Source: Acidobacteriota bacterium (GTDB lineage Bacteria > Acidobacteriota > Vicinamibacteria > Vicinamibacterales > UBA823). Taken from it: a stretch of 64,000 bases of DNA. A program made the translations under genes and the position numbers. The stretch is taken from the NCBI GenBank assembly GCA_002730525.1, contig PCAK01000026.1:1-64000 (forward strand), read 5' to 3'. Under the pieces are notes generated by a model. That model ran no database searches and was not told where the DNA came from. It saw nothing but the letters and a program-made list of their open reading frames with translations. Shown piece after piece: positions 1 to 64,000 of the stretch (position 1 is the first letter of the stretch; each line of letters starts with the position of its first letter).

Positions 1-89
1 CGGTGGCGCTGGAGAAGGGGCTGCGGTTCGCGATTCGCGAAGGCGGCCGCACCGTCGGCGCCGGCACCATCACCGACATCGTCGAGTAA
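1..89 (+). CDS. tuf: Elongation factor Tu, C-terminal end (partial)
   Basis: The reading frame is open from base 3 and ends in TAA at 87-89, giving the last 28 residues of EF-Tu. The segment LRFAIREGGRTVGAG is the near-invariant final beta strand of EF-Tu domain 3. EF-Tu delivers aminoacyl-tRNA to the ribosome. The start lies outside the window. The position directly before rpsJ matches the usual str-S10 junction (fusA-tuf-rpsJ), so this is probably the str-operon copy. Confidence 0.97.
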   Translation, partial: VALEKGLRFAIREGGRTVGAGTITDIVE

Positions 90-170
90 GGGCATCAAGG
101 CGCGCACGGCGCGCCTCGCGGGCGCGGAGTGGGGCTCTCGGGGCCCCCGCGAAGCGCCCGCGTGGGGCTT

Positions 171-187
171 GGGGCGCAAGGCGCCCC
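171..187 (+). promoter_or_regulatory. Hairpin just before the rpsJ ribosome binding site
   Basis: Seven-base perfect inverted arms GGGGCGC (171-177) and GCGCCCC (181-187) enclose the loop AAG. The hairpin ends nine bases before the Shine-Dalgarno core AAGGA (196-200) of rpsJ. It could modulate S10-operon translation or be chance in GC-rich DNA. No -35/-10 pair was recognised in 90-206. Confidence 0.35.
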
Positions 188-206
188 CTGGAAGCAAGGA
201 AACGAG

Positions 207-539
207 ATGGCAGCATTCAGCGACAAGATTCGCATCCGCCTGAAGGCGTACGACTACCGCGTGCTCGACCAGTCGACGACGGAAATCGTCGAGACGGCGA
301 AGCGGACCGGCGCGCAGCTCGCCGGCCCGATTCCCTTGCCGACAGAGAAGAACAAGTGGACGGTTCTTCGGTCGCCGCACGTTGACAAGAAGTCTCGGGA
401 GCAGTTCGAGATCCGGACGCACAAGCGGCTCATCGATATTTTCGAGCCGACGCCGCAGACGGTGGACGCGCTGATGAAGCTCGATCTGCCGGCGGGCGTC
501 GACGTCGAGATCAAAGCGTTCGGCAAAGAGCACAAGTAG
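207..539 (+). CDS. rpsJ: 30S ribosomal protein S10 (uS10, NusE)
   Basis: This 110-residue protein is first in the S10 cluster. It has the uS10 signatures GPIPLPT and [19 protein letters not shown], which form the beta-hairpin loop. S10 binds the 30S head and, as NusE, links NusG and NusB during antitermination. ATG 207 is chosen because AAGGA lies seven bases upstream and the product then has the usual length. An upstream GTG at 129 would add 26 residues unlike any S10. Confidence 0.97.
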
Positions 540-569
540 TTCGAGTCGTCAGGACGATCTGGAGCCAGC

Positions 570-1250
570 ATGGTCACAGGCATCATTGGCAAGAAAGTCG
601 GTATGACCCAGCTCTTCGATGAGAGCGGGCGAGTCCGGCCCGCGACCGTCATCAAGGCTGGCCCGTGTGTCGTCGTGCAGGCCAAGACGGCGACTCACGA
701 CGGGTACGAGGCGGTGCAGCTCGGTCTCGTCGAGGAGCGGCCGGCCCGCGTGACGAAGCCGATCGCCGGTCATTTCAAGAAGGCCGATCTCCCGCCGACT
801 CGGATCCTACGTGAAGTGGCGCAAGTGCCAGGCGAGGAGCCCGTCAAGCCCGGCGACCAGGTGCTGGTATCGATGTTCGCGGGCGGCGAGCGCGTCGATG
901 TCATCGGCACCAGCCGCGGGAAGGGCTTCCAGGGCGTAATGAAGCGCCATGGCTTCAGCGGTGGCCGCGCATCGCACGGGTCGATGTTTCACCGCGCCCC
1001 GGGCTCGATCGGCGCGTCGTCGTATCCGTCTCGCGTCATCAAGGGGATGCGCGGACCGGGTCGCATGGGCGGCAAGCGCGTGACCGTGCGCAGCTTGCAG
1101 GTGGTGCGCGTTGATGAGGACAACCATCTGCTCATCGTGCAGGGCGCGGTGCCTGGCGCGCCGGGTAGCTACGTGATCGTTCGCAAGGCCGTGGCGGCCA
1201 GGTCGGTGCCCGTGGTCGAAGAGGCACCCCCGAAGAAGGGGAAGAGGTAG
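570..1250 (+). CDS. rplC: 50S ribosomal protein L3 (uL3)
   Basis: This 226-residue protein has the L3 N-terminus ([12 protein letters not shown]) and the long basic loop [14 protein letters not shown]...[13 protein letters not shown] that reaches toward the peptidyl-transferase centre. L3 is a primary 23S rRNA binder needed for early 50S assembly. It sits 30 bases after rpsJ, with a GGAG-like motif before the ATG. The length is slightly above the usual ~210 because of a lysine-rich C-terminus. Confidence 0.97.
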
Positions 1251-1283
1251 CTTGGCTTCGATGTCGGCGAGTTGGAGAAGCGT

Positions 1284-1907
1284 ATGACGGTAGACGTCGT
1301 CAACGACCAGAACGAAAAAGTCGGTTCCGTCGAACTGGATCCGAACGTGTTTGGCGGCCGCGTGAACACCGCCTTGATCTGGGAGGCGGTCGTGCACCAG
1401 AACGCCGCCGACCGCCGTGGCACGCATGCGACGAAGACCCGTGGCGCGGTTCGGGGCAGCGGCAGCAAGCCCTGGCGGCAGAAGGGCACCGGGCGCGCGC
1501 GGGTTGGTGACATCCGGACCCCGCTCTGGCGGAAGGGCGGCACGGTGTTCGGCCCCCAGCCCAGAAGCTACGACTACGCCTTGCCGCGCAAGATGCGCCG
1601 CGGGGCGTTGCGTGCCGCGCTGGCGCAGCGGGTCGCCGAGGATGCCGTGACCATCGTCGATCAGCTCGCGCTTGGAGAGGTCAAGACGAAGATGGCCGGC
1701 GAGTTGCTCGACCGGCTAGGCGGGCGCCGGCGGGTGCTGCTGGTCGACGTCACGCCGGATAGCAAGCTGCTGCTGTCGGTGAGGAATCTCGAGAGCGCGC
1801 GGCTCGTCGGGGTGACGCATCTCACGGCGCGCGACGTTATGGATGCGGGCCGCGTGGTCGTGACCCGGGCGGCCATCGAAGCGTTGCAGGAGGCGTTGGC
1901 GCGATGA
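1284..1907 (+). CDS. rplD: 50S ribosomal protein L4 (uL4)
   Basis: This 207-residue L4 has the extended exit-tunnel loop: GTHATKTRGAVRGSG, then KPWRQKGTGRAR and a GGTVFGP turn. ATG 1284 is preferred because GGAGAAG at 1274-1280 is a good ribosome binding site. A TTG at 1272 in the same frame would use part of that site as codons. In other bacteria L4 can autoregulate the S10 operon. Its stop overlaps the rplW start by four bases, so the two are translationally coupled. Confidence 0.96.
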   Translation: MTVDVVNDQNEKVGSVELDPNVFGGRVNTALIWEAVVHQNAADRRGTHATKTRGAVRGSGSKPWRQKGTGRARVGDIRTPLWRKGGTVFGPQPRSYDYALPRKMRRGALRAALAQRVAEDAVTIVDQLALGEVKTKMAGELLDRLGGRRRVLLVDVTPDSKLLLSVRNLESARLVGVTHLTARDVMDAGRVVVTRAAIEALQEALAR

Positions 1908-2194
1908 AGCTGACTGAAGTGATCCGGCGGCCGCTTATTACCGAAAAGACGACCGTCATGCGGGAAAGCGGCCTGACGATAGCGTTTCAGGTTGCCGTGG
2001 GCGCGACGAAGGTCGAAATCAAGCAGGCCGTCGAGCAGTTGTTGAAGGCCAGAGTGGTCGACGTGCGGACATCGATCGTTCACGGCAAGACGAAGCGACA
2101 GGGGCGCTTCGTGGGGCAGCGCCCGGACTGGAAGAAGGCGTACGTGCGGCTTCGGGACGGCGAGAAGATGCCGGAGTTCCTCGAAGGCGCATAG
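1904..2194 (+). CDS. rplW: 50S ribosomal protein L23 (uL23)
   Basis: The product is 96 residues, the normal length for bacterial L23. It begins with the typical IRRPLITEKTT strand and contains the VEIKQAVEQLL helix. L23 lies at the tunnel exit and docks trigger factor and SRP. The start codon overlaps the rplD stop (ATGA). Confidence 0.96.
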   Translation: MKLTEVIRRPLITEKTTVMRESGLTIAFQVAVGATKVEIKQAVEQLLKARVVDVRTSIVHGKTKRQGRFVGQRPDWKKAYVRLRDGEKMPEFLEGA

Positions 2195-2218
2195 CGCCAA
2201 GCCCAAGAGGGTTGGAAG

Positions 2219-3055
2219 ATGGCCATTCGTAAATACAAGCCGACGTCGCCCGGCCGGCGGTTCCAGACCGTCCAGACGTTCGACGAGATCACCACCAGTG
2301 AGCCGTACAAGCCGCTGACCGAGTCGTTGCATCGGACCGGCGGGCGGAACAACACGGGGCAGCAGACGTCGTGGTGGCGTGGCGGCGGGCACAAGCGGCG
2401 ATACCGCGTGATCGATTTCAAGCGGTCGAAGCAGGACGTGCCGGCGACGGTGTCGACGGTCGAGTACGACCCGAACCGGTCGGCACGCATCGCGCTGGTG
2501 ACCTACGCCGACGGCGAGAAGCGCTACATCCTGCAGCCTCAGGGCGTGAAAGTCGGAGACACGATCATCGCCGGGGATCAGGTCGACATCCTGCCGGGGA
2601 ACGCGCTGCCGCTCAAGAACATTCCGCTGGGCACGCAGGTGCACAACGTTGAGCTCCGGCCAGGCAAGGGTGGACAGATCGCGCGGAGCGCCGGTTCGTC
2701 GGTGCAGGTTGTTGCGAAGGAGGGTGGCTACGCGTCGGTGCGGATGCCCTCCGGAGAAGTGCGGCGCATCAACGTGGAGTGCGTTGCCACGATTGGGCAG
2801 GTCGGCAACCTCGACCACGAGAACGTGTCGGTGGGCAAGGCTGGGCGCAGCCGGTGGAAGGGGAAGCGCCCGCACGTCCGAGGCTCGGCGATGAACCCCG
2901 TGGACCATCCGCTGGGCGGAGGCGAAGGCAAGACCGCCGGGGGCCGACATCCGGTCTCGCCGTGGGGGATGCCGACCAAGGGATACAAGACCCGCAATCG
3001 CAAGGCGACCGATCGATTCATCGTGCAGCGACGGTCGAAGCGTAAGTCGAAGTAG
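2219..3055 (+). CDS. rplB: 50S ribosomal protein L2 (uL2)
   Basis: This 278-residue protein shows the L2 hallmarks: GRNNTGQ and [14 protein letters not shown] near residue 55, and the C-terminal [17 protein letters not shown] block, whose histidine lies near the peptidyl-transferase centre. L2 bridges the subunits and is essential for 50S activity. The residues just before RGGGHK are Trp-Trp where many L2 proteins have Arg-His. A GAGGG-type motif (GTTGGAAG) precedes the ATG. Confidence 0.97.
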
Positions 3056-3071
3056 CGAAGGACGCTGAGCT

Positions 3072-3395
3072 ATGAGCAGATCGCTGAAGAAGGGCCCGTT
3101 CGTCGAGCTGTCGTTGCTCGAAAAGATCGAGATCATGAATCGCGGCGGCGACAAGCGCGTCGTCAAGACCTGGTCGCGCCGTTCCACGGTCGTGCCGGAG
3201 ATGGTCGGGCACACGATTGCCGTGCACAACGGTCGGAAGTTCATTCCGATCTACGTCACCGAGAACATGGTGGGGCACAAGCTCGGTGAGTTCGCGCCGA
3301 CCCGCCACTTCAGAGGACACACGACGAAGAGTGAGAAGGCCGCCGCGGTGGCTAGCGCACCCATGGCGCCGGCGGCGGTGGGAGCCAAGTCATGA
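3072..3395 (+). CDS. rpsS: 30S ribosomal protein S19 (uS19)
   Basis: The product is 107 residues. It starts with [10 protein letters not shown] and contains [17 protein letters not shown] and [16 protein letters not shown], the core of S19. S19 sits in the 30S head with S13 and takes part in bridge B1a. An alanine-rich tail of about 15 residues extends beyond the usual 92. The stop overlaps the rplV start by four bases. Confidence 0.97.
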
Positions 3396-3931
3396 TCGAG
3401 GCCCACGCCACGGCGCGCTACGTGCGCACGTCGGCGCAGAAGGCCAAGCTCGTGCTCGACGTGATCCGCGGCCGCGAGGTGAACGCGGCGCTGGCCACGC
3501 TGCAGTACGCGCGCAAGGCCGTGGCGCGTGACATCGAGAAGGTGCTGCGTTCGGCGATCGCCAACGCGCAGCAGAAGGACGGCTTCACTGGCGATGTCGA
3601 CCGGCTGATCGTGTCGGCGTGCTACGCCAACGAGGGGCCGTCGATGAAGCGGGTTCGCCCCGCGCCGATGGGCCGGGCGTTCAGGATCGTGAAGCGGACC
3701 GCCCACTTGACGGTGCGCGTGAGCGAGCGGCAGGAGGCGGCGGCGATCACGGATGTCGCGCCGGCGTCCGCCGGCGCGTCCGAGGAGACCGAACCCGCCG
3801 AGTTGACCCCGTCGACGAAGCGAGCGGCGCGCAAGACGCCGGTGAAGAAGCGGAAGAGAAAGAAGACGGGCGACGCTGCCGGCAGTCGCCGGGCGTCGAC
3901 GACCCGGCGCAAGACGGCGAGCAAAGAGTAG
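3392..3931 (+). CDS. rplV: 50S ribosomal protein L22 (uL22) with long basic tail
   Basis: Residues 1-110 are a normal L22 ([20 protein letters not shown], then the beta hairpin [15 protein letters not shown] that lines the exit tunnel). Residues ~115-179 are an added tail rich in Lys, Arg, Ala, Ser and Thr, including KKRKRKKTG. Typical L22 is 110-115 residues, so the tail is about 65 residues of probably disordered, RNA-binding sequence. It stays in frame up to the next gene, so it is not a misread stop. Confidence 0.95.
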
Positions 3932-3945
3932 GCGAGGACATACTC

Positions 3946-4629
3946 ATGGGGCAGAAGGTTCACCCGTACGGATTCCGGCTTGGGTTCAACAAGACCTGGC
4001 GCTCGCGTTGGTACGCCGACAAGGACTACGCGAAGCTGCTCCACGAGGACTTGGGGCTCAAGAGCGACCTGAAGAAGCGCTTCGCGCATGCGGGCGTGTC
4101 GAAGATCGAGATCGAGCGGGCCGCCAATAAGCTGAAGATCGACATTCACACCTCGCGGCCCGGCATCATCATCGGTCGCAAGGGCGCGGAGGTCGACAAG
4201 CTGAAGACCGAGGTGCAGAAGCGCACCAAGCGCGAGGTCTTCATCAACATCCAGGAGATCCAGAAGCCGGAACTGGATGCGCAGCTGATCGGCGAGTCCG
4301 TGGCGCTGCAGCTGGAGAAACGCGTTGCCTTCAGGCGAGCGATGCGCAAGGCCGTCGAGTCGGCGCTGCGATTCGGGGCGCGCGGGATCAAGGTCCGGGT
4401 GTCGGGACGGCTGAACGGCGCGGAGATCGCACGCACCGAGTGGTACCTGCACGGCCAGTTGCCGCTTCAGACACTGCGGGCCGACATCGACTACGGGTTT
4501 GCCGAGGCCGGGACGACCTACGGCAAGATCGGCGTGAAGGTCTGGCTCTACAAAGGTGAGCGGCTGACGCCCCTCATCGGACGGGAAGAAGATTATCGCG
4601 TGCCGCGGCGCGCGGGTCGGATGGGCTGA
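3946..4629 (+). CDS. rpsC: 30S ribosomal protein S3 (uS3)
   Basis: This 227-residue protein contains the KH domain motif [16 protein letters not shown] and the C-terminal [12 protein letters not shown] segment. S3 lies at the mRNA entry channel and contributes to mRNA helicase activity. ATG 3946 gives the standard [13 protein letters not shown] start. The gene follows rplV by 14 bases. Confidence 0.97.
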
Positions 4630-4634
4630 CGATC

Positions 4635-5057
4635 ATGTTGATGCCGAAGAAGGTCAAGTACCGAAAGCAGCAGCGCGGGCGCATGCGCGGCAAGGCGTGG
4701 CGCGGGTCCACCGTGAGTTTCGGTGATTTCGGCCTGAAAGCGCTCGAGCCCTGCTGGATGACGGATCGCCAGATCGAGGCGGCGCGTGTGGCGATGACGC
4801 GGTTCATCAAGCGAGGTGGCAAGGTCTGGATCCGGGTATTTCCCGACAAGCCGATCACGAAGAAACCGCAGGAAGTTCGGATGGGCAAAGGAAAAGGATC
4901 GCCGGAAGGGTGGGTGGCGGTCGTGCGTCCCGGCCGGATCCTCTTCGAGATGGAAGGCGTGAACGAGGCCGATGCGCGCGAGGCGATGCGCCGCGCGGCG
5001 GCCAAGCTACCGATTCGCACCCGGTTCGCTACCCGGTTCGCGGAGCAAACGTCATGA
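4635..5057 (+). CDS. rplP: 50S ribosomal protein L16 (uL16)
   Basis: The product is 140 residues. The N-terminus [17 protein letters not shown] and the segment [21 protein letters not shown] identify L16, which contacts tRNA in the A site and organises the 5S rRNA region. There are two possible starts six bases apart (4635 and 4641); the second gives the more usual MPKKVKY. The stop overlaps the rpmC start. Confidence 0.96.
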
Positions 5058-5290
5058 CGAAGGTCTCCGAGTTTCGTGACCTCAGCGACGACAACCTGCG
5101 GCTGCGTGAGCTGGAGCTCGACGACGAGGTGTTCCGCCTGCGAATTCAGAAATCGATGGGGCAGCTCGATTCACCTCGCAAGCTGCGAGAGACCCGGCGC
5201 GATCTGGCGCGGGTGAAGACCGTGCTGCGGGAACACGAGGGCGAGCAAGGAGCCGCGGCCGGTGAAGTCGGCGACGCGGCGGACGAGTAG
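5054..5290 (+). CDS. rpmC: 50S ribosomal protein L29 (uL29)
   Basis: This 78-residue two-helix protein ([25 protein letters not shown] and [16 protein letters not shown]) is L29, located near the tunnel exit beside L23. ATG 5054 is chosen because it overlaps the rplP stop in an ATGA arrangement and gives a family-like length. Confidence 0.93.
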
Positions 5291-5294
5291 CGCG

Positions 5295-5549
5295 ATGGCA
5301 ACCAAATCTGAAATGCAGGGCCTCGTCGTCAGCGACAAGATGGACAAGAGCGTCGTCGTGGCGATCGAGCGACAAGTGCGGCATGGCCTCTACGGGAAGA
5401 CTCAGCGGCGGACGTCGAAGTTCGTCGCGCACGATGAAGAGAATGCCGTCAAGGTTGGCGACCGTGTCGCCATCGTCGAGGGCCGGCCGATGAGTCGGCG
5501 GAAGCGGTGGGTCGTGACCCGCGTCGTCGAAAAGGGCCGGGGCGTCTAG
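5295..5549 (+). CDS. rpsQ: 30S ribosomal protein S17 (uS17)
   Basis: The product is 84 residues with the OB-fold pattern of S17: [39 protein letters not shown], then [20 protein letters not shown]17 is a primary binder of 16S rRNA helix 11. ATG 5295 is four bases after the rpmC stop. A start at 5262 would add 11 residues overlapping rpmC and is less likely. Confidence 0.96.
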
Positions 5550-5567
5550 CGAAGCGGAGCAACGCCG

Positions 5568-5936
5568 ATGATTCAGATGCAATCGGTCCTCGATGTGGCC
5601 GACAACTCGGGTGCGCGCAAGGTGCAGGTCATCAATCCGGTGGGCGGGTCCACGGGCCGCTACGCGCGGCTCGGCGACATCGTGACGGCGTCGGTGAAGG
5701 AAGCCACGCCAGATTCGGCGGTCAAGAAAGGCCAAGTCGTCAGGGCCGTGATCGTGCGCACCCACAAGGAGCAGCGCCGACGCGACGGGAGCTATATCCG
5801 GTTCGATCGGAACGCCGCGGTCCTGATCAACGACCAGAAGGAGCCGATCGGAACGCGCGTGTTCGGGCCGGTCGCGCGGGAGCTGCGCGAGCGCAAGTTC
5901 ATGAAGATCGTCTCGTTGGCACCGGAGGTGCTGTAG
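5568..5936 (+). CDS. rplN: 50S ribosomal protein L14 (uL14)
   Basis: At 122 residues this has exactly the usual L14 length. It contains [20 protein letters not shown] and the [21 protein letters not shown]-terminal strand. L14 sits at the subunit interface (bridge B5/B8) and is the docking site of the silencing factor RsfS. Confidence 0.97.
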
Positions 5937-5973
5937 CCGTCCGCGCCGACATGGCGGTGAGGTGAGAAGAGTC

Positions 5974-6306
5974 ATGCCCCGTTTGCAGACACCGATTCGA
6001 CGGAACGACAACGTCCTGGTCATGGCCGGGCGGGACCGCGGCAAGCGCGGTCGCGTGCTGCGGGTAATCCCCGATGCGAACCGAGTCGTGGTCGAAGGCG
6101 TGAATTTCGTCAAGCGCCACACGAAGCCGAACCCCGGAAAGAACATCAAGGGGGGCATCGTGGAGCGCGAAGCGTCGCTGCATGCGTCCAACGTGCAACT
6201 GGTCTGCCCCGAATGTGGCGCCGCGACCCGCGTCGGTCGCCAGGTGCTCGATGATGGGCGCAAGGTCCGGATCTGCCGCAAGTGCGAGGGAGTAGTCGAT
6301 CGATGA
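5974..6306 (+). CDS. rplX: 50S ribosomal protein L24 (uL24) with zinc-ribbon tail
   Basis: The N-terminal KOW domain ([23 protein letters not shown]) starts L24, an early 50S assembly initiator near the tunnel exit. The C-terminus has two CxxC pairs, CPEC and CRKC, spaced as in the long L24 forms and probably binding zinc. ATG 5974 gives 110 residues. A GTG at 5962 would add only four residues. The stop overlaps rplE in an ATGA junction. Confidence 0.95.
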
Positions 6307-6845
6307 GCCGGCTCCGCGAACGCTACGTCAACGAAGTGATGCCGGCGCTCCGCAAGGAGTTCGGCTACGAGAACGTCATGGCGATCCCCAAGGTGGAGAA
6401 GATCGTCGTGAACATGGGGTTGGGCGAGGCGACACAGAACGCGAAGCTCGTGGATACGGGTTCGGACGAATTGGGCCGCGTCACGGGCCAGCGGGCGGTG
6501 ATTCGCCGCGCCAAGAAATCGATCGCGCAGTTCAAGGTCCGGCAGGGGATGCCGATCGGGACGATGGTCACGCTGCGTGGGCAGCGGATGTACGAGTTCC
6601 TGGATCGCCTGATTGCCGTGGCCCTGCCGCGCGTACGCGACTTTCGGGGCATCTCGCCTCGCGGATTCGACGGCCGGGGCAACTATACGCTCGGGTTGAG
6701 AGATCAGTTGATCTTCCCCGAGATCGACTACATGACGGTCGACAAGACCCGCGGGATGAACGTGTCGGTCGTCACGACCGCGCGTACGGATGAAGAAGGA
6801 CGGAAGTTGCTGCAATTGATGGGGATGCCGTTCCGGGCGAACTGA
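6303..6845 (+). CDS. rplE: 50S ribosomal protein L5 (uL5)
   Basis: The 180-residue product matches L5 in length and in the motifs [36 protein letters not shown] and [19 protein letters not shown]5 binds 5S rRNA and contacts the P-site tRNA. ATG 6303 overlaps the rplX stop. Confidence 0.97.
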
Positions 6846-6883
6846 CGGCAGCCGTGCTGGTCACGGCATCCAGGTGGAGAAGA

Positions 6884-7069
6884 ATGGCCACGACAGCCAA
6901 GAAGGTCAAAGAGCTCAAGGCACCGAAGTTCGAGGTGCGGCGACGTAACCGCTGCTTGCGGTGCGGACGCCCGCGTGCGTTCATGCGGAAGTTCGCGCTG
7001 TGTCGCCTGTGCTTCCGCACGCTAGCGCTGCAGGGCGACGTCGCCGGAGTGATCAAGAGCAGTTGGTAG
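6884..7069 (+). CDS. rpsZ: 30S ribosomal protein S14, zinc-binding type Z (uS14)
   Basis: The 61-residue product has [20 protein letters not shown], the four-cysteine zinc ribbon of the short (type Z, C+) S14. It stabilises the 30S head. ATG 6884 is preceded by GTGGAGAAG, a good ribosome binding site, and gives the canonical 61 residues. Confidence 0.96.
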
Positions 7070-7136
7070 ACCCCGTGACGGCGGGTGGGCGGTCGACGGA
7101 GAGCCGGGCCGCCTGAGTACGCGTGAGAAAGCAGAC

Positions 7137-7547
7137 ATGACTGATCCGATTGCGGACATGTTGTCGAGAATCAGGAACGCCACGATTGCGCGCCATCAGC
7201 GCGTGGACGTGCCGGCCTCGAAGCTCAAGACGGAGATCGCCAAGATTCTGCACGGCGAAGGCTACATCCAGGGCTACAAGATCCTCGATGCGAAGCCGGG
7301 TGTGAATGGCGGCGCGCAGAAGACCATCCGGCTCTTCCTGAAGTACGGGCCGCGGGGCGAGCGCGTGATCACCGGGATCCTGCGCGTCAGCCGGCCCGGG
7401 CGTCGAGTGTACTTCCGGAGGGATTCCGTGCCGAAGGTGCTGGCAGGGCTGGGCACCAACATCCTGACGACGTCGCGCGGGGTCATGACCGGCCGCGAGG
7501 CGCTGCAAGTCGGCGTCGGCGGCGAAGTCTTGTGTAACGTCTGGTAG
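7137..7547 (+). CDS. rpsH: 30S ribosomal protein S8 (uS8)
   Basis: The 136-residue product starts [14 protein letters not shown] and ends with the S8 hallmark [23 protein letters not shown]8 binds helix 21 of 16S rRNA and, in E. coli, represses the spc operon. It is separated from rpsZ by a 67-base spacer without a recognisable promoter. Confidence 0.97.
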
Positions 7548-7564
7548 ACGGGAAAGCCAAAGTC

Positions 7565-8101
7565 ATGTCTCGCATAGGCAAGCAGCCGATCGTCGTGCCC
7601 CAGGGCGTCACGGTGAAGGTCGGTTCGGAATCGGTGGATGTCAAGGGGCCGAAGGGGCAGCTCAGTCAGTCGCTGCCGCCGGGGATCGGGTTCGAGTTGA
7701 AGGATTCGACGCTCGAGGCGCGGATTCTCCCCGACGGACCCGGATTGAACAAGTTTCAGGGGCTGGCGCGGAGCCTGGTAGCCAACGCGGTGCAGGGTGT
7801 CACCGAGGGGTTCTCGAAGGAGCTCGATATCGTTGGCATCGGATACCGCGCCGAGGTGAAGGGCCGCCAGGTGGTCTTCGCGCTGGGCTACTCTCACCCG
7901 GTCGTGTTCGATCTGCCGGAAGGCATCGACGTGAAGGTGGACAAGCAGACCCATATCGCCGTGCACGGAATCGACCGCCAGCTCGTGGGGCAGGTCGCCG
8001 CCAACATTCGCTCGCTCCGGAAGCCCGATCCCTACAAGCAGAAGGGCATTCGGTACACGGGTGAAGTGCTCAAGAAGAAAGTCGGCAAGACCGGTGCGTA
8101 A
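7565..8101 (+). CDS. rplF: 50S ribosomal protein L6 (uL6)
   Basis: This 178-residue protein has the two repeated L6 domains and the C-terminal signature [17 protein letters not shown]6 lies near the GTPase-associated centre and the sarcin-ricin loop. It follows rpsH by 17 bases. Confidence 0.97.
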
Positions 8102-8113
8102 GGTGGACAGGCT

Positions 8114-8488
8114 ATGAGAGTCAAGACGAAGCAGGATCGGAGACGTCGGATTCAGTTCCGGTCGCGCACGCGCGTGGCGGGCACGGCCGACCGACCCCGC
8201 CTTGCCGTCTTTCGCAGCGCGCAGCACATCTACGCCCAGGCGATTGACGACGCGTCGAGCCGAACGGTCGTGGCGGCCTCGAGTGTGGAGCCCACCGTGA
8301 AGGCCTTGCTGGGTAAGGCGACCAGCGGGGGCAACGTGGCCGGAGCGAAGGCGGTCGGCAAGGCCGTCGCCGAGCGGTTGATCGCCAGTGGCGTGAAGCA
8401 GGTCGTATTCGACCGAGGCGGGTTTCTGTACCACGGCCGCGTCCGGGCGATGGCCGAGGCAGCACGCGAAGCGGGATTGAAGTTCTAG
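8114..8488 (+). CDS. rplR: 50S ribosomal protein L18 (uL18)
   Basis: The product is 124 residues. [20 protein letters not shown] and [22 protein letters not shown] are the conserved L18 blocks. L18 binds 5S rRNA together with L5. Codon use and GC content match the neighbouring ribosomal genes. Confidence 0.96.
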
Positions 8489-8530
8489 GCCCGCGGACAG
8501 ATGCGGCACCGGCGCCGCGATTGAGACGTT

Positions 8531-9085
8531 ATGTTCGAAACGACAGAAAAAATCGATCCGTCGAACCTGGAATTGAGAGACACGGTGGTGTCGATCAATC
8601 GCGTGACGAAGGTCGTCAAGGGTGGCAAGAATCTGAGCTTCAGCGCTCTGGTCATCGTGGGAGACGGTCTCGGTCATGTCGGCTTCGGGGTCGGCAAGGC
8701 GAAGGAAGTGCCCTCGGCGATCAAGAAGGGGATCGAGGCGGCGCGCAAGGCACTCATTCGGGTGCCGCTGCAGGTCACGACGATTCCCCACACCGTCGTC
8801 GGGCGTTTCGGCGCGGGCCGCGTCTTGTTGAAGCCGGCACCCGAGGGCACGGGCATTATCGCCGGCGGGGCCGTGCGCGCGGTGGTCGAGTCAGCGGGCA
8901 TTCAGAACATCTTGACCAAGTCGATCGGCACGGCGAATCCGCACAACGTCGTGCGGGCCACATTTCAGGGGTTGATGAGCTTGCTCGACCCGGTCACTGT
9001 GGCCCGGTTGAGAGGCAAGAACGTCGAGGATCTGGGCGAGGCCTTTGCGCCGAGCAACACGGGCACCGAGACGCCGATCGCGTGA
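8531..9085 (+). CDS. rpsE: 30S ribosomal protein S5 (uS5)
   Basis: The 184-residue product contains the dsRBD-like N-terminal domain ([23 protein letters not shown], with the [12 protein letters not shown] turn) and the C-terminal GVVRAVVE-type fold. S5 shapes the mRNA entry site and decoding accuracy. ATG 8531 gives the expected family length. Confidence 0.96.
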
Positions 9086-9120
9086 GCCGAGGGCGAGCCC
9101 GTACGAAGGACGAGTAACGC

Positions 9121-9333
9121 ATGGCCAAGAAAGCGAGTGCTTCTCGCAAGGTAACCGTGACGCTGGTGAAGAGTCCCATTGGCTACAACAAGCGGCAGGC
9201 TGACGTGGTGCGCGGCCTGGGGCTGCGGCGGCTGGGGCACTCGGTCGAGTTGACCGATGCGCCGTCGGTCCGCGGCATGGTCCACAAGGTGCGACACCTC
9301 GTGCGTCTCGAGGAAGCCGAGGCTGGACGCTGA
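9121..9333 (+). CDS. rpmD: 50S ribosomal protein L30 (uL30)
   Basis: The 70-residue product has VTLVKSPIGYNKRQADVVRGLGLRR-type spacing and VRGMVHKVRHLV, the bacterial L30 signatures. The last base of its stop codon is the first base of the rplO start (TGATG). Confidence 0.95.
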   Translation: MAKKASASRKVTVTLVKSPIGYNKRQADVVRGLGLRRLGHSVELTDAPSVRGMVHKVRHLVRLEEAEAGR

Positions 9334-9845
9334 TGGCCAAAGCCAAAGAGAGGAACGAAGCCGAGCCGCGGCTGGAGCAACCGATGAAGCCGAAGCTGAA
9401 TCTGAGCACCCTGCAGCCCCCGAAGGGCCGCACCCGACCCAAGAAGCGGGTGGGTCGTGGGCAGGGCTCGGGTACGGGCAAGACGGCCGGGCGCGGGCAC
9501 AAAGGGCAGAAGTCGCGGTCGGGTTACAGCCGGAAGCGCGGGTTCGAGGGCGGCCAGATGCCGCTGCAGCGACGCGTGCCCAAGCGCGGCTTCCACAATC
9601 CGTTCAGGGTGGACTACGCGGTCGTCAACCTCGACACGCTCGCCGAGCGGTTCGAGGCAGGTACCGAGGTGACGCCCGATCTGCTTCGCGAGCACGGGTT
9701 GGTGCGGCGCGGCAAGCAGCGCGTCAAGATTCTGGCGCGAGGCGACCTCGCCAAGGCGCTGACCGTGCACGCGCACAAGTTCAGCGGGAAGGCAGCCGAG
9801 AAGCTTGCGGCCGGCGGCGGTCAGGCCGTCGTGCTGGAGAGCTGA
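9333..9845 (+). CDS. rplO: 50S ribosomal protein L15 (uL15)
   Basis: This L15 has the glycine-rich N-terminal segment KKRVGRGQGSGTGKTAGRG and the GFEGGQMPLQRRVPKRGF block. L15 is a late 50S assembly protein. From ATG 9333 the product is 170 residues, with a charged N-terminal extension of 17. ATG 9384 would give 153 residues, closer to the family norm. The first is kept because it couples to rpmD. Confidence 0.92.
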   Translation: MAKAKERNEAEPRLEQPMKPKLNLSTLQPPKGRTRPKKRVGRGQGSGTGKTAGRGHKGQKSRSGYSRKRGFEGGQMPLQRRVPKRGFHNPFRVDYAVVNLDTLAERFEAGTEVTPDLLREHGLVRRGKQRVKILARGDLAKALTVHAHKFSGKAAEKLAAGGGQAVVLES

Positions 9846-9855
9846 ACGCCAAGTC

Positions 9856-11244
<1,389 letters not shown>

Positions 11245-11256
11245 GGGCACGGTGAG

Positions 11257-11937
11257 ATGGCACTAAACATCGTGTTGCTCGGATCACCGGGAGCCGGCAA
11301 GGGCACGCAAGCCGTGCAGCTCGCCGGCGCCAGGAAGGTGCCCAAGATCTCGACCGGCGACATCCTGCGGGAAGCCGTGCAGTCGGCGACCGAGCTGGGC
11401 CGGACCGCGAAGGCGATCATGGACCGGGGCGAGCTGGTGAGCGACGACGTGATGATCGGCATCGTTCGGGAGCGTCTCGCCCGCGATGACGCTAGGGCGG
11501 GCTTCATCCTGGATGGGTTCCCGCGCACCGTGGCACAGGCCGAGGCGCTCGATGCCATTCTGGCCGACCGTGATCCGCTCATGGTCCTGGACATTGCTGT
11601 GTCCCCGGACGAGGTCGTGCGCCGGCTCGGTGCCCGGCGTGTCTGCGGCGCGTGCGGTGCGATTTTCGGCGACGGCGCGGCGGCGGCCGTATGTCCGACG
11701 TGTGGTGGGACACTGGTGCAGCGGAGCGACGATGCGGAGTCAGTGGTACGCGAGCGGCTCAAGGTCTACGCGCGCGACACCGAGCCGCTGACACGCTACT
11801 ACCGCGAGCGACGTACCTTCGCCGAGATCGACGGCGCGCAGCCCGCCGATGAGGTCGGGCGCGCGGTGAGCGAAGCGGTTGACCGCCTCCAAGCCGTAGC
11901 GCGCCAGTCAGTCGACGATGCGGGGGTGAAGGCATGA
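11257..11937 (+). CDS. adk: Adenylate kinase, zinc-LID type
   Basis: This 226-residue nucleotide kinase (AMP + ATP to 2 ADP) has the P-loop GSPGAGKGTQ at ~9-18, the AMP-binding GFPRTVAQAE segment and the LID domain at ~125-160. The LID carries two CxxC pairs (CGAC and CPTC), as in zinc-binding long-type adenylate kinases. The secY-adk-map order is conserved in many bacteria. The stop overlaps map by four bases. Confidence 0.97.
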   Translation: MALNIVLLGSPGAGKGTQAVQLAGARKVPKISTGDILREAVQSATELGRTAKAIMDRGELVSDDVMIGIVRERLARDDARAGFILDGFPRTVAQAEALDAILADRDPLMVLDIAVSPDEVVRRLGARRVCGACGAIFGDGAAAAVCPTCGGTLVQRSDDAESVVRERLKVYARDTEPLTRYYRERRTFAEIDGAQPADEVGRAVSEAVDRLQAVARQSVDDAGVKA

Positions 11938-12728
11938 TTGTCTGCAAGTCGCCAGAGGAACTCGCGCGGATGCGTGTCGCGAATCAGATCGTGGCCGGCG
12001 TGCTGCAGGAGTTGCAGGCGATGGCGGCGCCAGGTGTCACCACCGCCGATCTCGATGCCACCGTCGAGGCGCGGGTGCTCGCCTCGGGTGCGACGCCGGC
12101 GTTCAAGGGCTACCGAGGGTATCCGGCCAGTCTGTGCGCGTCGATCAACGACGAAGTCGTGCACGGGATTCCGTCGATGCGCGAACTCGTTCAGGGCGAC
12201 ATCGTCTCGCTCGACGTTGGCGTGTTGATCGAGGGCTTCTACGGCGATTCGGCGCTCACCGTTGCGGTTGGCGAGATTTCGGACGAGGCCGACACACTCC
12301 TCCGGGTGACCGAGGAAGCGTTGGAGTTGGCGATTGCCGAGGTGTGCGTGGGCTCACGCGTGTCGGACATCGGCCATGCCGTGCAGCGTCACGTCGAGGC
12401 GCAGGGGCTTTCGGTCGTGCGCGAATTTGTCGGACATGGCATCGGCACCAAGCTGCACGAGGAGCCGCAGATTCCGAACTACGGCGAGCCTGGCCGCGGG
12501 CCGAGATTGGCCGAAGGGATGGTGCTGGCGATCGAGCCGATGGTCAACGTAGGGAAATCGGCAGTGCGGGTTCTCGACGATGGGTGGACGGCCGTGACCC
12601 GGGACGGAAGCCTGTCAGCGCACTTCGAACACACGGTCGCCGTGACGGCCGGTGGGCCTGAGGTGTTGACGCGCCGGTCGAGCGACGTGCGCGCGGTCGC
12701 CGCAGGATCGGCGGCGCCGGCGTCGTGA
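11934..12728 (+). CDS. map: Methionine aminopeptidase type I
   Basis: The 264-residue product has the MetAP metal-ligand pattern: SLDVGVLIEGFYGDSALT (two aspartates), FVGHGIGTKLHEEP (histidine), VLAIEPMVN (glutamate) and AHFEHTVAVT (glutamate). It removes the initiator methionine from nascent proteins. The start overlaps the adk stop (ATGA). Its stop overlaps an ATG that leads into the damaged infA region. Confidence 0.97.
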   Translation: MIVCKSPEELARMRVANQIVAGVLQELQAMAAPGVTTADLDATVEARVLASGATPAFKGYRGYPASLCASINDEVVHGIPSMRELVQGDIVSLDVGVLIEGFYGDSALTVAVGEISDEADTLLRVTEEALELAIAEVCVGSRVSDIGHAVQRHVEAQGLSVVREFVGHGIGTKLHEEPQIPNYGEPGRGPRLAEGMVLAIEPMVNVGKSAVRVLDDGWTAVTRDGSLSAHFEHTVAVTAGGPEVLTRRSSDVRAVAAGSAAPAS

Positions 12729-12754
12729 TGTCGACCGTGGCGCGAGTCGGCACG

Positions 12755-12938
12755 ATGACGAGCGTGAACCGGTCGGCGTGGACGGCGTTGTGGCCGAGGC
12801 GCTGCCCAACACGATCTGGCTCACGTGGCCGGCGGCAGCGGCAAGAATTTCGTTCGGCTGCTTCCGGGCGACCGGGTGGTCGTGGAGTTGGCGCGGCACG
12901 ATGTCACACGAGGGCGGATCGTCCGTCGACACGACTGA
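12755..12938 (+). pseudogene. infA: Translation initiation factor IF-1, frameshifted and internally deleted
   Basis: Two IF-1 segments are readable in different frames. Frame 12781 gives DGVVAEALPNT, the N-terminal strand. Frame 12822 gives HVAGGSGKNFVRLLPGDR, followed by VVVELARHDVTRGRIVRRHD and TGA at 12936. The residues between them that IF-1 normally has (about 11-12 codons of the form RVELxNGHxVLA) are absent, and the frame changes at the join near 12815-12821. The first segment also has no ATG, GTG or TTG in its own frame upstream; the nearest ATG (12755) is in a third frame. IF-1 is normally essential, so either another infA copy exists or the sequence is wrong here. Position between map and rpmJ is the normal place for infA. 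Confidence 0.85.
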
Positions 12939-12971
12939 GGTCGCGGCGACAGCGTAAGAGAGGACGCGGAG

Positions 12972-13085
12972 ATGAAAGTTCGAGCATCGGTTAAGCGCAT
13001 GTGTTCCAAGTGCAGGATTGTCCGCCGCCGCGGCGTCGTGCGGGTGGTCTGCTCCAATCAGAAGCACAAGCAGCGACAGGGGTGA
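12972..13085 (+). CDS. rpmJ: 50S ribosomal protein L36 (bL36), zinc form
   Basis: The product is 37 residues: [20 protein letters not shown] followed by a short tail with VCSNQKHKQ. Cys11, Cys14, Cys27 and His32 form the zinc site of C+ L36. ATG 12972 is preceded by GAGAGGACGCGGAG. The gene is short but fully conserved in length and pattern. Confidence 0.95.
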
Positions 13086-13132
13086 GCCCTGTCGCGACGA
13101 GTACGCGGCGCACCTGAGAGTGAAGGACACAG

Positions 13133-13507
13133 ATGGCACGTATCGCAGGCGTTGACTTGCCGAGAACGAAGCGCGTGGAAATCGGCTTGACCTATATCTA
13201 CGGCATCGGCCGCAAGCGCTCGACCGACATTCTGACCTCGGCCGGAGTCAGTGGAGACATCCGGGTCAAGGATCTTTCCGAGGATGACGTTCGAAAGATC
13301 AGCCGCGTCATCGAAGAAGAAGGGCGCGTCGAAGGCGATCTCCGCAAAGAGATCTCGATGAGCATCAAGCGGCTCATGGAGATCGGCTGCTATCGCGGGA
13401 TGCGCCATCGGCGCAACCTGCCCGTTCGCGGGCAGCGGACGCAGACGAATGCGCGCACGCGCAAGGGCCCGCGCAAGGGCGCGGTCGCGAAGAAGAAGAC
13501 GGTTTAG
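13133..13507 (+). CDS. rpsM: 30S ribosomal protein S13 (uS13)
   Basis: The product is 124 residues, starting [20 protein letters not shown] and ending with the basic tail [18 protein letters not shown] that touches the P-site tRNA. S13 pairs with S19 in the 30S head. Confidence 0.97.
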
Positions 13508-13536
13508 CGGACGGCTAGTGAGGGGTCTCGAAGGAA

Positions 13537-13983
13537 ATGGCGAAGAAAGAAGCTGTTGACAACGCGCTTCCGGAACCGGTCAAGAAGAAGGCCGGCAAAC
13601 GGAAGAAGACGTTCAAGAAGCGCGGCGAAAAGCGCGTGGTCCACCACGGGCACGCGCACATTCAAGCCTCGTTCAACAACACGATCATCACGATCACCGA
13701 TGCCGAGGGTAACGTCGTGGCCTGGTCGAGCGCGGGCGGCATCGGCTTCAAGGGGTCCCGCAAGGGCACGCCGTTCGCTGCGACCCAGGCAGCCATCAAC
13801 GCCGGGAACGCGGCCAAGGGTGTCGGGATGCGGTCGCTCGAGGTGCGGGTCAAAGGACCGGGCGCTGGCCGCGAGTCAGCGGTGCGGGCGCTCCAGACGA
13901 TCGGACTTGACGTGCGATCGATTCGCGACGTCACGCCGGTGCCTCACAACGGCTGTCGGCCGCCGAAGCGGCGGCGCGTGTAA
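13537..13983 (+). CDS. rpsK: 30S ribosomal protein S11 (uS11), N-terminally extended
   Basis: Core motifs are [31 protein letters not shown] and the C-terminal [17 protein letters not shown]. The 148-residue length exceeds the usual ~129 by a lysine-rich N-terminal stretch ([18 protein letters not shown]). S11 lines the E-site platform. Confidence 0.96.
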
Positions 13984-14029
13984 CGAGCGTAGGATGCAAT
14001 CTCTGAACGACGATCGGTAGGTACACAGC

Positions 14030-14659
14030 ATGGCACGATACACGGACGCGGTCTGTCGGCTCTGCCGGCGCGAAGGCATGAAGCTGTTCCTCAAGGCCGA
14101 GCGGTGCTACGCGGAGAAGTGCGCCATCGAAAAGCGAAACGTGCCGCCTGGACACCATGGCAAGGGCCGAAAGGCGAAGCTCATGGGGTATGGGCTGCAG
14201 TTGCGCGAGAAGCAGAAGGTGAAGCGGATCTACGGCGTACTGGAGAGCCAGTTTCGCCGCTACTTCGAGTCCGCCGACCGCCAGCGTGGCATCACCGGCG
14301 AGACGCTGCTGCAACTGCTCGAGCGTCGCCTCGACAACGTCGCCTACCGACTGGGTTTGGCGACCTCTCGGCCGCAGGCGCGGCAACTCGTGCGGCACGG
14401 ACACTTCTTCATCAATGGCCGCCGCGTGAACGTGCCTTCGTACTCGGTGCGCGTCGGCGACGTCGTGAGCGTGCGCGAGGGAAGCCGCAAGAGTACGTCG
14501 ATTCAGCACGCCATGGAAGAGGTCAAGGGGCGGGGTGTCCCCGAGTGGCTCGAGTTCGACGCCGAGCAGATGTCCGGGCGAATCGCCTCGTTGCCGACGC
14601 GCGAGCAGATTAACCTGCCGGTGCAGGAGCAGCTCATCGTCGAGCTGTATTCGAAGTAG
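14030..14659 (+). CDS. rpsD: 30S ribosomal protein S4 (uS4), cysteine-bearing form
   Basis: The product is 209 residues. The N-terminus has cysteines at 9, 12, 26 and 31 (CRLC and CYAEKC), the zinc-binding form of S4. The S4 domain follows ([16 protein letters not shown], then [20 protein letters not shown]). S4 nucleates 16S 5' domain assembly and often represses the alpha operon. Confidence 0.97.
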
Positions 14660-14713
14660 GCCTGAATCGACCGTGTAGGTCGACGGGAACGGATAGAGAA
14701 AGGACTGAAGTCG

Positions 14714-15712
14714 ATGCTGTGGAAAGGTTTCCAGCGGCCCAAGCGCCTGGAGTTCGAGCGGGAGACGTTGACCGACCGGTTCGGCCGGTTTTCCGCGCAG
14801 CCGTTCGAGCGCGGCTTCGGCACGACCATCGGAAACGGTCTACGCCGTGTCCTGCTGTCGTCGATTGAAGGGGCGGCGGTCGTCGCGGTGAACATTGACG
14901 GCGTGCTCCACGAGTTCTCGCCGATTCCCGGCGTCGTCGAGGATGCCACCGACATCATCCTCAACCTCAAGCAGGTGCCGCTGCGGATGCACGTCGACCA
15001 TACCAAGACGCTGTCGCTCAACGTCGCCAAGGCGGGTGAGGTCAAGGCGCGCGACATCCAGACCGACGCTGATGTCGAGATCCTCGAGCCCGACGCGCAC
15101 ATCGCGACGGTCGCCGAGGGTGGTCGCCTGCAAATGGAGATGCGCGTGCGGCGAGGCCGCGGCTACGTGGCAACCGACAAGAACTTCGACGAGGAGCTCG
15201 GCATCGGGTGGATCCCGATCGACTCTGTGCACTCGCCGATCAAGAAGGTGAACTACCTGGTCGAGGCAGCGCGGTTGGGGCAGACGACCGACTACGAGAA
15301 GGTTACGCTCGATGTCTGGACCAACGGGTCGATCACCCCACGCGACGCGGTGTCGCTGGCGTCGAAGCTGATTCGGGACCACCTGAACATCTTCATCACC
15401 CAGGACGATCCGATCGACCAGCCGCAGGAACTGGTAGCCGAGCAGCCGCAGCTGACATCGAACGAGAACCTCGACAAGAGCGTGGAAGAGCTCGAGTTGT
15501 CCGTGCGGTCGTACAATTGCTTAAAGAACGCCGAGATCAGGACGATCCGGGAGCTCGTGCAGAAGACCGAAGCCGAGATGCTGAAGACGAAGAACTTCGG
15601 TCGGAAGTCGCTGAACGAGATCAAGGAGATTCTTACGAGCATGGGGCTCAGCCTCGGCATGCGGCTGGATCAGCCGGCCGCGCAGCCGGAGCCGGAACCG
15701 CAGCCCGAATGA
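14714..15712 (+). CDS. rpoA: RNA polymerase subunit alpha
   Basis: This 332-residue subunit has an N-terminal assembly domain ([33 protein letters not shown]) and a C-terminal helix-hairpin-helix domain ([35 protein letters not shown]). The C-terminal domain contacts UP elements and activators. Placement between rpsD and rplQ is the classical alpha-operon order. Confidence 0.98.
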
Positions 15713-15779
15713 ACTCACGCGCCGGGCACCCAGACAGGCAGGGTAGGGTCGGCTCGACACAGCGAGAAGCGAAGGTCAG

Positions 15780-16370
15780 ATGCGTCATCGAGTAGCTCAT
15801 CGGAAACTGGGACGAGTCAGCGAGCATCGGATGGCGATGCTGCGTAATCAGGCCACGGCGCTCCTGCAGCACGAGCGGATCCGGACGACTGTGCCGCGGG
15901 CCAAGGAACTGCGGCCGTTCGTCGAGCGGCTCATCACGATCGCCAAGCGCGGCTTGGCTGGTGGCGACGCGGCGCGCGGCGTGCACGCGCGGCGGCTCGT
16001 CCGGCGCGACATCGTCGATCAGAAGATTGTGAGCAAGTTGTTCGAGGCCGTTGCACCGAGGTTCGAGGAGCGCCCGGGCGGGTATACGCGGCTGCTGCGC
16101 TTGGGTTCGCGCCGTGGGGACAACGCGCAACTGGCGCAGGTCGAACTGGTCGGGAGCGAGTACGTGCCCGATTCCGACACGCCCGAGATCGGCACCGATG
16201 CGCCGGAGAAGGCGGCCAAGAAGACCGGGGTCGGCGGAAGGCTTCGCGCCGCCGCGCGCCGGATCCGCGGCAAGGATGAGACGGTGCCGGGGGCCGGTCA
16301 GCCGGCCAAGGCAACGAAGCGCGCCGCCGGGGCCAAGCGCGGCCGATCCTCGAAGAAGGGCGGCTCGTAG
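15780..16370 (+). CDS. rplQ: 50S ribosomal protein L17 (bL17) with basic tail
   Basis: Residues 1-~120 are L17 ([37 protein letters not shown], and [20 protein letters not shown]). Residues ~135-196 are an extension rich in Ala, Lys, Arg and Gly with runs such as KKTGVGGR and [11 protein letters not shown]. Normal L17 is ~115-130 residues. This is the last gene of the ribosomal cluster. It converges on the EF-G paralogue with an 18-base gap and no clear terminator. Confidence 0.95.
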
Positions 16371-16388
16371 TTAGCGCCCTGGTCGTTC

Positions 16389-18485
16389 CTAGGCTTCTTC
16401 CGGCGCGGCTTCGCCGCGCTCGGCCTTCGCGGCCGACACGATCTTGCCGTGCAGGTGGGCCGGCACCTCTTCGTAGTGCGAGAACTCCATGTGGTACGCA
16501 CCGCGGCCGCCCGTGGCCGAGGTCAACTGCTGCTCGTAGGTCAACATCTCCGACATCGGGACCTGGGCTTTGATCGCGGTCATCGAACCGCGGGGTTCCA
16601 TGCCGCCGATCCGCCCCCGGCGGCCGTTCAGGTCGCCCATCAGGTCCCCGGCGAACTCACTCGGCGCGTAGATCTCGACGTTCATCACTGGTTCGAGTAG
16701 CGTCGGCCGCGCGCGAGTCATCGCGTCCTTGAAGGCCAGTCGGCCGGCCATCTTGAATGACATCTCGTTCGAATCGACCTGGTGGAACGACCCGTCGTAC
16801 ACCGTGACCTTGAAGTCCACGACCGGGTAACCCGCCAGGTATCCCCGCATCCGCTCTTCCTGGATCCCCTTCTCGATGGCCGGCACGAGTTGGCGCGGGA
16901 TGGCGCCGCCGAAGATCTCGTTGGCGAATTCGAAGTCACCGCCACGGGGCAGTGGTTCCATCCGAATCTTGCAGTCGCCGAACTGACCGTGGCCGCCAGT
17001 CTGCTTCTTGTGCCGGCCATGCGCTTCGGTTGCCGCCAGAATCGTCTCGCGATACGCGATGCGCGGCAGCTTCAGGTTCACCTCCACGCCGAAGCGACGC
17101 TTGAGCTTGGCGACCGTGACCTCGATGTGTAGCTGGCCCTGACCCGACAGGAGCAGTTCTCCGGTCTGGCCATCGCGGCCGTACTGAATGGTCGGATCTT
17201 CTTCGCGAATGCGCTGCAGCGACACGCTGATCTTTTCCTCGTCGCCTCTGCTCTTCGGTTCGATGGCGTACGACAGCACCGGTTCGGGGAACGTGAATGG
17301 CGGAAACGATACCGCGCTGCCCTTGTCCGCGAGCGTGTCGCCGGTGTGGGTGTCCTTGAGCTTTGCGACGGCGCCAAGGTCGCCGGCACGGATTTCGCCG
17401 ATGCTGGTCTGGGTCTTGCCCTGCAGCACCAGGAGGCTGCCGAACCGTTCGGCCGCATCCTTGGTGAGGTTGTGCACCGTCTTGTCTGCCTTGAACACGC
17501 CCGAGACGACTCGAAACATCGTGATCCGTCCGGCGAATGGATCGGCGATCGTCTTCCAGACGAAGGCCGCCGCGGGGCCATCGCCGGCTGCGGCGACCTC
17601 GACCGACTCGCCGCTGGCGTCCGCGCCGGCGAACGGACGATCCGCGGGCGACGGCGTGTAGGTCACCAGCGCGTCCAGGAGCGGCACGATACCGATATTC
17701 AGCGTCGCCGACGTGCAGAGCATGGGAGCCATCTGGCCCGCCAGCACGGCCGTTCGCAGCCCCGCTTCGAGTTCTGCCTGCGTGAGCGTGCCGGCCTCGA
17801 AGAACTTCTCCATGAGGCCCTCGTCGGCCTCCGCCACCATCTCGATCAACGCGTCACGCGCGGTCTTGGCCGCCGGCGCGATATCGTCCGGAATCTCCTC
17901 GATCGTCGCCTTCCCGTCGCCATCCGGGGTGAATATCAGCGATTTCATCGACACCAGATCCACCACGCCGCGGAACGACTTCTCCTCACCGAGCGGTATC
18001 TGAATCGGTACGATGCTTCGGCCGAGCACCTCCCGCAGCGACTCCAGCGAACGGTCCAGGCTCGCGCGCTCGCGGTCCAGCCGGTTGAGCACGACCACTC
18101 GGGGCAACCCCAGGTCCTGCGCCGCGGCCCAGGTCTTCTCGGTCTGCACCTCGACGCCCGCGACGGCGTCCACGACGACCGCGGCGACGTCGCTGACGCT
18201 CAGCGCCGCCCGCGCCTCGCTCAGAAAGTTTGCGATCCCCGGCGTATCGATGAGGTTGATCTTCGTCTTGTTCCACTCAGCGTAGGCGGCGCAGGCCGAC
18301 AAGGTGTGCTTCCGCTCGATGGCCTCTTCATCGAAATCGGTGACCGTCGTGCCCTCGTCCACGGTGCCCAAGCGGTTGACCATCCCCGCATCGAACAGCA
18401 GGGCCGAGGTCAACTGCGTCTTGCCGGACCCGCTGTGCCCGACGATCGCGACGTTTCTAATGCTTGGCGTGTCGTAGACCTTCAT
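16389..18485 (-). CDS. Elongation factor G paralogue (EF-G2 type GTPase)
   Basis: This 698-residue translational GTPase has EF-G domains I-V. The G motifs are visible: P-loop GHSGSGKT (~16-23), G3 DTPG, and G4 NRLD. The usual EF-G P-loop GHIDAGKTT and switch I ERGITI are replaced here by GHSGSGKTQ and ERKHTL. Domain IV keeps the FHQVDSNEMSFKMAGRLAF helix. These changes fit the secondary EF-G2 subfamily rather than the housekeeping fusA, which probably sits upstream of tuf outside the window. A GAGGGAGGG ribosome binding site precedes the ATG. Its exact role (translocation, recycling or stress) cannot be read from the sequence. Confidence 0.9.
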   Translation of the reverse strand: MKVYDTPSIRNVAIVGHSGSGKTQLTSALLFDAGMVNRLGTVDEGTTVTDFDEEAIERKHTLSACAAYAEWNKTKINLIDTPGIANFLSEARAALSVSDVAAVVVDAVAGVEVQTEKTWAAAQDLGLPRVVVLNRLDRERASLDRSLESLREVLGRSIVPIQIPLGEEKSFRGVVDLVSMKSLIFTPDGDGKATIEEIPDDIAPAAKTARDALIEMVAEADEGLMEKFFEAGTLTQAELEAGLRTAVLAGQMAPMLCTSATLNIGIVPLLDALVTYTPSPADRPFAGADASGESVEVAAAGDGPAAAFVWKTIADPFAGRITMFRVVSGVFKADKTVHNLTKDAAERFGSLLVLQGKTQTSIGEIRAGDLGAVAKLKDTHTGDTLADKGSAVSFPPFTFPEPVLSYAIEPKSRGDEEKISVSLQRIREEDPTIQYGRDGQTGELLLSGQGQLHIEVTVAKLKRRFGVEVNLKLPRIAYRETILAATEAHGRHKKQTGGHGQFGDCKIRMEPLPRGGDFEFANEIFGGAIPRQLVPAIEKGIQEERMRGYLAGYPVVDFKVTVYDGSFHQVDSNEMSFKMAGRLAFKDAMTRARPTLLEPVMNVEIYAPSEFAGDLMGDLNGRRGRIGGMEPRGSMTAIKAQVPMSEMLTYEQQLTSATGGRGAYHMEFSHYEEVPAHLHGKIVSAAKAERGEAAPEEA

Positions 18486-18660
18486 GGCAGCTACCCTCCC
18501 TCATCGTGGGCGGCGGCGTCGCCAGGGAGACCGGCAGGGCTCTTCGACGCCGTTCCGAAGGGTCATCATATATCAGGTATTAGGCCCACGAGCCCGCGGC
18601 GACCGGCCGGAGGAGCCGGCGCAGTGGGACGTCGGATGGCGGCGGAAAACGGATTTCGCC

Positions 18661-18689
18661 TTGACAGCATGGAGCCGGTTCCCTACGAT
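18661..18689 (+). promoter_or_regulatory. Promoter of the arginine decarboxylase gene
   Basis: A perfect -35 box TTGACA (18661-18666) and a -10 box TACGAT (18684-18689) are separated by 17 bases. Transcription would begin near 18696, about 35 bases before the ATG at 18731. Confidence 0.65.
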
Positions 18690-18730
18690 GCAGGTCGCTC
18701 GCGCGAGCCGGAGGGCCGGCTGGGTGGGCG

Positions 18731-19294
18731 ATGGAGCGTCCTGTGCTCGGCTTCGTTCCCAAGGAACTCTTCTTCACCAAGGGTGTCGGCAAGCACCGCG
18801 AGAAGCTCACGTCGTTCGAGTTGGCGCTGCGATCGGCCGGCATCGCGGCGTGCAACCTCGTACGCGTCTCGAGCATCTTTCCGCCCGGGGGCAAGATCGT
18901 GCCGCGTAGCGAAGGCGCACGGCGCCTCAAACCTGGGCAAGTGACCTTCGTCGTCATGTCCGAGGCCGCGTCCCGAGAACCGCACCGCCTGATCGCCGCG
19001 ACGATCGGTGTGGCGATTCCTCGCGATCCGACGCTCTACGGGTACTTGTCCGAGCACCATAGCTACGGCGAGAACGAAGAGACGGCGGGTGACTACGCCG
19101 AGGAGTTGGCAGCGGAGATGCTGGCAACGGCGCTCGACCTCGATTTCGATCCTGACAAGAGCTGGGACGAGAAGAAGGAAGTCTACCGGCTCTCCAATCA
19201 GATCGTCCGGACGCAGAACGTGACCCAGTCGGCCGTGGGCGACAAGCAGGGGCGGTGGACGACCGTGATCGCCGCCGCCGTGCTCGTCGGGTAG
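18731..19294 (+). CDS. pdaD: Pyruvoyl-dependent arginine decarboxylase
   Basis: The 187-residue proenzyme has the PvlArgDC hallmarks: FFTKGVGKHREKLTSFELAL, AGIAACNLVRVSSIFPPG and the acidic C-terminal half. In the family, self-cleavage between the two serines of the VSS motif (Ser47/Ser48 here) makes the beta and alpha chains and the pyruvoyl group. The enzyme converts arginine to agmatine, the first step of one polyamine route. It is best known from archaea and Chlamydia. It stands alone with its own promoter; no speB-like or spermidine synthase gene is adjacent. Confidence 0.88.
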   Translation: MERPVLGFVPKELFFTKGVGKHREKLTSFELALRSAGIAACNLVRVSSIFPPGGKIVPRSEGARRLKPGQVTFVVMSEAASREPHRLIAATIGVAIPRDPTLYGYLSEHHSYGENEETAGDYAEELAAEMLATALDLDFDPDKSWDEKKEVYRLSNQIVRTQNVTQSAVGDKQGRWTTVIAAAVLVG

Positions 19295-19702
19295 AGCTGA
19301 TTCGGCACGTCACTTCACGTTCTTGCGCATGACCGCGCAGTGCGGGCCGGCCACGTCCGACAACCCTCAGGGTCCCCACCTGCAGTAAGGCCACTCCACG
19401 CCCGACAAGATCGTGGGGCAACTTCGTCCTCGTGGACGAGCCCCAGGCGCGGCGGAGCCGTGCCTGCGAGCGTGAGGGCCGATCGAATGGTCGGCCGAAT
19501 GACCGAAACCGTCGAAAAAGTTGACTTTTCTGAAGGGAGGTCCCGATTGACAAAAATTGTCCATGCACTATATCTGAAGATCTCCCTCGGTTCAGAGGCC
19601 GCGACATGGACGCCCCCGCGCAGGCACGTGTGACCTTGTGACAAGCCGGTCCCAGCGGGCAGCGACAGCGAGTCACCCGAACACAAAAGGGGAGAGAGAA
19701 CA
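19295..19702 (+). other. 408-base intergenic region before the pilin gene
   Basis: No coding frame with protein-like character was seen. The region is GC-rich up to ~19500, then turns relatively AT-rich and contains the promoter at 19547-19574, leaving an untranslated leader of about 120 bases. A second TTGACT hexamer lies at 19521-19526. No sigma-54 -24/-12 pair with correct GG-N10-GC spacing was found. Confidence 0.6.
19547..19574 (+). promoter_or_regulatory. Putative sigma-70 promoter of the pilin gene
   Basis: TTGACA (19547-19552) is separated by 16 bases from TATATC (19569-19574). It lies in the only AT-rich patch of the spacer, about 130 bases before the pilin ATG. Confidence 0.55.
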
Positions 19703-20239
19703 ATGACTAGCAAGATGAAGAGCAACAAGGGTTTCACGCTGATCGAGCTGCTGATCGTCGTTGCGATCATCGGCATCATCGCCGCCATCGCGGTGCCGAA
19801 TCTGCTTCGGGCTCGCATGGCGGGTAACGAGGCGGCCAACATCGGCTCGCTTCGGGCCATCAACAGCGCCCAGGCTGCCTATGCGGCCAGCTGCACCATC
19901 GGCTTCTACGCGCCGAATTTGGTTCGTCTGGCGACTCCGCCTACCGTTGGCGGCGGCGACGGATTCATCGGCCCCGATCTGGCCCTCGACCCGTCGACGA
20001 AGAGTTCCTACACCGTCACGCTGACCGCCGGCGCGGTGGCGCCTGGTGCTCCCGCGTCCTGCAACGGCGCTGCGGCCGGCACGGTCGTGACGACCTACTT
20101 CGTGGCCGGGGCCCCGCTGGCTCGCGGCGGCACGCGCTTCTTCGGCACGAATCAGGGCGGGACGATCTATCAGAGCACCGCGGCGGTCGCCGTGACGCAG
20201 CACGGCGCCCCGGCCGCCCCAGCGACCCCGATTCAGTAG
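19703..20239 (+). CDS. pilA: Type IV major pilin (PilA-like prepilin)
   Basis: This 178-residue protein has the class III signal: leader MTSKMKSNKG, cleavage after Gly10, then FTLIELLIVVAIIGIIAAIA with the conserved Glu at mature position 5. The rest is a globular domain with two cysteines (ASC... near residue 64 and residue ~114) and Gly/Ala/Pro-rich segments. The peptidase that would process it is encoded at 24396. GGGGAGAGAG precedes the ATG. Whether it is the major pilin or a minor/pseudopilin is not certain, but the own promoter and position favour a major subunit. Confidence 0.88.
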   Translation: MTSKMKSNKGFTLIELLIVVAIIGIIAAIAVPNLLRARMAGNEAANIGSLRAINSAQAAYAASCTIGFYAPNLVRLATPPTVGGGDGFIGPDLALDPSTKSSYTVTLTAGAVAPGAPASCNGAAAGTVVTTYFVAGAPLARGGTRFFGTNQGGTIYQSTAAVAVTQHGAPAAPATPIQ

Positions 20240-20328
20240 TCACGGCGGACGACGGTGTTTGCGGGGGATGTTCGCCACCAGGCGGGCTTCCCTCGTTCGT
20301 TTTTACGGATCGGATCCGACCTGACGCC

Positions 20329-20358
20329 TTGATGAAGACATCCCAACAAATCTAAACT
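20329..20358 (+). promoter_or_regulatory. Promoter abutting the VKOR gene start
   Basis: TTGATG (20329-20334), an 18-base spacer and TAAACT (20353-20358). Only seven bases separate the -10 box from the ATG at 20366, and no Shine-Dalgarno is present, which suggests a leaderless transcript. Confidence 0.55.
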
Positions 20359-20365
20359 AGACCCT

Positions 20366-21568
20366 ATGACTGCAGCGGCTCGTTGGCTCATCGTGGCGTT
20401 TGTGCTCCTCGGGCTCGGCGCGTCGGCGGCTTCGACCTACGTCCACGCCCAGCTCCTCGGCGATCCGACCTACGTCAGCTTCTGCGACGTCAACGACACC
20501 GTCAGCTGTACTCAGGTCTATCTGAGCCGATACGGCAGCCTGGCGGGTGTCCCGGTCGCGTATCTCGGCCTGGTCTGGTTCGCGTTCGCTGGAGCGCTGC
20601 TCCTGGCGGCGCAGCGGGGGTCGGCCATGCTCCGCGAACACCTTCCGGCGTATCTCTTCGCGCTGTCGACCGTGGGACTGGCGGTCGTGCTCTATCTGGG
20701 CTACGCGTCGTTCGCCGTGCTCGGGGCGGTCTGCATGCTGTGCGTGACCGTCTACGTGGCGGTCGTCGGGCTCTTCGTGGTCTCGGGGGCTGCGGCCTCG
20801 ATCCCGATGTCCCAGGTACCCGGCCGAGCGCTCGCCGACCTGCGGTCGCTGAAGAGCTCTCCGGTCGGGCTCGGGCTCGCCGCGACCTTCGTCGTCGCGT
20901 CCGGATTGGGCGCGGCGTGGCTCGGTGAGCCGACGGGCCAGACGAGCACGGTGGCGCCCGCGGCGGCCCTCTCGGCTGTCGAGCGGGAGGAGTTCGTCCG
21001 CTGGTGGAGCGCGCAACCGCGAGTCGAGCTGCCGATCGAGGCGGATGGCGCCGCGGTCTTCGTTGTCAAGTTCAACGACTACATGTGCCCGCCGTGTCGG
21101 CAGACCTATTTGAACTACCGGCCAGTCTTTGCCAAGTACGAAGCCGAGAGGCCGGGTGCGGTGAAGTTGGTGACGAAGCACTATCCGCTCGATCCAGAGT
21201 GCAACAGCACCGCCCCCAACGGTGTGCATTACGCCTCGTGCGAGGCTGCGGCCGCGGTGTTGCTGGCCGGTCGCGGCGGCGCCGACGTCGAGGCGCTCGA
21301 GGTCTGGTTCTTCGATCGTCAGGCGACGCTGTCGCCGAGCAGCGTTCAGACCGCCGCGCGCGACGTCGGCGGCGTGGAGGATTTCGAGGCCGAGTACCCG
21401 GCCACGCTCGACCAGATCAGGGAGGACATCGCGCTGGGCGTGAGTCTCGGAGTCGAGGCGACCCCAACCTTCGTCATCAACGGCGTGCGAGTGACGGGCG
21501 GACTGACCGTCCCGTACTTCGATGCGGCGATCGCCTACGAACTGGAGCGGGCGGCCGCGACCCAATGA
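20366..21568 (+). CDS. VKOR-thioredoxin fusion, disulfide bond formation protein
   Basis: This 400-residue membrane protein joins an N-terminal vitamin K epoxide reductase domain and a C-terminal DsbA/thioredoxin-like domain. The VKOR part (~1-145) has several membrane helices, the loop cysteines C40 and C48, and the quinone-proximal CMLC pair (C123, C126). The periplasmic domain (~225-400) has CPPC (C241-C244) within KFNDYMCPPC and a cis-proline region ATPTFVINGVRV. The fusion would oxidise envelope proteins and pass electrons to quinone, replacing a DsbA/DsbB pair. The pilin upstream has two cysteines and is a plausible client. Confidence 0.9.
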   Translation: MTAAARWLIVAFVLLGLGASAASTYVHAQLLGDPTYVSFCDVNDTVSCTQVYLSRYGSLAGVPVAYLGLVWFAFAGALLLAAQRGSAMLREHLPAYLFALSTVGLAVVLYLGYASFAVLGAVCMLCVTVYVAVVGLFVVSGAAASIPMSQVPGRALADLRSLKSSPVGLGLAATFVVASGLGAAWLGEPTGQTSTVAPAAALSAVEREEFVRWWSAQPRVELPIEADGAAVFVVKFNDYMCPPCRQTYLNYRPVFAKYEAERPGAVKLVTKHYPLDPECNSTAPNGVHYASCEAAAAVLLAGRGGADVEALEVWFFDRQATLSPSSVQTAARDVGGVEDFEAEYPATLDQIREDIALGVSLGVEATPTFVINGVRVTGGLTVPYFDAAIAYELERAAATQ

Positions 21569-21632
21569 CCCCGCGCGGGCCGCGCGGCTGGCGTGCGGCC
21601 ATGCGCTCGAGTGAAGTAGGCGAGCGAGTTCC

Positions 21633-22616
21633 GTGCCCGCGATCCGCACTGAAGCCCTCACGAAGGAGTTCCCGGTTGGGTTCTGGCGCAAGCGTGTGCA
21701 CCGCGCGCTGGACCAGCTCACGCTTTCCGTCGAACCCGGCGAGGTCTTCGGGTTCCTCGGTCCCAACGGTGCGGGCAAGACGACGACCCTGAAGCTGCTG
21801 TTGCAGCTGATCTTTCCGACATCAGGCGTGGCCGAGATTCTCGGGCGTCCAGCAGGGTCGGTCGACGTGAGACACCGCATCGGCTATCTGCCGGAGACGC
21901 CGTATTTCTACGACAACCTCACGGCGGAAGAGCTGTTGCTCTACTTCGCGAAGCTGTTCGGCTACGCGCCGGCGGACCGCCGCCGTCGCGTCGACCGGCT
22001 GCTCGACGAGGTCGGCATCGGCAGCGAGCGCCGGCAGATGCTCCGACGTTTCTCCAAGGGGATGCTGCAGCGGGTCGGTGTCGCTCAAGCCCTCGTCAAT
22101 GACCCTGAGGTCGTGTTTCTCGACGAGCCGATGTCGGGCCTCGATCCGATCGGCCGCCGCCAGATTCGTGAGTTGATCCTGGACCTGCGTCGCCAGGGTC
22201 GGACGGTCTTTTTCAGTTCACACATTCTTGCGGACGCCGAGTCGATCTGTAGCCAGGCCGGCGTGCTGGTTGCCGGGAGGCTCGTCAGCGTCGGCCGGCT
22301 CGATGAGATCCTCGCCGTCGAGCGCGGCTGGGAACTCGTCGTCGCCGATCTGTCCGAGGTCGCCCAGCGGGCAATCGGCTCTCGCGCGCGCCGGATCACC
22401 CAGATCGCCCTCGGCCGCCATGCGCTGGAGGTCGCGCCGACCGAGTCCGACCAGTTCGTGCGCGACTGCATCGAGAGCGGGGCGCACGTCGTTGCCTTGA
22501 ATCCGCTGCACGCGACCCTTGAAGACTTCTTCTTGCGGGCGGTCCAGGACGAACGCGGGAACGAGGGCGCCTCCTCCGACGATTCGCGGGCCACGGAGCC
22601 TCCCCCAACGTCATGA
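21633..22616 (+). CDS. ABC transporter ATP-binding protein
   Basis: The 327-residue ATPase has Walker A GPNGAGKTT (~49-57), the signature FSKGMLQRVGVAQAL, Walker B VVFLDEP with the DEPMSGLDPIG D-loop, and the switch histidine (SSHIL). It resembles the CcmA/NosF-like exporter ATPases. The start is GTG 21633; no ATG fits better. The stop overlaps the permease gene by four bases. The substrate is unknown. Confidence 0.9.
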   Translation: MPAIRTEALTKEFPVGFWRKRVHRALDQLTLSVEPGEVFGFLGPNGAGKTTTLKLLLQLIFPTSGVAEILGRPAGSVDVRHRIGYLPETPYFYDNLTAEELLLYFAKLFGYAPADRRRRVDRLLDEVGIGSERRQMLRRFSKGMLQRVGVAQALVNDPEVVFLDEPMSGLDPIGRRQIRELILDLRRQGRTVFFSSHILADAESICSQAGVLVAGRLVSVGRLDEILAVERGWELVVADLSEVAQRAIGSRARRITQIALGRHALEVAPTESDQFVRDCIESGAHVVALNPLHATLEDFFLRAVQDERGNEGASSDDSRATEPPPTS

Positions 22617-23455
22617 CCGAATCGGCCAGCGGCGGCTTCGTGGCATCCCTCCGCGTTGTGGGCCATGTGGCGGTCCACGTGTTCAAGGAGTCGGTTCGTG
22701 ACCGGATCCTCTACAACCTGGTGATCTTTGCAGTGTTGCTCATCGCCGGCTCCTACCTCATGGGCCAGATAACCGCGGGGCAGGACGTCAAGATCATCAA
22801 GGATCTGGGGCTAGCGGCCACGTCCCTCTTCGGTTTGTTCATCGCCGTCTTTCTTGGCATCGGGCTCGTGTCGAAGGAGGTCCAGCGGCGGAGCATCTAC
22901 AGCCTGCTCGCCAAGCCCGTCACGCGACCCCAGTTCGTGCTCGGGAAGTACGCCGGCCTGGTGCTGACGCTGGCGGTGAATGTGGCGGTCATGATCGCCG
23001 CCCACTACTCCGTGCTGGGCGTCATGTCCTGGCTAGAGTCGCCGGAGTTCAGGGCCGGGTGGGAGGCGCCGGCGACCGACCCGGCGATGCTAAAGGCGTT
23101 CTTCCTGATCTTCGTGCAGCTGATGTTGATCACGGCGGTCGCGCTGTTCTTTTCTACCGTCTCGAGCGCCGCGCTAGCGGCGGCGCTGACGATCGGTCTC
23201 TACATCGTCGGGCATTTCAATGCCGATCTCAGGAATTTTGAAACCGTCGTGGACTCACCGGCCGCGGCAGCCCTGGCGCGAGGGTTCTACTATGTCCTGC
23301 CGAACCTGGCGCCGTTCGACGTCAAGACGGCCGTTGTGCACGCTCAGCCAGTACCGTGGGGCTACATAGCCTTGACGACGGCGTACGGCGTGGCCTATGT
23401 CGCGGCGCTGCTGCTGGCGTCGATCGTCGTTTTCTCTCGCCGAGACTTCAAGTGA
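22613..23455 (+). CDS. ABC transporter permease (ABC-2 type)
   Basis: This 280-residue protein has about six membrane segments, including IFAVLLIAGSYLMG, LFGLFIAVFLGIGLVSKEVQ and YGVAYVAALLLASIVVF. The motif VSKEVQRRSIYSLLAKPVTR is typical of ABC-2/NosY-like permeases. It is coupled to the ATPase before it (ATGA) and to the TPR gene after it, whose ATG overlaps its TGA. Confidence 0.85.
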   Translation: MTESASGGFVASLRVVGHVAVHVFKESVRDRILYNLVIFAVLLIAGSYLMGQITAGQDVKIIKDLGLAATSLFGLFIAVFLGIGLVSKEVQRRSIYSLLAKPVTRPQFVLGKYAGLVLTLAVNVAVMIAAHYSVLGVMSWLESPEFRAGWEAPATDPAMLKAFFLIFVQLMLITAVALFFSTVSSAALAAALTIGLYIVGHFNADLRNFETVVDSPAAAALARGFYYVLPNLAPFDVKTAVVHAQPVPWGYIALTTAYGVAYVAALLLASIVVFSRRDFK

Positions 23456-24399
23456 TGCCAACTGAGAAAGCGCCGAGCGCCCGGGTGAGTCCGCCGTTGG
23501 GTGGGTTGGGCCTGGCGCTCGCGATCGCAGTGCTCCTGGGCGGCGCTCTGGCGGCGCAGACCGCGCGCGACAATCGGTACGCCGCGTGGGAGACTGAGTC
23601 CGAGTTGCTCTACGTGCAGTCCGGCGCCGCGCTGACGCGTCTGGGCCTGGCGTTCGACGACCTGTTGGCCGACCTTTACTGGATCCGCGCTGTGCAGCAT
23701 TACGGCTCGACGAAAATCGCTGATGAAGCTGACCGGACCTACGACCTGCTGTACCCGTTTCTCGATCTTGCCACGACGCTTGACCCGCGTTTCAAGATCG
23801 CCTACAGATTTGGAGCGATCTTCCTGACCGAGGCGTACCCGGACGGCCCGGGCCGGCCCGAACAGGCGATCGCCCTGCTCGAGAAGGGTGTCGAGGCGAT
23901 GCCGGAGAGGTGGCAGTACCTGATGGATATCGGGTTCATCCACTACTGGTGGGTCCACGATTACGAGGCCGCGGCCGAGTGGTTCAGGACCGCGAGCGAA
24001 GTGGACGGCGCGCCATGGTGGCTCGAGCCGCTGGCGGCCACGACGCTCGCGCAAGGCGGTCAGCGGGGCGGGTCGCGGCTGCTCTGGCAGCAGCTGTTCG
24101 AGACGAGCGACAACGAGTGGCTGCAGGCCGAGGCCGGCCGCCGATTGCTCCAACTCGACGCGCTGGATGCCCTCGACCAGCTTGGTCTTGCAGCCCAGGC
24201 GTACCGCGACCGGACCGGCGATTGGCCGCGGACCTGGGCGCAGCTCATCGACATCGGGCTCGTGCCGTTCGAGCCGCTCGATCCGACCGGCACCGGCTAC
24301 ATCCTGGTTCCTGGGACCGGCGAGTTCGAACTCTCGAGCGACTCCTTGCTCTTCCCGTTGCCCAGCGAGCCTGAGGCGCTGCCGGATCCTGCGTCGTGA
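23455..24399 (+). CDS. TPR-repeat membrane-anchored protein of unknown function
   Basis: This 314-residue protein has an N-terminal hydrophobic anchor (GLALAIAVLLGGALAA, ~17-33) followed by helical tetratricopeptide-like repeats (DLATTLDPRFKIAYRFGAIF, PEQAIALLEKGVEAMPERWQ, DYEAAAEWFRTASEV). ATG 23455 shares its A with the permease stop, so it is probably part of the exporter operon. It could scaffold the ABC exporter or the pilus machinery. No enzymatic motif was seen. Confidence 0.75.
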   Translation: MPTEKAPSARVSPPLGGLGLALAIAVLLGGALAAQTARDNRYAAWETESELLYVQSGAALTRLGLAFDDLLADLYWIRAVQHYGSTKIADEADRTYDLLYPFLDLATTLDPRFKIAYRFGAIFLTEAYPDGPGRPEQAIALLEKGVEAMPERWQYLMDIGFIHYWWVHDYEAAAEWFRTASEVDGAPWWLEPLAATTLAQGGQRGGSRLLWQQLFETSDNEWLQAEAGRRLLQLDALDALDQLGLAAQAYRDRTGDWPRTWAQLIDIGLVPFEPLDPTGTGYILVPGTGEFELSSDSLLFPLPSEPEALPDPAS

Positions 24400-25307
24400 G
24401 TCCTGCCACGGTCGAGTGGGTCCTCGTGGCGCTCGCTGGGCTTGTCGTCGGCAGCTTCCTCAACGTCTGCATCCACCGGCTGCCTCTCGGCGGCTCCGTG
24501 GCCTCGCCGCCATCTCAGTGTCCCCGGTGCGGCGCCGGCATCCGGTGGTACGACAACGTCCCGGTGCTCAGCTATCTGCTGCTGCGCGGCCGGTGTCGAG
24601 GCTGTCGCGTGGCGATCTCGCCGGTCTACCCGTTGGTGGAAACCGTAGTGGCCGGACTGTTCGTGCTGCACTGGGTGGTGTTCGGATGGCAGCCGCTCCT
24701 GGCCGTCCGCCTCGTGTTTGCCTGCGCGCTCGTCGTCCTGTTCATGATCGATCTCAGGCACCACATCTTGCCCAACCGCATCACGCTACCGGGGATCGGC
24801 GTCGGGTTGGCGTGCAGCCTGGTGGCGCCACCAGGCTGGCTGAGCGCCACGATCGGTGCCGTGGCCGGCGGTGGGGTCCTCTTCGTCATCGCGGAAAGCT
24901 ACTATCGGATCCGTGGCGAAGAAGGGCTGGGGATGGGCGACGTGAAGATGCTGGCGATGATCGGCGCGTTTCTTGGGTGGCAGCAGATGATCGTGACGCT
25001 GATCCTCTCCTCGGTGGCCGGATCGGTCGTGGGTATCGGGCTGCTGGCCTCCGGCCGAGGGGGCCTGAAGTACGCGCTTCCGTTTGGCACCTTTCTCGCA
25101 CTCGGCGCGTTGGCGGCAAGCCTCGTCGGCGATCTGCTCTGGTGGTGGTACGTGTCGTTCTACCTGCTTGGCCTGACGGCCATCGTCCTGCTTGGCCTGA
25201 CGGCCATCGTCGGCGCGTTGATCGCCATCCTCGTCTTCGCGGTGCTGCGTCTTCGCGGTGCTGCGCTTCGGCGCCGCCGCGCGCAAGGCGAGCAGAGGCG
25301 CGCGTGA
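24396..25307 (+). CDS. pilD: Prepilin peptidase / N-methyltransferase
   Basis: This 303-residue A24 aspartyl peptidase has the N-terminal zinc motif (C42PRC45 and C67RGC70), and the two catalytic aspartates are in MIDLRHHILPNRIT (D119) and GLGMGDVKML (D182). It cleaves type IV prepilins such as the product of 19703 and methylates the new N-terminus in the inner membrane. The start is GTG 24396, overlapping the TPR gene stop. Residues ~257-272 show an exact tandem repeat of LLGLTAIV. Confidence 0.93.
   Translation: MSPATVEWVLVALAGLVVGSFLNVCIHRLPLGGSVASPPSQCPRCGAGIRWYDNVPVLSYLLLRGRCRGCRVAISPVYPLVETVVAGLFVLHWVVFGWQPLLAVRLVFACALVVLFMIDLRHHILPNRITLPGIGVGLACSLVAPPGWLSATIGAVAGGGVLFVIAESYYRIRGEEGLGMGDVKMLAMIGAFLGWQQMIVTLILSSVAGSVVGIGLLASGRGGLKYALPFGTFLALGALAASLVGDLLWWWYVSFYLLGLTAIVLLGLTAIVGALIAILVFAVLRLRGAALRRRRAQGEQRRA
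25164..25211 (+). repeat. Exact 24-base tandem duplication inside pilD
   Basis: Bases 25164-25187 are repeated without change at 25188-25211, duplicating eight residues (LLGLTAIV) in the last membrane helix. The frame is kept. A second near-duplicate (CTTCGCGGTGCTGCG, twice) follows at about 25236-25266. Confidence 0.9.
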
Positions 25308-25629
25308 CGGCGCGGCCGAGAACGTCTTCCTCGCGACCGCGCTGCAGGATGCGGTCGCGAAGCTGAAGGAGCGGGAACGGGCCAGCGCGGCCCGGGCGAC
25401 GGCGTCAGAGCGCCTGTCGGGGAAAATCATCGTCAGCATGGCCTCGGGGTTGCTCGTGGTCGGCCGCCGAGGCGAGGTTCGCATCCTGAATCCGGCGGGC
25501 CTGCAGATGCTGGGACTCAAGGCGATTGAGGACGGCGTGAGATTTCAGACGCTGCTTGGCCCGTGCGCCCCGGCGCTCGTGGCGGCGATCGAGGAGTGTC
25601 TCGCCTCCCAACAACCGATCGTGCGCCGA
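25258..25629 (+). pseudogene. PAS-domain sensor histidine kinase, N-terminal fragment
   Basis: The frame reads a helical linker (VFLATALQDAVAKLKERERAS) and then a PAS-like core (KIIVSMASGLLVVGRRGEVR, ILNPAGLQMLGL) ending at QQPIVRR near 25629. A kinase of this kind should continue with the rest of PAS, a HisKA histidine box and an HATPase domain. None of that is present; the frame runs on to 26124 as non-protein-like Arg/Gly/Pro-rich sequence. The only in-frame start is GTG 25258, overlapping pilD by 50 bases. The cognate regulator is probably the sigma-54 activator at 26947. Confidence 0.75.
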
Positions 25630-26095
25630 AGCCGGTCTCGAGCGCGCGGTCCAGGACCTCCGGTCGCCGTCGGACTGGGACCTCGTGCTCGCCGGGTCGA
25701 CGCGCTCGGGGTTCACCGAGGGCGGCCTGTCTCCGGTCCTCCCCGATGGGGCGCCGCTCGGGCTGGCCACGGCGACCGCCGACCTCCAGCAGGAGACGAA
25801 CCGGACTGGGGGCTGGGGGCCGAATACGCGGGTGTGGCGCCTCTATGCCTACGGGCCGGTCAGCGCGCTGGTGCCGGGCGGCGCGATCAACAACGTCAAC
25901 TATGTCGCCGTCTGGGTGGTCGACGACCTGTTCGAGACCGACGGCAATCCGCTGGTCGACGAGAACGAGGTCCTGACGCTGCACGCCGTTGGCTACGGCC
26001 CGATGAACACCCGCAAGGTGATGGAAGCGACACTGGTCCGTGTGTCGAGCGCGCAGGGCGGGGTCCGATGGCTGTCGTGGCGCGAGCTTCGGTAA
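25622..26095 (+). pseudogene. PilX-like minor pilin assembly protein, C-terminal fragment
   Basis: A second frame becomes protein-like exactly where the kinase frame fails. It starts AEAGLERAVQDLRSP, which resembles the end of a pilin-type N-terminal helix in PilX proteins, and continues with WRLYAYGPV, NNVNYVAVWVVDDLFETDGN and ENEVLTLHAVGYG before TGA-type termination at 26095. The hydrophobic prepilin N-terminus that PilX needs is missing. The likely explanation is a deletion joining the kinase gene to this gene, or an assembly join. Assignment to PilX rests on pattern memory, so it is moderate. Confidence 0.6.
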
Positions 26096-26195
26096 CCCCA
26101 GGTCTGGGGTTAGTCTGGCCGTGACGGCCCGGTCGCCCGATACGGCGAATGAAGCGTCGACACCGAGCTGCCGAGTGGTGCCTAAGCAGCGTGTT

Positions 26196-26211
26196 CTGTT
26201 ACACTTAACAG
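26196..26211. promoter_or_regulatory. Palindrome overlapping a -10-like hexamer
   Basis: Perfect arms CTGTTA (26196-26201) and TAACAG (26206-26211) flank CACT. The hexamer TACACT (26200-26205) inside it could be a -10 box for the gene at 26272. No good -35 was seen. It may be an operator. Confidence 0.4.
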
Positions 26212-26271
26212 ACGGGACGAGTAGGTGGTTGCCGACGGCCTGGGAGGCCGTGAGATCGGGAGAGTGACGAC

Positions 26272-26868
26272 ATGTGCAGCTGGAAGGTCGTGTGCGGTGC
26301 CGTGATGGTTCTCCTGATGGGGTTGCTGGCCGGTACGGCCGGAGCACAATCCCTTGCGGAAATCGGGCGCCGGGAAGAGGCTCGCCGCCAGGCCCTCGAA
26401 ACGCCTGCCAAGGTGTACACCAATGCCGATCTCACCGGCGGGGGCACGCTGACGACCGGCACAGCGAGCCTGCCGAGCCGGGCCACCGACATGCCGGGAG
26501 ACGCCACGCCCGGCGCGCTCCCGAACCCCGCTGCTCCGACCGAGCCAGACCCTCCAGCGGCGGCCGACGAATCGGCGGCGCAGCAGCGGGACGAGGACTA
26601 CTGGCGCGGACGCATCAACTCGGTTCGCCAGCAGTTGACGCGCAACGAACTATTCAAGGACGCGCTCCAGAACCGGATAGACGGCCTCTGGGCGGAGTTC
26701 ACTGCGATCGACGATCCGTTCCAGCGCCAGGAGGTCGAGTCGAACCGGCTCGACGCGCTGGCCGAGATGGAGCGGGTCGACGGGGAGATCGAGGCGCAGC
26801 AGCAGGACATCGCCGACATCCAGGAGGAGGCGCGCCGGGCCGGTGTGCCCCCCGGTTGGCTTCGGTGA
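26272..26868 (+). CDS. Secreted coiled-coil protein of unknown function
   Basis: This 198-residue protein has a signal peptide (hydrophobic VVCGAVMVLLMGLLAGTAGA, cleavage near AGA-QS). A Pro/Ala-rich linker (~75-105) follows, then a charged helical region (~108-190) with heptad-like leucines and glutamates, ending PPGWLR. No known domain was recognised. It lies between the pilus genes and the sigma-54 activator, so a pilus or envelope role is possible but unproven. GGGAGAG precedes the ATG. Confidence 0.7.
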   Translation: MCSWKVVCGAVMVLLMGLLAGTAGAQSLAEIGRREEARRQALETPAKVYTNADLTGGGTLTTGTASLPSRATDMPGDATPGALPNPAAPTEPDPPAAADESAAQQRDEDYWRGRINSVRQQLTRNELFKDALQNRIDGLWAEFTAIDDPFQRQEVESNRLDALAEMERVDGEIEAQQQDIADIQEEARRAGVPPGWLR

Positions 26869-26946
26869 CACGCGTCGCCCTCCCCTGCGTCCCGCCCGCC
26901 CTGAATCCGCCGAGTTGAGTCGAGCGGAGGTCAGGAGCTCAAGCCG

Positions 26947-28380
26947 GTGCCTACACCGCCCTCTTCGCCGTCTACGCAGATCCTCATCGTCGAAGACTAG
27001 GACTCGTTGCGCACGATGCTGCGCCACGCGCTCGAGGGCCACGGCCACGCCGTGGTCGAAGCGCGGGACGAGGTCGAAGCGAAGCAACGACTCGCCGCAG
27101 TCCGCCCGACGGTCGTCCTCTCGGATCTACGACTGCCACACGGCGACGGCTTCGGCGTTCTGCGGGCAGTGAAGGAGCAGGATTCGGAGACACCGGTGAT
27201 CGTCATGACGGCCTACGGCAGTATCGAGGACGCCGTGGCGGCGATGAAAGAAGGGGCTCTCGACTTTCTCGCCAAGCCGGTCGATCCCGAGCATCTGCGC
27301 CTTCTGGTGGCCCGCGCCATCGAACAGCGTCAGGTCGTCACCGAGAATGTGGCGTTGAAGGAAGAGCTGGTGGCTCGCCGGGGGATGCCGAACATCATCG
27401 GCGACGATCCCAAGCTGGGCAAGATTCTGGCGACGCTCGCGCGCGCGGCGCGCACCGACACGACCGTGCTGCTCGAGGGAGAGAGCGGGACCGGGAAAGA
27501 GCTCTTCGCGCGGGCGCTGCACACGCTCAGCCCACGAGCCGAGCGACCGTTCGTGGCGATCAACTGTGCTGCGATTCCAGACGCCCTGCTCGAATCGGAG
27601 CTGTTTGGTCACGAGAAAGGCGCCTTCACCGGCGCCGTGGCCCGGAAGCTGGGTAAGTTCGAGGTCGCGGATCGTGGGACCCTGTTTCTCGACGAGATCG
27701 GCGATCTGCCAATGGGGTTGCAGGCGAAGATTCTGCGGGCCCTCGAGGAGCGCTGCTTCGACCGTCTCGGCGGCACGACTGAACGGCGGGTGGACGTTCG
27801 CATCGTCGCCGCCACGAACAAGCGGCTCCTGGCGAGCGTGGCGGCCAAGCAATTTCGGGAAGATCTCTACTTCCGCCTGTCGGTGTTCCCGGTCGTCATT
27901 CCGCCACTGCGCGAGCGGTCGGGCGATGTGCCGCTGCTGGCTCGCCACTTCATCGACCGATTCTGCGCCGACCTCAGGAAGCCCCGATTGACGCTCTCGC
28001 CAGCCGCCGCGGCGGCCCTCCAGGCCTATGCCTGGCCGGGAAACGTACGGGAGCTGCAGAATTGCATCGAACGGGCGGTGATTCTCACCGACGGCGACAC
28101 GATCCGGCCGCCGCACCTCAACCTGTCGTCCGTGCCGCCAGGCGCGGGCGACGCAGGCGCCGACGCCTCGGCGTCACCCTGGGCGCAGGTAGATCTGTCG
28201 GGCAGTCTGACGGCCGCCACCGATCGGATCACCGCGGAGGTGGAGCACCGGAAGATCCAGCAGGCGCTGCAGGCGGCCGGAGGGCGTCGCACCGAGGCCG
28301 CGGCGCAGCTGGAGGTCAGCCCCAAAGCCCTCGCCGCAATGATCAAGAAGTACGCGATCGGAGCACCTGCGAGTCGCTAG
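26947..28380 (+). pseudogene. Sigma-54-dependent response regulator (NtrC/PilR family) with in-frame amber codon
   Basis: From GTG 26947, which has AGGAG at 26933-26937, the receiver domain begins normally (QILIVED) but meets TAG at 26998-27000, where relatives have an acidic residue (VED-x-DSLR). The frame then continues intact: phospho-acceptor SDLRLP (Asp ~60), VMTAYGS, LAKPVDP, AAA+ Walker A GESGTGKE, GAFTGA loop, DEIGDLP and a C-terminal Fis-type helix (RTEAAAQLEVSPKALAAMIKKY). If translated at all, it would restart at TTG 27007 or ATG 27016 and lack the first strand and part of the acidic pocket. A one-base change (GAG to TAG) explains it. Confidence 0.85.
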
Positions 28381-29462
28381 CGCCGCAAACCGAGCCGACG
28401 CAGCGCGCCGTCGATCTGGCGAGTGGTGACGTCATCGACAGTGGTCACGGCACCGATCGCCGACGGCAGCACGAAGTGCAGCTTGCCGGCGACGACCTTC
28501 TTGTCCCGCTTCATGGTCTCGACGATCTGCTTCGAGGACAGGTCCGTGACCGACGGTAGCGGTCCCATGCGCGTGATGAGATCCGCGATGGACTGTCGTG
28601 CGTCGGACGTCAGTGCGCGCCGGCGTTCGGAGAGGTCCGCAGCCGCGAGCATGCCGTATCCGACCGCTTCGCCGTGTCGGAAACGACGGTACTTCGTGAC
28701 GGCCTCAATGGCGTGCCCGATCGTGTGTCCGAAGTTCAGCGCACGGCGTGGGCCCGCCTCACGCTCGTCAGCCTCGACGATCGCGGCCTTGATCCGGCAG
28801 CAGTCGGCGAGCACCGGCTCCAAGGCCCGGGACTTGCGCGCGAAGAGGTCGGAGAGGTCGCGTTCCACCCGCGCGAAGAGGTCGTGGCTCGAGATCATCC
28901 CGTACTTGACGACTTCGTACAGCCCGGCTCGAAACTCCCGCCGCGGCAGGGTCGCCAGCAGGTCCGGGTCGATGAGCACGGCCGCGGGCGGGTGAAACGC
29001 GCCGATCAGATTCTTGCCCAGGGCGTGGTTGACCCCCACTTTTCCGCCGATCGCACTGTCGACCTGCCCGAGCAGGGTCGTCGGCACCTGCACGACCGCG
29101 ACGCCCCGGAGAAATGTGGCGGCCGCGAAGCCGGCGATGTCGCCCACGACACCACCGCCAACGGCCACCAGGGTGGTCTGGCGGTCGGCGCCGGCGCGGA
29201 TAAGCGCTTCATAGATCCGCCCGACGGTCTGGAGCGTCTTGTAGCGCTCGCCGTCGGGGATCAAGATCACCTCGGCATCCGGCAGCGCGGCCTTGACCGC
29301 GGCGCCGTGCAACCGCCACACCGTGGAGTTCGACACGATGAATCGACCGCCCGACGGCGTGGTATCGTCGACGAGCGATGCGAGCTTCGCGATCAGCCCG
29401 TGCGCGATCTGCACCGGATAGGTACGGGCGCCCGCGGCGACGTCGATTCGCGTCAGCTTCAT
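28377..29462 (-). CDS. aroB: 3-dehydroquinate synthase
   Basis: This 361-residue NAD- and metal-dependent enzyme carries the AroB signatures GGGVVGDIAGFAAATFLRG, VPTTLLGQVDSAIGGK and LNFGHTIGHAIE (metal ligands). It converts DAHP to 3-dehydroquinate in the shikimate pathway. It is convergent with the sigma-54 regulator, and the palindrome CTAG at 28377-28380 provides both stop codons. It is divergent from proS. Confidence 0.97.
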   Translation of the reverse strand: MKLTRIDVAAGARTYPVQIAHGLIAKLASLVDDTTPSGGRFIVSNSTVWRLHGAAVKAALPDAEVILIPDGERYKTLQTVGRIYEALIRAGADRQTTLVAVGGGVVGDIAGFAAATFLRGVAVVQVPTTLLGQVDSAIGGKVGVNHALGKNLIGAFHPPAAVLIDPDLLATLPRREFRAGLYEVVKYGMISSHDLFARVERDLSDLFARKSRALEPVLADCCRIKAAIVEADEREAGPRRALNFGHTIGHAIEAVTKYRRFRHGEAVGYGMLAAADLSERRRALTSDARQSIADLITRMGPLPSVTDLSSKQIVETMKRDKKVVAGKLHFVLPSAIGAVTTVDDVTTRQIDGALRRLGLRR

Positions 29463-29579
29463 TATTCGGAGAGTTCGATCGGCCTATGCTCAGATGAGCA
29501 GATGGTAGGATAGCAGCATATCGAAGTTTTCGCGTGATGCATCCGACGATGTCGGGGCGGGAGAGTGAGGCAGCGGTCG

Positions 29580-31031
29580 ATGGCGGACAAGAAGGGCGCG
29601 TTCGTGACGGAAATCACTCCACGGTCGGAGGAGTTTTCGCGCTGGTATCTCGACGTGGTGCGGCGGGCCGAGCTAGCGGACTACTCGCCGGTGAAGGGCT
29701 GCATGATCATCCGTCCCTACGGCTACGCGATCTGGGAGTTGATGCAGCAGGCACTGGACCGTCGCTTCAAGGCCACTGGACACCTCAACGCCTATTTCCC
29801 GTTGTTCATCCCCGAAAGCCTGCTGCGCAAGGAGGCCGCGCATGTCGACGGGTTTGCGCCCCAGGTGGCGTGGGTGACGCAGGGCGGCGACGAGACGCTC
29901 GAGGAACGGCTCGTGGTGCGTCCGACCTCCGAAGCGATCATCGGCATGATGTACGCCAAGTGGATTCAATCGTGGCGCGACCTGCCGATTCTGCTGAACC
30001 AGTGGGCCAACGTCGTCCGCTGGGAAAAGGTGACGCGGCCGTTTCTCCGCACGACAGAGTTTCTTTGGCAGGAAGGCCACACGGCGCACGAGACCGAGCA
30101 CGAAGCTGAGGAGGAAGCGCTTCGGATGCTGGGCGTCTACAAGGATTTCGCCGAGCAGGAACTGGCGATGCCCGTGCTCGAGGGGCGGAAGAGCGAGAGC
30201 GAGAAATTCGCCGGCGCCGTGCACACTTACTCGATCGAAGCGCTCATGGGCGATGCGCGCGCGCTCCAGGCCGGGACGTCACATCATCTGGGGCAGAACT
30301 TCGCCAAGGTGTTCGACATCACGTTCCAGGCTCGGGACAAGTCGGTGCAGCACGTCTGGCAGACCTCTTGGGGCATGTCGACGCGCTTGGTGGGCGGCGT
30401 GATCATGACTCACGGTGACGACTCGGGGCTGATTCTGCCGCCCAACGTCGCGCCGTATCAGGTCGTGATCGTGCCGATCCTGCGGGGAAACTGGCAGGAA
30501 ACCGTCCTGCCGCACGCCGAAGCGCTCCGCGACGAGTTGGTGGCGGCGGGCGTGCGGGTAATGCTGGACGCGCGTGACGAGCACTCGCCAGGCTGGAAGT
30601 TCGCCGAGTGGGAGCTTCGCGGCGTTCCGGTGCGGCTGGAGATCGGCCCGAAGGACATCGAGAAGGCGCAGGTCATGTCGGCGCGCCGGGACACTCGCGC
30701 CAAGGCGGCGATTCCCCGCGACGAACTCACGACCCGCGTGCCGGCGCTCCTCGCCGAGATTCAGGCGGACCTCTTCGCCCGCGCTCGCCAGTTTCGTGAC
30801 GACCGGACGTCGCACACGGCCTCCTACGAGGAGTTCAAGGCCACCATGGACGGTCGGCCCGGCTTCGTCGTGGCGCCGTGGTGCGGGGACGCGGCCTGCG
30901 AGGCGGCGATCAAGACCGAAACACAGGCGACGATCAGAAACCTGCCGATGCAGGGCGGCGAGGTGAGCGGCGCGTGCGTGCGCTGTGACGCGCCCGCGCG
31001 CGAGCAAGCCTACTTCGCAAAGTCATACTAG
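29580..31031 (+). CDS. proS: Prolyl-tRNA synthetase, archaeal/eukaryal type
   Basis: The 483-residue class II synthetase lacks the bacterial editing (INS) domain. It has the type-3 ProRS features: motif 2 RTTEFLWQEGHTAHET, KSESEKFAGAVHTYSIEA, and the C-terminal zinc-type region with WCGDAACE and CVRC. It charges tRNA-Pro. ATG 29580 gives MADKKGAFVTEITPRSEEFS; a possible upstream in-frame codon at 29565 adds only five residues. DUF192 follows 11 bases after the stop. Confidence 0.95.
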   Translation: MADKKGAFVTEITPRSEEFSRWYLDVVRRAELADYSPVKGCMIIRPYGYAIWELMQQALDRRFKATGHLNAYFPLFIPESLLRKEAAHVDGFAPQVAWVTQGGDETLEERLVVRPTSEAIIGMMYAKWIQSWRDLPILLNQWANVVRWEKVTRPFLRTTEFLWQEGHTAHETEHEAEEEALRMLGVYKDFAEQELAMPVLEGRKSESEKFAGAVHTYSIEALMGDARALQAGTSHHLGQNFAKVFDITFQARDKSVQHVWQTSWGMSTRLVGGVIMTHGDDSGLILPPNVAPYQVVIVPILRGNWQETVLPHAEALRDELVAAGVRVMLDARDEHSPGWKFAEWELRGVPVRLEIGPKDIEKAQVMSARRDTRAKAAIPRDELTTRVPALLAEIQADLFARARQFRDDRTSHTASYEEFKATMDGRPGFVVAPWCGDAACEAAIKTETQATIRNLPMQGGEVSGACVRCDAPAREQAYFAKSY

Positions 31032-31042
31032 CGGGAGGGTCG

Positions 31043-31492
31043 ATGCTACGCGTGGGATTCACGCTCGCGCTGCTCGGCGCGTGTTCAGGAGCGAGTCCGG
31101 CGGAGCAGGCGGCGGGATCGAGCGGGGCGGTGATTTTCCCCGATGACACTCGCGTCCGGGTCGAGATCGCCGACACCGCGGCGACACGCGAGCGCGGCCT
31201 GATGTTCCGTGGGTCGCTGGCCGAGAACGAAGGGATGATCTTCGTGTTCGACGCCAGGGGGTTCTATCCGTTCTGGATGAAGAACACCCTGATTCCCCTG
31301 GACATGCTCTGGCTGGACGCGGGCGGGCGCGTGGTGTCGATTGCGAACTCGGTGCCGCCGTGCCGGGCCGATCCGTGCCCGACCTATCCGCCCGAGGCCG
31401 ACGCGCTCTATGTGGTGGAGGCCGTGTCAGGGTTCGCGAAGACCCACGGCGTCGAGGTTGGCGACGCGCTGACGCTCGTGGGCCTTCCCTGA
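31043..31492 (+). CDS. DUF192 lipoprotein
   Basis: This 149-residue protein has a lipoprotein signal (LALLGAC, lipid on Cys14) and a DUF192 domain (VEIADTAATRERGLMFRGSL, MIFVFD, FWMKNTLIPLDMLWLD). DUF192 proteins are small beta-rich envelope proteins of unknown function. GGGAGGG precedes the ATG. It is probably co-transcribed with proS. Confidence 0.85.
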   Translation: MLRVGFTLALLGACSGASPAEQAAGSSGAVIFPDDTRVRVEIADTAATRERGLMFRGSLAENEGMIFVFDARGFYPFWMKNTLIPLDMLWLDAGGRVVSIANSVPPCRADPCPTYPPEADALYVVEAVSGFAKTHGVEVGDALTLVGLP

Positions 31493-31509
31493 ACGGTCTC
31501 TGTCGACGA

Positions 31510-33213
31510 CTACTGGATGCGGACGACCATCGCCGCCCGGCGATTCAGGCGCCGCGTCTCTTCCCGCGAGTTGTCGTGTGCCGGCCGCTCTTCACCGTAG
31601 CTGACCGTTCGCAACCGGCCGGTCCCGATGCCGCGGCTCGTCAAGTAGTCGAGCACGGCTTGCGCGCGCCGGTCGCCGAGCGCGAGGTTGTACTCCGCCG
31701 TGCCGATGTTGCAGGTGTGACCCTCGATTTCGATCTGCAGCGTCGGGGTCTCCTCGAGAGCGGCGATGGCCTCGTCCAGCACTCTCACGGCGCTTGGTCT
31801 GAGCGAGTACCGGTCGAAGTCGAAGTGCACATCCTCGAAGACGAACTCCCGCGCGGCCGGTCGGACAACCTCCACGGTGACCGTGTCCGAAGCCTCGCCG
31901 CCGCGTCCGTCCGTGACCGCGACCGTGATCGGCACGGCACCCTCGTCGTCGGGCGCCGTCCAGGCCGTGTTGGGCGCCGTCGGGTCGGCGAAGCTGCCCG
32001 AGCCGGCGCTCCAGCGGTAGCTCAGGGCGTCGCCGTCGGGATCCTGCGCCTGAGAGGTCAGCTCCGACCGCTCCCCGACGTTGACGGTGCAGGGGTTGCA
32101 GCGCGCGGTGACCGTCGGCGACTGGTTGCCCGGCGCCGCCGGCGCCGCCGGCGGCGCCGGTGGCGGCGGTGGCACGTACACCCGGACGCCCGGGTGGTAG
32201 CCGAAACGGGCCAGCACGCCGAACGGGTTGGCGTTGTTCGAATCCTGGCCGTTCTTGGAGTCGCGATTGAGGGCGATGTTCACCCCCGCGCCGGCAAAGA
32301 AGCCGCTGTCCCCTTGCCAGATGACGCCGATCGTAGCATCCAGCGGGCTGCGGATAGGGGAGAGCAGCGGTGACAGCGTGCCGTCTTCGGCCGCGAACGG
32401 CGTCTCGACCGTGACGTCATCGAAGACGGCCTCGCCGTGCAGCTCGGTGAAGAGGCGGACCGCGCTCGACGTCGGAAATCCGGCGCCGACGCCCCAACGG
32501 AACCCGTTCGACAGATTGACGCCGCAGGGGCTGCCGGGAGAGCAAAGCGTCGAGGGGTCTGGATCGCCGCGCATGACGAAGCCACCGAATCCGGACAGCT
32601 CGATGCGCTCGTTGACGTGCTTGCTGACAATGGCGTCGAGCTCGTAGCTCGGCGCGCCGGTGCCGATTCCCCCGTCGCTGTCACCCGTCGGCAGTTGAGC
32701 CACGGCGCGGATCGCGAAAGCGGCGCCCTGCTGCCGGTGCTCGGACGTCAAATTGACCTTCGCGCCGATGAGCAGGTCCCCGACGCTACTGGCCCAACCG
32801 GTCGTCATCAGCGGGTTGTCGTTCTGCAGGCCGCCGAACTGCGAGCCGTCGTCGCCGAACAGCGGACGGACGTTGCGGTTGATCCGGCTGTTGAAGCGGA
32901 AGGACCCAAAGATCTCCAGTCGGTCGCGCACGCCGACACCGAACGTCACGGCGTGATGGGAGATGTCGGTCAGCCCCTGCTCTCGGTCGAAGTTCGTGCG
33001 TCCGATCGAGACCGACATCTTGCGGTCGGGCAGAATCTCGCCGGTCGGCACGAACCAGAGCCCGGTATCCCCGAGGAAAGTCGTTGTGGCCGGTCGCGTG
33101 GCGACTTCGCCCGCGTCATCATCGGCATCGGCTGTCTGTGCAAACGCTGGTGAAGTGCCGACCATCAGCACCGCCAGTGCCCAGCCTGCGAGACCCAAGT
33201 AGCGCCTCGTCAT
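31510..33213 (-). CDS. Outer-membrane porin-like protein with PKD-type and OmpA domains
   Basis: This 567-residue protein has a signal peptide (AGWALAVLMVGTSPAFA, cut near residue 24), a long beta-rich region (~30-340) with alternating strands such as DRLEIFGSFRFNS, a Pro/Ala hinge (~350-370), a PKD/Ig-like module (QDPDGDALSYRWSAGSGSF) and a C-terminal OmpA peptidoglycan-binding domain (FDFDRYSLRPSAVRVLDEA, IEIEGHTCNIG, NLALGDRRAQAVLDYL). It probably tethers the outer membrane to the wall. The start ATG 33213 has GGGAGAGACG upstream. A start at 33246 is less likely. Confidence 0.85.
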   Translation of the reverse strand: MTRRYLGLAGWALAVLMVGTSPAFAQTADADDDAGEVATRPATTTFLGDTGLWFVPTGEILPDRKMSVSIGRTNFDREQGLTDISHHAVTFGVGVRDRLEIFGSFRFNSRINRNVRPLFGDDGSQFGGLQNDNPLMTTGWASSVGDLLIGAKVNLTSEHRQQGAAFAIRAVAQLPTGDSDGGIGTGAPSYELDAIVSKHVNERIELSGFGGFVMRGDPDPSTLCSPGSPCGVNLSNGFRWGVGAGFPTSSAVRLFTELHGEAVFDDVTVETPFAAEDGTLSPLLSPIRSPLDATIGVIWQGDSGFFAGAGVNIALNRDSKNGQDSNNANPFGVLARFGYHPGVRVYVPPPPPAPPAAPAAPGNQSPTVTARCNPCTVNVGERSELTSQAQDPDGDALSYRWSAGSGSFADPTAPNTAWTAPDDEGAVPITVAVTDGRGGEASDTVTVEVVRPAAREFVFEDVHFDFDRYSLRPSAVRVLDEAIAALEETPTLQIEIEGHTCNIGTAEYNLALGDRRAQAVLDYLTSRGIGTGRLRTVSYGEERPAHDNSREETRRLNRRAAMVVRIQ

Positions 33214-33260
33214 GCTTCGTCTCTCCCTCGGAAGTCGCGTGACCAAGTAGACCGACGTTA

Positions 33261-33290
33261 AGTAGAACGCACAGAGTCCCTTGAAGTCAA
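33261..33290 (-). promoter_or_regulatory. Promoter of the OmpA-family porin gene
   Basis: On the - strand, TTGACT (33285-33290) is separated by 18 bases from TCTACT (33261-33266). It lies 48 bases before the ATG. Confidence 0.45.
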
Positions 33291-33299
33291 CGGAAAACA

Positions 33300-33323
33300 G
33301 GCGATCTTCGCCATGAGATCGCC
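33300..33323 (-). terminator. Rho-independent terminator after tatC
   Basis: Eight-base perfect arms GGCGATCT and AGATCGCC with an 8-base loop are followed on the - strand by TGTTTT. It lies 13 bases past the tatC stop and just before the porin promoter, so it separates the two units. Confidence 0.65.
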
Positions 33324-33335
33324 TCTCGGCGCGGT

Positions 33336-34172
33336 CTACTCGTCGTCGTCAGAGTCGTCCGGTCGCTTCTTCTGGAACACCCAGGCGATGCCGATGCTGA
33401 TCCCGTAGAGGACCATCATCGGCGCGGCCATCGCGGTCTGGGTGACCGGATCGGCCGACGGCGTCAGTACGGCGGCGATGATGAAGATGGCGAGGATCGC
33501 GTATTTCGTGTTCTTCGCCAGAAATCCCGGCGTCACCAGGCCAAGCTTGGCGAGGAAGAACACCAGGGTGGGTAACTGGAACACGATGCCCATGGCCAGC
33601 ATCATCTTCACGTAGAGCGCGAACACCGGCGCGATGCGCGGCAGGAACTCCATGTAGTCGGTCGTGAATCCGGCAAAGAAGCGCCAGGCCAGCGGAAACA
33701 CCGCGTAGTGCGAGAACAGCGCGCCGCCCAGGAAGAAGATCGACGTGAGTGCCACGAACGGGATGGCGAACTTCTTCTCGTGGGAGTACAGGCCCGGGGC
33801 GATGAACAGCCAGATCTGCGATACCAGGATCGGCATGGCCATCAGGAGCCCCACCAGTGCCGCCATCTTCATGTACAGGAAGAACGCCTCGGCGGGCTCC
33901 GTGTACACGAGGCGCCCACCAGGCGGCAGCACCTCCTGCAACGGCACCATGATGAATTCGAAGATGAACTTAATGAACGCGAACGCGACGACGAACCCGC
34001 CGAGGATGCCGTAGGCGGCATACACGAGCCGCTTGCGCAGTTCGTCGAGGTGCTCGAGAAACGACATCCGACCGGCGGAGGAACTCTCTTCGTCCTCGGC
34101 TGGCGGAGGCGTGCCGGGCACTTGCGGTTGCGCGGGTACGGGATGCGAGTCCCCGGCGGAATCCGACGCCAT
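33336..34172 (-). CDS. tatC: Sec-independent protein translocase TatC
   Basis: The 278-residue product has six membrane segments and the TatC signatures SFLEHLDELRKRLVYAAYG and the FGIVFQLP-like loop (MGIVFQLPTLVFFLAKLG). TatC recognises twin-arginine signal peptides. The first ~30 residues form an acidic/Pro-rich cytoplasmic extension. It follows tatA; no tatB-like gene is next to it. Confidence 0.96.
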   Translation of the reverse strand: MASDSAGDSHPVPAQPQVPGTPPPAEDEESSSAGRMSFLEHLDELRKRLVYAAYGILGGFVVAFAFIKFIFEFIMVPLQEVLPPGGRLVYTEPAEAFFLYMKMAALVGLLMAMPILVSQIWLFIAPGLYSHEKKFAIPFVALTSIFFLGGALFSHYAVFPLAWRFFAGFTTDYMEFLPRIAPVFALYVKMMLAMGIVFQLPTLVFFLAKLGLVTPGFLAKNTKYAILAIFIIAAVLTPSADPVTQTAMAAPMMVLYGISIGIAWVFQKKRPDDSDDDE

Positions 34173-34193
34173 CGAGTTCGGTCAGCGAGACGT

Positions 34194-34559
34194 TCAGGCG
34201 CCCGAGTTGGACGGGCTCTGGCTCGGCGGGGGTTCGGCCGGGTCGCTCGCGGCCGGAGCCGCGGGTTCGGCCGCCGGCGCTGTCGGAGTGGCCGGCACCT
34301 GAGCCGGCTCAGGCGTCGCCGCGTTGTCAGCCGAGGAGGGCGTCGTTGAAGCCGCAGTCGACGTTGGCTCCGGCGGCTTGGTTTCCTCGACGCGAATCTC
34401 CTCCTCCAGCGTGTTCCGCAGATCGTTGGAGGCGCGCTTGAATTCGCCGATGCTCTTGCCCAGCGAGCGGCCCAACTCCGGCAGCTTTCTGGGGCCGAAA
34501 ATGATCAGGGCAATGACGAAGATGATGATGAGCTCGGGCATTCCGATTGAGCCAAACAT
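34194..34559 (-). CDS. tatA: Sec-independent translocase protein TatA
   Basis: The 121-residue product has one N-terminal membrane helix ([17 protein letters not shown]), the amphipathic [21 protein letters not shown] segment that defines TatA, and a Pro/Ala/Thr-rich C-terminal tail. TatA assembles the export pore. ATG 34559 is supported by AAGGAG upstream; longer starts would add 64 residues unlike the family. TatC follows at a distance of 21 bases. Confidence 0.92.
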
Positions 34560-34689
34560 GTCCTGACGCTCCTTGGAACCAGTGTTTCGGCGGTGCCTCG
34601 GTCGGACAATTCGGTGCCCGGCGACGGGGGACGCACGGCGCCGGACTCTCCCCATGATCGGCGGCCGGCGCGTGCACCTACCTAGATGC

Positions 34690-34718
34690 ATTATAGAAAC
34701 GCGCCCCGGCCCGGTCAA
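34690..34718 (-). promoter_or_regulatory. Promoter of tatA-tatC
   Basis: On the - strand, TTGACC (34713-34718), a 17-base spacer and a perfect TATAAT (34690-34695). This is the strongest sigma-70-type promoter in the window. The leader to the tatA ATG is about 120 bases. Confidence 0.75.
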
Positions 34719-34750
34719 GCGGTAGGCCCCGCGCCGGTGCTCGGAACTCA

Positions 34751-34779
34751 TTGCGAACTATGGGCTTATTTGGTACGAT
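34751..34779 (+). promoter_or_regulatory. Promoter abutting the S41 protease gene start
   Basis: TTGCGA (34751-34756), 17 bases, then TACGAT (34774-34779). The ATG at 34787 follows the -10 box after seven bases, again implying a leaderless mRNA. Confidence 0.55.
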
Positions 34780-34786
34780 CCGTCAT

Positions 34787-36406
34787 ATGCGTGCAGCCCA
34801 GTCTCTCTCTGCGGCGGTGATGGTGGTCGTGGTGTCGGCGCTCGTGGGTGGCCTGTTCGGCGGCCGGGCGCTGGCGACACAGGACCCCGTCGCCGAGCGA
34901 TACAAGGTGTTCTCGAATGCGCTGGCGGCGATCGAGGCCAACTACGTCGAGGAGGTCGATACCGACCGCCTGGTCTACGGCGCGATCAACGGGATGCTGC
35001 AGACCCTCGACCCGCACTCCAGCTTCATGGACCCGCGCACCTACTCCCAGATGCGCGAACGGCAGGAAGGCCGCTACTACGGCCTCGGCATCACGATTCA
35101 GGTGCTCGATGGGGACATCACCGTCATGGCGCTCTTCGATGGGTCGCCGGCCTACCTGGAGGGGGTCCGGCGGGGCGATGTGATCGCGGAAATCGAGGGT
35201 GAATCTGCCGCGGGCTGGACCAGCGACCAGGCGGTGGCGCGGCTGCGCGGACCGAAAGGGTCGCCGGTCAACATCGCGATCCGCCGTCAGGGGTACGACG
35301 CGCTGATTCCGCTCGAGGTGACGCGTGACGAGATCAACATCCCGACGATCCTCGGGGCGTTCATGGTGAACGCGTCGACCGGCTACGTCCGGCTGAGGGA
35401 CTTCTCGGAAACGACCGATCACGATCTCGGACTGGCGTTGGAGGATCTGGCCGGCCAGGGGATGCAGCAACTGCTGCTGGATCTCCGGGACAATCCCGGC
35501 GGGCCGCTCGACCAGGCGATCCGCGTGGCCAACCGGTTCCTGCCGCGCGGCGACATGATCGTCTACACGCGCGGTCGGATTCCGAACTCCGATCAGGACT
35601 ACCACGCGAGCGAGGAGAGCGACTTCACCGATCTCCCGCTGGTAGTCCTGGTGAATCGGAACAGCGCGAGCGCGTCGGAGATCGTCGCCGGCGCCATCCA
35701 GGATCACGACCGCGGACTGATCGCCGGGGAGACGACGTTTGGCAAAGCCCTGGTGCAGTCGATCTACCGGGTGAGCGAGGGGGCCGGTCTGGCGTTGACT
35801 ACGGCGCGCTACTACACGCCGAGTGGTCGCCTCATCCAGCGCCCATGGGATGGCACGTTCGACGAGTACCTGACGTACTCGATGCGCGATCAGGAAGCCG
35901 ATCGTCAGCACTCGAGCGCCGATCTCAAGTACACCGACGCAGGCCGGCAGGTGTACAGCGGTGGCGGCATCGAGCCCGACGACTTCATGGCCGGCCCGGT
36001 CGAGGGCTTCGATCCGACGCCGATCGGTCGACGCCTCTTCGCGCGCCAGGCGTTCGCGCGCTACGCGCAGAAGTACTCGGCGAGCGGCGACACGCGCATC
36101 CGCGAACCAGGGCGCGATCTGGTGCTGGTGGACCGTGACTTCGAGATTACGGACGAGATCGTCGACGATTTCATGCAGTTCCTCGCCCAGGAGCGCCTGA
36201 CCATCGATGCCGGCGAACTCTCGGACGACGCACTGTTCGTGCGCGCGATGATCCGCTACTACATCGACCTCGATCTGTTCGGCGTGCTCGATGCTCGCCG
36301 GCACCTCGTCGAGGTGGATCCCCAGGCGATGTTCGCGCTGACGCTCTTCGGCAAGGCCGAGGCCCTCACGCGCCTGTCGCGGCCGGGGCAGCCAGTAGAG
36401 CCCTAG
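34787..36406 (+). CDS. S41-family C-terminal processing protease
   Basis: From ATG 34787 the product is 539 residues: an N-terminal signal/anchor (SLSAAVMVVVVSALVGGLFG), a PDZ domain (~75-170) and the tail-specific protease core. The catalytic serine is in NRNSASASEIVAGA (~296), with the lysine in TFGKALVQ (~319). The C-terminal ~180 residues extend past the usual core. It would trim or degrade envelope proteins. The start at 34787 is chosen because an earlier ATG at 34760 would fall inside the inferred promoter. Confidence 0.9.
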   Translation: MRAAQSLSAAVMVVVVSALVGGLFGGRALATQDPVAERYKVFSNALAAIEANYVEEVDTDRLVYGAINGMLQTLDPHSSFMDPRTYSQMRERQEGRYYGLGITIQVLDGDITVMALFDGSPAYLEGVRRGDVIAEIEGESAAGWTSDQAVARLRGPKGSPVNIAIRRQGYDALIPLEVTRDEINIPTILGAFMVNASTGYVRLRDFSETTDHDLGLALEDLAGQGMQQLLLDLRDNPGGPLDQAIRVANRFLPRGDMIVYTRGRIPNSDQDYHASEESDFTDLPLVVLVNRNSASASEIVAGAIQDHDRGLIAGETTFGKALVQSIYRVSEGAGLALTTARYYTPSGRLIQRPWDGTFDEYLTYSMRDQEADRQHSSADLKYTDAGRQVYSGGGIEPDDFMAGPVEGFDPTPIGRRLFARQAFARYAQKYSASGDTRIREPGRDLVLVDRDFEITDEIVDDFMQFLAQERLTIDAGELSDDALFVRAMIRYYIDLDLFGVLDARRHLVEVDPQAMFALTLFGKAEALTRLSRPGQPVEP

Positions 36407-36455
36407 CAGCCCGAAATCCCTCGGCGAATACCACATTTTGTGGCGCACTTTCATC

Positions 36456-36485
36456 TTGCCCCAAGGGCTAGGCCCTTGGTACACT
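36456..36485 (+). promoter_or_regulatory. smc promoter with operator-like palindrome in the spacer
   Basis: TTGCCC (36456-36461) and TACACT (36480-36485) are spaced by 18 bases. The spacer is almost filled by the perfect palindrome CCAAGGGC-TAG-GCCCTTGG (36461-36479). A dimeric repressor could bind here; it could instead be a terminator stem for the gene before, but no T-run follows. Confidence 0.5.
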
Positions 36486-36492
36486 GCGGTCG

Positions 36493-36590
36493 TTCCCGGG
36501 GGCGTCGGGTGACTGCCCCGGTGAACGCGGGAATGGCGCGTGGCGGGCCGCAGGGTGCCCTGACGGCTCCCTGAGACGGGCCTGAGCCCT
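36493..36590 (+). ncRNA. Candidate structured leader RNA or small RNA
   Basis: Starting near the predicted transcription start, TTCCCG (36493-36498) pairs with CGGGAA (36528-36533), and GGGGC (36499-36503) pairs with GCCCC (36515-36519). Farther on, GGGC-CTGA-GCCC is followed by TTTT at about 36589-36593, which could be a weak terminator. No match to SRP RNA, RNase P or tmRNA core motifs was seen. Confidence 0.3.
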
Positions 36591-36738
36591 TTTGAACCCT
36601 CACTGGCGGCCCCCGCCCTCGTACTGGCCGCTGGAGGGTGCTTACGGCGGTGTGTGAGCGCTCCCAGCCGCTCGATTGCCGAGGTGTCATGACCTTCGAT
36701 CGCGCGGCTGTTCGTTCGTACTGTTGAGGGCAGCATCG

Positions 36739-39700
36739 ATGCAACTGCAGCACCTCGAAATCTCAGGCTTCAAGAGCTTCCCCGACCGGTCCCAGCTGGA
36801 GTTCGACCACGGCGTAACCGCGATTGTCGGACCCAACGGCTGTGGCAAGAGCAACGTGGTCGATGCCATCACCTGGGTGCTGGGGGAGCAGAGCGCGAAG
36901 AGCCTCCGGGGCGACCGGATGGAGGACGTGATCTTCAGCGGCAGCGACGGGCGCAAACCGACGGGCTCCGCCGAGGTCAAGATAATGCTTCGCGGTGTCA
37001 CGGTCGCCCGGATCGGCAGCACGAATGGGCGCCATGGAGCGAGCAGGCGCGGCACTTCGAATGGCAACGGTCACGGCAATGGCAACGGTAGCGGTGCCGC
37101 CGAGCCCGCCGTCCCGGCCGACGCCGTGCTCGAAGAGGTGGCCGTCGAACTCGCGATCGATCCCGGATCCGACGAGGAACTCGAGACCGACGAGGCACCG
37201 CCCCGGGTCGCGCGCGACGTGGAAGTGTCTCGCCGCCTGTATCGATCGGGTGAGAGCGAGTATCTGATCGACGGCAAGGTCTGCCGGCTTCGCGACGTCC
37301 AGGATCTGCTGATGGATGCCGGCGTCGGCATCAAAGCCTACGCCGTCATCGAGCAAGGGAAGATCGGCCAGATTCTCAGCGCTCGGCCGAATGATCGGCG
37401 CCAGTTGATCGAGGAGGCGGCGGGTGTCACGAAGTACAAGACCCGCCGCCACGCCGCCGAACTGAAGCTCGAGGCGGCCCGGCAGAACCTGACACGGGTC
37501 GACGACATCGTCTACGAGGTCGACAAGCAGCGCAATGCCCTGAAGCGCCAGTCGGCGAAGGCCCGCCGCTATCAGCGGCTGCGCGACGAGTTGCGCCGGT
37601 GGGAGAAGGTCTCGTTCGCGCGCCGCCATCACACACTCGCGCTGGCCATCGATACCGCCGACGCTCAACTCGCCGGAGTTCGCGCCACCGAGCAGGGCAC
37701 GGCCGCGCGGCTGGCCGAGGTCGAGGCGCGCCAGGAACGCTTGTGGATCGAGTTGACCGAGGCCGAGACCCGCGCGACCTCGACTCGCGACGCCGCGCAT
37801 GGCCGTGAACTCGAGATCGATCGACGCCAGCAACAGTTGAAGTTCGATGGCCACCAGGTCGCCGAGTTGGGCACGCTCGCCGAGCAGATTCGCGCCGAAT
37901 TGAAGACCCTCGACGCGCGCCGTGGGCCGGCGCGCGAAGCGATTGCCCGGGGGCGCGCCGAGGCTGGCGGAGCCGCGACCGAGCGGGGCCAGGCGGAGCA
38001 CACGATGGCGTCCGAGGAGACCCGGTATGCGGCGGCGCGTCGCGACGTCGAAGGGCTCGAGGGCGATGTCGAGGCGGCGCGAAGTGAAGTGTTCGCCGCG
38101 ATCAATGCGGCGACTGCGCTTCGCCACGCCGCCGAGCACGCGACCAGCGCGGGTGAGCGAGTCTCGGCCGAGTTGGCCAAGCTCGACATCGAGTTCTCCG
38201 AACTCGACGTCGAACAGGCTCATCTCGAGACCTCTCGACGGTCGGCGTCGACCGACCGCGAGGCCTCACGGTCCGAGTTGGCTCGGCTGAGCGAGACCCA
38301 CACCGTGTGCCGGCAGGAGCTGGAAGGTCTACAGCGCGATCAGGCGGGTGTCGCGGAGTCGGCCCGTGTGGGGGAGCGGGAGTTGGCCGGCCTGGCCGCG
38401 CGGCTGAAGTCCCTGGAGGAACTGGAGGCGGCTCGCGCCGGGTACGGCGACGCTGCGCGGCTCCTGCTGGCCGAGTCGAACGGGAACATCAGTCACATGG
38501 GCTCCGTGGCGGATCATCTCGAGGTCGACGCGCGCTACGAGCTGGCCGTCGAGGCGTGTCTGGGCGACTTGCTGCAGCGCGTCGTGGTTCCGCGTCACGA
38601 GCACGCCGCGGAAGGGCTCAGGTTCGTTCGGGACCGCGACGCCGGACGGTGCGGATTCCTGGTGGTCGAGCGCAACGGCGGCGGCGGCGATGCGCCGGTC
38701 GCCGAGGTGGAGCCGGACGCGCCCGCGGGGTTGGTGCCGGTGGCATCGATCGTTCGGGTCAGTGGACCGTACGCGCCGGCCGTCCGTGCGGCTATCGGGC
38801 AGGCCTATGTCGCGACCTCGCTAGACCAGGCATCCCAGGTAGCGCCGACGGTGCTTGGGCCGATCGCGACCCTTGCCGGGGAGGTCGTGCGCGGCGCTCA
38901 CCTCGTGTCTGGCGGCGTCAAGGCCGAGGCTCGAGGAATCCTTGCCACCAAACGAGAGATCAAGTCCCTGCGTGAGGCCATTACCGAGAAGCGGGCTCAG
39001 GTCGAGTCTTCCGCCCGGAGGCTGGATGAACTGGCGCGGGCCGTCGAGGCCGCGATTGGGGTACTGGACGCGCTCGGCGAAGAACGGCAGGCTCACGAGA
39101 AGGTGGGGTTGGAGCTGGACCTCCGGCTGGCGGCCCTCGGAGACGACGCCACACGGCTCACCAGGAAGCGCGAGTTGCTCGACGCCGAGCGGCGGCGAGC
39201 CGACGAAGAATGCAAGGTCCTGGAGGCGCGCCACGAGGAGGCACATGCCTCCATCGCGAAGATCGATGGCGAGCAACATGCCGCCGACGGACGGCTCGCT
39301 GGAGCGCAGCGTCAGCTCTTCGACACGCGATCGTCGATCGAATCGATGGGGCAGCGCTTCGCCGACGCCAAGGCCTTGCACGCGCGCCTTGTCGAGCGCG
39401 CCGCGTCTGTCGCGGCCGACGTGAAGCGTCTCGAGGATGCGTCGGCGGAGTTGGAGGCGAGGGTCACGAGCCGCCAGGACGACCTCTCGCACGCCGACAG
39501 CCGACGCCAGTCGCTGCAGGTCCAGATCGAAGAGTCCAGGCAGCGGCTCGACCGAGACGTTGGCGAACTGGAGACCCTTCGGGCCGATGTGCGGTCGGCC
39601 GACGAGCGGCTGACGGAGTTGCGGGGCCGGGTCGAGGGTGAGGACGCCACGGTGCGGTCGGTGCGCACCGCGCTCGAGGAGGTCAGGGCCAGGGTTGGCC

Positions 39701-40605
39701 GTCTCGAAGTCGCGCAGGCGACCGCGCAGGCGGACCTCACGCACCTGGCGGCGGCGTGCCTGGAGGCCGTGCAGGCGGATCTGCCGTCGGTGATCGCGGA
39801 GGTGGAGCAACTCGAACGTGACGGCAAGATCGAGATCGACGCGGCCCTCGGTTCCGCGCTGGCCTCTCAGGACGCTGACGCCGATGCTGATGCTGATGCT
39901 GATACCGAAGCCGAAGCTTCCGCCGATGGCGACGCGCAGCCCGCGGAGCCGCCCGCCGGTCCGTCTTCGCCGGACGACGTCATCGCCGAGTTGAAGGCGA
40001 AGATCGAGCGCCTGGGCGCCGTCAACATGATGGCGATCGAGCAGTTCGACGAGTTGGACAGCCGCTATGCGTATCTGACGACGCAGCGAAAGGATCTGCT
40101 CGATTCGATCGCAGCGACGACCGAGGCGATCCGGCGGATCAACAAGACGACGGTCGAGCGGTTCCGCACCGCGTTCGACGCCATCAATACGCACTACCAG
40201 AAGATGTTCTCCACGCTGTTCGGCGGCGGCCAGGCGGGGCTGGTGTTGCTCGATGAGGATGACCTCCTCGAAAGCGGCATCGACATCATCGCCCAGCCTC
40301 CGGGCAAGCGCCTTCAGAGCGTGCAGTTGCTCTCGGGCGGCGAGAAAGCACTCTCGGCGATGGCGCTCATGTTTGCGATCTTCAAGTACAAGCCGAGTCC
40401 GTTCTGTCTGCTCGACGAAATTGATGCGCCGCTCGACGATATCAACATCGGCCGGTTCGTGGAGATGCTTCGTGGCATGCTCGACGAGACGCAGTTCGTG
40501 CTCATCACGCACAACCGCAGGACGATGGAGATCGCGGACCGACTCTACGGCGTCACGATGGAAGAGCCCGGCGTGTCGAAACTGATCTCCGTCCAGCTCC
40601 ACTGA
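36739..40605 (+). CDS. smc: Chromosome segregation ATPase SMC
   Basis: This 1288-residue condensin subunit has Walker A GPNGCGKS (31-38), long coiled coils, a hinge (~575-735), and the C-terminal signature LLSGGEKALSAMALMFAI with Walker B CLLDEIDAPLDD. It folds and separates sister chromosomes with ScpA/ScpB. Two unusual insertions occur: a Gly/Asn/Ser-rich then acidic stretch at ~88-158 in the ATPase head before VSRRLYRSGESEYLI, and a (Asp-Ala)n run at ~1045-1055 before the C-terminal head. ATG 36739 gives the conserved MQLQHLEISGFKSF start. Confidence 0.95.
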   Translation: MQLQHLEISGFKSFPDRSQLEFDHGVTAIVGPNGCGKSNVVDAITWVLGEQSAKSLRGDRMEDVIFSGSDGRKPTGSAEVKIMLRGVTVARIGSTNGRHGASRRGTSNGNGHGNGNGSGAAEPAVPADAVLEEVAVELAIDPGSDEELETDEAPPRVARDVEVSRRLYRSGESEYLIDGKVCRLRDVQDLLMDAGVGIKAYAVIEQGKIGQILSARPNDRRQLIEEAAGVTKYKTRRHAAELKLEAARQNLTRVDDIVYEVDKQRNALKRQSAKARRYQRLRDELRRWEKVSFARRHHTLALAIDTADAQLAGVRATEQGTAARLAEVEARQERLWIELTEAETRATSTRDAAHGRELEIDRRQQQLKFDGHQVAELGTLAEQIRAELKTLDARRGPAREAIARGRAEAGGAATERGQAEHTMASEETRYAAARRDVEGLEGDVEAARSEVFAAINAATALRHAAEHATSAGERVSAELAKLDIEFSELDVEQAHLETSRRSASTDREASRSELARLSETHTVCRQELEGLQRDQAGVAESARVGERELAGLAARLKSLEELEAARAGYGDAARLLLAESNGNISHMGSVADHLEVDARYELAVEACLGDLLQRVVVPRHEHAAEGLRFVRDRDAGRCGFLVVERNGGGGDAPVAEVEPDAPAGLVPVASIVRVSGPYAPAVRAAIGQAYVATSLDQASQVAPTVLGPIATLAGEVVRGAHLVSGGVKAEARGILATKREIKSLREAITEKRAQVESSARRLDELARAVEAAIGVLDALGEERQAHEKVGLELDLRLAALGDDATRLTRKRELLDAERRRADEECKVLEARHEEAHASIAKIDGEQHAADGRLAGAQRQLFDTRSSIESMGQRFADAKALHARLVERAASVAADVKRLEDASAELEARVTSRQDDLSHADSRRQSLQVQIEESRQRLDRDVGELETLRADVRSADERLTELRGRVEGEDATVRSVRTALEEVRARVGRLEVAQATAQADLTHLAAACLEAVQADLPSVIAEVEQLERDGKIEIDAALGSALASQDADADADADADTEAEASADGDAQPAEPPAGPSSPDDVIAELKAKIERLGAVNMMAIEQFDELDSRYAYLTTQRKDLLDSIAATTEAIRRINKTTVERFRTAFDAINTHYQKMFSTLFGGGQAGLVLLDEDDLLESGIDIIAQPPGKRLQSVQLLSGGEKALSAMALMFAIFKYKPSPFCLLDEIDAPLDDINIGRFVEMLRGMLDETQFVLITHNRRTMEIADRLYGVTMEEPGVSKLISVQLH

Positions 40606-40672
40606 ACCCGACGCCGGTTGTCGGTCCGCGCCGTGCGCGCACGGTGAGCCCGCCACCGTTGCGACCAGTGCC

Positions 40673-41797
40673 GTGAACGAAGGCAAGGCGACCCGGTATC
40701 ACCGGCTACGCCGGCGCGGCACGCTGACGTCACTCGGCGTCAGCGTGCTGCTGTTCGCAGCGATGCTGCTGACTGGCGCGTCGGCCGCGCTGCGCGACCT
40801 CGTCGCGCGCCCCGATGGGGACGTGGCGCTCTCCGGGGTCGCCGTGTATACCGCCTGCTTGATCCTGTGTCACGAACTGGTGATTCTCCCGGTACGGCTC
40901 TGGATCGCGCGCGTGGAGCGCCGGTACCGGCCGGCGACGCCTTCGCCGGCTTCGCCGATCGACTACCTGAAGGCGTCGGGGGGGCTGCTCGCCGCCGGAC
41001 CACTTGGCGCGACGGTGCTGTACGCCGTCATCGAGTCCTGGCCGACGCGATGGTGGCTGGTGATGGGCGCGGTGTTCACCTTGACCGTGGTGGGCGTGGT
41101 GAAGGCGGTGCCGGCCGTGATGTCTCGGCTCTCCACCCTGACGCCACTGGCGCGGCCCGAGCTGCGGGATCGTCTGAAGCGACTGGCGGCGAGGGCCGGC
41201 GCACCCGATGTCGAGGTTCAGGCGCTTGACCCGCGCGGGTTGGGCAAACCCGCGAACGCGGCCGTGGTCGGCGTCGGGGAGAACCGGCGCGTACTGCTTT
41301 CCGAAGCGCTCGTCGCCGGCTATTCAGATGACGAGATCGAGGTCGTCATTGCGCACGAACTGGGACATCACCTGCACGGTGACATCTGGAAGGGACTCGC
41401 CTCGGACGTCGCGACGATTCTGGTGGGTTGCTTCGCCGCGTCGCATGCGCTGCTGGTGCTGGGCCCGTCGGTCGGTCTGTCTGGCTCCAACGACCCGGCG
41501 GGGCTCCCGCTCGTGCTGCTCGCCGGTGGGGCAGGCGTACTGGTGATGGCGCCGTTGGGCAATCTGCTGTCTCGCCACCACGAACGACGGGCCGACCGAT
41601 TCGCGCTCGAACTGACGCGCAACCCCGAGGCGTTCATTTCGGCGATGCGACGCCTCGGTGAGGAGCATCTGGCCGAGCGCCCGTCGCGCTGGCTGGCGTG
41701 GTTGTCCTATGCTCATCCGCCAGTGCACGAACGAATCGCGGCTGCCGGGATGCTGGCCGAGGTGTGGAGCCGTGCGGTGCGGGCCGAACCACGCTGA
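40673..41797 (+). CDS. M48-family membrane zinc metalloprotease
   Basis: The 374-residue product has about five membrane helices and the zinc site HELGHH with the third ligand in HHERRADRFAL. It resembles Ste24/HtpX-type proteases that cut membrane or CAAX-like substrates. The start GTG 40673 has no strong ribosome binding site. The gene follows smc and is convergent with pnp. The substrate is unknown. Confidence 0.85.
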   Translation: MNEGKATRYHRLRRRGTLTSLGVSVLLFAAMLLTGASAALRDLVARPDGDVALSGVAVYTACLILCHELVILPVRLWIARVERRYRPATPSPASPIDYLKASGGLLAAGPLGATVLYAVIESWPTRWWLVMGAVFTLTVVGVVKAVPAVMSRLSTLTPLARPELRDRLKRLAARAGAPDVEVQALDPRGLGKPANAAVVGVGENRRVLLSEALVAGYSDDEIEVVIAHELGHHLHGDIWKGLASDVATILVGCFAASHALLVLGPSVGLSGSNDPAGLPLVLLAGGAGVLVMAPLGNLLSRHHERRADRFALELTRNPEAFISAMRRLGEEHLAERPSRWLAWLSYAHPPVHERIAAAGMLAEVWSRAVRAEPR

Positions 41798-41857
41798 CAT
41801 GGGTTCGGCCCGCCGACGGCGAACGCGGCGTCAGCCGCGCTTGACCGGTTGAGGATC

Positions 41858-43975
<2,118 letters not shown>

Positions 43976-44072
43976 CAGTTTCGTCGCCTCGGATGGTGTG
44001 GTCGGCGAGCCGCGCCGCCATCGTGGATCTGGCGGGTGGATGGGGGGACTATCCAGCTACCCGTGTTCGAGC

Positions 44073-44342
44073 CTACTTGCGGATACCCAGCCGCTGGATC
44101 AATTCCGTGTAGCGCTTGGAGTCCTTGCGCTTCAGGTAATCCAGCAAGCGTCGACGCTGTCCGACGAGCTTGAGCAGGCCCCGCCGCGAATGGTGATCCT
44201 TCGCGTGTACCTTGAAGTGCTCGGTCAGGTAGCTGATCCGATCGCTGAGGAGAGCAACCTGTACTTCGGGTGACCCAGTATCGCTGTCGTGGGTCCGATA
44301 GGAACCGATCACATCCGTCTTTCGCTCCCGCTGCAGAGTCAC
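44073..44342 (-). CDS. rpsO: 30S ribosomal protein S15 (uS15)
   Basis: The product is the canonical 89 residues, with [20 protein letters not shown] and [21 protein letters not shown]15 binds 16S helices 20-22. The start is GTG 44342, supported by GGAGG a few bases upstream. Confidence 0.97.
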
Positions 44343-44448
44343 GTCTCTACCTCCACGTACGGCCCAGGGTGAGAGCTTGCGGGCCTACGCGCCCGCTCCA
44401 GGCCGCCGTTGCTGTCTCTGGCTTCTGCTCATCTATGAACCACTAATG

Positions 44449-45363
44449 TTAGACCAGAACAACCCGTGGATGCAAAGCGCCGTTTCGGGCTTCCGCGAGG
44501 GCGACGAGTTGCCCGGTGTCGTCGAGCAGGCGCATCCGATCCGCTGGTGGTTCGACGGCCACGCCGACCTCCGCGAGGTCCGAGCGCCCGATCGGCTGGC
44601 CGTGCACCGCGCGCTGCCGGCCCCGGCTCGTGAGCGTCGCCGCCGGCCATTCCGGGAGCAGCCGAGACAGTGGCACCAGCCGCTCGTCGACGAGGGTAGT
44701 CGGCAGGCCCTCGCGGTCCATGGGTACGGCCAGCGTCAGGTCGAAGGCGCCGGATCGCGTGCGGCGCAACGCCTCGAGGTGGGCGCCACAGCCCAGGGCC
44801 TCTCCGATGTCGTTCGCCAGCGATCGGACGTAGAAGCCAGCCGAGCATTCGAGAGCCAGGCGGAGCCGGCCGTCGGCCAACTCCAGCAGTTCCAGCCGGC
44901 CGACGGCGACCGGCACGAGTGCCGGGGTAATCGGCCGGCCCTGTCGCGCGAGGGCATAGGCGCGCGTGCCCTCGATCTTCTTGGCCGAGAACTGCGGCGG
45001 ACGCTGTTCGAAGTGACCGCGAAAGAGTGTCAGCACCGACTCGACCGCCGCCGCCTCCACGTCGCGCGCCGGGGTCGGGCTGGCGTCGCGGGCCGGTTCG
45101 ATCGGCGTGCCGAGCGCATCGTAGGTGTCGGTGGAGACGCCGAGCCGGATCGTCGCCGTGTAGGCCTTCGAATCGCTCGAGAGAAACTGGGCGAGCCGGG
45201 TCGCGCGGCCGACGACGAGTGCGAGGACTCCCGTGGCCAGCGGGTCCAGTGTGCCGGTATGGCCGATTCGCTTGATTCGGAGCGCGCGCCGTGCCCAGGC
45301 CACGACGTCATGCGACGTCGGGCCGCTCGGCTTGTCGACAACCAGGACGCCGTCCATCGTCAT
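44449..45363 (-). CDS. truB: tRNA pseudouridine(55) synthase
   Basis: The 304-residue product has the TruB motifs GVLVVDKPSGPTSHDVV and GHTGTLDPLATGVL, the latter with the catalytic aspartate, and a C-terminal PUA-like domain. It makes the T-loop pseudouridine of tRNA. It belongs to the nusA-infB-rbfA operon. Confidence 0.96.
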   Translation of the reverse strand: MTMDGVLVVDKPSGPTSHDVVAWARRALRIKRIGHTGTLDPLATGVLALVVGRATRLAQFLSSDSKAYTATIRLGVSTDTYDALGTPIEPARDASPTPARDVEAAAVESVLTLFRGHFEQRPPQFSAKKIEGTRAYALARQGRPITPALVPVAVGRLELLELADGRLRLALECSAGFYVRSLANDIGEALGCGAHLEALRRTRSGAFDLTLAVPMDREGLPTTLVDERLVPLSRLLPEWPAATLTSRGRQRAVHGQPIGRSDLAEVGVAVEPPADRMRLLDDTGQLVALAEARNGALHPRVVLV

Positions 45364-45381
45364 CCGTGTGCCGGGGTGCCC

Positions 45382-46404
45382 CTACGTGCCCATCGAGCGG
45401 TCGCCGTCGCCTGCCGTCGCGGCTCCTGCGTTCACAGCCGCCACGACCCGCGTGACGAGAGCGTCGCACGCATCCGGCGCGCTCGACTCGAGGGTGCAGC
45501 CGGCCGCGTTCCTGTGGCCACCACCACCGAACGTGCCCGCGACGGCTCTGACATCCACGTCGCCCTTCGAGCGCAGGCTGACACGAATCGGCTCACCGGC
45601 TGCCGTCTTGAACAGGACCACGGCCTGCACGGTGCGCGAGGCCAGCGGCAGGTTGACGAGACCCTCGAGGTCGTCGAGGGTCGCGCCGCTTCGCGTGAGC
45701 AGCGCATCGTCGTACGCGAGCACCGCCACGCCGTCATTGCCGACGAGACGCATGTCGGTCAGCACCGCCCCCAGGACCTTCAGGCGCCCGACGCCGTACT
45801 GGTCGAACATCTGATGCGCGAGTGCCGCCGGATCCGCTCCGGCCGCCGTCAACCGGCTGCAGATGTCGAACGTCCGCGCCGAGATCGCGCCGTGGTGGAA
45901 TGAGCCCGTGTCGGTCAGGATCGCCACGTAGAGATGCCTCGCTATCTGGGCGGTGAGTGGCACGCCGAGCGCTCCGATGATGTCGTGCACGAGTTCGCCG
46001 CAGGCGGCCGCCGATTCATCAAAGTAGTTGACGTCGCCGTACAGCGTATTGCCCAGGTGATGGTCGATGTTGATTGCGAACGTGCCGTCCAGACCGGTGA
46101 GTTCCGTGCGCGCCAGCTCTCCGCACTCCATCACGATGGCCGCGTCCCACTCACCGGCGACCGTCGGTCCGATGACGATCGTGTCGACGCCCGGCAGCGC
46201 GCGACAGACCTCTGGCGGCGGGTCCGCGCTCACGACCGTGACCTGCTTGCCAAGCGCCTCGAGGGCCAACGCCATCGCCATCTGTGAGCCGACGGCGTCG
46301 CCGTCTGGCCTCGCATGTGACGCCACGATGAATCGTTCACGGGCGCCAATCGCCTCGCCCACGTCTTGCAGCGTATGGCTGGATGTCTTACTCGTCTTCG
46401 TCAT
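45382..46404 (-). CDS. nrnA: DHH-family oligoribonuclease / pAp phosphatase NrnA
   Basis: The 340-residue product has the DHH motifs SHARPDGDAVGSQ, a catalytic INIDHHLGNTLYGD and the DHHA1 motif GTFGGGGHRNAAGC. NrnA degrades nano-RNA and dephosphorylates pAp. Several ATGs are possible (46440, 46416, 46404); the last is used because it overlaps rbfA least. The location between rbfA and truB is the conserved one. Confidence 0.9.
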   Translation of the reverse strand: MTKTSKTSSHTLQDVGEAIGARERFIVASHARPDGDAVGSQMAMALALEALGKQVTVVSADPPPEVCRALPGVDTIVIGPTVAGEWDAAIVMECGELARTELTGLDGTFAINIDHHLGNTLYGDVNYFDESAAACGELVHDIIGALGVPLTAQIARHLYVAILTDTGSFHHGAISARTFDICSRLTAAGADPAALAHQMFDQYGVGRLKVLGAVLTDMRLVGNDGVAVLAYDDALLTRSGATLDDLEGLVNLPLASRTVQAVVLFKTAAGEPIRVSLRSKGDVDVRAVAGTFGGGGHRNAAGCTLESSAPDACDALVTRVVAAVNAGAATAGDGDRSMGT

Positions 46405-46801
46405 GTCCGGATTCATGATTCGCGCCAGCGTCGTCGCCATCGGCCTCGGCCTCGGGTTCGATCTGCAACTCCTCCAGCAACTGCTCGACCCGGACCTGGT
46501 GTCCGATCGATTCGTCGAAGTGAAACGTCAGCGCCGGCGTCCGTTTGAGCCGCAGCCGGCGTGCGATCTGATGCCGAAGGAACGATCCGGCGCGTTGCAG
46601 CGCACGGCTCGACTGCCGCTGTTGGGCCTCGTCGCCGAGCGTCGTGTAATACACATGAGCTTGCTGGAGGTCTGGTGTCACGCGCACTCGAGTGAGTGTC
46701 ACGAAGCCGACACCTGGGTCCTTCACGTGGCGCGCGAGCAACTCGGAGAGTTCGGCTCGAACCAGATCCGCCACCCGCTCGGGACGTGAGCCTTGGGCCA
46801 T
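46388..46801 (-). CDS. rbfA: 30S ribosome-binding factor RbfA
   Basis: The 137-residue product has the RbfA KH-like fold (RPERVADLVRAELSELLARH, VTLTRVRVTPDLQQAHVYYT) and ends with an acidic tail (EPEAEADGDDAG...DEDE). It assists 16S 5'-end maturation. The stop lies inside the start region of nrnA. Confidence 0.94.
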   Translation of the reverse strand: MAQGSRPERVADLVRAELSELLARHVKDPGVGFVTLTRVRVTPDLQQAHVYYTTLGDEAQQRQSSRALQRAGSFLRHQIARRLRLKRTPALTFHFDESIGHQVRVEQLLEELQIEPEAEADGDDAGANHESGHDEDE

Positions 46802-46816
46802 GGTCGGCTCGAGTCC

Positions 46817-47101
46817 TCAGGTGAGAAACTCGATCTGGGTGCGGGTGACCGTGCCGGGTTCCACGCGCTCGATCTCGTTCACGACCTTGGCCAGCGCCTC
46901 GTCGACGGCGGCGGTTTCGTTGCTCACCGTCACCACAGACAGCGCTGCCCGCTGCCAGAGGTCCTGATGCTCGGTTTCGGCGATCGCCACGTTGAACTTC
47001 TTCAGCCGGTCCTTCACGCGGCGCAGTACCATCCGTTTGGCCTTGAGTGACTGCGCGTCAGGCAGGTGCAGTTCGATGGTTAGCAGGCCGACGATCGACA
47101 T
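46817..47101 (-). CDS. DUF503 family protein (YlxP-like)
   Basis: The 94-residue product (VGLLTIELHLPDAQSLKAKR, DLWQRAALSVVTVSN) matches DUF503, a small ribosome-associated protein family found between infB and rbfA. ATG 47101 is chosen over 47131 because it gives the family length. Function is not settled. Confidence 0.88.
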   Translation of the reverse strand: MSIVGLLTIELHLPDAQSLKAKRMVLRRVKDRLKKFNVAIAETEHQDLWQRAALSVVTVSNETAAVDEALAKVVNEIERVEPGTVTRTQIEFLT

Positions 47102-47173
47102 GATGGGGTAGTTGCCCCGCGACGCCGCCACGCTCCGACGGCTGACCTCAGGCGTGCCGCGGCGGGGCCTTCA

Positions 47174-49819
47174 TCAGACCGTCGCAGCGACTTGCTCGAC
47201 GGTAAACGCCTCGATGACATCACCAACCTTGATGTCGTTGAAGCGCTCGAACGCGATACCGCACTCCACGCCGGTCTTGACCTCGCTCACGTCGTCCTTG
47301 AACCGCCGCAAGGAGCCGATACGGCCCTCGTGGACCACGACGTTGTCGCGCAGCAGTCGAGCCTGCGCGTCGCCGGCACGTGTGATTCGACCGTCGGTCA
47401 CCATGCAGCCCGCGATCAAGCCGAACTTCGGCACCTTGAAGGTCTCGCGCACTTCCGCCGAGCCCAACCGCACTTCCTTCGTCGTTGGGTCGAGCAGGCC
47501 GGCCATGGCCTTCTTGATCTCGTCGGTCACATGGTAGATGACCGAGTGGAGCCGCATGTCGAGGCCGTCCCGCTCGGCGACCTCGGTGGCGTTGCGGTCG
47601 GGGCGGACGCTGAACCCAATCACAATGGCGTTTGACGCTGACGCCAGCAAGGCATCGGATTCGTTGATCGCGCCGACGCCCTCGTGAATGATCCGAATCT
47701 TCACACGCTCGTCGCTCAGCTTCGTCAGCGTGTCGGCCAGCACCTCGGCCGAACCTTGCACGTCGGCCTTGATGATGATCGGCAGTTCCTTCATGCCGCC
47801 TTCGGTGAGCTGCTCCTGCAGCGATTCGAGCGTCAGACGCGGTGATTTCGTGCCGAGCGCACGTTCCTTCGCCTGGGTCTGACGCAGGTTCGCAATCTGG
47901 CGCGCCTTCGCCGCATCGGGGAGGGCCTGGAATGCATCGCCAGGTTGCGGCAGGCCGCCCAGCCCGAGCACCTCCACCGGCGTCGACGGCGCCGCCGACT
48001 TGATCTGGCGCCCACTGTCGTCGATGAGCGCCCGAACCTTGCCGACAATCGTGCCGGCGATGAACGTGTCGCCGACGCACAGCGTGCCGTCCTGGACGAG
48101 GATCGTCGCGACCGGGCCGCGCCCGCGGTCCAGCTTCGCCTCGAGGACCGTGCCGGCCGCGTTGCGCTTCGGGTTCGCCTTCAACTCGCCGAGTTCGGTC
48201 ACCAGCAGGATCATCTCGAGCAGCAGCTCGATGTTCTCGCCTTTCTTTGCAGAGACGTCGACAGTGACGGTCTTGCCGCCCCAGGATTCTGGCGCGAGGT
48301 CGAGGTCTGACAACTCGGTCTTGACCCGATCGGGGTTCGCGTCGGGCTTGTCGATCTTGTTGACCGCGACGATGATCGGCACGCCGGCCGCGCGCGCGTG
48401 GTCGATCGCCTCCTTCGTCTGCGGCATGACGCCGTCATCGGCCGCCACGACGAGCACGACCACGTCGGTGACCTTCGCGCCCCGGGCGCGCATCAGGGTG
48501 AAGGCGGCGTGACCCGGGGTGTCGAGAAAGACAATTCGCTGGTTTTTCGCGGTCACGGCATAGGCACCGATGTGCTGCGTGATCCCGCCGGCTTCGCGCT
48601 CGGCCACGCGCGTTTCTCGGATGGCGTCTAGGAGCGTCGTCTTGCCGTGGTCGACGTGACCCATGACGGTGACGACCGGCGCACGCGGCTCGAGGTCTTC
48701 CGGCTGCGCCTCCTGCTGCTCCACGTGGAGCATCTCTTCTTCGAAGCTGCGCATCTCGACGTCGGCGCCGAACTCGCGGGCGATCATCGTCGCGGTCTCG
48801 TTGTCCAGCGTCGTGTTGATCGTCGTCATGATGCGCTTTTCCATCAGCTTCTTCAGCACATCCTTGGGGCGGGTGTCGAGCTTGTCCGCCAGATCCTTGA
48901 CGGTCATGCCCTCGGCGAGCGTGATCGTCCGTGTGATCTCCGGTGCCGGCGCCGGCGCAGCGGGCGCGCTCGTGCGCGGGTGCTTCCGCCGGCCCGATCG
49001 ACCGCCCGGCCGGAACGGCGGGCGGCGCCCGCGATGCGGAAAACCTCCGGGACGCTGCGGCAGCGGCGAGCGGGTTGTCGGGGACGGCGCCGGCCGGGCT
49101 CCGCCGATCGGCGGGCGTGATGGAGACACGGCGACTCTCGGGACGCCGCCGCCGGCCACCGGCCGCGTGGCCGGGCGTGGCGGCGGCGGCATCGGACGCT
49201 TCACGGTCGTCGAGGGCACCGCGGCCTTCGGCGTGGCCGGCGTGCTGCCGTCCTCGACTCTCAGCCTGAGAGTCGGCGGGACGATCCGCGCCGCGCGCGG
49301 CGGTGGAGCGGGCGCCGCCGGCTCGGCCACCGGCTCCGGTTCGGGTTCCGTGGCGGCCGCCTCCGGACTCGCCGCGACCACCGGTTCGGGCACGTCCACC
49401 GGTGCCGTTTCCGGGATCGGTTCCGGAGTGGGCGCTGCCACGTCCGCCTCGCCGGCGGCCACGGCCACGGTCGCCTCGGCGCCGGCCTCGGCGTCCTCAG
49501 GCACCGGCTTCGGCTTGACCTTGACCAGCCGTGGCGGAGGCAGCGGCCGGGAGGCAGGCTTGGCCGGCTCGGGCGCGCGCGCGCTGGCGCGGCCCTTGCG
49601 GCCCTTCGCCTTGGGCTTGCCCGTGAACTTAGGCCCGCTCGGCACACTGAGGCCGCGGTCGCGCGCCACGCGCTCGACGAACTGCCGGGCGACGACTTCT
49701 TCAATCGTACTGGAGGCGCTCTTCACATCGATGCCGTGATCGCGCTTGAGCAACGCGACAACATCCTGGCTCGAGGTGTTGAGCACTTCCGCGACTTTGT
49801 AGATCCGAACGGTGGCCAA
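47174..49819 (-). CDS. infB: Translation initiation factor IF-2
   Basis: The 881-residue product has an N-terminal IF2_N domain (RIYKVAEVLNTSSQDVVALL), a long Pro/Ala/Glu-rich linker (~60-300), the GTPase domain (VMGHVDHGKTTLLDAI, DTPGHAAFTLMRARG, NKIDKPDANP, ~385-560) and the C-terminal fMet-tRNA-binding domains. It brings initiator tRNA to the 30S. The start is TTG 49817-49819, since the protein begins ATVRIYKV with no earlier ATG. Confidence 0.96.
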   Translation of the reverse strand: MATVRIYKVAEVLNTSSQDVVALLKRDHGIDVKSASSTIEEVVARQFVERVARDRGLSVPSGPKFTGKPKAKGRKGRASARAPEPAKPASRPLPPPRLVKVKPKPVPEDAEAGAEATVAVAAGEADVAAPTPEPIPETAPVDVPEPVVAASPEAAATEPEPEPVAEPAAPAPPPRAARIVPPTLRLRVEDGSTPATPKAAVPSTTVKRPMPPPPRPATRPVAGGGVPRVAVSPSRPPIGGARPAPSPTTRSPLPQRPGGFPHRGRRPPFRPGGRSGRRKHPRTSAPAAPAPAPEITRTITLAEGMTVKDLADKLDTRPKDVLKKLMEKRIMTTINTTLDNETATMIAREFGADVEMRSFEEEMLHVEQQEAQPEDLEPRAPVVTVMGHVDHGKTTLLDAIRETRVAEREAGGITQHIGAYAVTAKNQRIVFLDTPGHAAFTLMRARGAKVTDVVVLVVAADDGVMPQTKEAIDHARAAGVPIIVAVNKIDKPDANPDRVKTELSDLDLAPESWGGKTVTVDVSAKKGENIELLLEMILLVTELGELKANPKRNAAGTVLEAKLDRGRGPVATILVQDGTLCVGDTFIAGTIVGKVRALIDDSGRQIKSAAPSTPVEVLGLGGLPQPGDAFQALPDAAKARQIANLRQTQAKERALGTKSPRLTLESLQEQLTEGGMKELPIIIKADVQGSAEVLADTLTKLSDERVKIRIIHEGVGAINESDALLASASNAIVIGFSVRPDRNATEVAERDGLDMRLHSVIYHVTDEIKKAMAGLLDPTTKEVRLGSAEVRETFKVPKFGLIAGCMVTDGRITRAGDAQARLLRDNVVVHEGRIGSLRRFKDDVSEVKTGVECGIAFERFNDIKVGDVIEAFTVEQVAATV

Positions 49820-49879
49820 ACGTGTCCTCGCCTCGTGACTGGTCGAATTAAACTGGGGTCTCGTCCCCTGACGCTTCGC

Positions 49880-51427
49880 TTACTCCGCTTGCTTCGGTGC
49901 GCCGGCTGCCTCTGCGACGGGCGTTTCCTCTGTGCCGGTGCTATCGCTGGTGGCCGGCGCGTCCTCGGTGTCGGTGCTGGCGGCCGCGTCCGCGACCTCG
50001 CCGCCGGCCTCGGGAACCGCGGAGTCGGCATCGGCCGCCGCCGCACCGCTCTCGACCGGCATGGCTTCCGGGGCGTCCGGTTCCGCTTCGGCCGTCTCCT
50101 CATCCCCGGGGCTGGCAAACAGCGCGTCCAGTGCGACGACTGGCTGGCTCGCCGCCACGACTCCCTTCGCCGCTTCCTGCACCGCTGCGGCCAGGGCGTC
50201 GTCGGTGCCGAGAATCTGGGCCAGCTCGTGGGCCGGCAGGTCGGTCAACCGCTCAGCCGTGTAGAGCGACGAGTCCTGCAGGGTTCGCCACATCCCTTCG
50301 CCGAAACCCTCGACGGCGAACAGCGCCGCGGCGACGTCGGCCTGCGCGCGCTCGGCGTCGAAGCCTTCGAACTGTGCCTCGACTTCGCGGCGCTTTTCTT
50401 CCTCGCTCTTGATGTCGATCTTCCAGCCCGTCAGTTTCGCCGCCAGGCGGACGTTCTGCCCCTTCTTCCCGATGGCCAGCGAGAGTTGCCTGTCCTCGAC
50501 GACCACTTCCATGACCCTCTCAGCCTCGTCGACGACGCCGACACGCTGCACGCGCGCCGGGCTGATGGCGTTGGTGACCAGCGTGACCGGATCGTCCGAC
50601 CATTCGACGATGTCAATCTTCTCGCCGCGGAGTTCCCGTATAATCGACTGCACGCGCGTCCCCTTCATGCCGACGCACGCGCCGACCGGGTCGACGTCGC
50701 GCTCGCGCGAGAACACCGCGACCTTCGCGCGGTCGCCGGCCTCGCGGACCGCGCCACGAATTTGCACGGTCGCGTCGTAGATCTCCGGGACCTCCTGCTC
50801 GAACAGTTTGATGAGCAGCGCCGGATCGGTCCGGGACAGCACGATCTGCGGACCCTTCGTGCTGCGGTTGACGCCCTTGATCACGGCGCGGATCCGGTCG
50901 CCGGCGGTGTAGTTCTCGGCGTGGGACTGCTCCTTGCGCGGCAGGAGGACCTCGATGCGGCCCATCTCCACGATGATGTCACCGCTCTCGAACCGCTTGA
51001 CGAGACCGTTGACGACTTCGCCAACACGGTCGCTGTACTCCGCGTAGATGTTCTCGCGCTCGGCCTCCCGGACCTTTTGGAAGATGACCTGCTTCGCGGT
51101 TTGCGCGGCGATACGCCCGAGCACATCGGTCGGCTTGGGGAATTCGATCTCCATCTCGACCTCGGCCTCGTCGCCATAGAGCTCCTGCGCCTCGGTCAGC
51201 GAGATTTCCTTCTCCGCGTCGGAGACTTCCTCGACGATCTGTCGGACGGCGAACAGCTCGACCTGTCCGGTCTCGGGGTTGAACTTCGTCCGGAGGTTCT
51301 CGTCGGTCTTGTAGTACTTGCGCGAGGCCGTCAGCACCGCATCTTCGATCGCCGTGATGATGACGTCGGGCTCGATGCCTTTTTCCTTCGCGAGCGCTTC
51401 GATGGTTTGCTGCAACGAGTTGTTCAT
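49880..51427 (-). CDS. nusA: Transcription termination/antitermination factor NusA
   Basis: The 515-residue product has an N-terminal RNAP-binding region, an S1 domain (DIIVEMGRIEVLLPRKEQS), two KH domains (ERDVDPVGACVGMKGTRVQS, LSLAIGKKGQNVRLAAKLTG) and a repeat-like helical C-terminus, then an acidic Ala/Glu/Pro-rich tail (~440-515). It lies between rimP and infB, the standard order. Confidence 0.96.
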   Translation of the reverse strand: MNNSLQQTIEALAKEKGIEPDVIITAIEDAVLTASRKYYKTDENLRTKFNPETGQVELFAVRQIVEEVSDAEKEISLTEAQELYGDEAEVEMEIEFPKPTDVLGRIAAQTAKQVIFQKVREAERENIYAEYSDRVGEVVNGLVKRFESGDIIVEMGRIEVLLPRKEQSHAENYTAGDRIRAVIKGVNRSTKGPQIVLSRTDPALLIKLFEQEVPEIYDATVQIRGAVREAGDRAKVAVFSRERDVDPVGACVGMKGTRVQSIIRELRGEKIDIVEWSDDPVTLVTNAISPARVQRVGVVDEAERVMEVVVEDRQLSLAIGKKGQNVRLAAKLTGWKIDIKSEEEKRREVEAQFEGFDAERAQADVAAALFAVEGFGEGMWRTLQDSSLYTAERLTDLPAHELAQILGTDDALAAAVQEAAKGVVAASQPVVALDALFASPGDEETAEAEPDAPEAMPVESGAAAADADSAVPEAGGEVADAAASTDTEDAPATSDSTGTEETPVAEAAGAPKQAE

Positions 51428-51438
51428 GATGCGTCTAC

Positions 51439-51930
51439 TCAGAATTCCACTTCTAGCCTGGCCCGCGTAATCACACCGAACGGCACGCAGTGCACGCGCG
51501 AGCCAGCCTCCAGCAGCACAGCTTCATCCGTGACGTCGTGGATCCGCCCCTTCAGGAAGCTCTGCCCATCGACGGCCTCGGAGACCACCACCTGCGCCAG
51601 CCGTCCGGCGAATCGCCGGTAGTCCGCCGGCCGGCGAAGCGGCCGGTCGAGTCCCGGTGACGACACTTCCAGGGTGTACGCGCCGTCCACTACCTCCTCG
51701 ACATCGAGCACGGCGCTCAGTTCCCGACTCACGTTCTGACACTCGTCGACGCCGATACCATCCTCGGCGCCGGCGCCGGCGTCGGGTCGGTCGAGCATGA
51801 CCCGCAGCACCCAGCCGATCGACTCCCGCCGCCACTGGAGGTCGAACACCTCCAGACCATGCCCGCCCGCGACCCGTTCGGCCATGGCGTGGAGACGCTG
51901 CCGCCTGTCGTCGACTGGACGCTCCACCAT
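51439..51930 (-). CDS. rimP: Ribosome maturation factor RimP
   Basis: The 163-residue product has the RimP features RLHAMAERVAGGHGLEVFDL, the ECQNVSRELSAVLD helix and LEVSSPGLDRPLRRPADYRR. It supports late 30S assembly. ATG 51930 gives the family length; an earlier in-frame start at 51966 would lie inside the hairpin leader. Confidence 0.93.
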   Translation of the reverse strand: MVERPVDDRRQRLHAMAERVAGGHGLEVFDLQWRRESIGWVLRVMLDRPDAGAGAEDGIGVDECQNVSRELSAVLDVEEVVDGAYTLEVSSPGLDRPLRRPADYRRFAGRLAQVVVSEAVDGQSFLKGRIHDVTDEAVLLEAGSRVHCVPFGVITRARLEVEF

Positions 51931-51968
51931 TCGACTGCCCGGCTCCGAGGAGCCCCTGAAACACAAAA

Positions 51969-51986
51969 AGTGGGCACGAGCCCACT
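51969..51986 (-). terminator. Terminator/attenuator hairpin in the rimP leader
   Basis: On the - strand, AGTGGGC-TCGT-GCCCACT is followed by TTTTTGTGTTT. It lies between the rimP promoter and its ATG. A second perfect hairpin (GATCCG-AA-CGGATC, 51994-52007) lies just upstream. The arrangement suggests premature termination controlled in the leader. Confidence 0.6.
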
Positions 51987-52017
51987 ACACCCGGATCCGT
52001 TCGGATCAGGTCTATCG

Positions 52018-52046
52018 ATGTTATCACGACGGTATGGCTACGGCAA
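52018..52046 (-). promoter_or_regulatory. Promoter of the rimP-nusA-infB operon
   Basis: On the - strand, TTGCCG (52041-52046), 17 bases, and TAACAT (52018-52023). It overlaps the end of rimO (stop at 52038-52040). Transcription would start near 52012, before the two leader hairpins. Confidence 0.55.
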
Positions 52047-53417
52047 TGGACGGACGAGCAGGTCGTAGTCGTGGCTGCCGACGATCTCGGTGTCGACGAG
52101 CTGGCCCGGCGAGAATCCGGACGGGTCGCACTCGGTGAGGTAGGTGACTGGGTCGATCTCTGGAGCCTGGCCGGCCCACCGGCCCCGGACGACGAGCGGG
52201 TGCTCGGCCGAACGTCCCTCGATGAGCACCCGTACCCGCTGCCCAGCCCGTTCGGCCTGACGGCGCGACGCGATCTCCTGCTGCCTGAGCATCAGATCGC
52301 GGCGGCGGGCGGCCTTCGTGTCGGCCGGCACGTCGTCGTTCAGGTCGAAGGCCCGCGTCCCTTCCTCGTGCGAATACGTGAACACGCCGACGTGATCGAA
52401 CCGCGTCTGCTCGACGAAGTCGCACAGTTCGGCGAAGTCGGCTTCGGTCTCTCCCGGAAACCCCACGATGAACGTGGTGCGCAGGGTGATCTCGGGGATT
52501 CGGTGTCGGAAGGAATCGAGGAGCCGCTCGTAGGTGGAACGCGTACCGGGTCGTCCCATCCGCTTCAGGACGGCCGCCGAGGCATGCTGCAGCGGCAGGT
52601 CGATGTAGTTGCACACCTTGTCGCAGTCGGCGACCGCGTCGATCGTGTCGGCGGTGATCGTCGTCGGGTAGAGGTAGAGCAAGCGGATCCATTCCAGGCC
52701 GTCGACGTCGTTCAGGGCGTGAAGGAGCCGCGGCAGCGCGCCGCGCTCGTCACGATCCAGTCCGTACATCGTCGAGTCCTGCGAAATGAGGATCAGCTCC
52801 TTCACGCCGCGCGCCGCCATCGCTCGAGCTTCCGCCACGATCGAGTCGGCCGGCCGGCTGCGGTAGCCGCCGCGCAGCGTCGGAATGATGCAGAACGCGC
52901 ACGCATAGTCGCAGCCTTCCGCGACCTTCACGTAGGCCAGATGCGGGGCAGTCGTACGGCGCCTCGGCGTGTCGGCGTCGTAGAGGTACTTCAGTGGCCG
53001 CGGCTCGGCGATTTGTGTCGCGGCCTCGACCGGGCCGCGCAGCAGCGGCACCGGCACGCGCGTGGGGCGCGGTTGCCCGTCGAGTGCGCCGACGATGTCG
53101 GGGACCTCGTCGGTGCCGAGGACCGCGTCGATTTCCGACATTTCCTTCCGCAGTTCGTCGCGATATCGCTCGGCCAGGCATCCGGTCACGATCAGGTGTC
53201 GGCACGCACCGTCCCGTTTGTGCCGCGCCATTTCGAGAATCGTCTCGACCGATTCCTCCTTCGCCTTGTCGATGAACGCACAGGTGTTCACGACGATGAC
53301 GTCCGCCCCTTCGGCGCGCTCGGTGACCTCGTGGCCGGCGCGCTCGGCGAGTCCGAGCATCACTTCGCTGTCCACGAGGTTCTTCGGGCAGCCGAGCGAC
53401 ACGAAGCCTATCTTCAT
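52038..53417 (-). CDS. rimO: Ribosomal protein S12 methylthiotransferase RimO
   Basis: The 459-residue radical SAM enzyme has the N-terminal cysteines FVSLGCPKNLVDSE, VVNTCAFID and TGCLAE, the SAM cluster GCDYACAFC (Cx3Cx2C) and a C-terminal TRAM domain. It methylthiolates Asp88 of S12; S12 itself lies outside the window. The GCPKN start distinguishes it from MiaB. Confidence 0.95.
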   Translation of the reverse strand: MKIGFVSLGCPKNLVDSEVMLGLAERAGHEVTERAEGADVIVVNTCAFIDKAKEESVETILEMARHKRDGACRHLIVTGCLAERYRDELRKEMSEIDAVLGTDEVPDIVGALDGQPRPTRVPVPLLRGPVEAATQIAEPRPLKYLYDADTPRRRTTAPHLAYVKVAEGCDYACAFCIIPTLRGGYRSRPADSIVAEARAMAARGVKELILISQDSTMYGLDRDERGALPRLLHALNDVDGLEWIRLLYLYPTTITADTIDAVADCDKVCNYIDLPLQHASAAVLKRMGRPGTRSTYERLLDSFRHRIPEITLRTTFIVGFPGETEADFAELCDFVEQTRFDHVGVFTYSHEEGTRAFDLNDDVPADTKAARRRDLMLRQQEIASRRQAERAGQRVRVLIEGRSAEHPLVVRGRWAGQAPEIDPVTYLTECDPSGFSPGQLVDTEIVGSHDYDLLVRPLP

Positions 53418-53435
53418 CGACGTATTACGTAACGC

Positions 53436-54728
53436 TCACGGGTAGAGACGATAGAGCATCCGGGGGTACGGAATGGCCTCCCGGAGATGTTCCAGGCCGC
53501 ACAGCCACGCGAGCAGGCGCTCGATGCCCATGCCGAACCCCGAGTGCGGCACGGTGCCGTACCGACGGAGATCGAGGTACCACTCGAAAGCTTCCTGGGG
53601 CAGGTCGTGCGCCTTGATCCGTGCGAGCAGGACATCCAGGTCGTCTTCGCGCTGCCCGCCGCCGATGATCTCGCCGTAGCCTTCGGGCGCGAGGATATCG
53701 ACCGAGAGCGAGAGCTCGGGACGGTCCGCGTCGGACTTCATGTAGAACGCCTTGATTTTCGAGGGAAACCGGTGCACCGCGACCGGCCGATCGAACTGCT
53801 CAGCCAGCACGGTCTCGTCCGTGCCACCGAAGTCGCCGCCCCACTCGAAGGCTTGGCCTTTGGCGTTGAGCGTTTCGACGGCCTCGTCGTAGGTGATGCG
53901 CGGAAACGGGGCTTGCACCCGTTCGAGCGCCGACACGTCGCGCTCGAGCGTCACCAACTCCCGCTGTCGTATTTCGAGGACCCGCGCCACTACGGCGACC
54001 ACGAGCGCTTCGCCAAGTTCGATCGCATCGTCGAGCGTCGCAAACGCCATTTCCGGCTCGACCATCCAGAATTCGGTCAGATGACGGCGGGTCTTCGACT
54101 TCTCCGCTCGGAACGTCGGGCCGAAGCAGTACACGCGGCCCAGCGCCATGATGTTGGCTTCGTTGTACAGCTGGCCGCTCTGGGCGAGGTAGGCCGTCGC
54201 ATCGTCGAAGTACTGGACGGGGAAGAGCGTCGTCGTGCCCTCGCACGCCGCCGGCGTGAAGATCGGCGTGTCGGCGAGCGTGAATCCTCGGCTGTTGAAG
54301 AAGTCGCGTACCGCGTCCACCACGGCGTGGCGGATCCGCAGGATGGCCTGCTGCCGTGGCGAGCGGATCCAGAGGTGTCGGCGGTCGAGCAGATAGTCGA
54401 CGCCATGCTCCTTCGGCGTAATCGGGTAGTCGTGCGATTCGCCGACGACCTCGAGGCCGGCCACGTCGATCTCGTACCCGCCGGGGGCGCGCTCGTCGGC
54501 GCGGACGGTGCCCTCCACCACGAGCGATGTCTCCTGGCCGAGGTGATCCGCACGCTCGAAGAGTTCTTCTCCGACTGCGGCCTTCGACATGACGGACTGG
54601 ATGAATCCGGTGCCGTCGCGCACGGTGAGGAAGTGGATCTTGCCGCTGGAGCGCCGCTTGTGCAGCCAACCCCGCAACGTGACCGGCTGGCCCTCGAAGC
54701 GAGCGATGTCATCGATGTACACGGGCAT
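53436..54728 (-). CDS. asnS: Asparaginyl-tRNA synthetase
   Basis: The 430-residue class IIb synthetase has an OB-fold anticodon domain ([19 protein letters not shown]), class II motif 2 ([20 protein letters not shown]) and motif 3 ([15 protein letters not shown]). ATG 54728 is chosen over 54761. A TACGAT hexamer ends six bases before this ATG, so the mRNA may be leaderless. Confidence 0.95.
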
Positions 54729-54803
54729 CACCCCATCGTAGCCGATCTTTCGCGCAGCCATCGGGCTCGAGGGTCGGTGTCCGCGCCGTCGACGCTCAAC
54801 CGG

Positions 54804-55835
54804 TCAGCCAACTTCCGGCAGCAGCGTGGCGAGCGCGCGGCGGAGGGCGTCGTAGCGAGGAGTGCGGCCGAACGTCTGGCGCAGGTAGTGCAGGGTGCGC
54901 GGGATGTACTGGATGTAGACCGGGTTCCGCCTGACCGACGTCTGGTAGCCGAACGTGCCGAGCGCCTTGAGATTGCGTTGAAGCGCCATCGCGTCGAACT
55001 GGCGCCGGAACGCTTCGCCGCCCGGCGGGTCAATCGTGCTCGCCAGAAAACGATCGATGAGTGCTTCGATCGTGTCCTCGGACAGATCCGCATAGGAATC
55101 GCGCAGGAGCGAGACGAGGTCGTACGCGGCGGGGCCCATCCGGGCGTCCTGGAAATCGATGACGTAGAGTCGCCCGTCGTGCAGCATCAGATTGCGGCTG
55201 TGGTAATCGCGGTGGCAGAGCACGCGCGGCTCGCCGGCCAGTTCCACGCAGAGCCGGCGGCACTCGGCGGTCAGGGCCTCCCGCGCCGCCGCATCGAGCG
55301 TGGCGCCGCGGTAGCCCTCGAGAAAGTGCTCGATGAAGAAGTCGAGCTCCCACGTCAGCTTGGCGACGTCGAACGCGATCGTGAAGGGCAGCACACCCGG
55401 CGCGGCGAGTTCGGCGCCCCGTCGCTGAATGATCGTGATGAGGTCGATCGCCTCCCGGTACAGCGCCATGTGGTCGGTGTCGGATCCGGCGCCGAGGTGG
55501 GCCTGCAAGGTGATGTCGCCGAGGTCCTGCAGTGCCAGCACTCCGAGGTCGGCTGCGTGTTCGAGGACGGTCGGGACGGGCACGTCCATCTGATCCAGCA
55601 GCGACGCCATCATGATGAACGGCAGCGTGTCGAACTCGAACGACTCGGCGTAGAGGGCCAGCACGAATGAGTCCCCGCCGCGGGGAATGACGCGCACGTA
55701 GCGTCGGTTTGACGCGTCGCCCGTGAGCGGCACCAATGGCGCGTCGATCTCGGCGAGCCGAGAACGCTCGAGAAAGTGCCTGACGCGGGCGCGCCAGACC
55801 TCGTCGGCCGGTCCGGTCGGCGGCGGTGCCATCAT
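54804..55835 (-). CDS. amgK: Sugar kinase of the AmgK/aminoglycoside-phosphotransferase family
   Basis: The 343-residue product has the kinase-like fold motifs PLTGDASNRRYVRV (nucleotide loop) and the catalytic CHRDYHSRNLML followed by IDFQDARMGPAAYDL. AmgK phosphorylates N-acetylmuramate at C1 in cell-wall recycling. The next gene, coupled by four bases, is a MurU-like nucleotidyltransferase, which supports that role. Confidence 0.85.
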   Translation of the reverse strand: MMAPPPTGPADEVWRARVRHFLERSRLAEIDAPLVPLTGDASNRRYVRVIPRGGDSFVLALYAESFEFDTLPFIMMASLLDQMDVPVPTVLEHAADLGVLALQDLGDITLQAHLGAGSDTDHMALYREAIDLITIIQRRGAELAAPGVLPFTIAFDVAKLTWELDFFIEHFLEGYRGATLDAAAREALTAECRRLCVELAGEPRVLCHRDYHSRNLMLHDGRLYVIDFQDARMGPAAYDLVSLLRDSYADLSEDTIEALIDRFLASTIDPPGGEAFRRQFDAMALQRNLKALGTFGYQTSVRRNPVYIQYIPRTLHYLRQTFGRTPRYDALRRALATLLPEVG

Positions 55836-56809
55836 CCTCCCCTCGCATCCTCCGCCGCCGACCCCGAACTGCCGTCCAGCGGTATGGCCAGCAGCGGGGA
55901 CTGTCCAGACGAGGCGATGAGCGCCTGGGCCTGGAACCGGCTGCCTCGCGGGATCCGCGCGCCATCGGTGACCACGCAGTCGACCAGCGTGCAGTCGGCC
56001 TCGATCGTCACGTCATCCCAGACCGCCGTGCGTACCAGGCGGGCCGTCGGGTCGATTCGGGTGCCGAGGCCGGCCGTCGGCGTGAGGTTGCCACCCGGCG
56101 CGAGTGCCAGCGACGTCTCGAGGTAGTCCGCTGGCGTGCCGATGTCGAGAAACCGGCACGCGACCTGGTGCGTCCGGAGCGCCCGTCGATCGTCGGCCGC
56201 CAGATCCGAGTAGACGCCGCCGATGCTCGACGCGGGTTCGCCCAGGGGCAGCGAGGCGAAGACGTCGGGTTCGACGAGTTGGACGCCCACGAAGTGTTTC
56301 GATGGGATCTGATGCCCCGCCGGCAGGAACGACCGCACCCATCCCTCGTCATCGACCTCGACTCCACCGTACCGGGCCGGATCGGGATTGTCGACGACGG
56401 CCAGTGTGACGCGCGCTCCGCTCCGGCGATGTTCGGCACTCAGACCCTCGAGCGACAGGTCGGTCAGCGTGTCGCCGTTGACGATGAGCGTCGACGCGGG
56501 CTCCAGCAGCGGGAGCATGGCGCGCGGCCCGCCCGCCGATCCCAGGAGCGTCGGTTCCCACGCGTAGCGGACGCGCAGGCCGAGCGCGCTGCCGTCACCG
56601 ACGACGCGGGTGATCGTCTCGGGACGGTGATGGAGGTTGAGGACCGCCTCTCGCACCCCCTGCCCAGCCAGCCAGCTCAGGACGCGTCGGATCAACGCCT
56701 CGCCGGCCACCGGGACCGCCGGCTTGGCGCGGACGTCGGTGAGCGGGCGGAGGCGTCGGCCGAGCCCGGCCGTCAGCACCAGGGCGTGTGCCGGGGTCGT
56801 CACGGCCAC
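55832..56809 (-). CDS. murU: MurU-like nucleotidyltransferase with left-handed beta-helix tail
   Basis: The 325-residue product has the pyrophosphorylase signature LTAGLGRRLRPLTDVRAKPA and VNGDTLTDL. With AmgK it would turn MurNAc-1-P into UDP-MurNAc. The C-terminal ~100 residues (GTRIDPTARLVRTAVWDDVT, TLVDCVVTDGARIPRGSR) look like hexapeptide beta-helix repeats, absent from typical 225-residue MurU. Mannose- or glucose-1-phosphate activation is an alternative. The start is GTG. Confidence 0.75.
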   Translation of the reverse strand: MAVTTPAHALVLTAGLGRRLRPLTDVRAKPAVPVAGEALIRRVLSWLAGQGVREAVLNLHHRPETITRVVGDGSALGLRVRYAWEPTLLGSAGGPRAMLPLLEPASTLIVNGDTLTDLSLEGLSAEHRRSGARVTLAVVDNPDPARYGGVEVDDEGWVRSFLPAGHQIPSKHFVGVQLVEPDVFASLPLGEPASSIGGVYSDLAADDRRALRTHQVACRFLDIGTPADYLETSLALAPGGNLTPTAGLGTRIDPTARLVRTAVWDDVTIEADCTLVDCVVTDGARIPRGSRFQAQALIASSGQSPLLAIPLDGSSGSAAEDARGG

Positions 56810-56949
56810 GGCGCCCGCTCGAAGAGCATGTCGGGGATCGCCGCTTCCGTCGAGGGCGGGGTCTGCAGCACGAGGCTCCGATGGGGTTCGGTGACGGTGA
56901 TGTCGGGACCGCGGGGATTATAGCGCCTGTCCGCGCTCTCCGCGGCGGG

Positions 56950-58083
56950 TCATGTCAGCCGCGTGCCCTGCGAGCAGCCGCGCAGTGCGGGCGTGCCGAC
57001 CCCTTTGCCGAAGAGCAGCACCTTCAGGGTGCTGCCGAGACCGCCGGGCTGGAGCAGCGTCTTGACCGCGAGGCGCGCGGTGAGACCGGCCCGGTCATTC
57101 CTGGTGGCTGCGCCGCCGGCGATCTCCGCCGCGCCCAGGCCGAGGAGAAAGTAGGTCTGGTCGAGCGCGCCGAGGCACCGCAGTCCGTGCCGCTCGGCGC
57201 AGGCGATGACCGAGGTCAGGTCGACGTGCGACGTCAGATCCCAGTCGCCGGGCGCGTCGAGCCAGTCCGCTGGTTCCGTTGTGTCGGTGTGCTGGCGGTA
57301 GGCGGTCAACGTCCCGTGACGACCTGCTGCGCCGTAGAGGCGTGGCGCCCGGTCGCCGTAGTCGATCAAGATGACGAATCCCCGCTCGAGTCGTTGCGCC
57401 GCCGAGTGGATCCAGTCGAGTGCAAGCAGATTGACCTCGGCGCGCGATCCGACCGGCATCGGCACGTCGAGGTCGTCCAGATGCTCGGCCAGGCAGGCGG
57501 TCCGCACCGGTTCGAGTCTTTCGACGAGGTGACCGCCGTTGGCGTCGACATGAATCTCTCGGAGGCCATCACGGGTCATCGCCACGCGGTGGACGGGGAA
57601 GGCGTCGAGGAGTTCGTTGGCGTAGATGACGCCGCGGATCGTCTCGGGCAGGTCGGGTCCACGCGACGCGACCCTCGGACCGTGGGCGGCAAGCACGGTG
57701 GCCTGCGCCCGCCGCGCCTCGGCGCTGCGCTCGACCAGATGGAGTCTGAGCGCGCCGTAGAAAGCTGGCGTCTCGAGCGCGGCGTCGAGGACGTCGCGCG
57801 CCAGTCGGCCGTTGCCGGCGCCGGCCTCCACAAGATCGAACTGCGCGGCCGAGCCGGCTGGGTCGACGACCGCCCACATTTCCGCCACCTGCACCGCCAG
57901 CAGGCGACCGAACCACGGGCCGACATCGACGCTGGTGAAGAAGTCCCCGGCGCGACCCGACTGCTGGGCGGCGCCGGTGTAGTACCCGAGCTCAGGATGG
58001 TAGAGCGCCAACTCCATGTACTCCGCGAACGTGAGCGAGCCGCGCGTGCGGGTCCGCTCGACGATCAGTTCGCGGAGCGACAT
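56950..58083 (-). CDS. SAM-dependent methyltransferase, NDUFAF7/DUF185 family
   Basis: The 377-residue product has the family N-terminus (SLTFAEYMELALYHPELGYY), FFTSVDVGPWFGRLLA, the SAM loop VEAGAGNGRLARDVL and the VIYANELLDAFPVH block. The mitochondrial relative methylates an arginine of complex I; the bacterial target is unknown. ATG 58083 is preferred over 58134 because it gives the family start MSLRELI. Confidence 0.85.
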   Translation of the reverse strand: MSLRELIVERTRTRGSLTFAEYMELALYHPELGYYTGAAQQSGRAGDFFTSVDVGPWFGRLLAVQVAEMWAVVDPAGSAAQFDLVEAGAGNGRLARDVLDAALETPAFYGALRLHLVERSAEARRAQATVLAAHGPRVASRGPDLPETIRGVIYANELLDAFPVHRVAMTRDGLREIHVDANGGHLVERLEPVRTACLAEHLDDLDVPMPVGSRAEVNLLALDWIHSAAQRLERGFVILIDYGDRAPRLYGAAGRHGTLTAYRQHTDTTEPADWLDAPGDWDLTSHVDLTSVIACAERHGLRCLGALDQTYFLLGLGAAEIAGGAATRNDRAGLTARLAVKTLLQPGGLGSTLKVLLFGKGVGTPALRGCSQGTRLT

Positions 58084-58116
58084 GGGGCTAGCAGCCCGCG
58101 GTGAAAGTGCCGCTGC

Positions 58117-58178
58117 ATTCGACCGCCGATGCATCCTGCCCGGCGGTGTTGCTCATCGGTCGAATACTCCCGGTATTC
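58117..58178. repeat. Nested inverted repeats between htrA and the DUF185 gene
   Basis: ATTCGACCG (58117-58125) pairs perfectly with CGGTCGAAT (58157-58165), and GAATAC (58162-58167) pairs with GTATTC (58173-58178). The two hairpins share bases and so are mutually exclusive. Neither has a T-run. They lie in the 174-base gap between the two - strand genes. Confidence 0.5.
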
Positions 58179-58257
58179 TCTCTCTTCGCGCCTTGCCGGG
58201 CGGGCGCCTCAACGGTCTCGGTGCCGCTCGGCGCTCTCATCGCCGGCTGCTGCCCGA

Positions 58258-59757
58258 TCACTCTTTGGTCGCCTGGACGAAGATCTCGGTGCCGCCGCGC
58301 CAGACCAGGAAGAACGCCGTGTCGCCCGAGTCGATGACCCGCAACTCCTGCACGGCAGCGGTGGCCCCGCGGATCGGGATGCGGTTGACCTCGACGACGA
58401 CGTCGCCGCGCTGCATGCCGGCGCGCGCCGCGGCGCCGCGGGCGTCGAGATCGACGATGACCGCGCCCGTCACGTCCGACGGGGTACGCAGCCGCCGCGC
58501 CCACTCGCCGTCGAGATCGGCGAGGGTCATCCCGAATCCCGGGCTCTCACCTTCGTTCTGGGTCACGCGGGGCTGGCTTTCGGTTTCCAGATCCAGTTCT
58601 TCGATCGTGATGTCGAGCGTCGTTCGCTCGCGATCCCGCATGATCGTGACCGGCACCTCGGTCCCAGGCGTCGTGGCCGTCACCTTGTTCTGCAGGTCGC
58701 TCATGTCTTCCACCGGATCGCCGGCGTACTCGACGATGACGTCGCCGGGCTCGAGCCCGCCGCGGGCCGCCGGGCCGTCGGGCACGACGCTGGCGACGAC
58801 CGCGCCCCGGGTGTCGGAGAGTCCGAACGCCTCCACGGCCTCGCGCAGCACCGGCGTGATGTTCACGCCGATCCGACCGCGGGTGACCTTGCCACTCTGG
58901 AGCTGGGACAAGATTTCCCGCACGGTGTTGATCGGGATGGCGAAGCCGATACCGACGTTGCTGGCGCGGTCACTGACGATCGCGGTGTTGATGCCGACGA
59001 CCTCGCCACGGATGTTCAACAGTGGCCCGCCCGAGTTGCCCGGATTGATGGCCGCGTCGGTCTGGAGCACGTCCTGCGAGCGGCCGGTGGCGACGGGGAA
59101 CGGGCGGCCGATGGCACTGATGACGCCAACCGTGACGGTGTGCGCCATGTTGAACGGGTTGCCGATCGCCATGACCCAGTCGCCCGGCTGCATCTGGTTG
59201 GAGTCACCGAACGTGGCGACCGGAAGCAGTCGGTCGGGCTGCTCGACCAGTTCGATCAGCGCACTGTCGGTCAACGGGTCGCGCCCAACGAGCCGCGCCT
59301 CGTAGGTCTCACCCGCGTCGTCTCCGAAAAACCCTACTTCGATCTTCGTTGCGCCCTCGACGACGTGGTTGTTCGTCAGGATGAAGCCGTCCTCGTCGAT
59401 GACGAATCCGGTGCCGGCGCCCTGCGTGAACTCCTCGCGCGGCTGCTCCTGCTGAGGTTCCCCGAAGAACCGCCGCAGCAAGTCGTCGCCGCCGAAGAAC
59501 TCGGTCAGGTCCTGGGTGCGGCGCCGTGACTCGGTCCGGATGTTGACCACCATCGGCGTCTGCGCCGTGGCGATCCGGCGGAAGGTCTGCGCATCGATCG
59601 TTCCGGTCAGGGGGTCGCTGTTCATCGGCGGCACCCCGAACGACTGCGCCTCCGAGCTCGACGACAGGTCGAGCCGCGACGTAAGCACCATGCCGACGGC
59701 CATCGAGACGACAGCGATCAACACCATGGAGAAGACGGTGGTTCTGCGCGTGGACAT
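58258..59757 (-). CDS. HtrA/DegP-type periplasmic serine protease
   Basis: The 499-residue product has an N-terminal anchor (TVFSMVLIAVVSMAVGMVL), the trypsin-like domain with His in LTNNHVVEGA (~130), Asp in DPLTDSALIEL (~165) and Ser in NPGNSGGPL (~241), then two PDZ domains (~300-380, ~400-499). It degrades or refolds damaged envelope proteins. GGGAGGAATTG precedes ATG 59757. Confidence 0.93.
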   Translation of the reverse strand: MSTRRTTVFSMVLIAVVSMAVGMVLTSRLDLSSSSEAQSFGVPPMNSDPLTGTIDAQTFRRIATAQTPMVVNIRTESRRRTQDLTEFFGGDDLLRRFFGEPQQEQPREEFTQGAGTGFVIDEDGFILTNNHVVEGATKIEVGFFGDDAGETYEARLVGRDPLTDSALIELVEQPDRLLPVATFGDSNQMQPGDWVMAIGNPFNMAHTVTVGVISAIGRPFPVATGRSQDVLQTDAAINPGNSGGPLLNIRGEVVGINTAIVSDRASNVGIGFAIPINTVREILSQLQSGKVTRGRIGVNITPVLREAVEAFGLSDTRGAVVASVVPDGPAARGGLEPGDVIVEYAGDPVEDMSDLQNKVTATTPGTEVPVTIMRDRERTTLDITIEELDLETESQPRVTQNEGESPGFGMTLADLDGEWARRLRTPSDVTGAVIVDLDARGAAARAGMQRGDVVVEVNRIPIRGATAAVQELRVIDSGDTAFFLVWRGGTEIFVQATKE

Positions 59758-59830
59758 CAATTCCTCCCTACACCGAGTCGCGACCTTCTCGTGGCCGCGC
59801 ACCCACTCGTGACCTGACAGTGTTCGTGTT

Positions 59831-61012
59831 CTAGGCGAGCGTCAAGATTTCCGCTTGTCGCGGCCCCGTCACCTGGGCCTCACACTCGCCGATGTGCATG
59901 TTGATTTCGGTGCGCACCCCGAACGCGTCGCTGTAGACGCCAGGCTCGATCGTGAATCCCGTGCCCGGAAGCAAGCGCCGATCGTCGTGCGTCTCAAAGT
60001 CGTCCAGGTGCACCCCGTTGCCGTGCACCTCCTCGCCCAGGCTGTGGCCGGTGCGGTGGAGGGCCCAGTCTCCGTAGCCGGCGTCCGCGATCACGTCCCG
60101 CGCCGCGCGATCGACCTCCCAGCCTTGGAGCGGCCGGCCGTCACGCGCAGCGTCCTCGACGATTCGGACCGCTTCGTCTCGCGCCGCCACGATCACGCTG
60201 AACGCCTCACGCATCGGCTGCGGCACGGCCGGGCCGGTATAGCCCATCCAGGTGATGTCGGCGAAGACCGCGCCCGGTTCGTCCAGCTTGCCCCACAGGT
60301 CCAGCAACAGGATCGCCTCCGCGTCGATGGTCCCGCTGCCGCGCGGCTCGGGCAGGTAGTGCGGATCGCCCGAGTGATTCCGCGTGGCGACCACCGGCGC
60401 CGAATCGCTCACCAGCCCTTCCTCGGTGAACCAGCCGACCATCTGCTGCTGTAGATCGTATTCGGTCGATCCGGCCCCGCTCCCCACTGCCCGGCCCGCG
60501 GCGTCGAAGGCGCGGTCCTTGATCCGGTGCAGCCGCTCGGAGGCCGCCCGGTGCGACGCCAGGGCGCCCTCGTCCCACCACGCCACGAAGCGCTGGACCA
60601 GGTCGCCCGACGAGACCGGCTCGACTCCGAATCCGCGCAGCAGGTCGATGGTGCCCGCGTCGACGCGGGAGATGTACGGTATCGCACAGTCGGGCGAGTA
60701 TTCCATCGCGAGGCGCCGACGGTCGGCGACCAGCGCTCGTACCTCGGCGGCCAACTGCTCGCGCCCGGCGTACACCGCCTTGGGCCCCGGCAGCGCGTCG
60801 AGATTGTGCGGCTCGATCGCGTGGACCAGGCCACGCGGCTCGCCCTCGGCGGGAATCAGATAGTACCAGCGGCGCGTGGCCATCTTGTCGCCGCCCGACA
60901 GACCGGCGAGACGGCCGGCGATCGGGTTCGACCCGTGAAAGTCGTAGAGCAACCATCCGTCCAGCCCATCGGCGCGGAGCGCCGACTGAATCGCGTGAAC
61001 GTCCAGCAACAT
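59831..61012 (-). CDS. M24-family aminopeptidase (Xaa-Pro dipeptidase-like)
   Basis: The 393-residue product has a creatinase-type N-terminal domain and the pita-bread metal ligands: LLLDLWGKLDE and VFADITW (Asp), HRTGHSLGEEVHG (His), FTIEPGVYS and VRTEINMHIG (Glu). It is likely a dipeptidase or aminopeptidase P. The start ATG follows a TATACT box by seven bases. Confidence 0.9.
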   Translation of the reverse strand: MLLDVHAIQSALRADGLDGWLLYDFHGSNPIAGRLAGLSGGDKMATRRWYYLIPAEGEPRGLVHAIEPHNLDALPGPKAVYAGREQLAAEVRALVADRRRLAMEYSPDCAIPYISRVDAGTIDLLRGFGVEPVSSGDLVQRFVAWWDEGALASHRAASERLHRIKDRAFDAAGRAVGSGAGSTEYDLQQQMVGWFTEEGLVSDSAPVVATRNHSGDPHYLPEPRGSGTIDAEAILLLDLWGKLDEPGAVFADITWMGYTGPAVPQPMREAFSVIVAARDEAVRIVEDAARDGRPLQGWEVDRAARDVIADAGYGDWALHRTGHSLGEEVHGNGVHLDDFETHDDRRLLPGTGFTIEPGVYSDAFGVRTEINMHIGECEAQVTGPRQAEILTLA

Positions 61013-61019
61013 CCGTTCG

Positions 61020-61025
61020 AGTATA
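61020..61025 (-). promoter_or_regulatory. -10 box directly before the M24 peptidase ATG
   Basis: TATACT on the - strand ends seven bases before ATG 61012. No Shine-Dalgarno or clear -35 was seen. Confidence 0.45.
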
Positions 61026-61159
61026 GCAGTCTGATTCCGTACGGTCGGTCACTCGCGTCCTCTCAAGGTAGGACGCCTCAGGCCTCGAGTTGGTTGGACC
61101 TCGCGCCGGCCCTTTCGCCGTCGGGCGGCGTCTAAATCGAGTAAGGCCGCGGAAGTTCC

Positions 61160-61165
61160 TATAAT
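61160..61165 (+). promoter_or_regulatory. -10 box of the VWFA-domain gene
   Basis: A perfect TATAAT lies 52 bases before ATG 61218. No convincing -35 hexamer is at the right distance. Confidence 0.45.
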
Positions 61166-61217
61166 GGGTGAGGGTGGCATCTGGAGGTCAGGTGCCCGAT
61201 TCGGGCTGGAGTTGACG

Positions 61218-63329
61218 ATGGGCGAATGGCGGAGATTCTTGGGTGTCGGGGCGAGTGGGGCGATCGCGCTGGGGCTGACCCTCGGGGTGACGGCCCAGCA
61301 GGTGTCCGACGCTGCGCAGCAGCCGCCGGTGACGTTCAGGCTGGAGGTCAACTACGTCGAAGTCGACGCCGTCGTGACCGACGAGAACGGGAACTTCGTC
61401 GACGATCTCACGCTCGAGGACTTCGAGATCCTCGAGGATGGGGAAGCGCAGGACGTCAGCGCGTTCTCCCTCGTCAACATTCCGGTCGCGCGGGCCGAGC
61501 GAGCACTGTTCTCGGCAGACCCGCTCGAGCCCGACGTCAGCACCAACGAACGCCCGTTCGACGGGCGGGTCTTCGTCCTGCTGCTCGACGACCTGCACAC
61601 GACGGCGGAGCGCACGAATCAGACCAAGGTGGCGGCCCGGGAGTTCATCGAGCGACATCTCGGCGCCAACGACTTGGCGTCGGTCTTCTTCACGAGTGGG
61701 CGATCCGACGGGTCGCAGGGCTTCACCGGGAACCGGCGGCTGCTCCTGGCGGCCGTGGACAAGTTTCTCGGTCAGGGCGTGCGTTCCAGCGTGCTGACCC
61801 GGAACGATACCTTCTTCCGGCGCTTGGGTGACCGCGACGGGACCGAACGCGTCATCGACGAGCTCGACAACGAGCGTGGCCTGAAGGCCCGCGGCGCGCT
61901 GGGAACGCTGCGCGAGTTGTCCGAGTGGCTCTCCGGCGTGCGCGGACGGCGGAAGGCCGTCGTCTTCTTGAGTCAGGGGATCGACTACGACATCTACGAC
62001 GTGATCAACTCGCCCTATGCGTCGACGATCGCGTCGGAGGTGAAGCGCACCATCGCGGCCGCGACTCAGGCGAACGTGGCTCTCTACACGCTCGACCCGC
62101 GCGGGATCGCGACGATCGGGTCCGATGTCGCCGAGGCCGTGTTCATCAACGACGACGCGTCGACCGGAACGCAAACCGGGATCCGCGCCGATGGATTGCG
62201 CTACAACCTGCGCCTGGCGCAGGACAGCTTGCAGATCATGGCCGACGAGACCGGCGGCATGGCCTTCATCAATTCGAACGATCTCTCGAGCGCCTACACG
62301 CGGATCGTCGAGGACAACAGCGCCTACTATGTGCTCGGCTACTACCCGACGAACGATCGCCGCGACGGCCGGTTCCGCGACATCGAGGTGCGGGTCACAC
62401 GGCCGGGGCTGGTCGTCCGGTCGCGGAACGGCTACCTGGCGCCCCGGGGGCGCGACGACGAGCCGGAACTGATGGAGGCCGAGGGCGCCTCCGAGGCGTT
62501 GCGTGAGGTCATGACGAATCCGTTGCCGGTGAGCGGGCTGTCCTTGCGGGTTGCCGCGGCGCCGTTTCTCGGAGAACGTCCGAAGTCCTCGGTGGCGGTC
62601 ATGGTCGAACTGGATGGCGGGAACCTGACGTTCGCCGAACGGGACGGCCTGTTTGTCGACACGATCGAACTCTCGCTCACGATCGTCGATGATGAGGGGA
62701 AGATCGCCGGCGGAGAGAGCCAGTCGCTCGGGCTCGAGCTGCAACCTGAGACCCACGAGTCGGTGTCGCGCCACGGACTCAAGGTCGTTTCCCGCTTCGA
62801 TCTCGAACCGGGCCGCTACCAGGTACGCGTCGCCTCGCACGAGACGGGCGGCGGACGGAGCGGCAGCATCCTGTACGACCTCGAGGTGCCGGACTTCTCC
62901 GACGGGCCGCTCCAGATGAGCGGGATCGCGCTGGCGTCGGCCGATGCCAGCCGGACGCCGACCGCCAAGGCCGACGAGCAGTTCCGTGAGGTGCTTCCGA
63001 CGCAGCCGACCACCTTGCGAGACTTCGTGCTGGGTGACGAGTTGTTCGTCTTCTCGGAGATCTACGACAACGAGACCGACACCTCACATACCGTCGACAT
63101 ACGCACGACGGTCCGGGCCGACGACGGCCGTGTCGTGTTCGACCTCTCGGATGAGCGTTCGAGCGACGAGCTGGAGGGAAAGCGCGGAGGCTACGGCCAC
63201 GTGCTGCGTATTCCGCTCGAGGGTGTCGAGCCCGGACTCTACGTCTTGCGCACCGAGGCGCGCTCACGGCTCGACCGCGACGCCTCCGCCGCGCGCGAGG
63301 TGCCGTTCCGCCTCCACGCCGGTCAGTAG
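61218..63329 (+). CDS. Secreted protein with VWFA-related Acidobacterial domain
   Basis: The 703-residue product has a signal peptide (GVGASGAIALGLTLGVTA), then the typical start VNYVEVDAVVTDENGNFVDD and LEDFEILEDG. The von Willebrand A-like domain (~130-370) begins VFVLLLDDLHTT, where a DxD-like metal site replaces the usual DxSxS. Beta-rich domains fill the C-terminus. Such proteins are widespread in Acidobacteria and of unknown role. ATG 61218 is chosen for its GGAG at 61208 and the signal peptide; the ATG at 61164 lies in the -10 box. Confidence 0.88.
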   Translation: MGEWRRFLGVGASGAIALGLTLGVTAQQVSDAAQQPPVTFRLEVNYVEVDAVVTDENGNFVDDLTLEDFEILEDGEAQDVSAFSLVNIPVARAERALFSADPLEPDVSTNERPFDGRVFVLLLDDLHTTAERTNQTKVAAREFIERHLGANDLASVFFTSGRSDGSQGFTGNRRLLLAAVDKFLGQGVRSSVLTRNDTFFRRLGDRDGTERVIDELDNERGLKARGALGTLRELSEWLSGVRGRRKAVVFLSQGIDYDIYDVINSPYASTIASEVKRTIAAATQANVALYTLDPRGIATIGSDVAEAVFINDDASTGTQTGIRADGLRYNLRLAQDSLQIMADETGGMAFINSNDLSSAYTRIVEDNSAYYVLGYYPTNDRRDGRFRDIEVRVTRPGLVVRSRNGYLAPRGRDDEPELMEAEGASEALREVMTNPLPVSGLSLRVAAAPFLGERPKSSVAVMVELDGGNLTFAERDGLFVDTIELSLTIVDDEGKIAGGESQSLGLELQPETHESVSRHGLKVVSRFDLEPGRYQVRVASHETGGGRSGSILYDLEVPDFSDGPLQMSGIALASADASRTPTAKADEQFREVLPTQPTTLRDFVLGDELFVFSEIYDNETDTSHTVDIRTTVRADDGRVVFDLSDERSSDELEGKRGGYGHVLRIPLEGVEPGLYVLRTEARSRLDRDASAAREVPFRLHAGQ

Positions 63330-63408
63330 CCGGCGCCGTACATGCGACGGGGTCGGCGGATATCCGCCGACCCCGTGCCAAATCTCTCCCGTGACTGCGA
63401 GTCGCGCT

Positions 63409-63960
63409 CTAGGTCGGCTCGCCGTCTGTCGCGTCGGCTTCCTCGGCTTCCTCTACAGGCTCCGGATCCGGCAGCTCGGGCACCAGCGTCGCCTTGATTT
63501 CGCCGTTGGCGTGGCTGAAGTTGTAGTTGTTCCGGTTCATTCTCGGGTTCCGCGGGACGCGCAACTCGATGACCGCGACCTCGCCCGGCATCAGCGGCTG
63601 ACGCAGCCGCTCGGAATCCCCGGGCAGCGGGTTGCCGTCGGCGTCCCACCAGTACTCGTCGATCTTGAGGCCGGCGATGGCGCCCGTGGCGCGGTTCTGC
63701 ACGGTGATCTGGGTAACGACCTCGCCGCTCACCACTTCAGTGTCGGGCTTGAGATACGCCAGCTCGGCGATGCCGCGGATCGGTGCGATGAACCGCGGAC
63801 GCTCTTCGCCTTCTGCGGCTTCACCCAAGCTGGGCGGTGGCAGCGTGGGGGCTGCCGCTGGCGCTGCGGCTTCCTCGGCGGGCGCGCCGCCGCCGCATCC
63901 AATCGCCGTCAGGCCGACGCCGACCAGGCTGACCACGAGAACAAGGTTGAGGCGTTTCAT
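63409..63960 (-). CDS. Small lipoprotein of unknown function
   Basis: The 183-residue product has a lipoprotein signal (VSLVGVGLTAIGC, lipid on the Cys after Gly), an Ala/Pro/Glu-rich linker, a beta-sandwich-like middle (TQITVQNRATGAIAGLKIDE) and an acidic C-terminus (PEPVEEAEEADATDGEP). GGGAGGG precedes ATG 63960. A TTG directly upstream would add one residue. No known domain was recognised. Confidence 0.8.
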   Translation of the reverse strand: MKRLNLVLVVSLVGVGLTAIGCGGGAPAEEAAAPAAAPTLPPPSLGEAAEGEERPRFIAPIRGIAELAYLKPDTEVVSGEVVTQITVQNRATGAIAGLKIDEYWWDADGNPLPGDSERLRQPLMPGEVAVIELRVPRNPRMNRNNYNFSHANGEIKATLVPELPDPEPVEEAEEADATDGEPT

Positions 63961-64000
63961 CAATCCCTCCCGGGTTGTCTGCCTTTCGGCAAGAAGACGG

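What the first reader, a model, noticed from the sequence alone, without database searches (positions are those of the whole stretch)
36431..36590. Palindrome inside the smc promoter and a structured leader behind it
A 19-base perfect palindrome fills the -35/-10 spacer of the smc promoter, a second small inverted repeat lies just upstream, and the predicted transcript begins with an 11-pair hairpin. This suggests repressor control, a small RNA, or both.
Basis: seen in the sequence. Interest (0 to 1): 0.5.

Follow-up and report, generated by a model that had tools for sequence, protein, structure and literature searches.

The report
DNA-precursor repressor sites controlling smc
The palindrome in front of this chromosome-condensing gene looks like half of a paired binding site for NrdR, the repressor that senses DNA building-block levels and is described as specific for ribonucleotide reductase, and such a pair stands in front of the same gene in many members of two bacterial phyla.

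Summary
The palindrome, the upstream inverted repeat and the +1 hairpin are all there. The perfect 19-bp symmetry itself is neither rare nor widely conserved. That is the geometry of tandem NrdR boxes. A matrix trained only on ribonucleotide-reductase promoters of the same order picks this site as the only tandem hit >=10 in the 64-kb window. Over 76 loci (830 kb), 46 of 47 hits >=12 lie within 700 nt upstream of smc. The pair also precedes smc in other Acidobacteriota (18 of 61) and in a Nitrospirota set (30 of 43), above a 99% shuffled null. NrdR is present with its DNA-reading residues. Papers I saw call NrdR reductase-specific. Box 2 is weak here, and a full reductase-trained model misses the smc sites, so binding needs testing. 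The +1 hairpin is not conserved; a different, covarying pair of mutually exclusive hairpins (36655-36710) before smc suggests a second, attenuation-like layer. A free small RNA is not supported.

The parts
36428..36443 (+). NrdR-like box 1 (ATACCACATTTTGTGG); conserved C36431 and G36440
   Evidence: 13.3 bits with the RNR-trained matrix; best single 16-mer in the window. Resembles box 1 of the own RNR promoter (TGACCACATCTTGCGT).
36459..36474 (+). NrdR-like box 2 (CCCCAAGGGCTAGGCC), core CAA-GGGC-TAG, C36462 and G36471, 31 bp after box 1; weak (1.0 bit)
   Evidence: CwA-N4-TwG at this offset from CTTGCC in 53 of 65 promoters at >=5 of 6 positions; C and G kept in 59 of 65.
   Evidence: exact; perfect symmetry kept only in sister genome G001 of nine aligned
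36456..36461 (+). -35-like element TTGCCC
   Evidence: CTTGCCCC invariant in the nine family members. In the 65 wider promoters CTTGCC was the search rule with one substitution allowed, so its conservation there is by construction.
36480..36485 (+). -10-like element TACACT, with conserved TTGG before it
   Evidence: CCTTGGTACACT invariant in the nine family members; TAnA[CT]T in the wider set is by the search rule
36655..36674 (+). first conserved leader hairpin, UGAGCG-CUCCCAGC-CGCUCG (antiterminator-like)
   Evidence: 128 of 144 possible pairs kept in 24 sequences; 0 of 2000 permutations reach this, maximum 124
36665..36710 (+). second conserved leader hairpin (arms 36665-36676 and 36699-36710), terminator-like in relatives; shares a strand with the first. 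The U-tract is degenerate in this genome.
   Evidence: 13 pairs, 9 with changes on both sides, inner pairs broken in 3-7 of 19 sequences; model R3, trained on it among others, hits 36653-36712 at E 6e-12
36689..36727 (+). possible 12-codon upstream ORF (MTFDRAAVRSYC) after GAGGTG, seen only in this family; doubtful
36739..40605 (+). smc, the controlled gene
   Evidence: TIGR02168 SMC_prok_B, 928 bits against a cut-off of 567; ORF

Best explanation
The smc promoter carries a tandem NrdR operator. NrdR (Zn ribbon plus ATP cone) forms a DNA-binding tetramer when loaded with dATP and ATP and needs two boxes about three helical turns apart. Here box 1 lies just upstream of the -35 and box 2 covers the end of the -35 and most of the spacer, so a bound tetramer would block RNA polymerase. 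Shown by sequence: the box pair, its spacing, its conservation before smc in two phyla, the same kind of box pair at the reductase gene of the same genome, and an intact nrdR. Inferred: that NrdR binds here, that it represses, and the dATP logic at this promoter. A second, independent layer is likely: two mutually exclusive leader hairpins just before smc, terminator-like in several relatives, that could attenuate transcription; their signal is unknown.
For: (1) In 65 smc promoters aligned on CTTGCC, CwA-N4-TwG peaks at two places: -25/-24 (59 of 65 at >=5 of 6 positions) and +7 (53 of 65); 51 of 65 have both. A lesser peak is at +13 (22 of 65); every other offset has at most 6. The boxes were not part of the selection rule. 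(2) A matrix from 44 boxes of 22 RNR promoters, no smc sequence used, places the best tandem of 700 nt at this offset in 61 of 65, and 61 of 93 distinct upstreams exceed the 99% shuffled null. (3) In the 64-kb window the smc site is the only tandem >=10. (4) In 76 loci (830,541 bp, 67 with an smc start) 47 hits reach 12 and 46 lie within 700 nt upstream of smc, in 46 loci. (5) Acidobacteriota outside the order: 18 of 61 above the 99% null. Nitrospirota set: 30 of 43; among its first 30, 26 pass against 0 of 30 control stretches in or beyond smc. (6) Spacings 31 and 32 lead a scan of 20-45 in both sets. (7) nrdR in 58 of 60 genomes of the relatives set and in 5 of 5 further genomes; own NrdR is TIGR00244 at 192 bits and has D15 and R17, the residues shown to set specificity (PMC9110341, passages). 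(8) In the solved S. coelicolor site the conserved G-C pairs are at 9 and 18, 40 and 49, i.e. 10-bp units 31 bp apart (PMC9110341); here 36431/36440 and 36462/36471. (9) Spacers of 15-16 bp are usual (PMC12051234, PMC12176259, passages).
Against: No binding or expression data exist. Box 2 of this genome scores only 1.0 bit and lacks the central AT; only the outer C/G, the CwA/TwG half-sites and the phase are kept. A 48-position model built from 20 RNR sites, spacer included, finds RNR promoters in 32 of 40 genomes but no smc promoter at E <= 1 (only 150 first-look candidates per genome were scored). 43 of 61 other Acidobacteriota and 13 of 43 of the Nitrospirota set do not pass the 99% null. 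22 of 87 distinct Acidobacteriota upstreams lack the promoter pattern; in some of these smc follows ctp directly. Sites in one order share ancestry, so counts are not independent events. RNR sites for the matrix were chosen with a recalled NrdR consensus. The null shuffles two-base blocks.
Confidence: 0.83

Rival explanations
1. A different, unknown dimeric regulator specific to smc uses a similar half-site and the same phase; NrdR is not involved.
For: Box 2 is far from the RNR boxes in its centre; model R2 of the smc promoter finds one strong site per genome, at smc, in 28 of 40 genomes, and otherwise only two weak hits (E 0.044 and 0.048) (136 candidates per genome scored); R1 misses smc.
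Against: An RNR-only matrix singles out the smc promoter; Nitrospirota smc sites contain near-perfect boxes such as CCACAATATATTGTGG; nrdR is present in 58 of 60 and 5 of 5 genomes. I recall no other regulator with two such palindromes 31-32 bp apart (recalled, not searched).
Confidence: 0.12
2. The 19-bp palindrome CCAAGG-N7-CCTTGG is itself the operator of a repressor sitting in the spacer.
For: CCAAGG/CCTTGG or one-mismatch forms persist in the family.
Against: The left arm is mostly not kept outside the family, whereas CwA-N4-TwG is; CCTTGG is explained by the extended -10 TTGnTAnACT; no other copy within 2 mismatches in the genome; such palindromes are common by chance.
Confidence: 0.04
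3. Only promoter and leader RNA matter: the conserved blocks are core promoter and an attenuator, and the box-like pattern is a by-product.
For: -35 and -10 are invariant in the family; the leader hairpins covary.
Against: Box 1 lies wholly upstream of the -35 and is conserved; lineages with CTTGCC only 38-59 nt before smc and no hairpin still have both boxes; Nitrospirota with another promoter sequence have them too.
Confidence: 0.05
4. A small RNA is made from this promoter and ends at the terminator-like hairpin.
For: CTTGCC to the CCCAGCCGCT motif is about 80-240 nt; U-runs follow the hairpin in several relatives.
Against: No Rfam match; the middle of the leader is poorly conserved; strong R3 hits are at smc only. 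The short product of attenuation would look the same.
Confidence: 0.08

Closest known systems
Tandem NrdR boxes of ribonucleotide reductase operons (S. coelicolor nrdRJ; PMC9110341, PMC12051234)
   Same: Two palindromic boxes with conserved C and G 10 bp apart, 31-32 bp start to start, at the promoter; nrdR in the genome with D15/R17.
   Different: Target is smc, not a reductase; box 2 sits in the -35/-10 spacer and often has a GC-rich centre and low score.
NrdR and topA in Pseudomonas aeruginosa (PMC4409342)
   Same: A proposed non-reductase, chromosome-related NrdR target.
   Different: topA has a single box and its direct control is called questionable (PMC12051234, passage); smc has a conserved pair in two phyla.
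Terminator/antiterminator attenuators
   Same: Two mutually exclusive covarying hairpins before the start codon, U-tract in several relatives.
   Different: No known ligand or factor, no Rfam family, U-tract degenerate in this genome.

Membership tests
NrdR operator (tandem NrdR boxes) | Two palindromic boxes, each with conserved C and G 10 bp apart | tested here: met
   C36431/G36440 and C36462/G36471; C/G kept in 61 of 65 (box 1, at either of two offsets) and 59 of 65 (box 2)
NrdR operator (tandem NrdR boxes) | Integer helical turns between boxes (15-16 bp spacer) | tested here: met
   31 bp start to start in the window, 31 or 32 in relatives; spacing scan
NrdR operator (tandem NrdR boxes) | Match to NrdR boxes of the same organism group over the whole 16 bp | tested here: inconclusive
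   Box 1 13.3 bits, box 2 1.0 bit; tandem is top of the window; model R1 with spacer does not find it
NrdR operator (tandem NrdR boxes) | Overlap with or adjacency to the RNA polymerase site | tested here: met
   Boxes flank and overlap the conserved -35; promoter inferred from conservation, not mapped
NrdR operator (tandem NrdR boxes) | nrdR gene with specificity residues in the genome | tested here: met
NrdR operator (tandem NrdR boxes) | Located before a ribonucleotide reductase operon, as in the well-supported cases | tested here: not met
   Gene is smc; the reductase has its own pair elsewhere. This is the novel part rather than a structural requirement.
NrdR operator (tandem NrdR boxes) | dATP/ATP-dependent binding of NrdR | not testable with these tools
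   needs MST, EMSA or footprinting
Transcription attenuator | Mutually exclusive hairpins supported by covariation | tested here: met
Transcription attenuator | Terminator hairpin followed by a U-tract | tested here: inconclusive
   U-runs in L043, L062, L068, L078, L116, L143; in the window GUUCGUUCG; no terminator found by scan
Known Rfam RNA | Match to a covariance model at gathering score | tested here: not met

The most novel reading that the evidence does not exclude
NrdR is not a reductase-only repressor: in at least Acidobacteriota and Nitrospirota it also controls smc, so one dATP sensor sets both the supply of DNA precursors and the supply of condensin. In Vicinamibacterales a previously undescribed smc leader RNA with a terminator/antiterminator switch adds a second control.
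Probability: 0.6. Interest if true: 0.85.

Novelty: new variant of a known kind. Interest (0 to 1): 0.75.

Why it matters
NrdR is described as specific for ribonucleotide reductase (PMC9110341), and its one proposed chromosome-related target that I found, topA, is doubted because it has a single box (PMC12051234). A conserved two-box NrdR site at smc in two phyla would give a well-founded non-reductase target and a direct regulatory wire from the dNTP pool to chromosome organisation. It makes the question of how condensin supply is matched to replication testable in simple promoter assays.

Tried and rejected
The exact palindrome as an operator with other genomic copies: none within 2 mismatches. 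The +1 hairpin as a conserved RNA: no common fold. Known RNA families: none at gathering; Scr1601 on the minus strand at 24.2 bits against a gathering score of 100 is taken as chance. The upstream ORF MTFDRAAVRSYC as a conserved leader peptide: its start codon is absent in the leaders outside the family that I aligned, so the hairpin explains the conservation better. The promoter as a general one shared with other genes: R2 finds only smc at E < 1e-5. nrdR autoregulation in this genome: no tandem >= 8 in 3.5 kb around nrdR. A literature link between NrdR and smc: searches NrdR+regulon+smc (2 listed), NrdR+chromosome segregation (20 of 21 listed), NrdR+Acidobacteria, NrdR+condensin, NrdR+RegPrecise terms, smc promoter phrases (none, 20 of 765 listed, mostly smooth muscle cells) gave no title or abstract start that makes it. 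Apart from PMC5343134 (passages: 'smc' does not occur) these hits were seen as listings only.

Rows dropped: 4 of 65 promoter rows (L011, L059, L062, L077; taken as chance pattern matches) before A3; 8 of 30 RNR loci without a clear pair before the matrix, the 30 being those returned as loci from 57 genomes with a match; L172 and L175 of the 22 dropped before A2 but left in the matrix. Leaders L006, L039, L040, L060 were left out of A1 and; L023, L024, L063, L095, L112 were left out of A1 but used. In one search, 61 of 101 matching genomes outside the order were examined, the 21 returned as loci and 40 chosen for spread over families. In one search, 43 of 46 genomes with a match were examined.

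Full report
What is there. The finding lies in the 332-nt gap between an S41 peptidase gene (34751-36406) and smc (ATG 36739; SMC_prok_B). The palindrome 36461-36479, the upstream inverted repeat 36431-36443 and the predicted +1 hairpin are all present. On its own, a perfect inverted repeat of this size is common: 56 in the window, 17-37 in 8 shuffles.

Conservation. A DNA search of 60 genomes showed two conserved blocks in the gap: window 36428-36507 and about 36647-36720. Alignment of nine family members shows CTTGCCCC and CCTTGGTACACT invariant and an upstream ATACtATATtTAGTGG block, while the perfect palindrome is kept only in the sister genome. Ninety-three distinct smc upstreams were collected, 87 from Acidobacteriota and 6 from records titled Nitrospiria/Nitrospirae or Nitrospinota; 65 have a CTTGCC...TAnA[CT]T promoter within 450 nt, one substitution allowed in CTTGCC, of which four are probably chance matches.

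The boxes. Counting CwA-N4-TwG at every offset from CTTGCC gives sharp peaks at -25/-24 and +7 (59 and 53 of 65 at >=5 of 6 positions), a lesser one at +13 (22 of 65), and at most 6 of 65 elsewhere. The distance, 31 or 32 bp, is that of tandem NrdR boxes: 16-bp boxes with 15-16 bp spacers (PMC12051234 and PMC12176259, passages). In the solved S. coelicolor complex the conserved G-C pairs sit at 9 and 18, 40 and 49 (PMC9110341, passages). The window has C36431/G36440 and C36462/G36471.

Test with an independent matrix. Ribonucleotide reductase promoters of the same order carry clear tandem boxes; the own one is TGACCACATCTTGCGT..N16..ACCCCATATGTTGTAG. A symmetric matrix from 44 boxes of 22 such promoters (of 30 loci looked at) was scanned over smc upstreams. 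In 61 of 65 the best tandem is at the promoter offset; 61 of 93 exceed the 99% and 69 of 93 the 95% shuffled null (the shuffle permutes two-base blocks). In the window the smc site is the only tandem >= 10 (14.3; box 1 13.3, box 2 1.0), and box 1 is the best single box. Across 76 loci and 830,541 bp, 67 of them with an smc start, 47 hits reach 12; 46 lie within 700 nt upstream of smc, in 46 loci, and one does not (L133:10110).

Breadth. In Acidobacteriota outside the order 18 of 61 smc upstreams exceed the 99% null and 21 the 95%. In the phylum set drawn for the genomes of L132 (titled Nitrospirae) and L140 (titled Nitrospinota; both handles draw the same genomes, so I take them as one phylum), 30 of 43 exceed the 99% null and 37 the 95%, several with near-perfect boxes followed by a likely -35/-10 pair. 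Among the first 30 of these, 26 pass, against 0 of 30 control stretches of 500 nt in or beyond smc. In a scan of spacings 20-45, the number of upstreams above the null is 18 and 12 of 43 at 31 and 32 bp (next best 10 at 29, 9 at 36, 8 at 25) and 36 and 21 of 87 Acidobacteriota upstreams (next best 16 at 38, from the +13 pattern, and 6 at 21). NrdR is found in 58 of 60 genomes of the relatives set and in 5 of 5 of the further genomes. The own NrdR reads MKCPFCGHLGDKVVDSREG.. (GTG start) with D15 and R17, which set DNA specificity in S. coelicolor NrdR (PMC9110341, passages).

Against. A 48-position model from 20 RNR sites with their spacers finds RNR promoters in 32 of 40 genomes but no smc promoter at E <= 1 (150 first-look candidates scored per genome). 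The smc sites are thus weaker and differ in the spacer; box 2 often has a GC-rich centre. This could mean lower affinity and earlier release than for reductase, or, as a rival, a related but different regulator. Counts within one order share ancestry. 43 of 61 and 13 of 43 of the wider upstreams show no pair above the 99% null, and 22 of 87 Acidobacteriota upstreams lack the promoter pattern.

Leader. The +1 hairpin has no common fold in the six family members folded; window and sister share one stem in 60-nt folds. Nearer to smc, 19 aligned leaders share a hairpin with 13 predicted pairs, 9 of them with changes on both sides, though inner pairs are broken in 3-7 sequences; in several relatives it is followed by a U-run. 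Just before it, a 6-nt arm (such as UGAGCG or GAAGCG) pairs with CGCUCG or CGCUUC, the strand that also opens the second hairpin: 128 of 144 pairs are kept in 24 sequences and none of 2000 permutations reaches that, the best being 124 (permutation ignores relatedness). A model of the element finds smc leaders at E < 1e-5 in 14 of 40 genomes and nothing else at that level among the 137 candidates scored per genome; most of these 14 were in its training set or close to it. The other 13 hits lie between 0.001 and 0.09, and one of them is also at smc. Rfam has no match. This looks like an attenuation switch of unknown signal. In the present family the U-tract is degenerate, so its mode here is open.

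Reading. Most likely NrdR, loaded with dATP and ATP, occupies both boxes and blocks the smc promoter when DNA precursors are in excess, in step with reductase. NrdR is described as RNR-specific (PMC9110341, abstract as shown) and a proposed topA target is doubted for having one box (PMC12051234, passage), so a conserved pair at smc is unexpected. My searches found no earlier report of NrdR at smc; Rodionov and Gelfand 2005 is not held and could not be checked.

Noticed in passing
L316:1494-1540, L317:1474-1520: Very strong tandem NrdR boxes (34.4 and 38.4) upstream of a small hydrophobic ORF (MSSDRILLVLIVVVSV..., about 119 aa, no Pfam or NCBIfam match) and divergent from a large ORF in two genomes of the same family: another possible non-reductase NrdR target.
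   Followed up: partly
L321:133-148: A near-perfect single NrdR box (ACACAAGATATTGTGG, 23.0 bits) without a good partner at 31/32 bp in genome G010.
   Followed up: no
36689-36727: Possible 12-codon ORF MTFDRAAVRSYC after a GAGGTG, ending 11 nt before smc; open in family members with ATG or GTG starts (ATT in G003), start not found in the leaders outside the family.
   Followed up: partly
24758-24773: Second-best single NrdR-like 16-mer of the window (GCACCACATCTTGCCC, 12.7 bits), no tandem partner.
   Followed up: no
smc promoters of Vicinamibacterales, offset +13 from CTTGCC: A third CwA-N4-TwG (often CTAGGCCTTG) in 22 of 65 promoters at >=5 of 6, 37-38 bp from box 1; it overlaps the conserved TTG before the -10.
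   Followed up: partly
L152, L154, L157-L159, L162, L165, L168, L170 and others: Many RNR promoters of the order share CCTAA(A) in the spacer between the two NrdR boxes (alignment A2), an unexplained conserved piece.
   Followed up: no
L021, L023, L068, L078, L116, L143 leaders: A further shared 5' leader piece around CAGGGGCCA and GGTGT in one group of lineages, possibly another hairpin.
   Followed up: no
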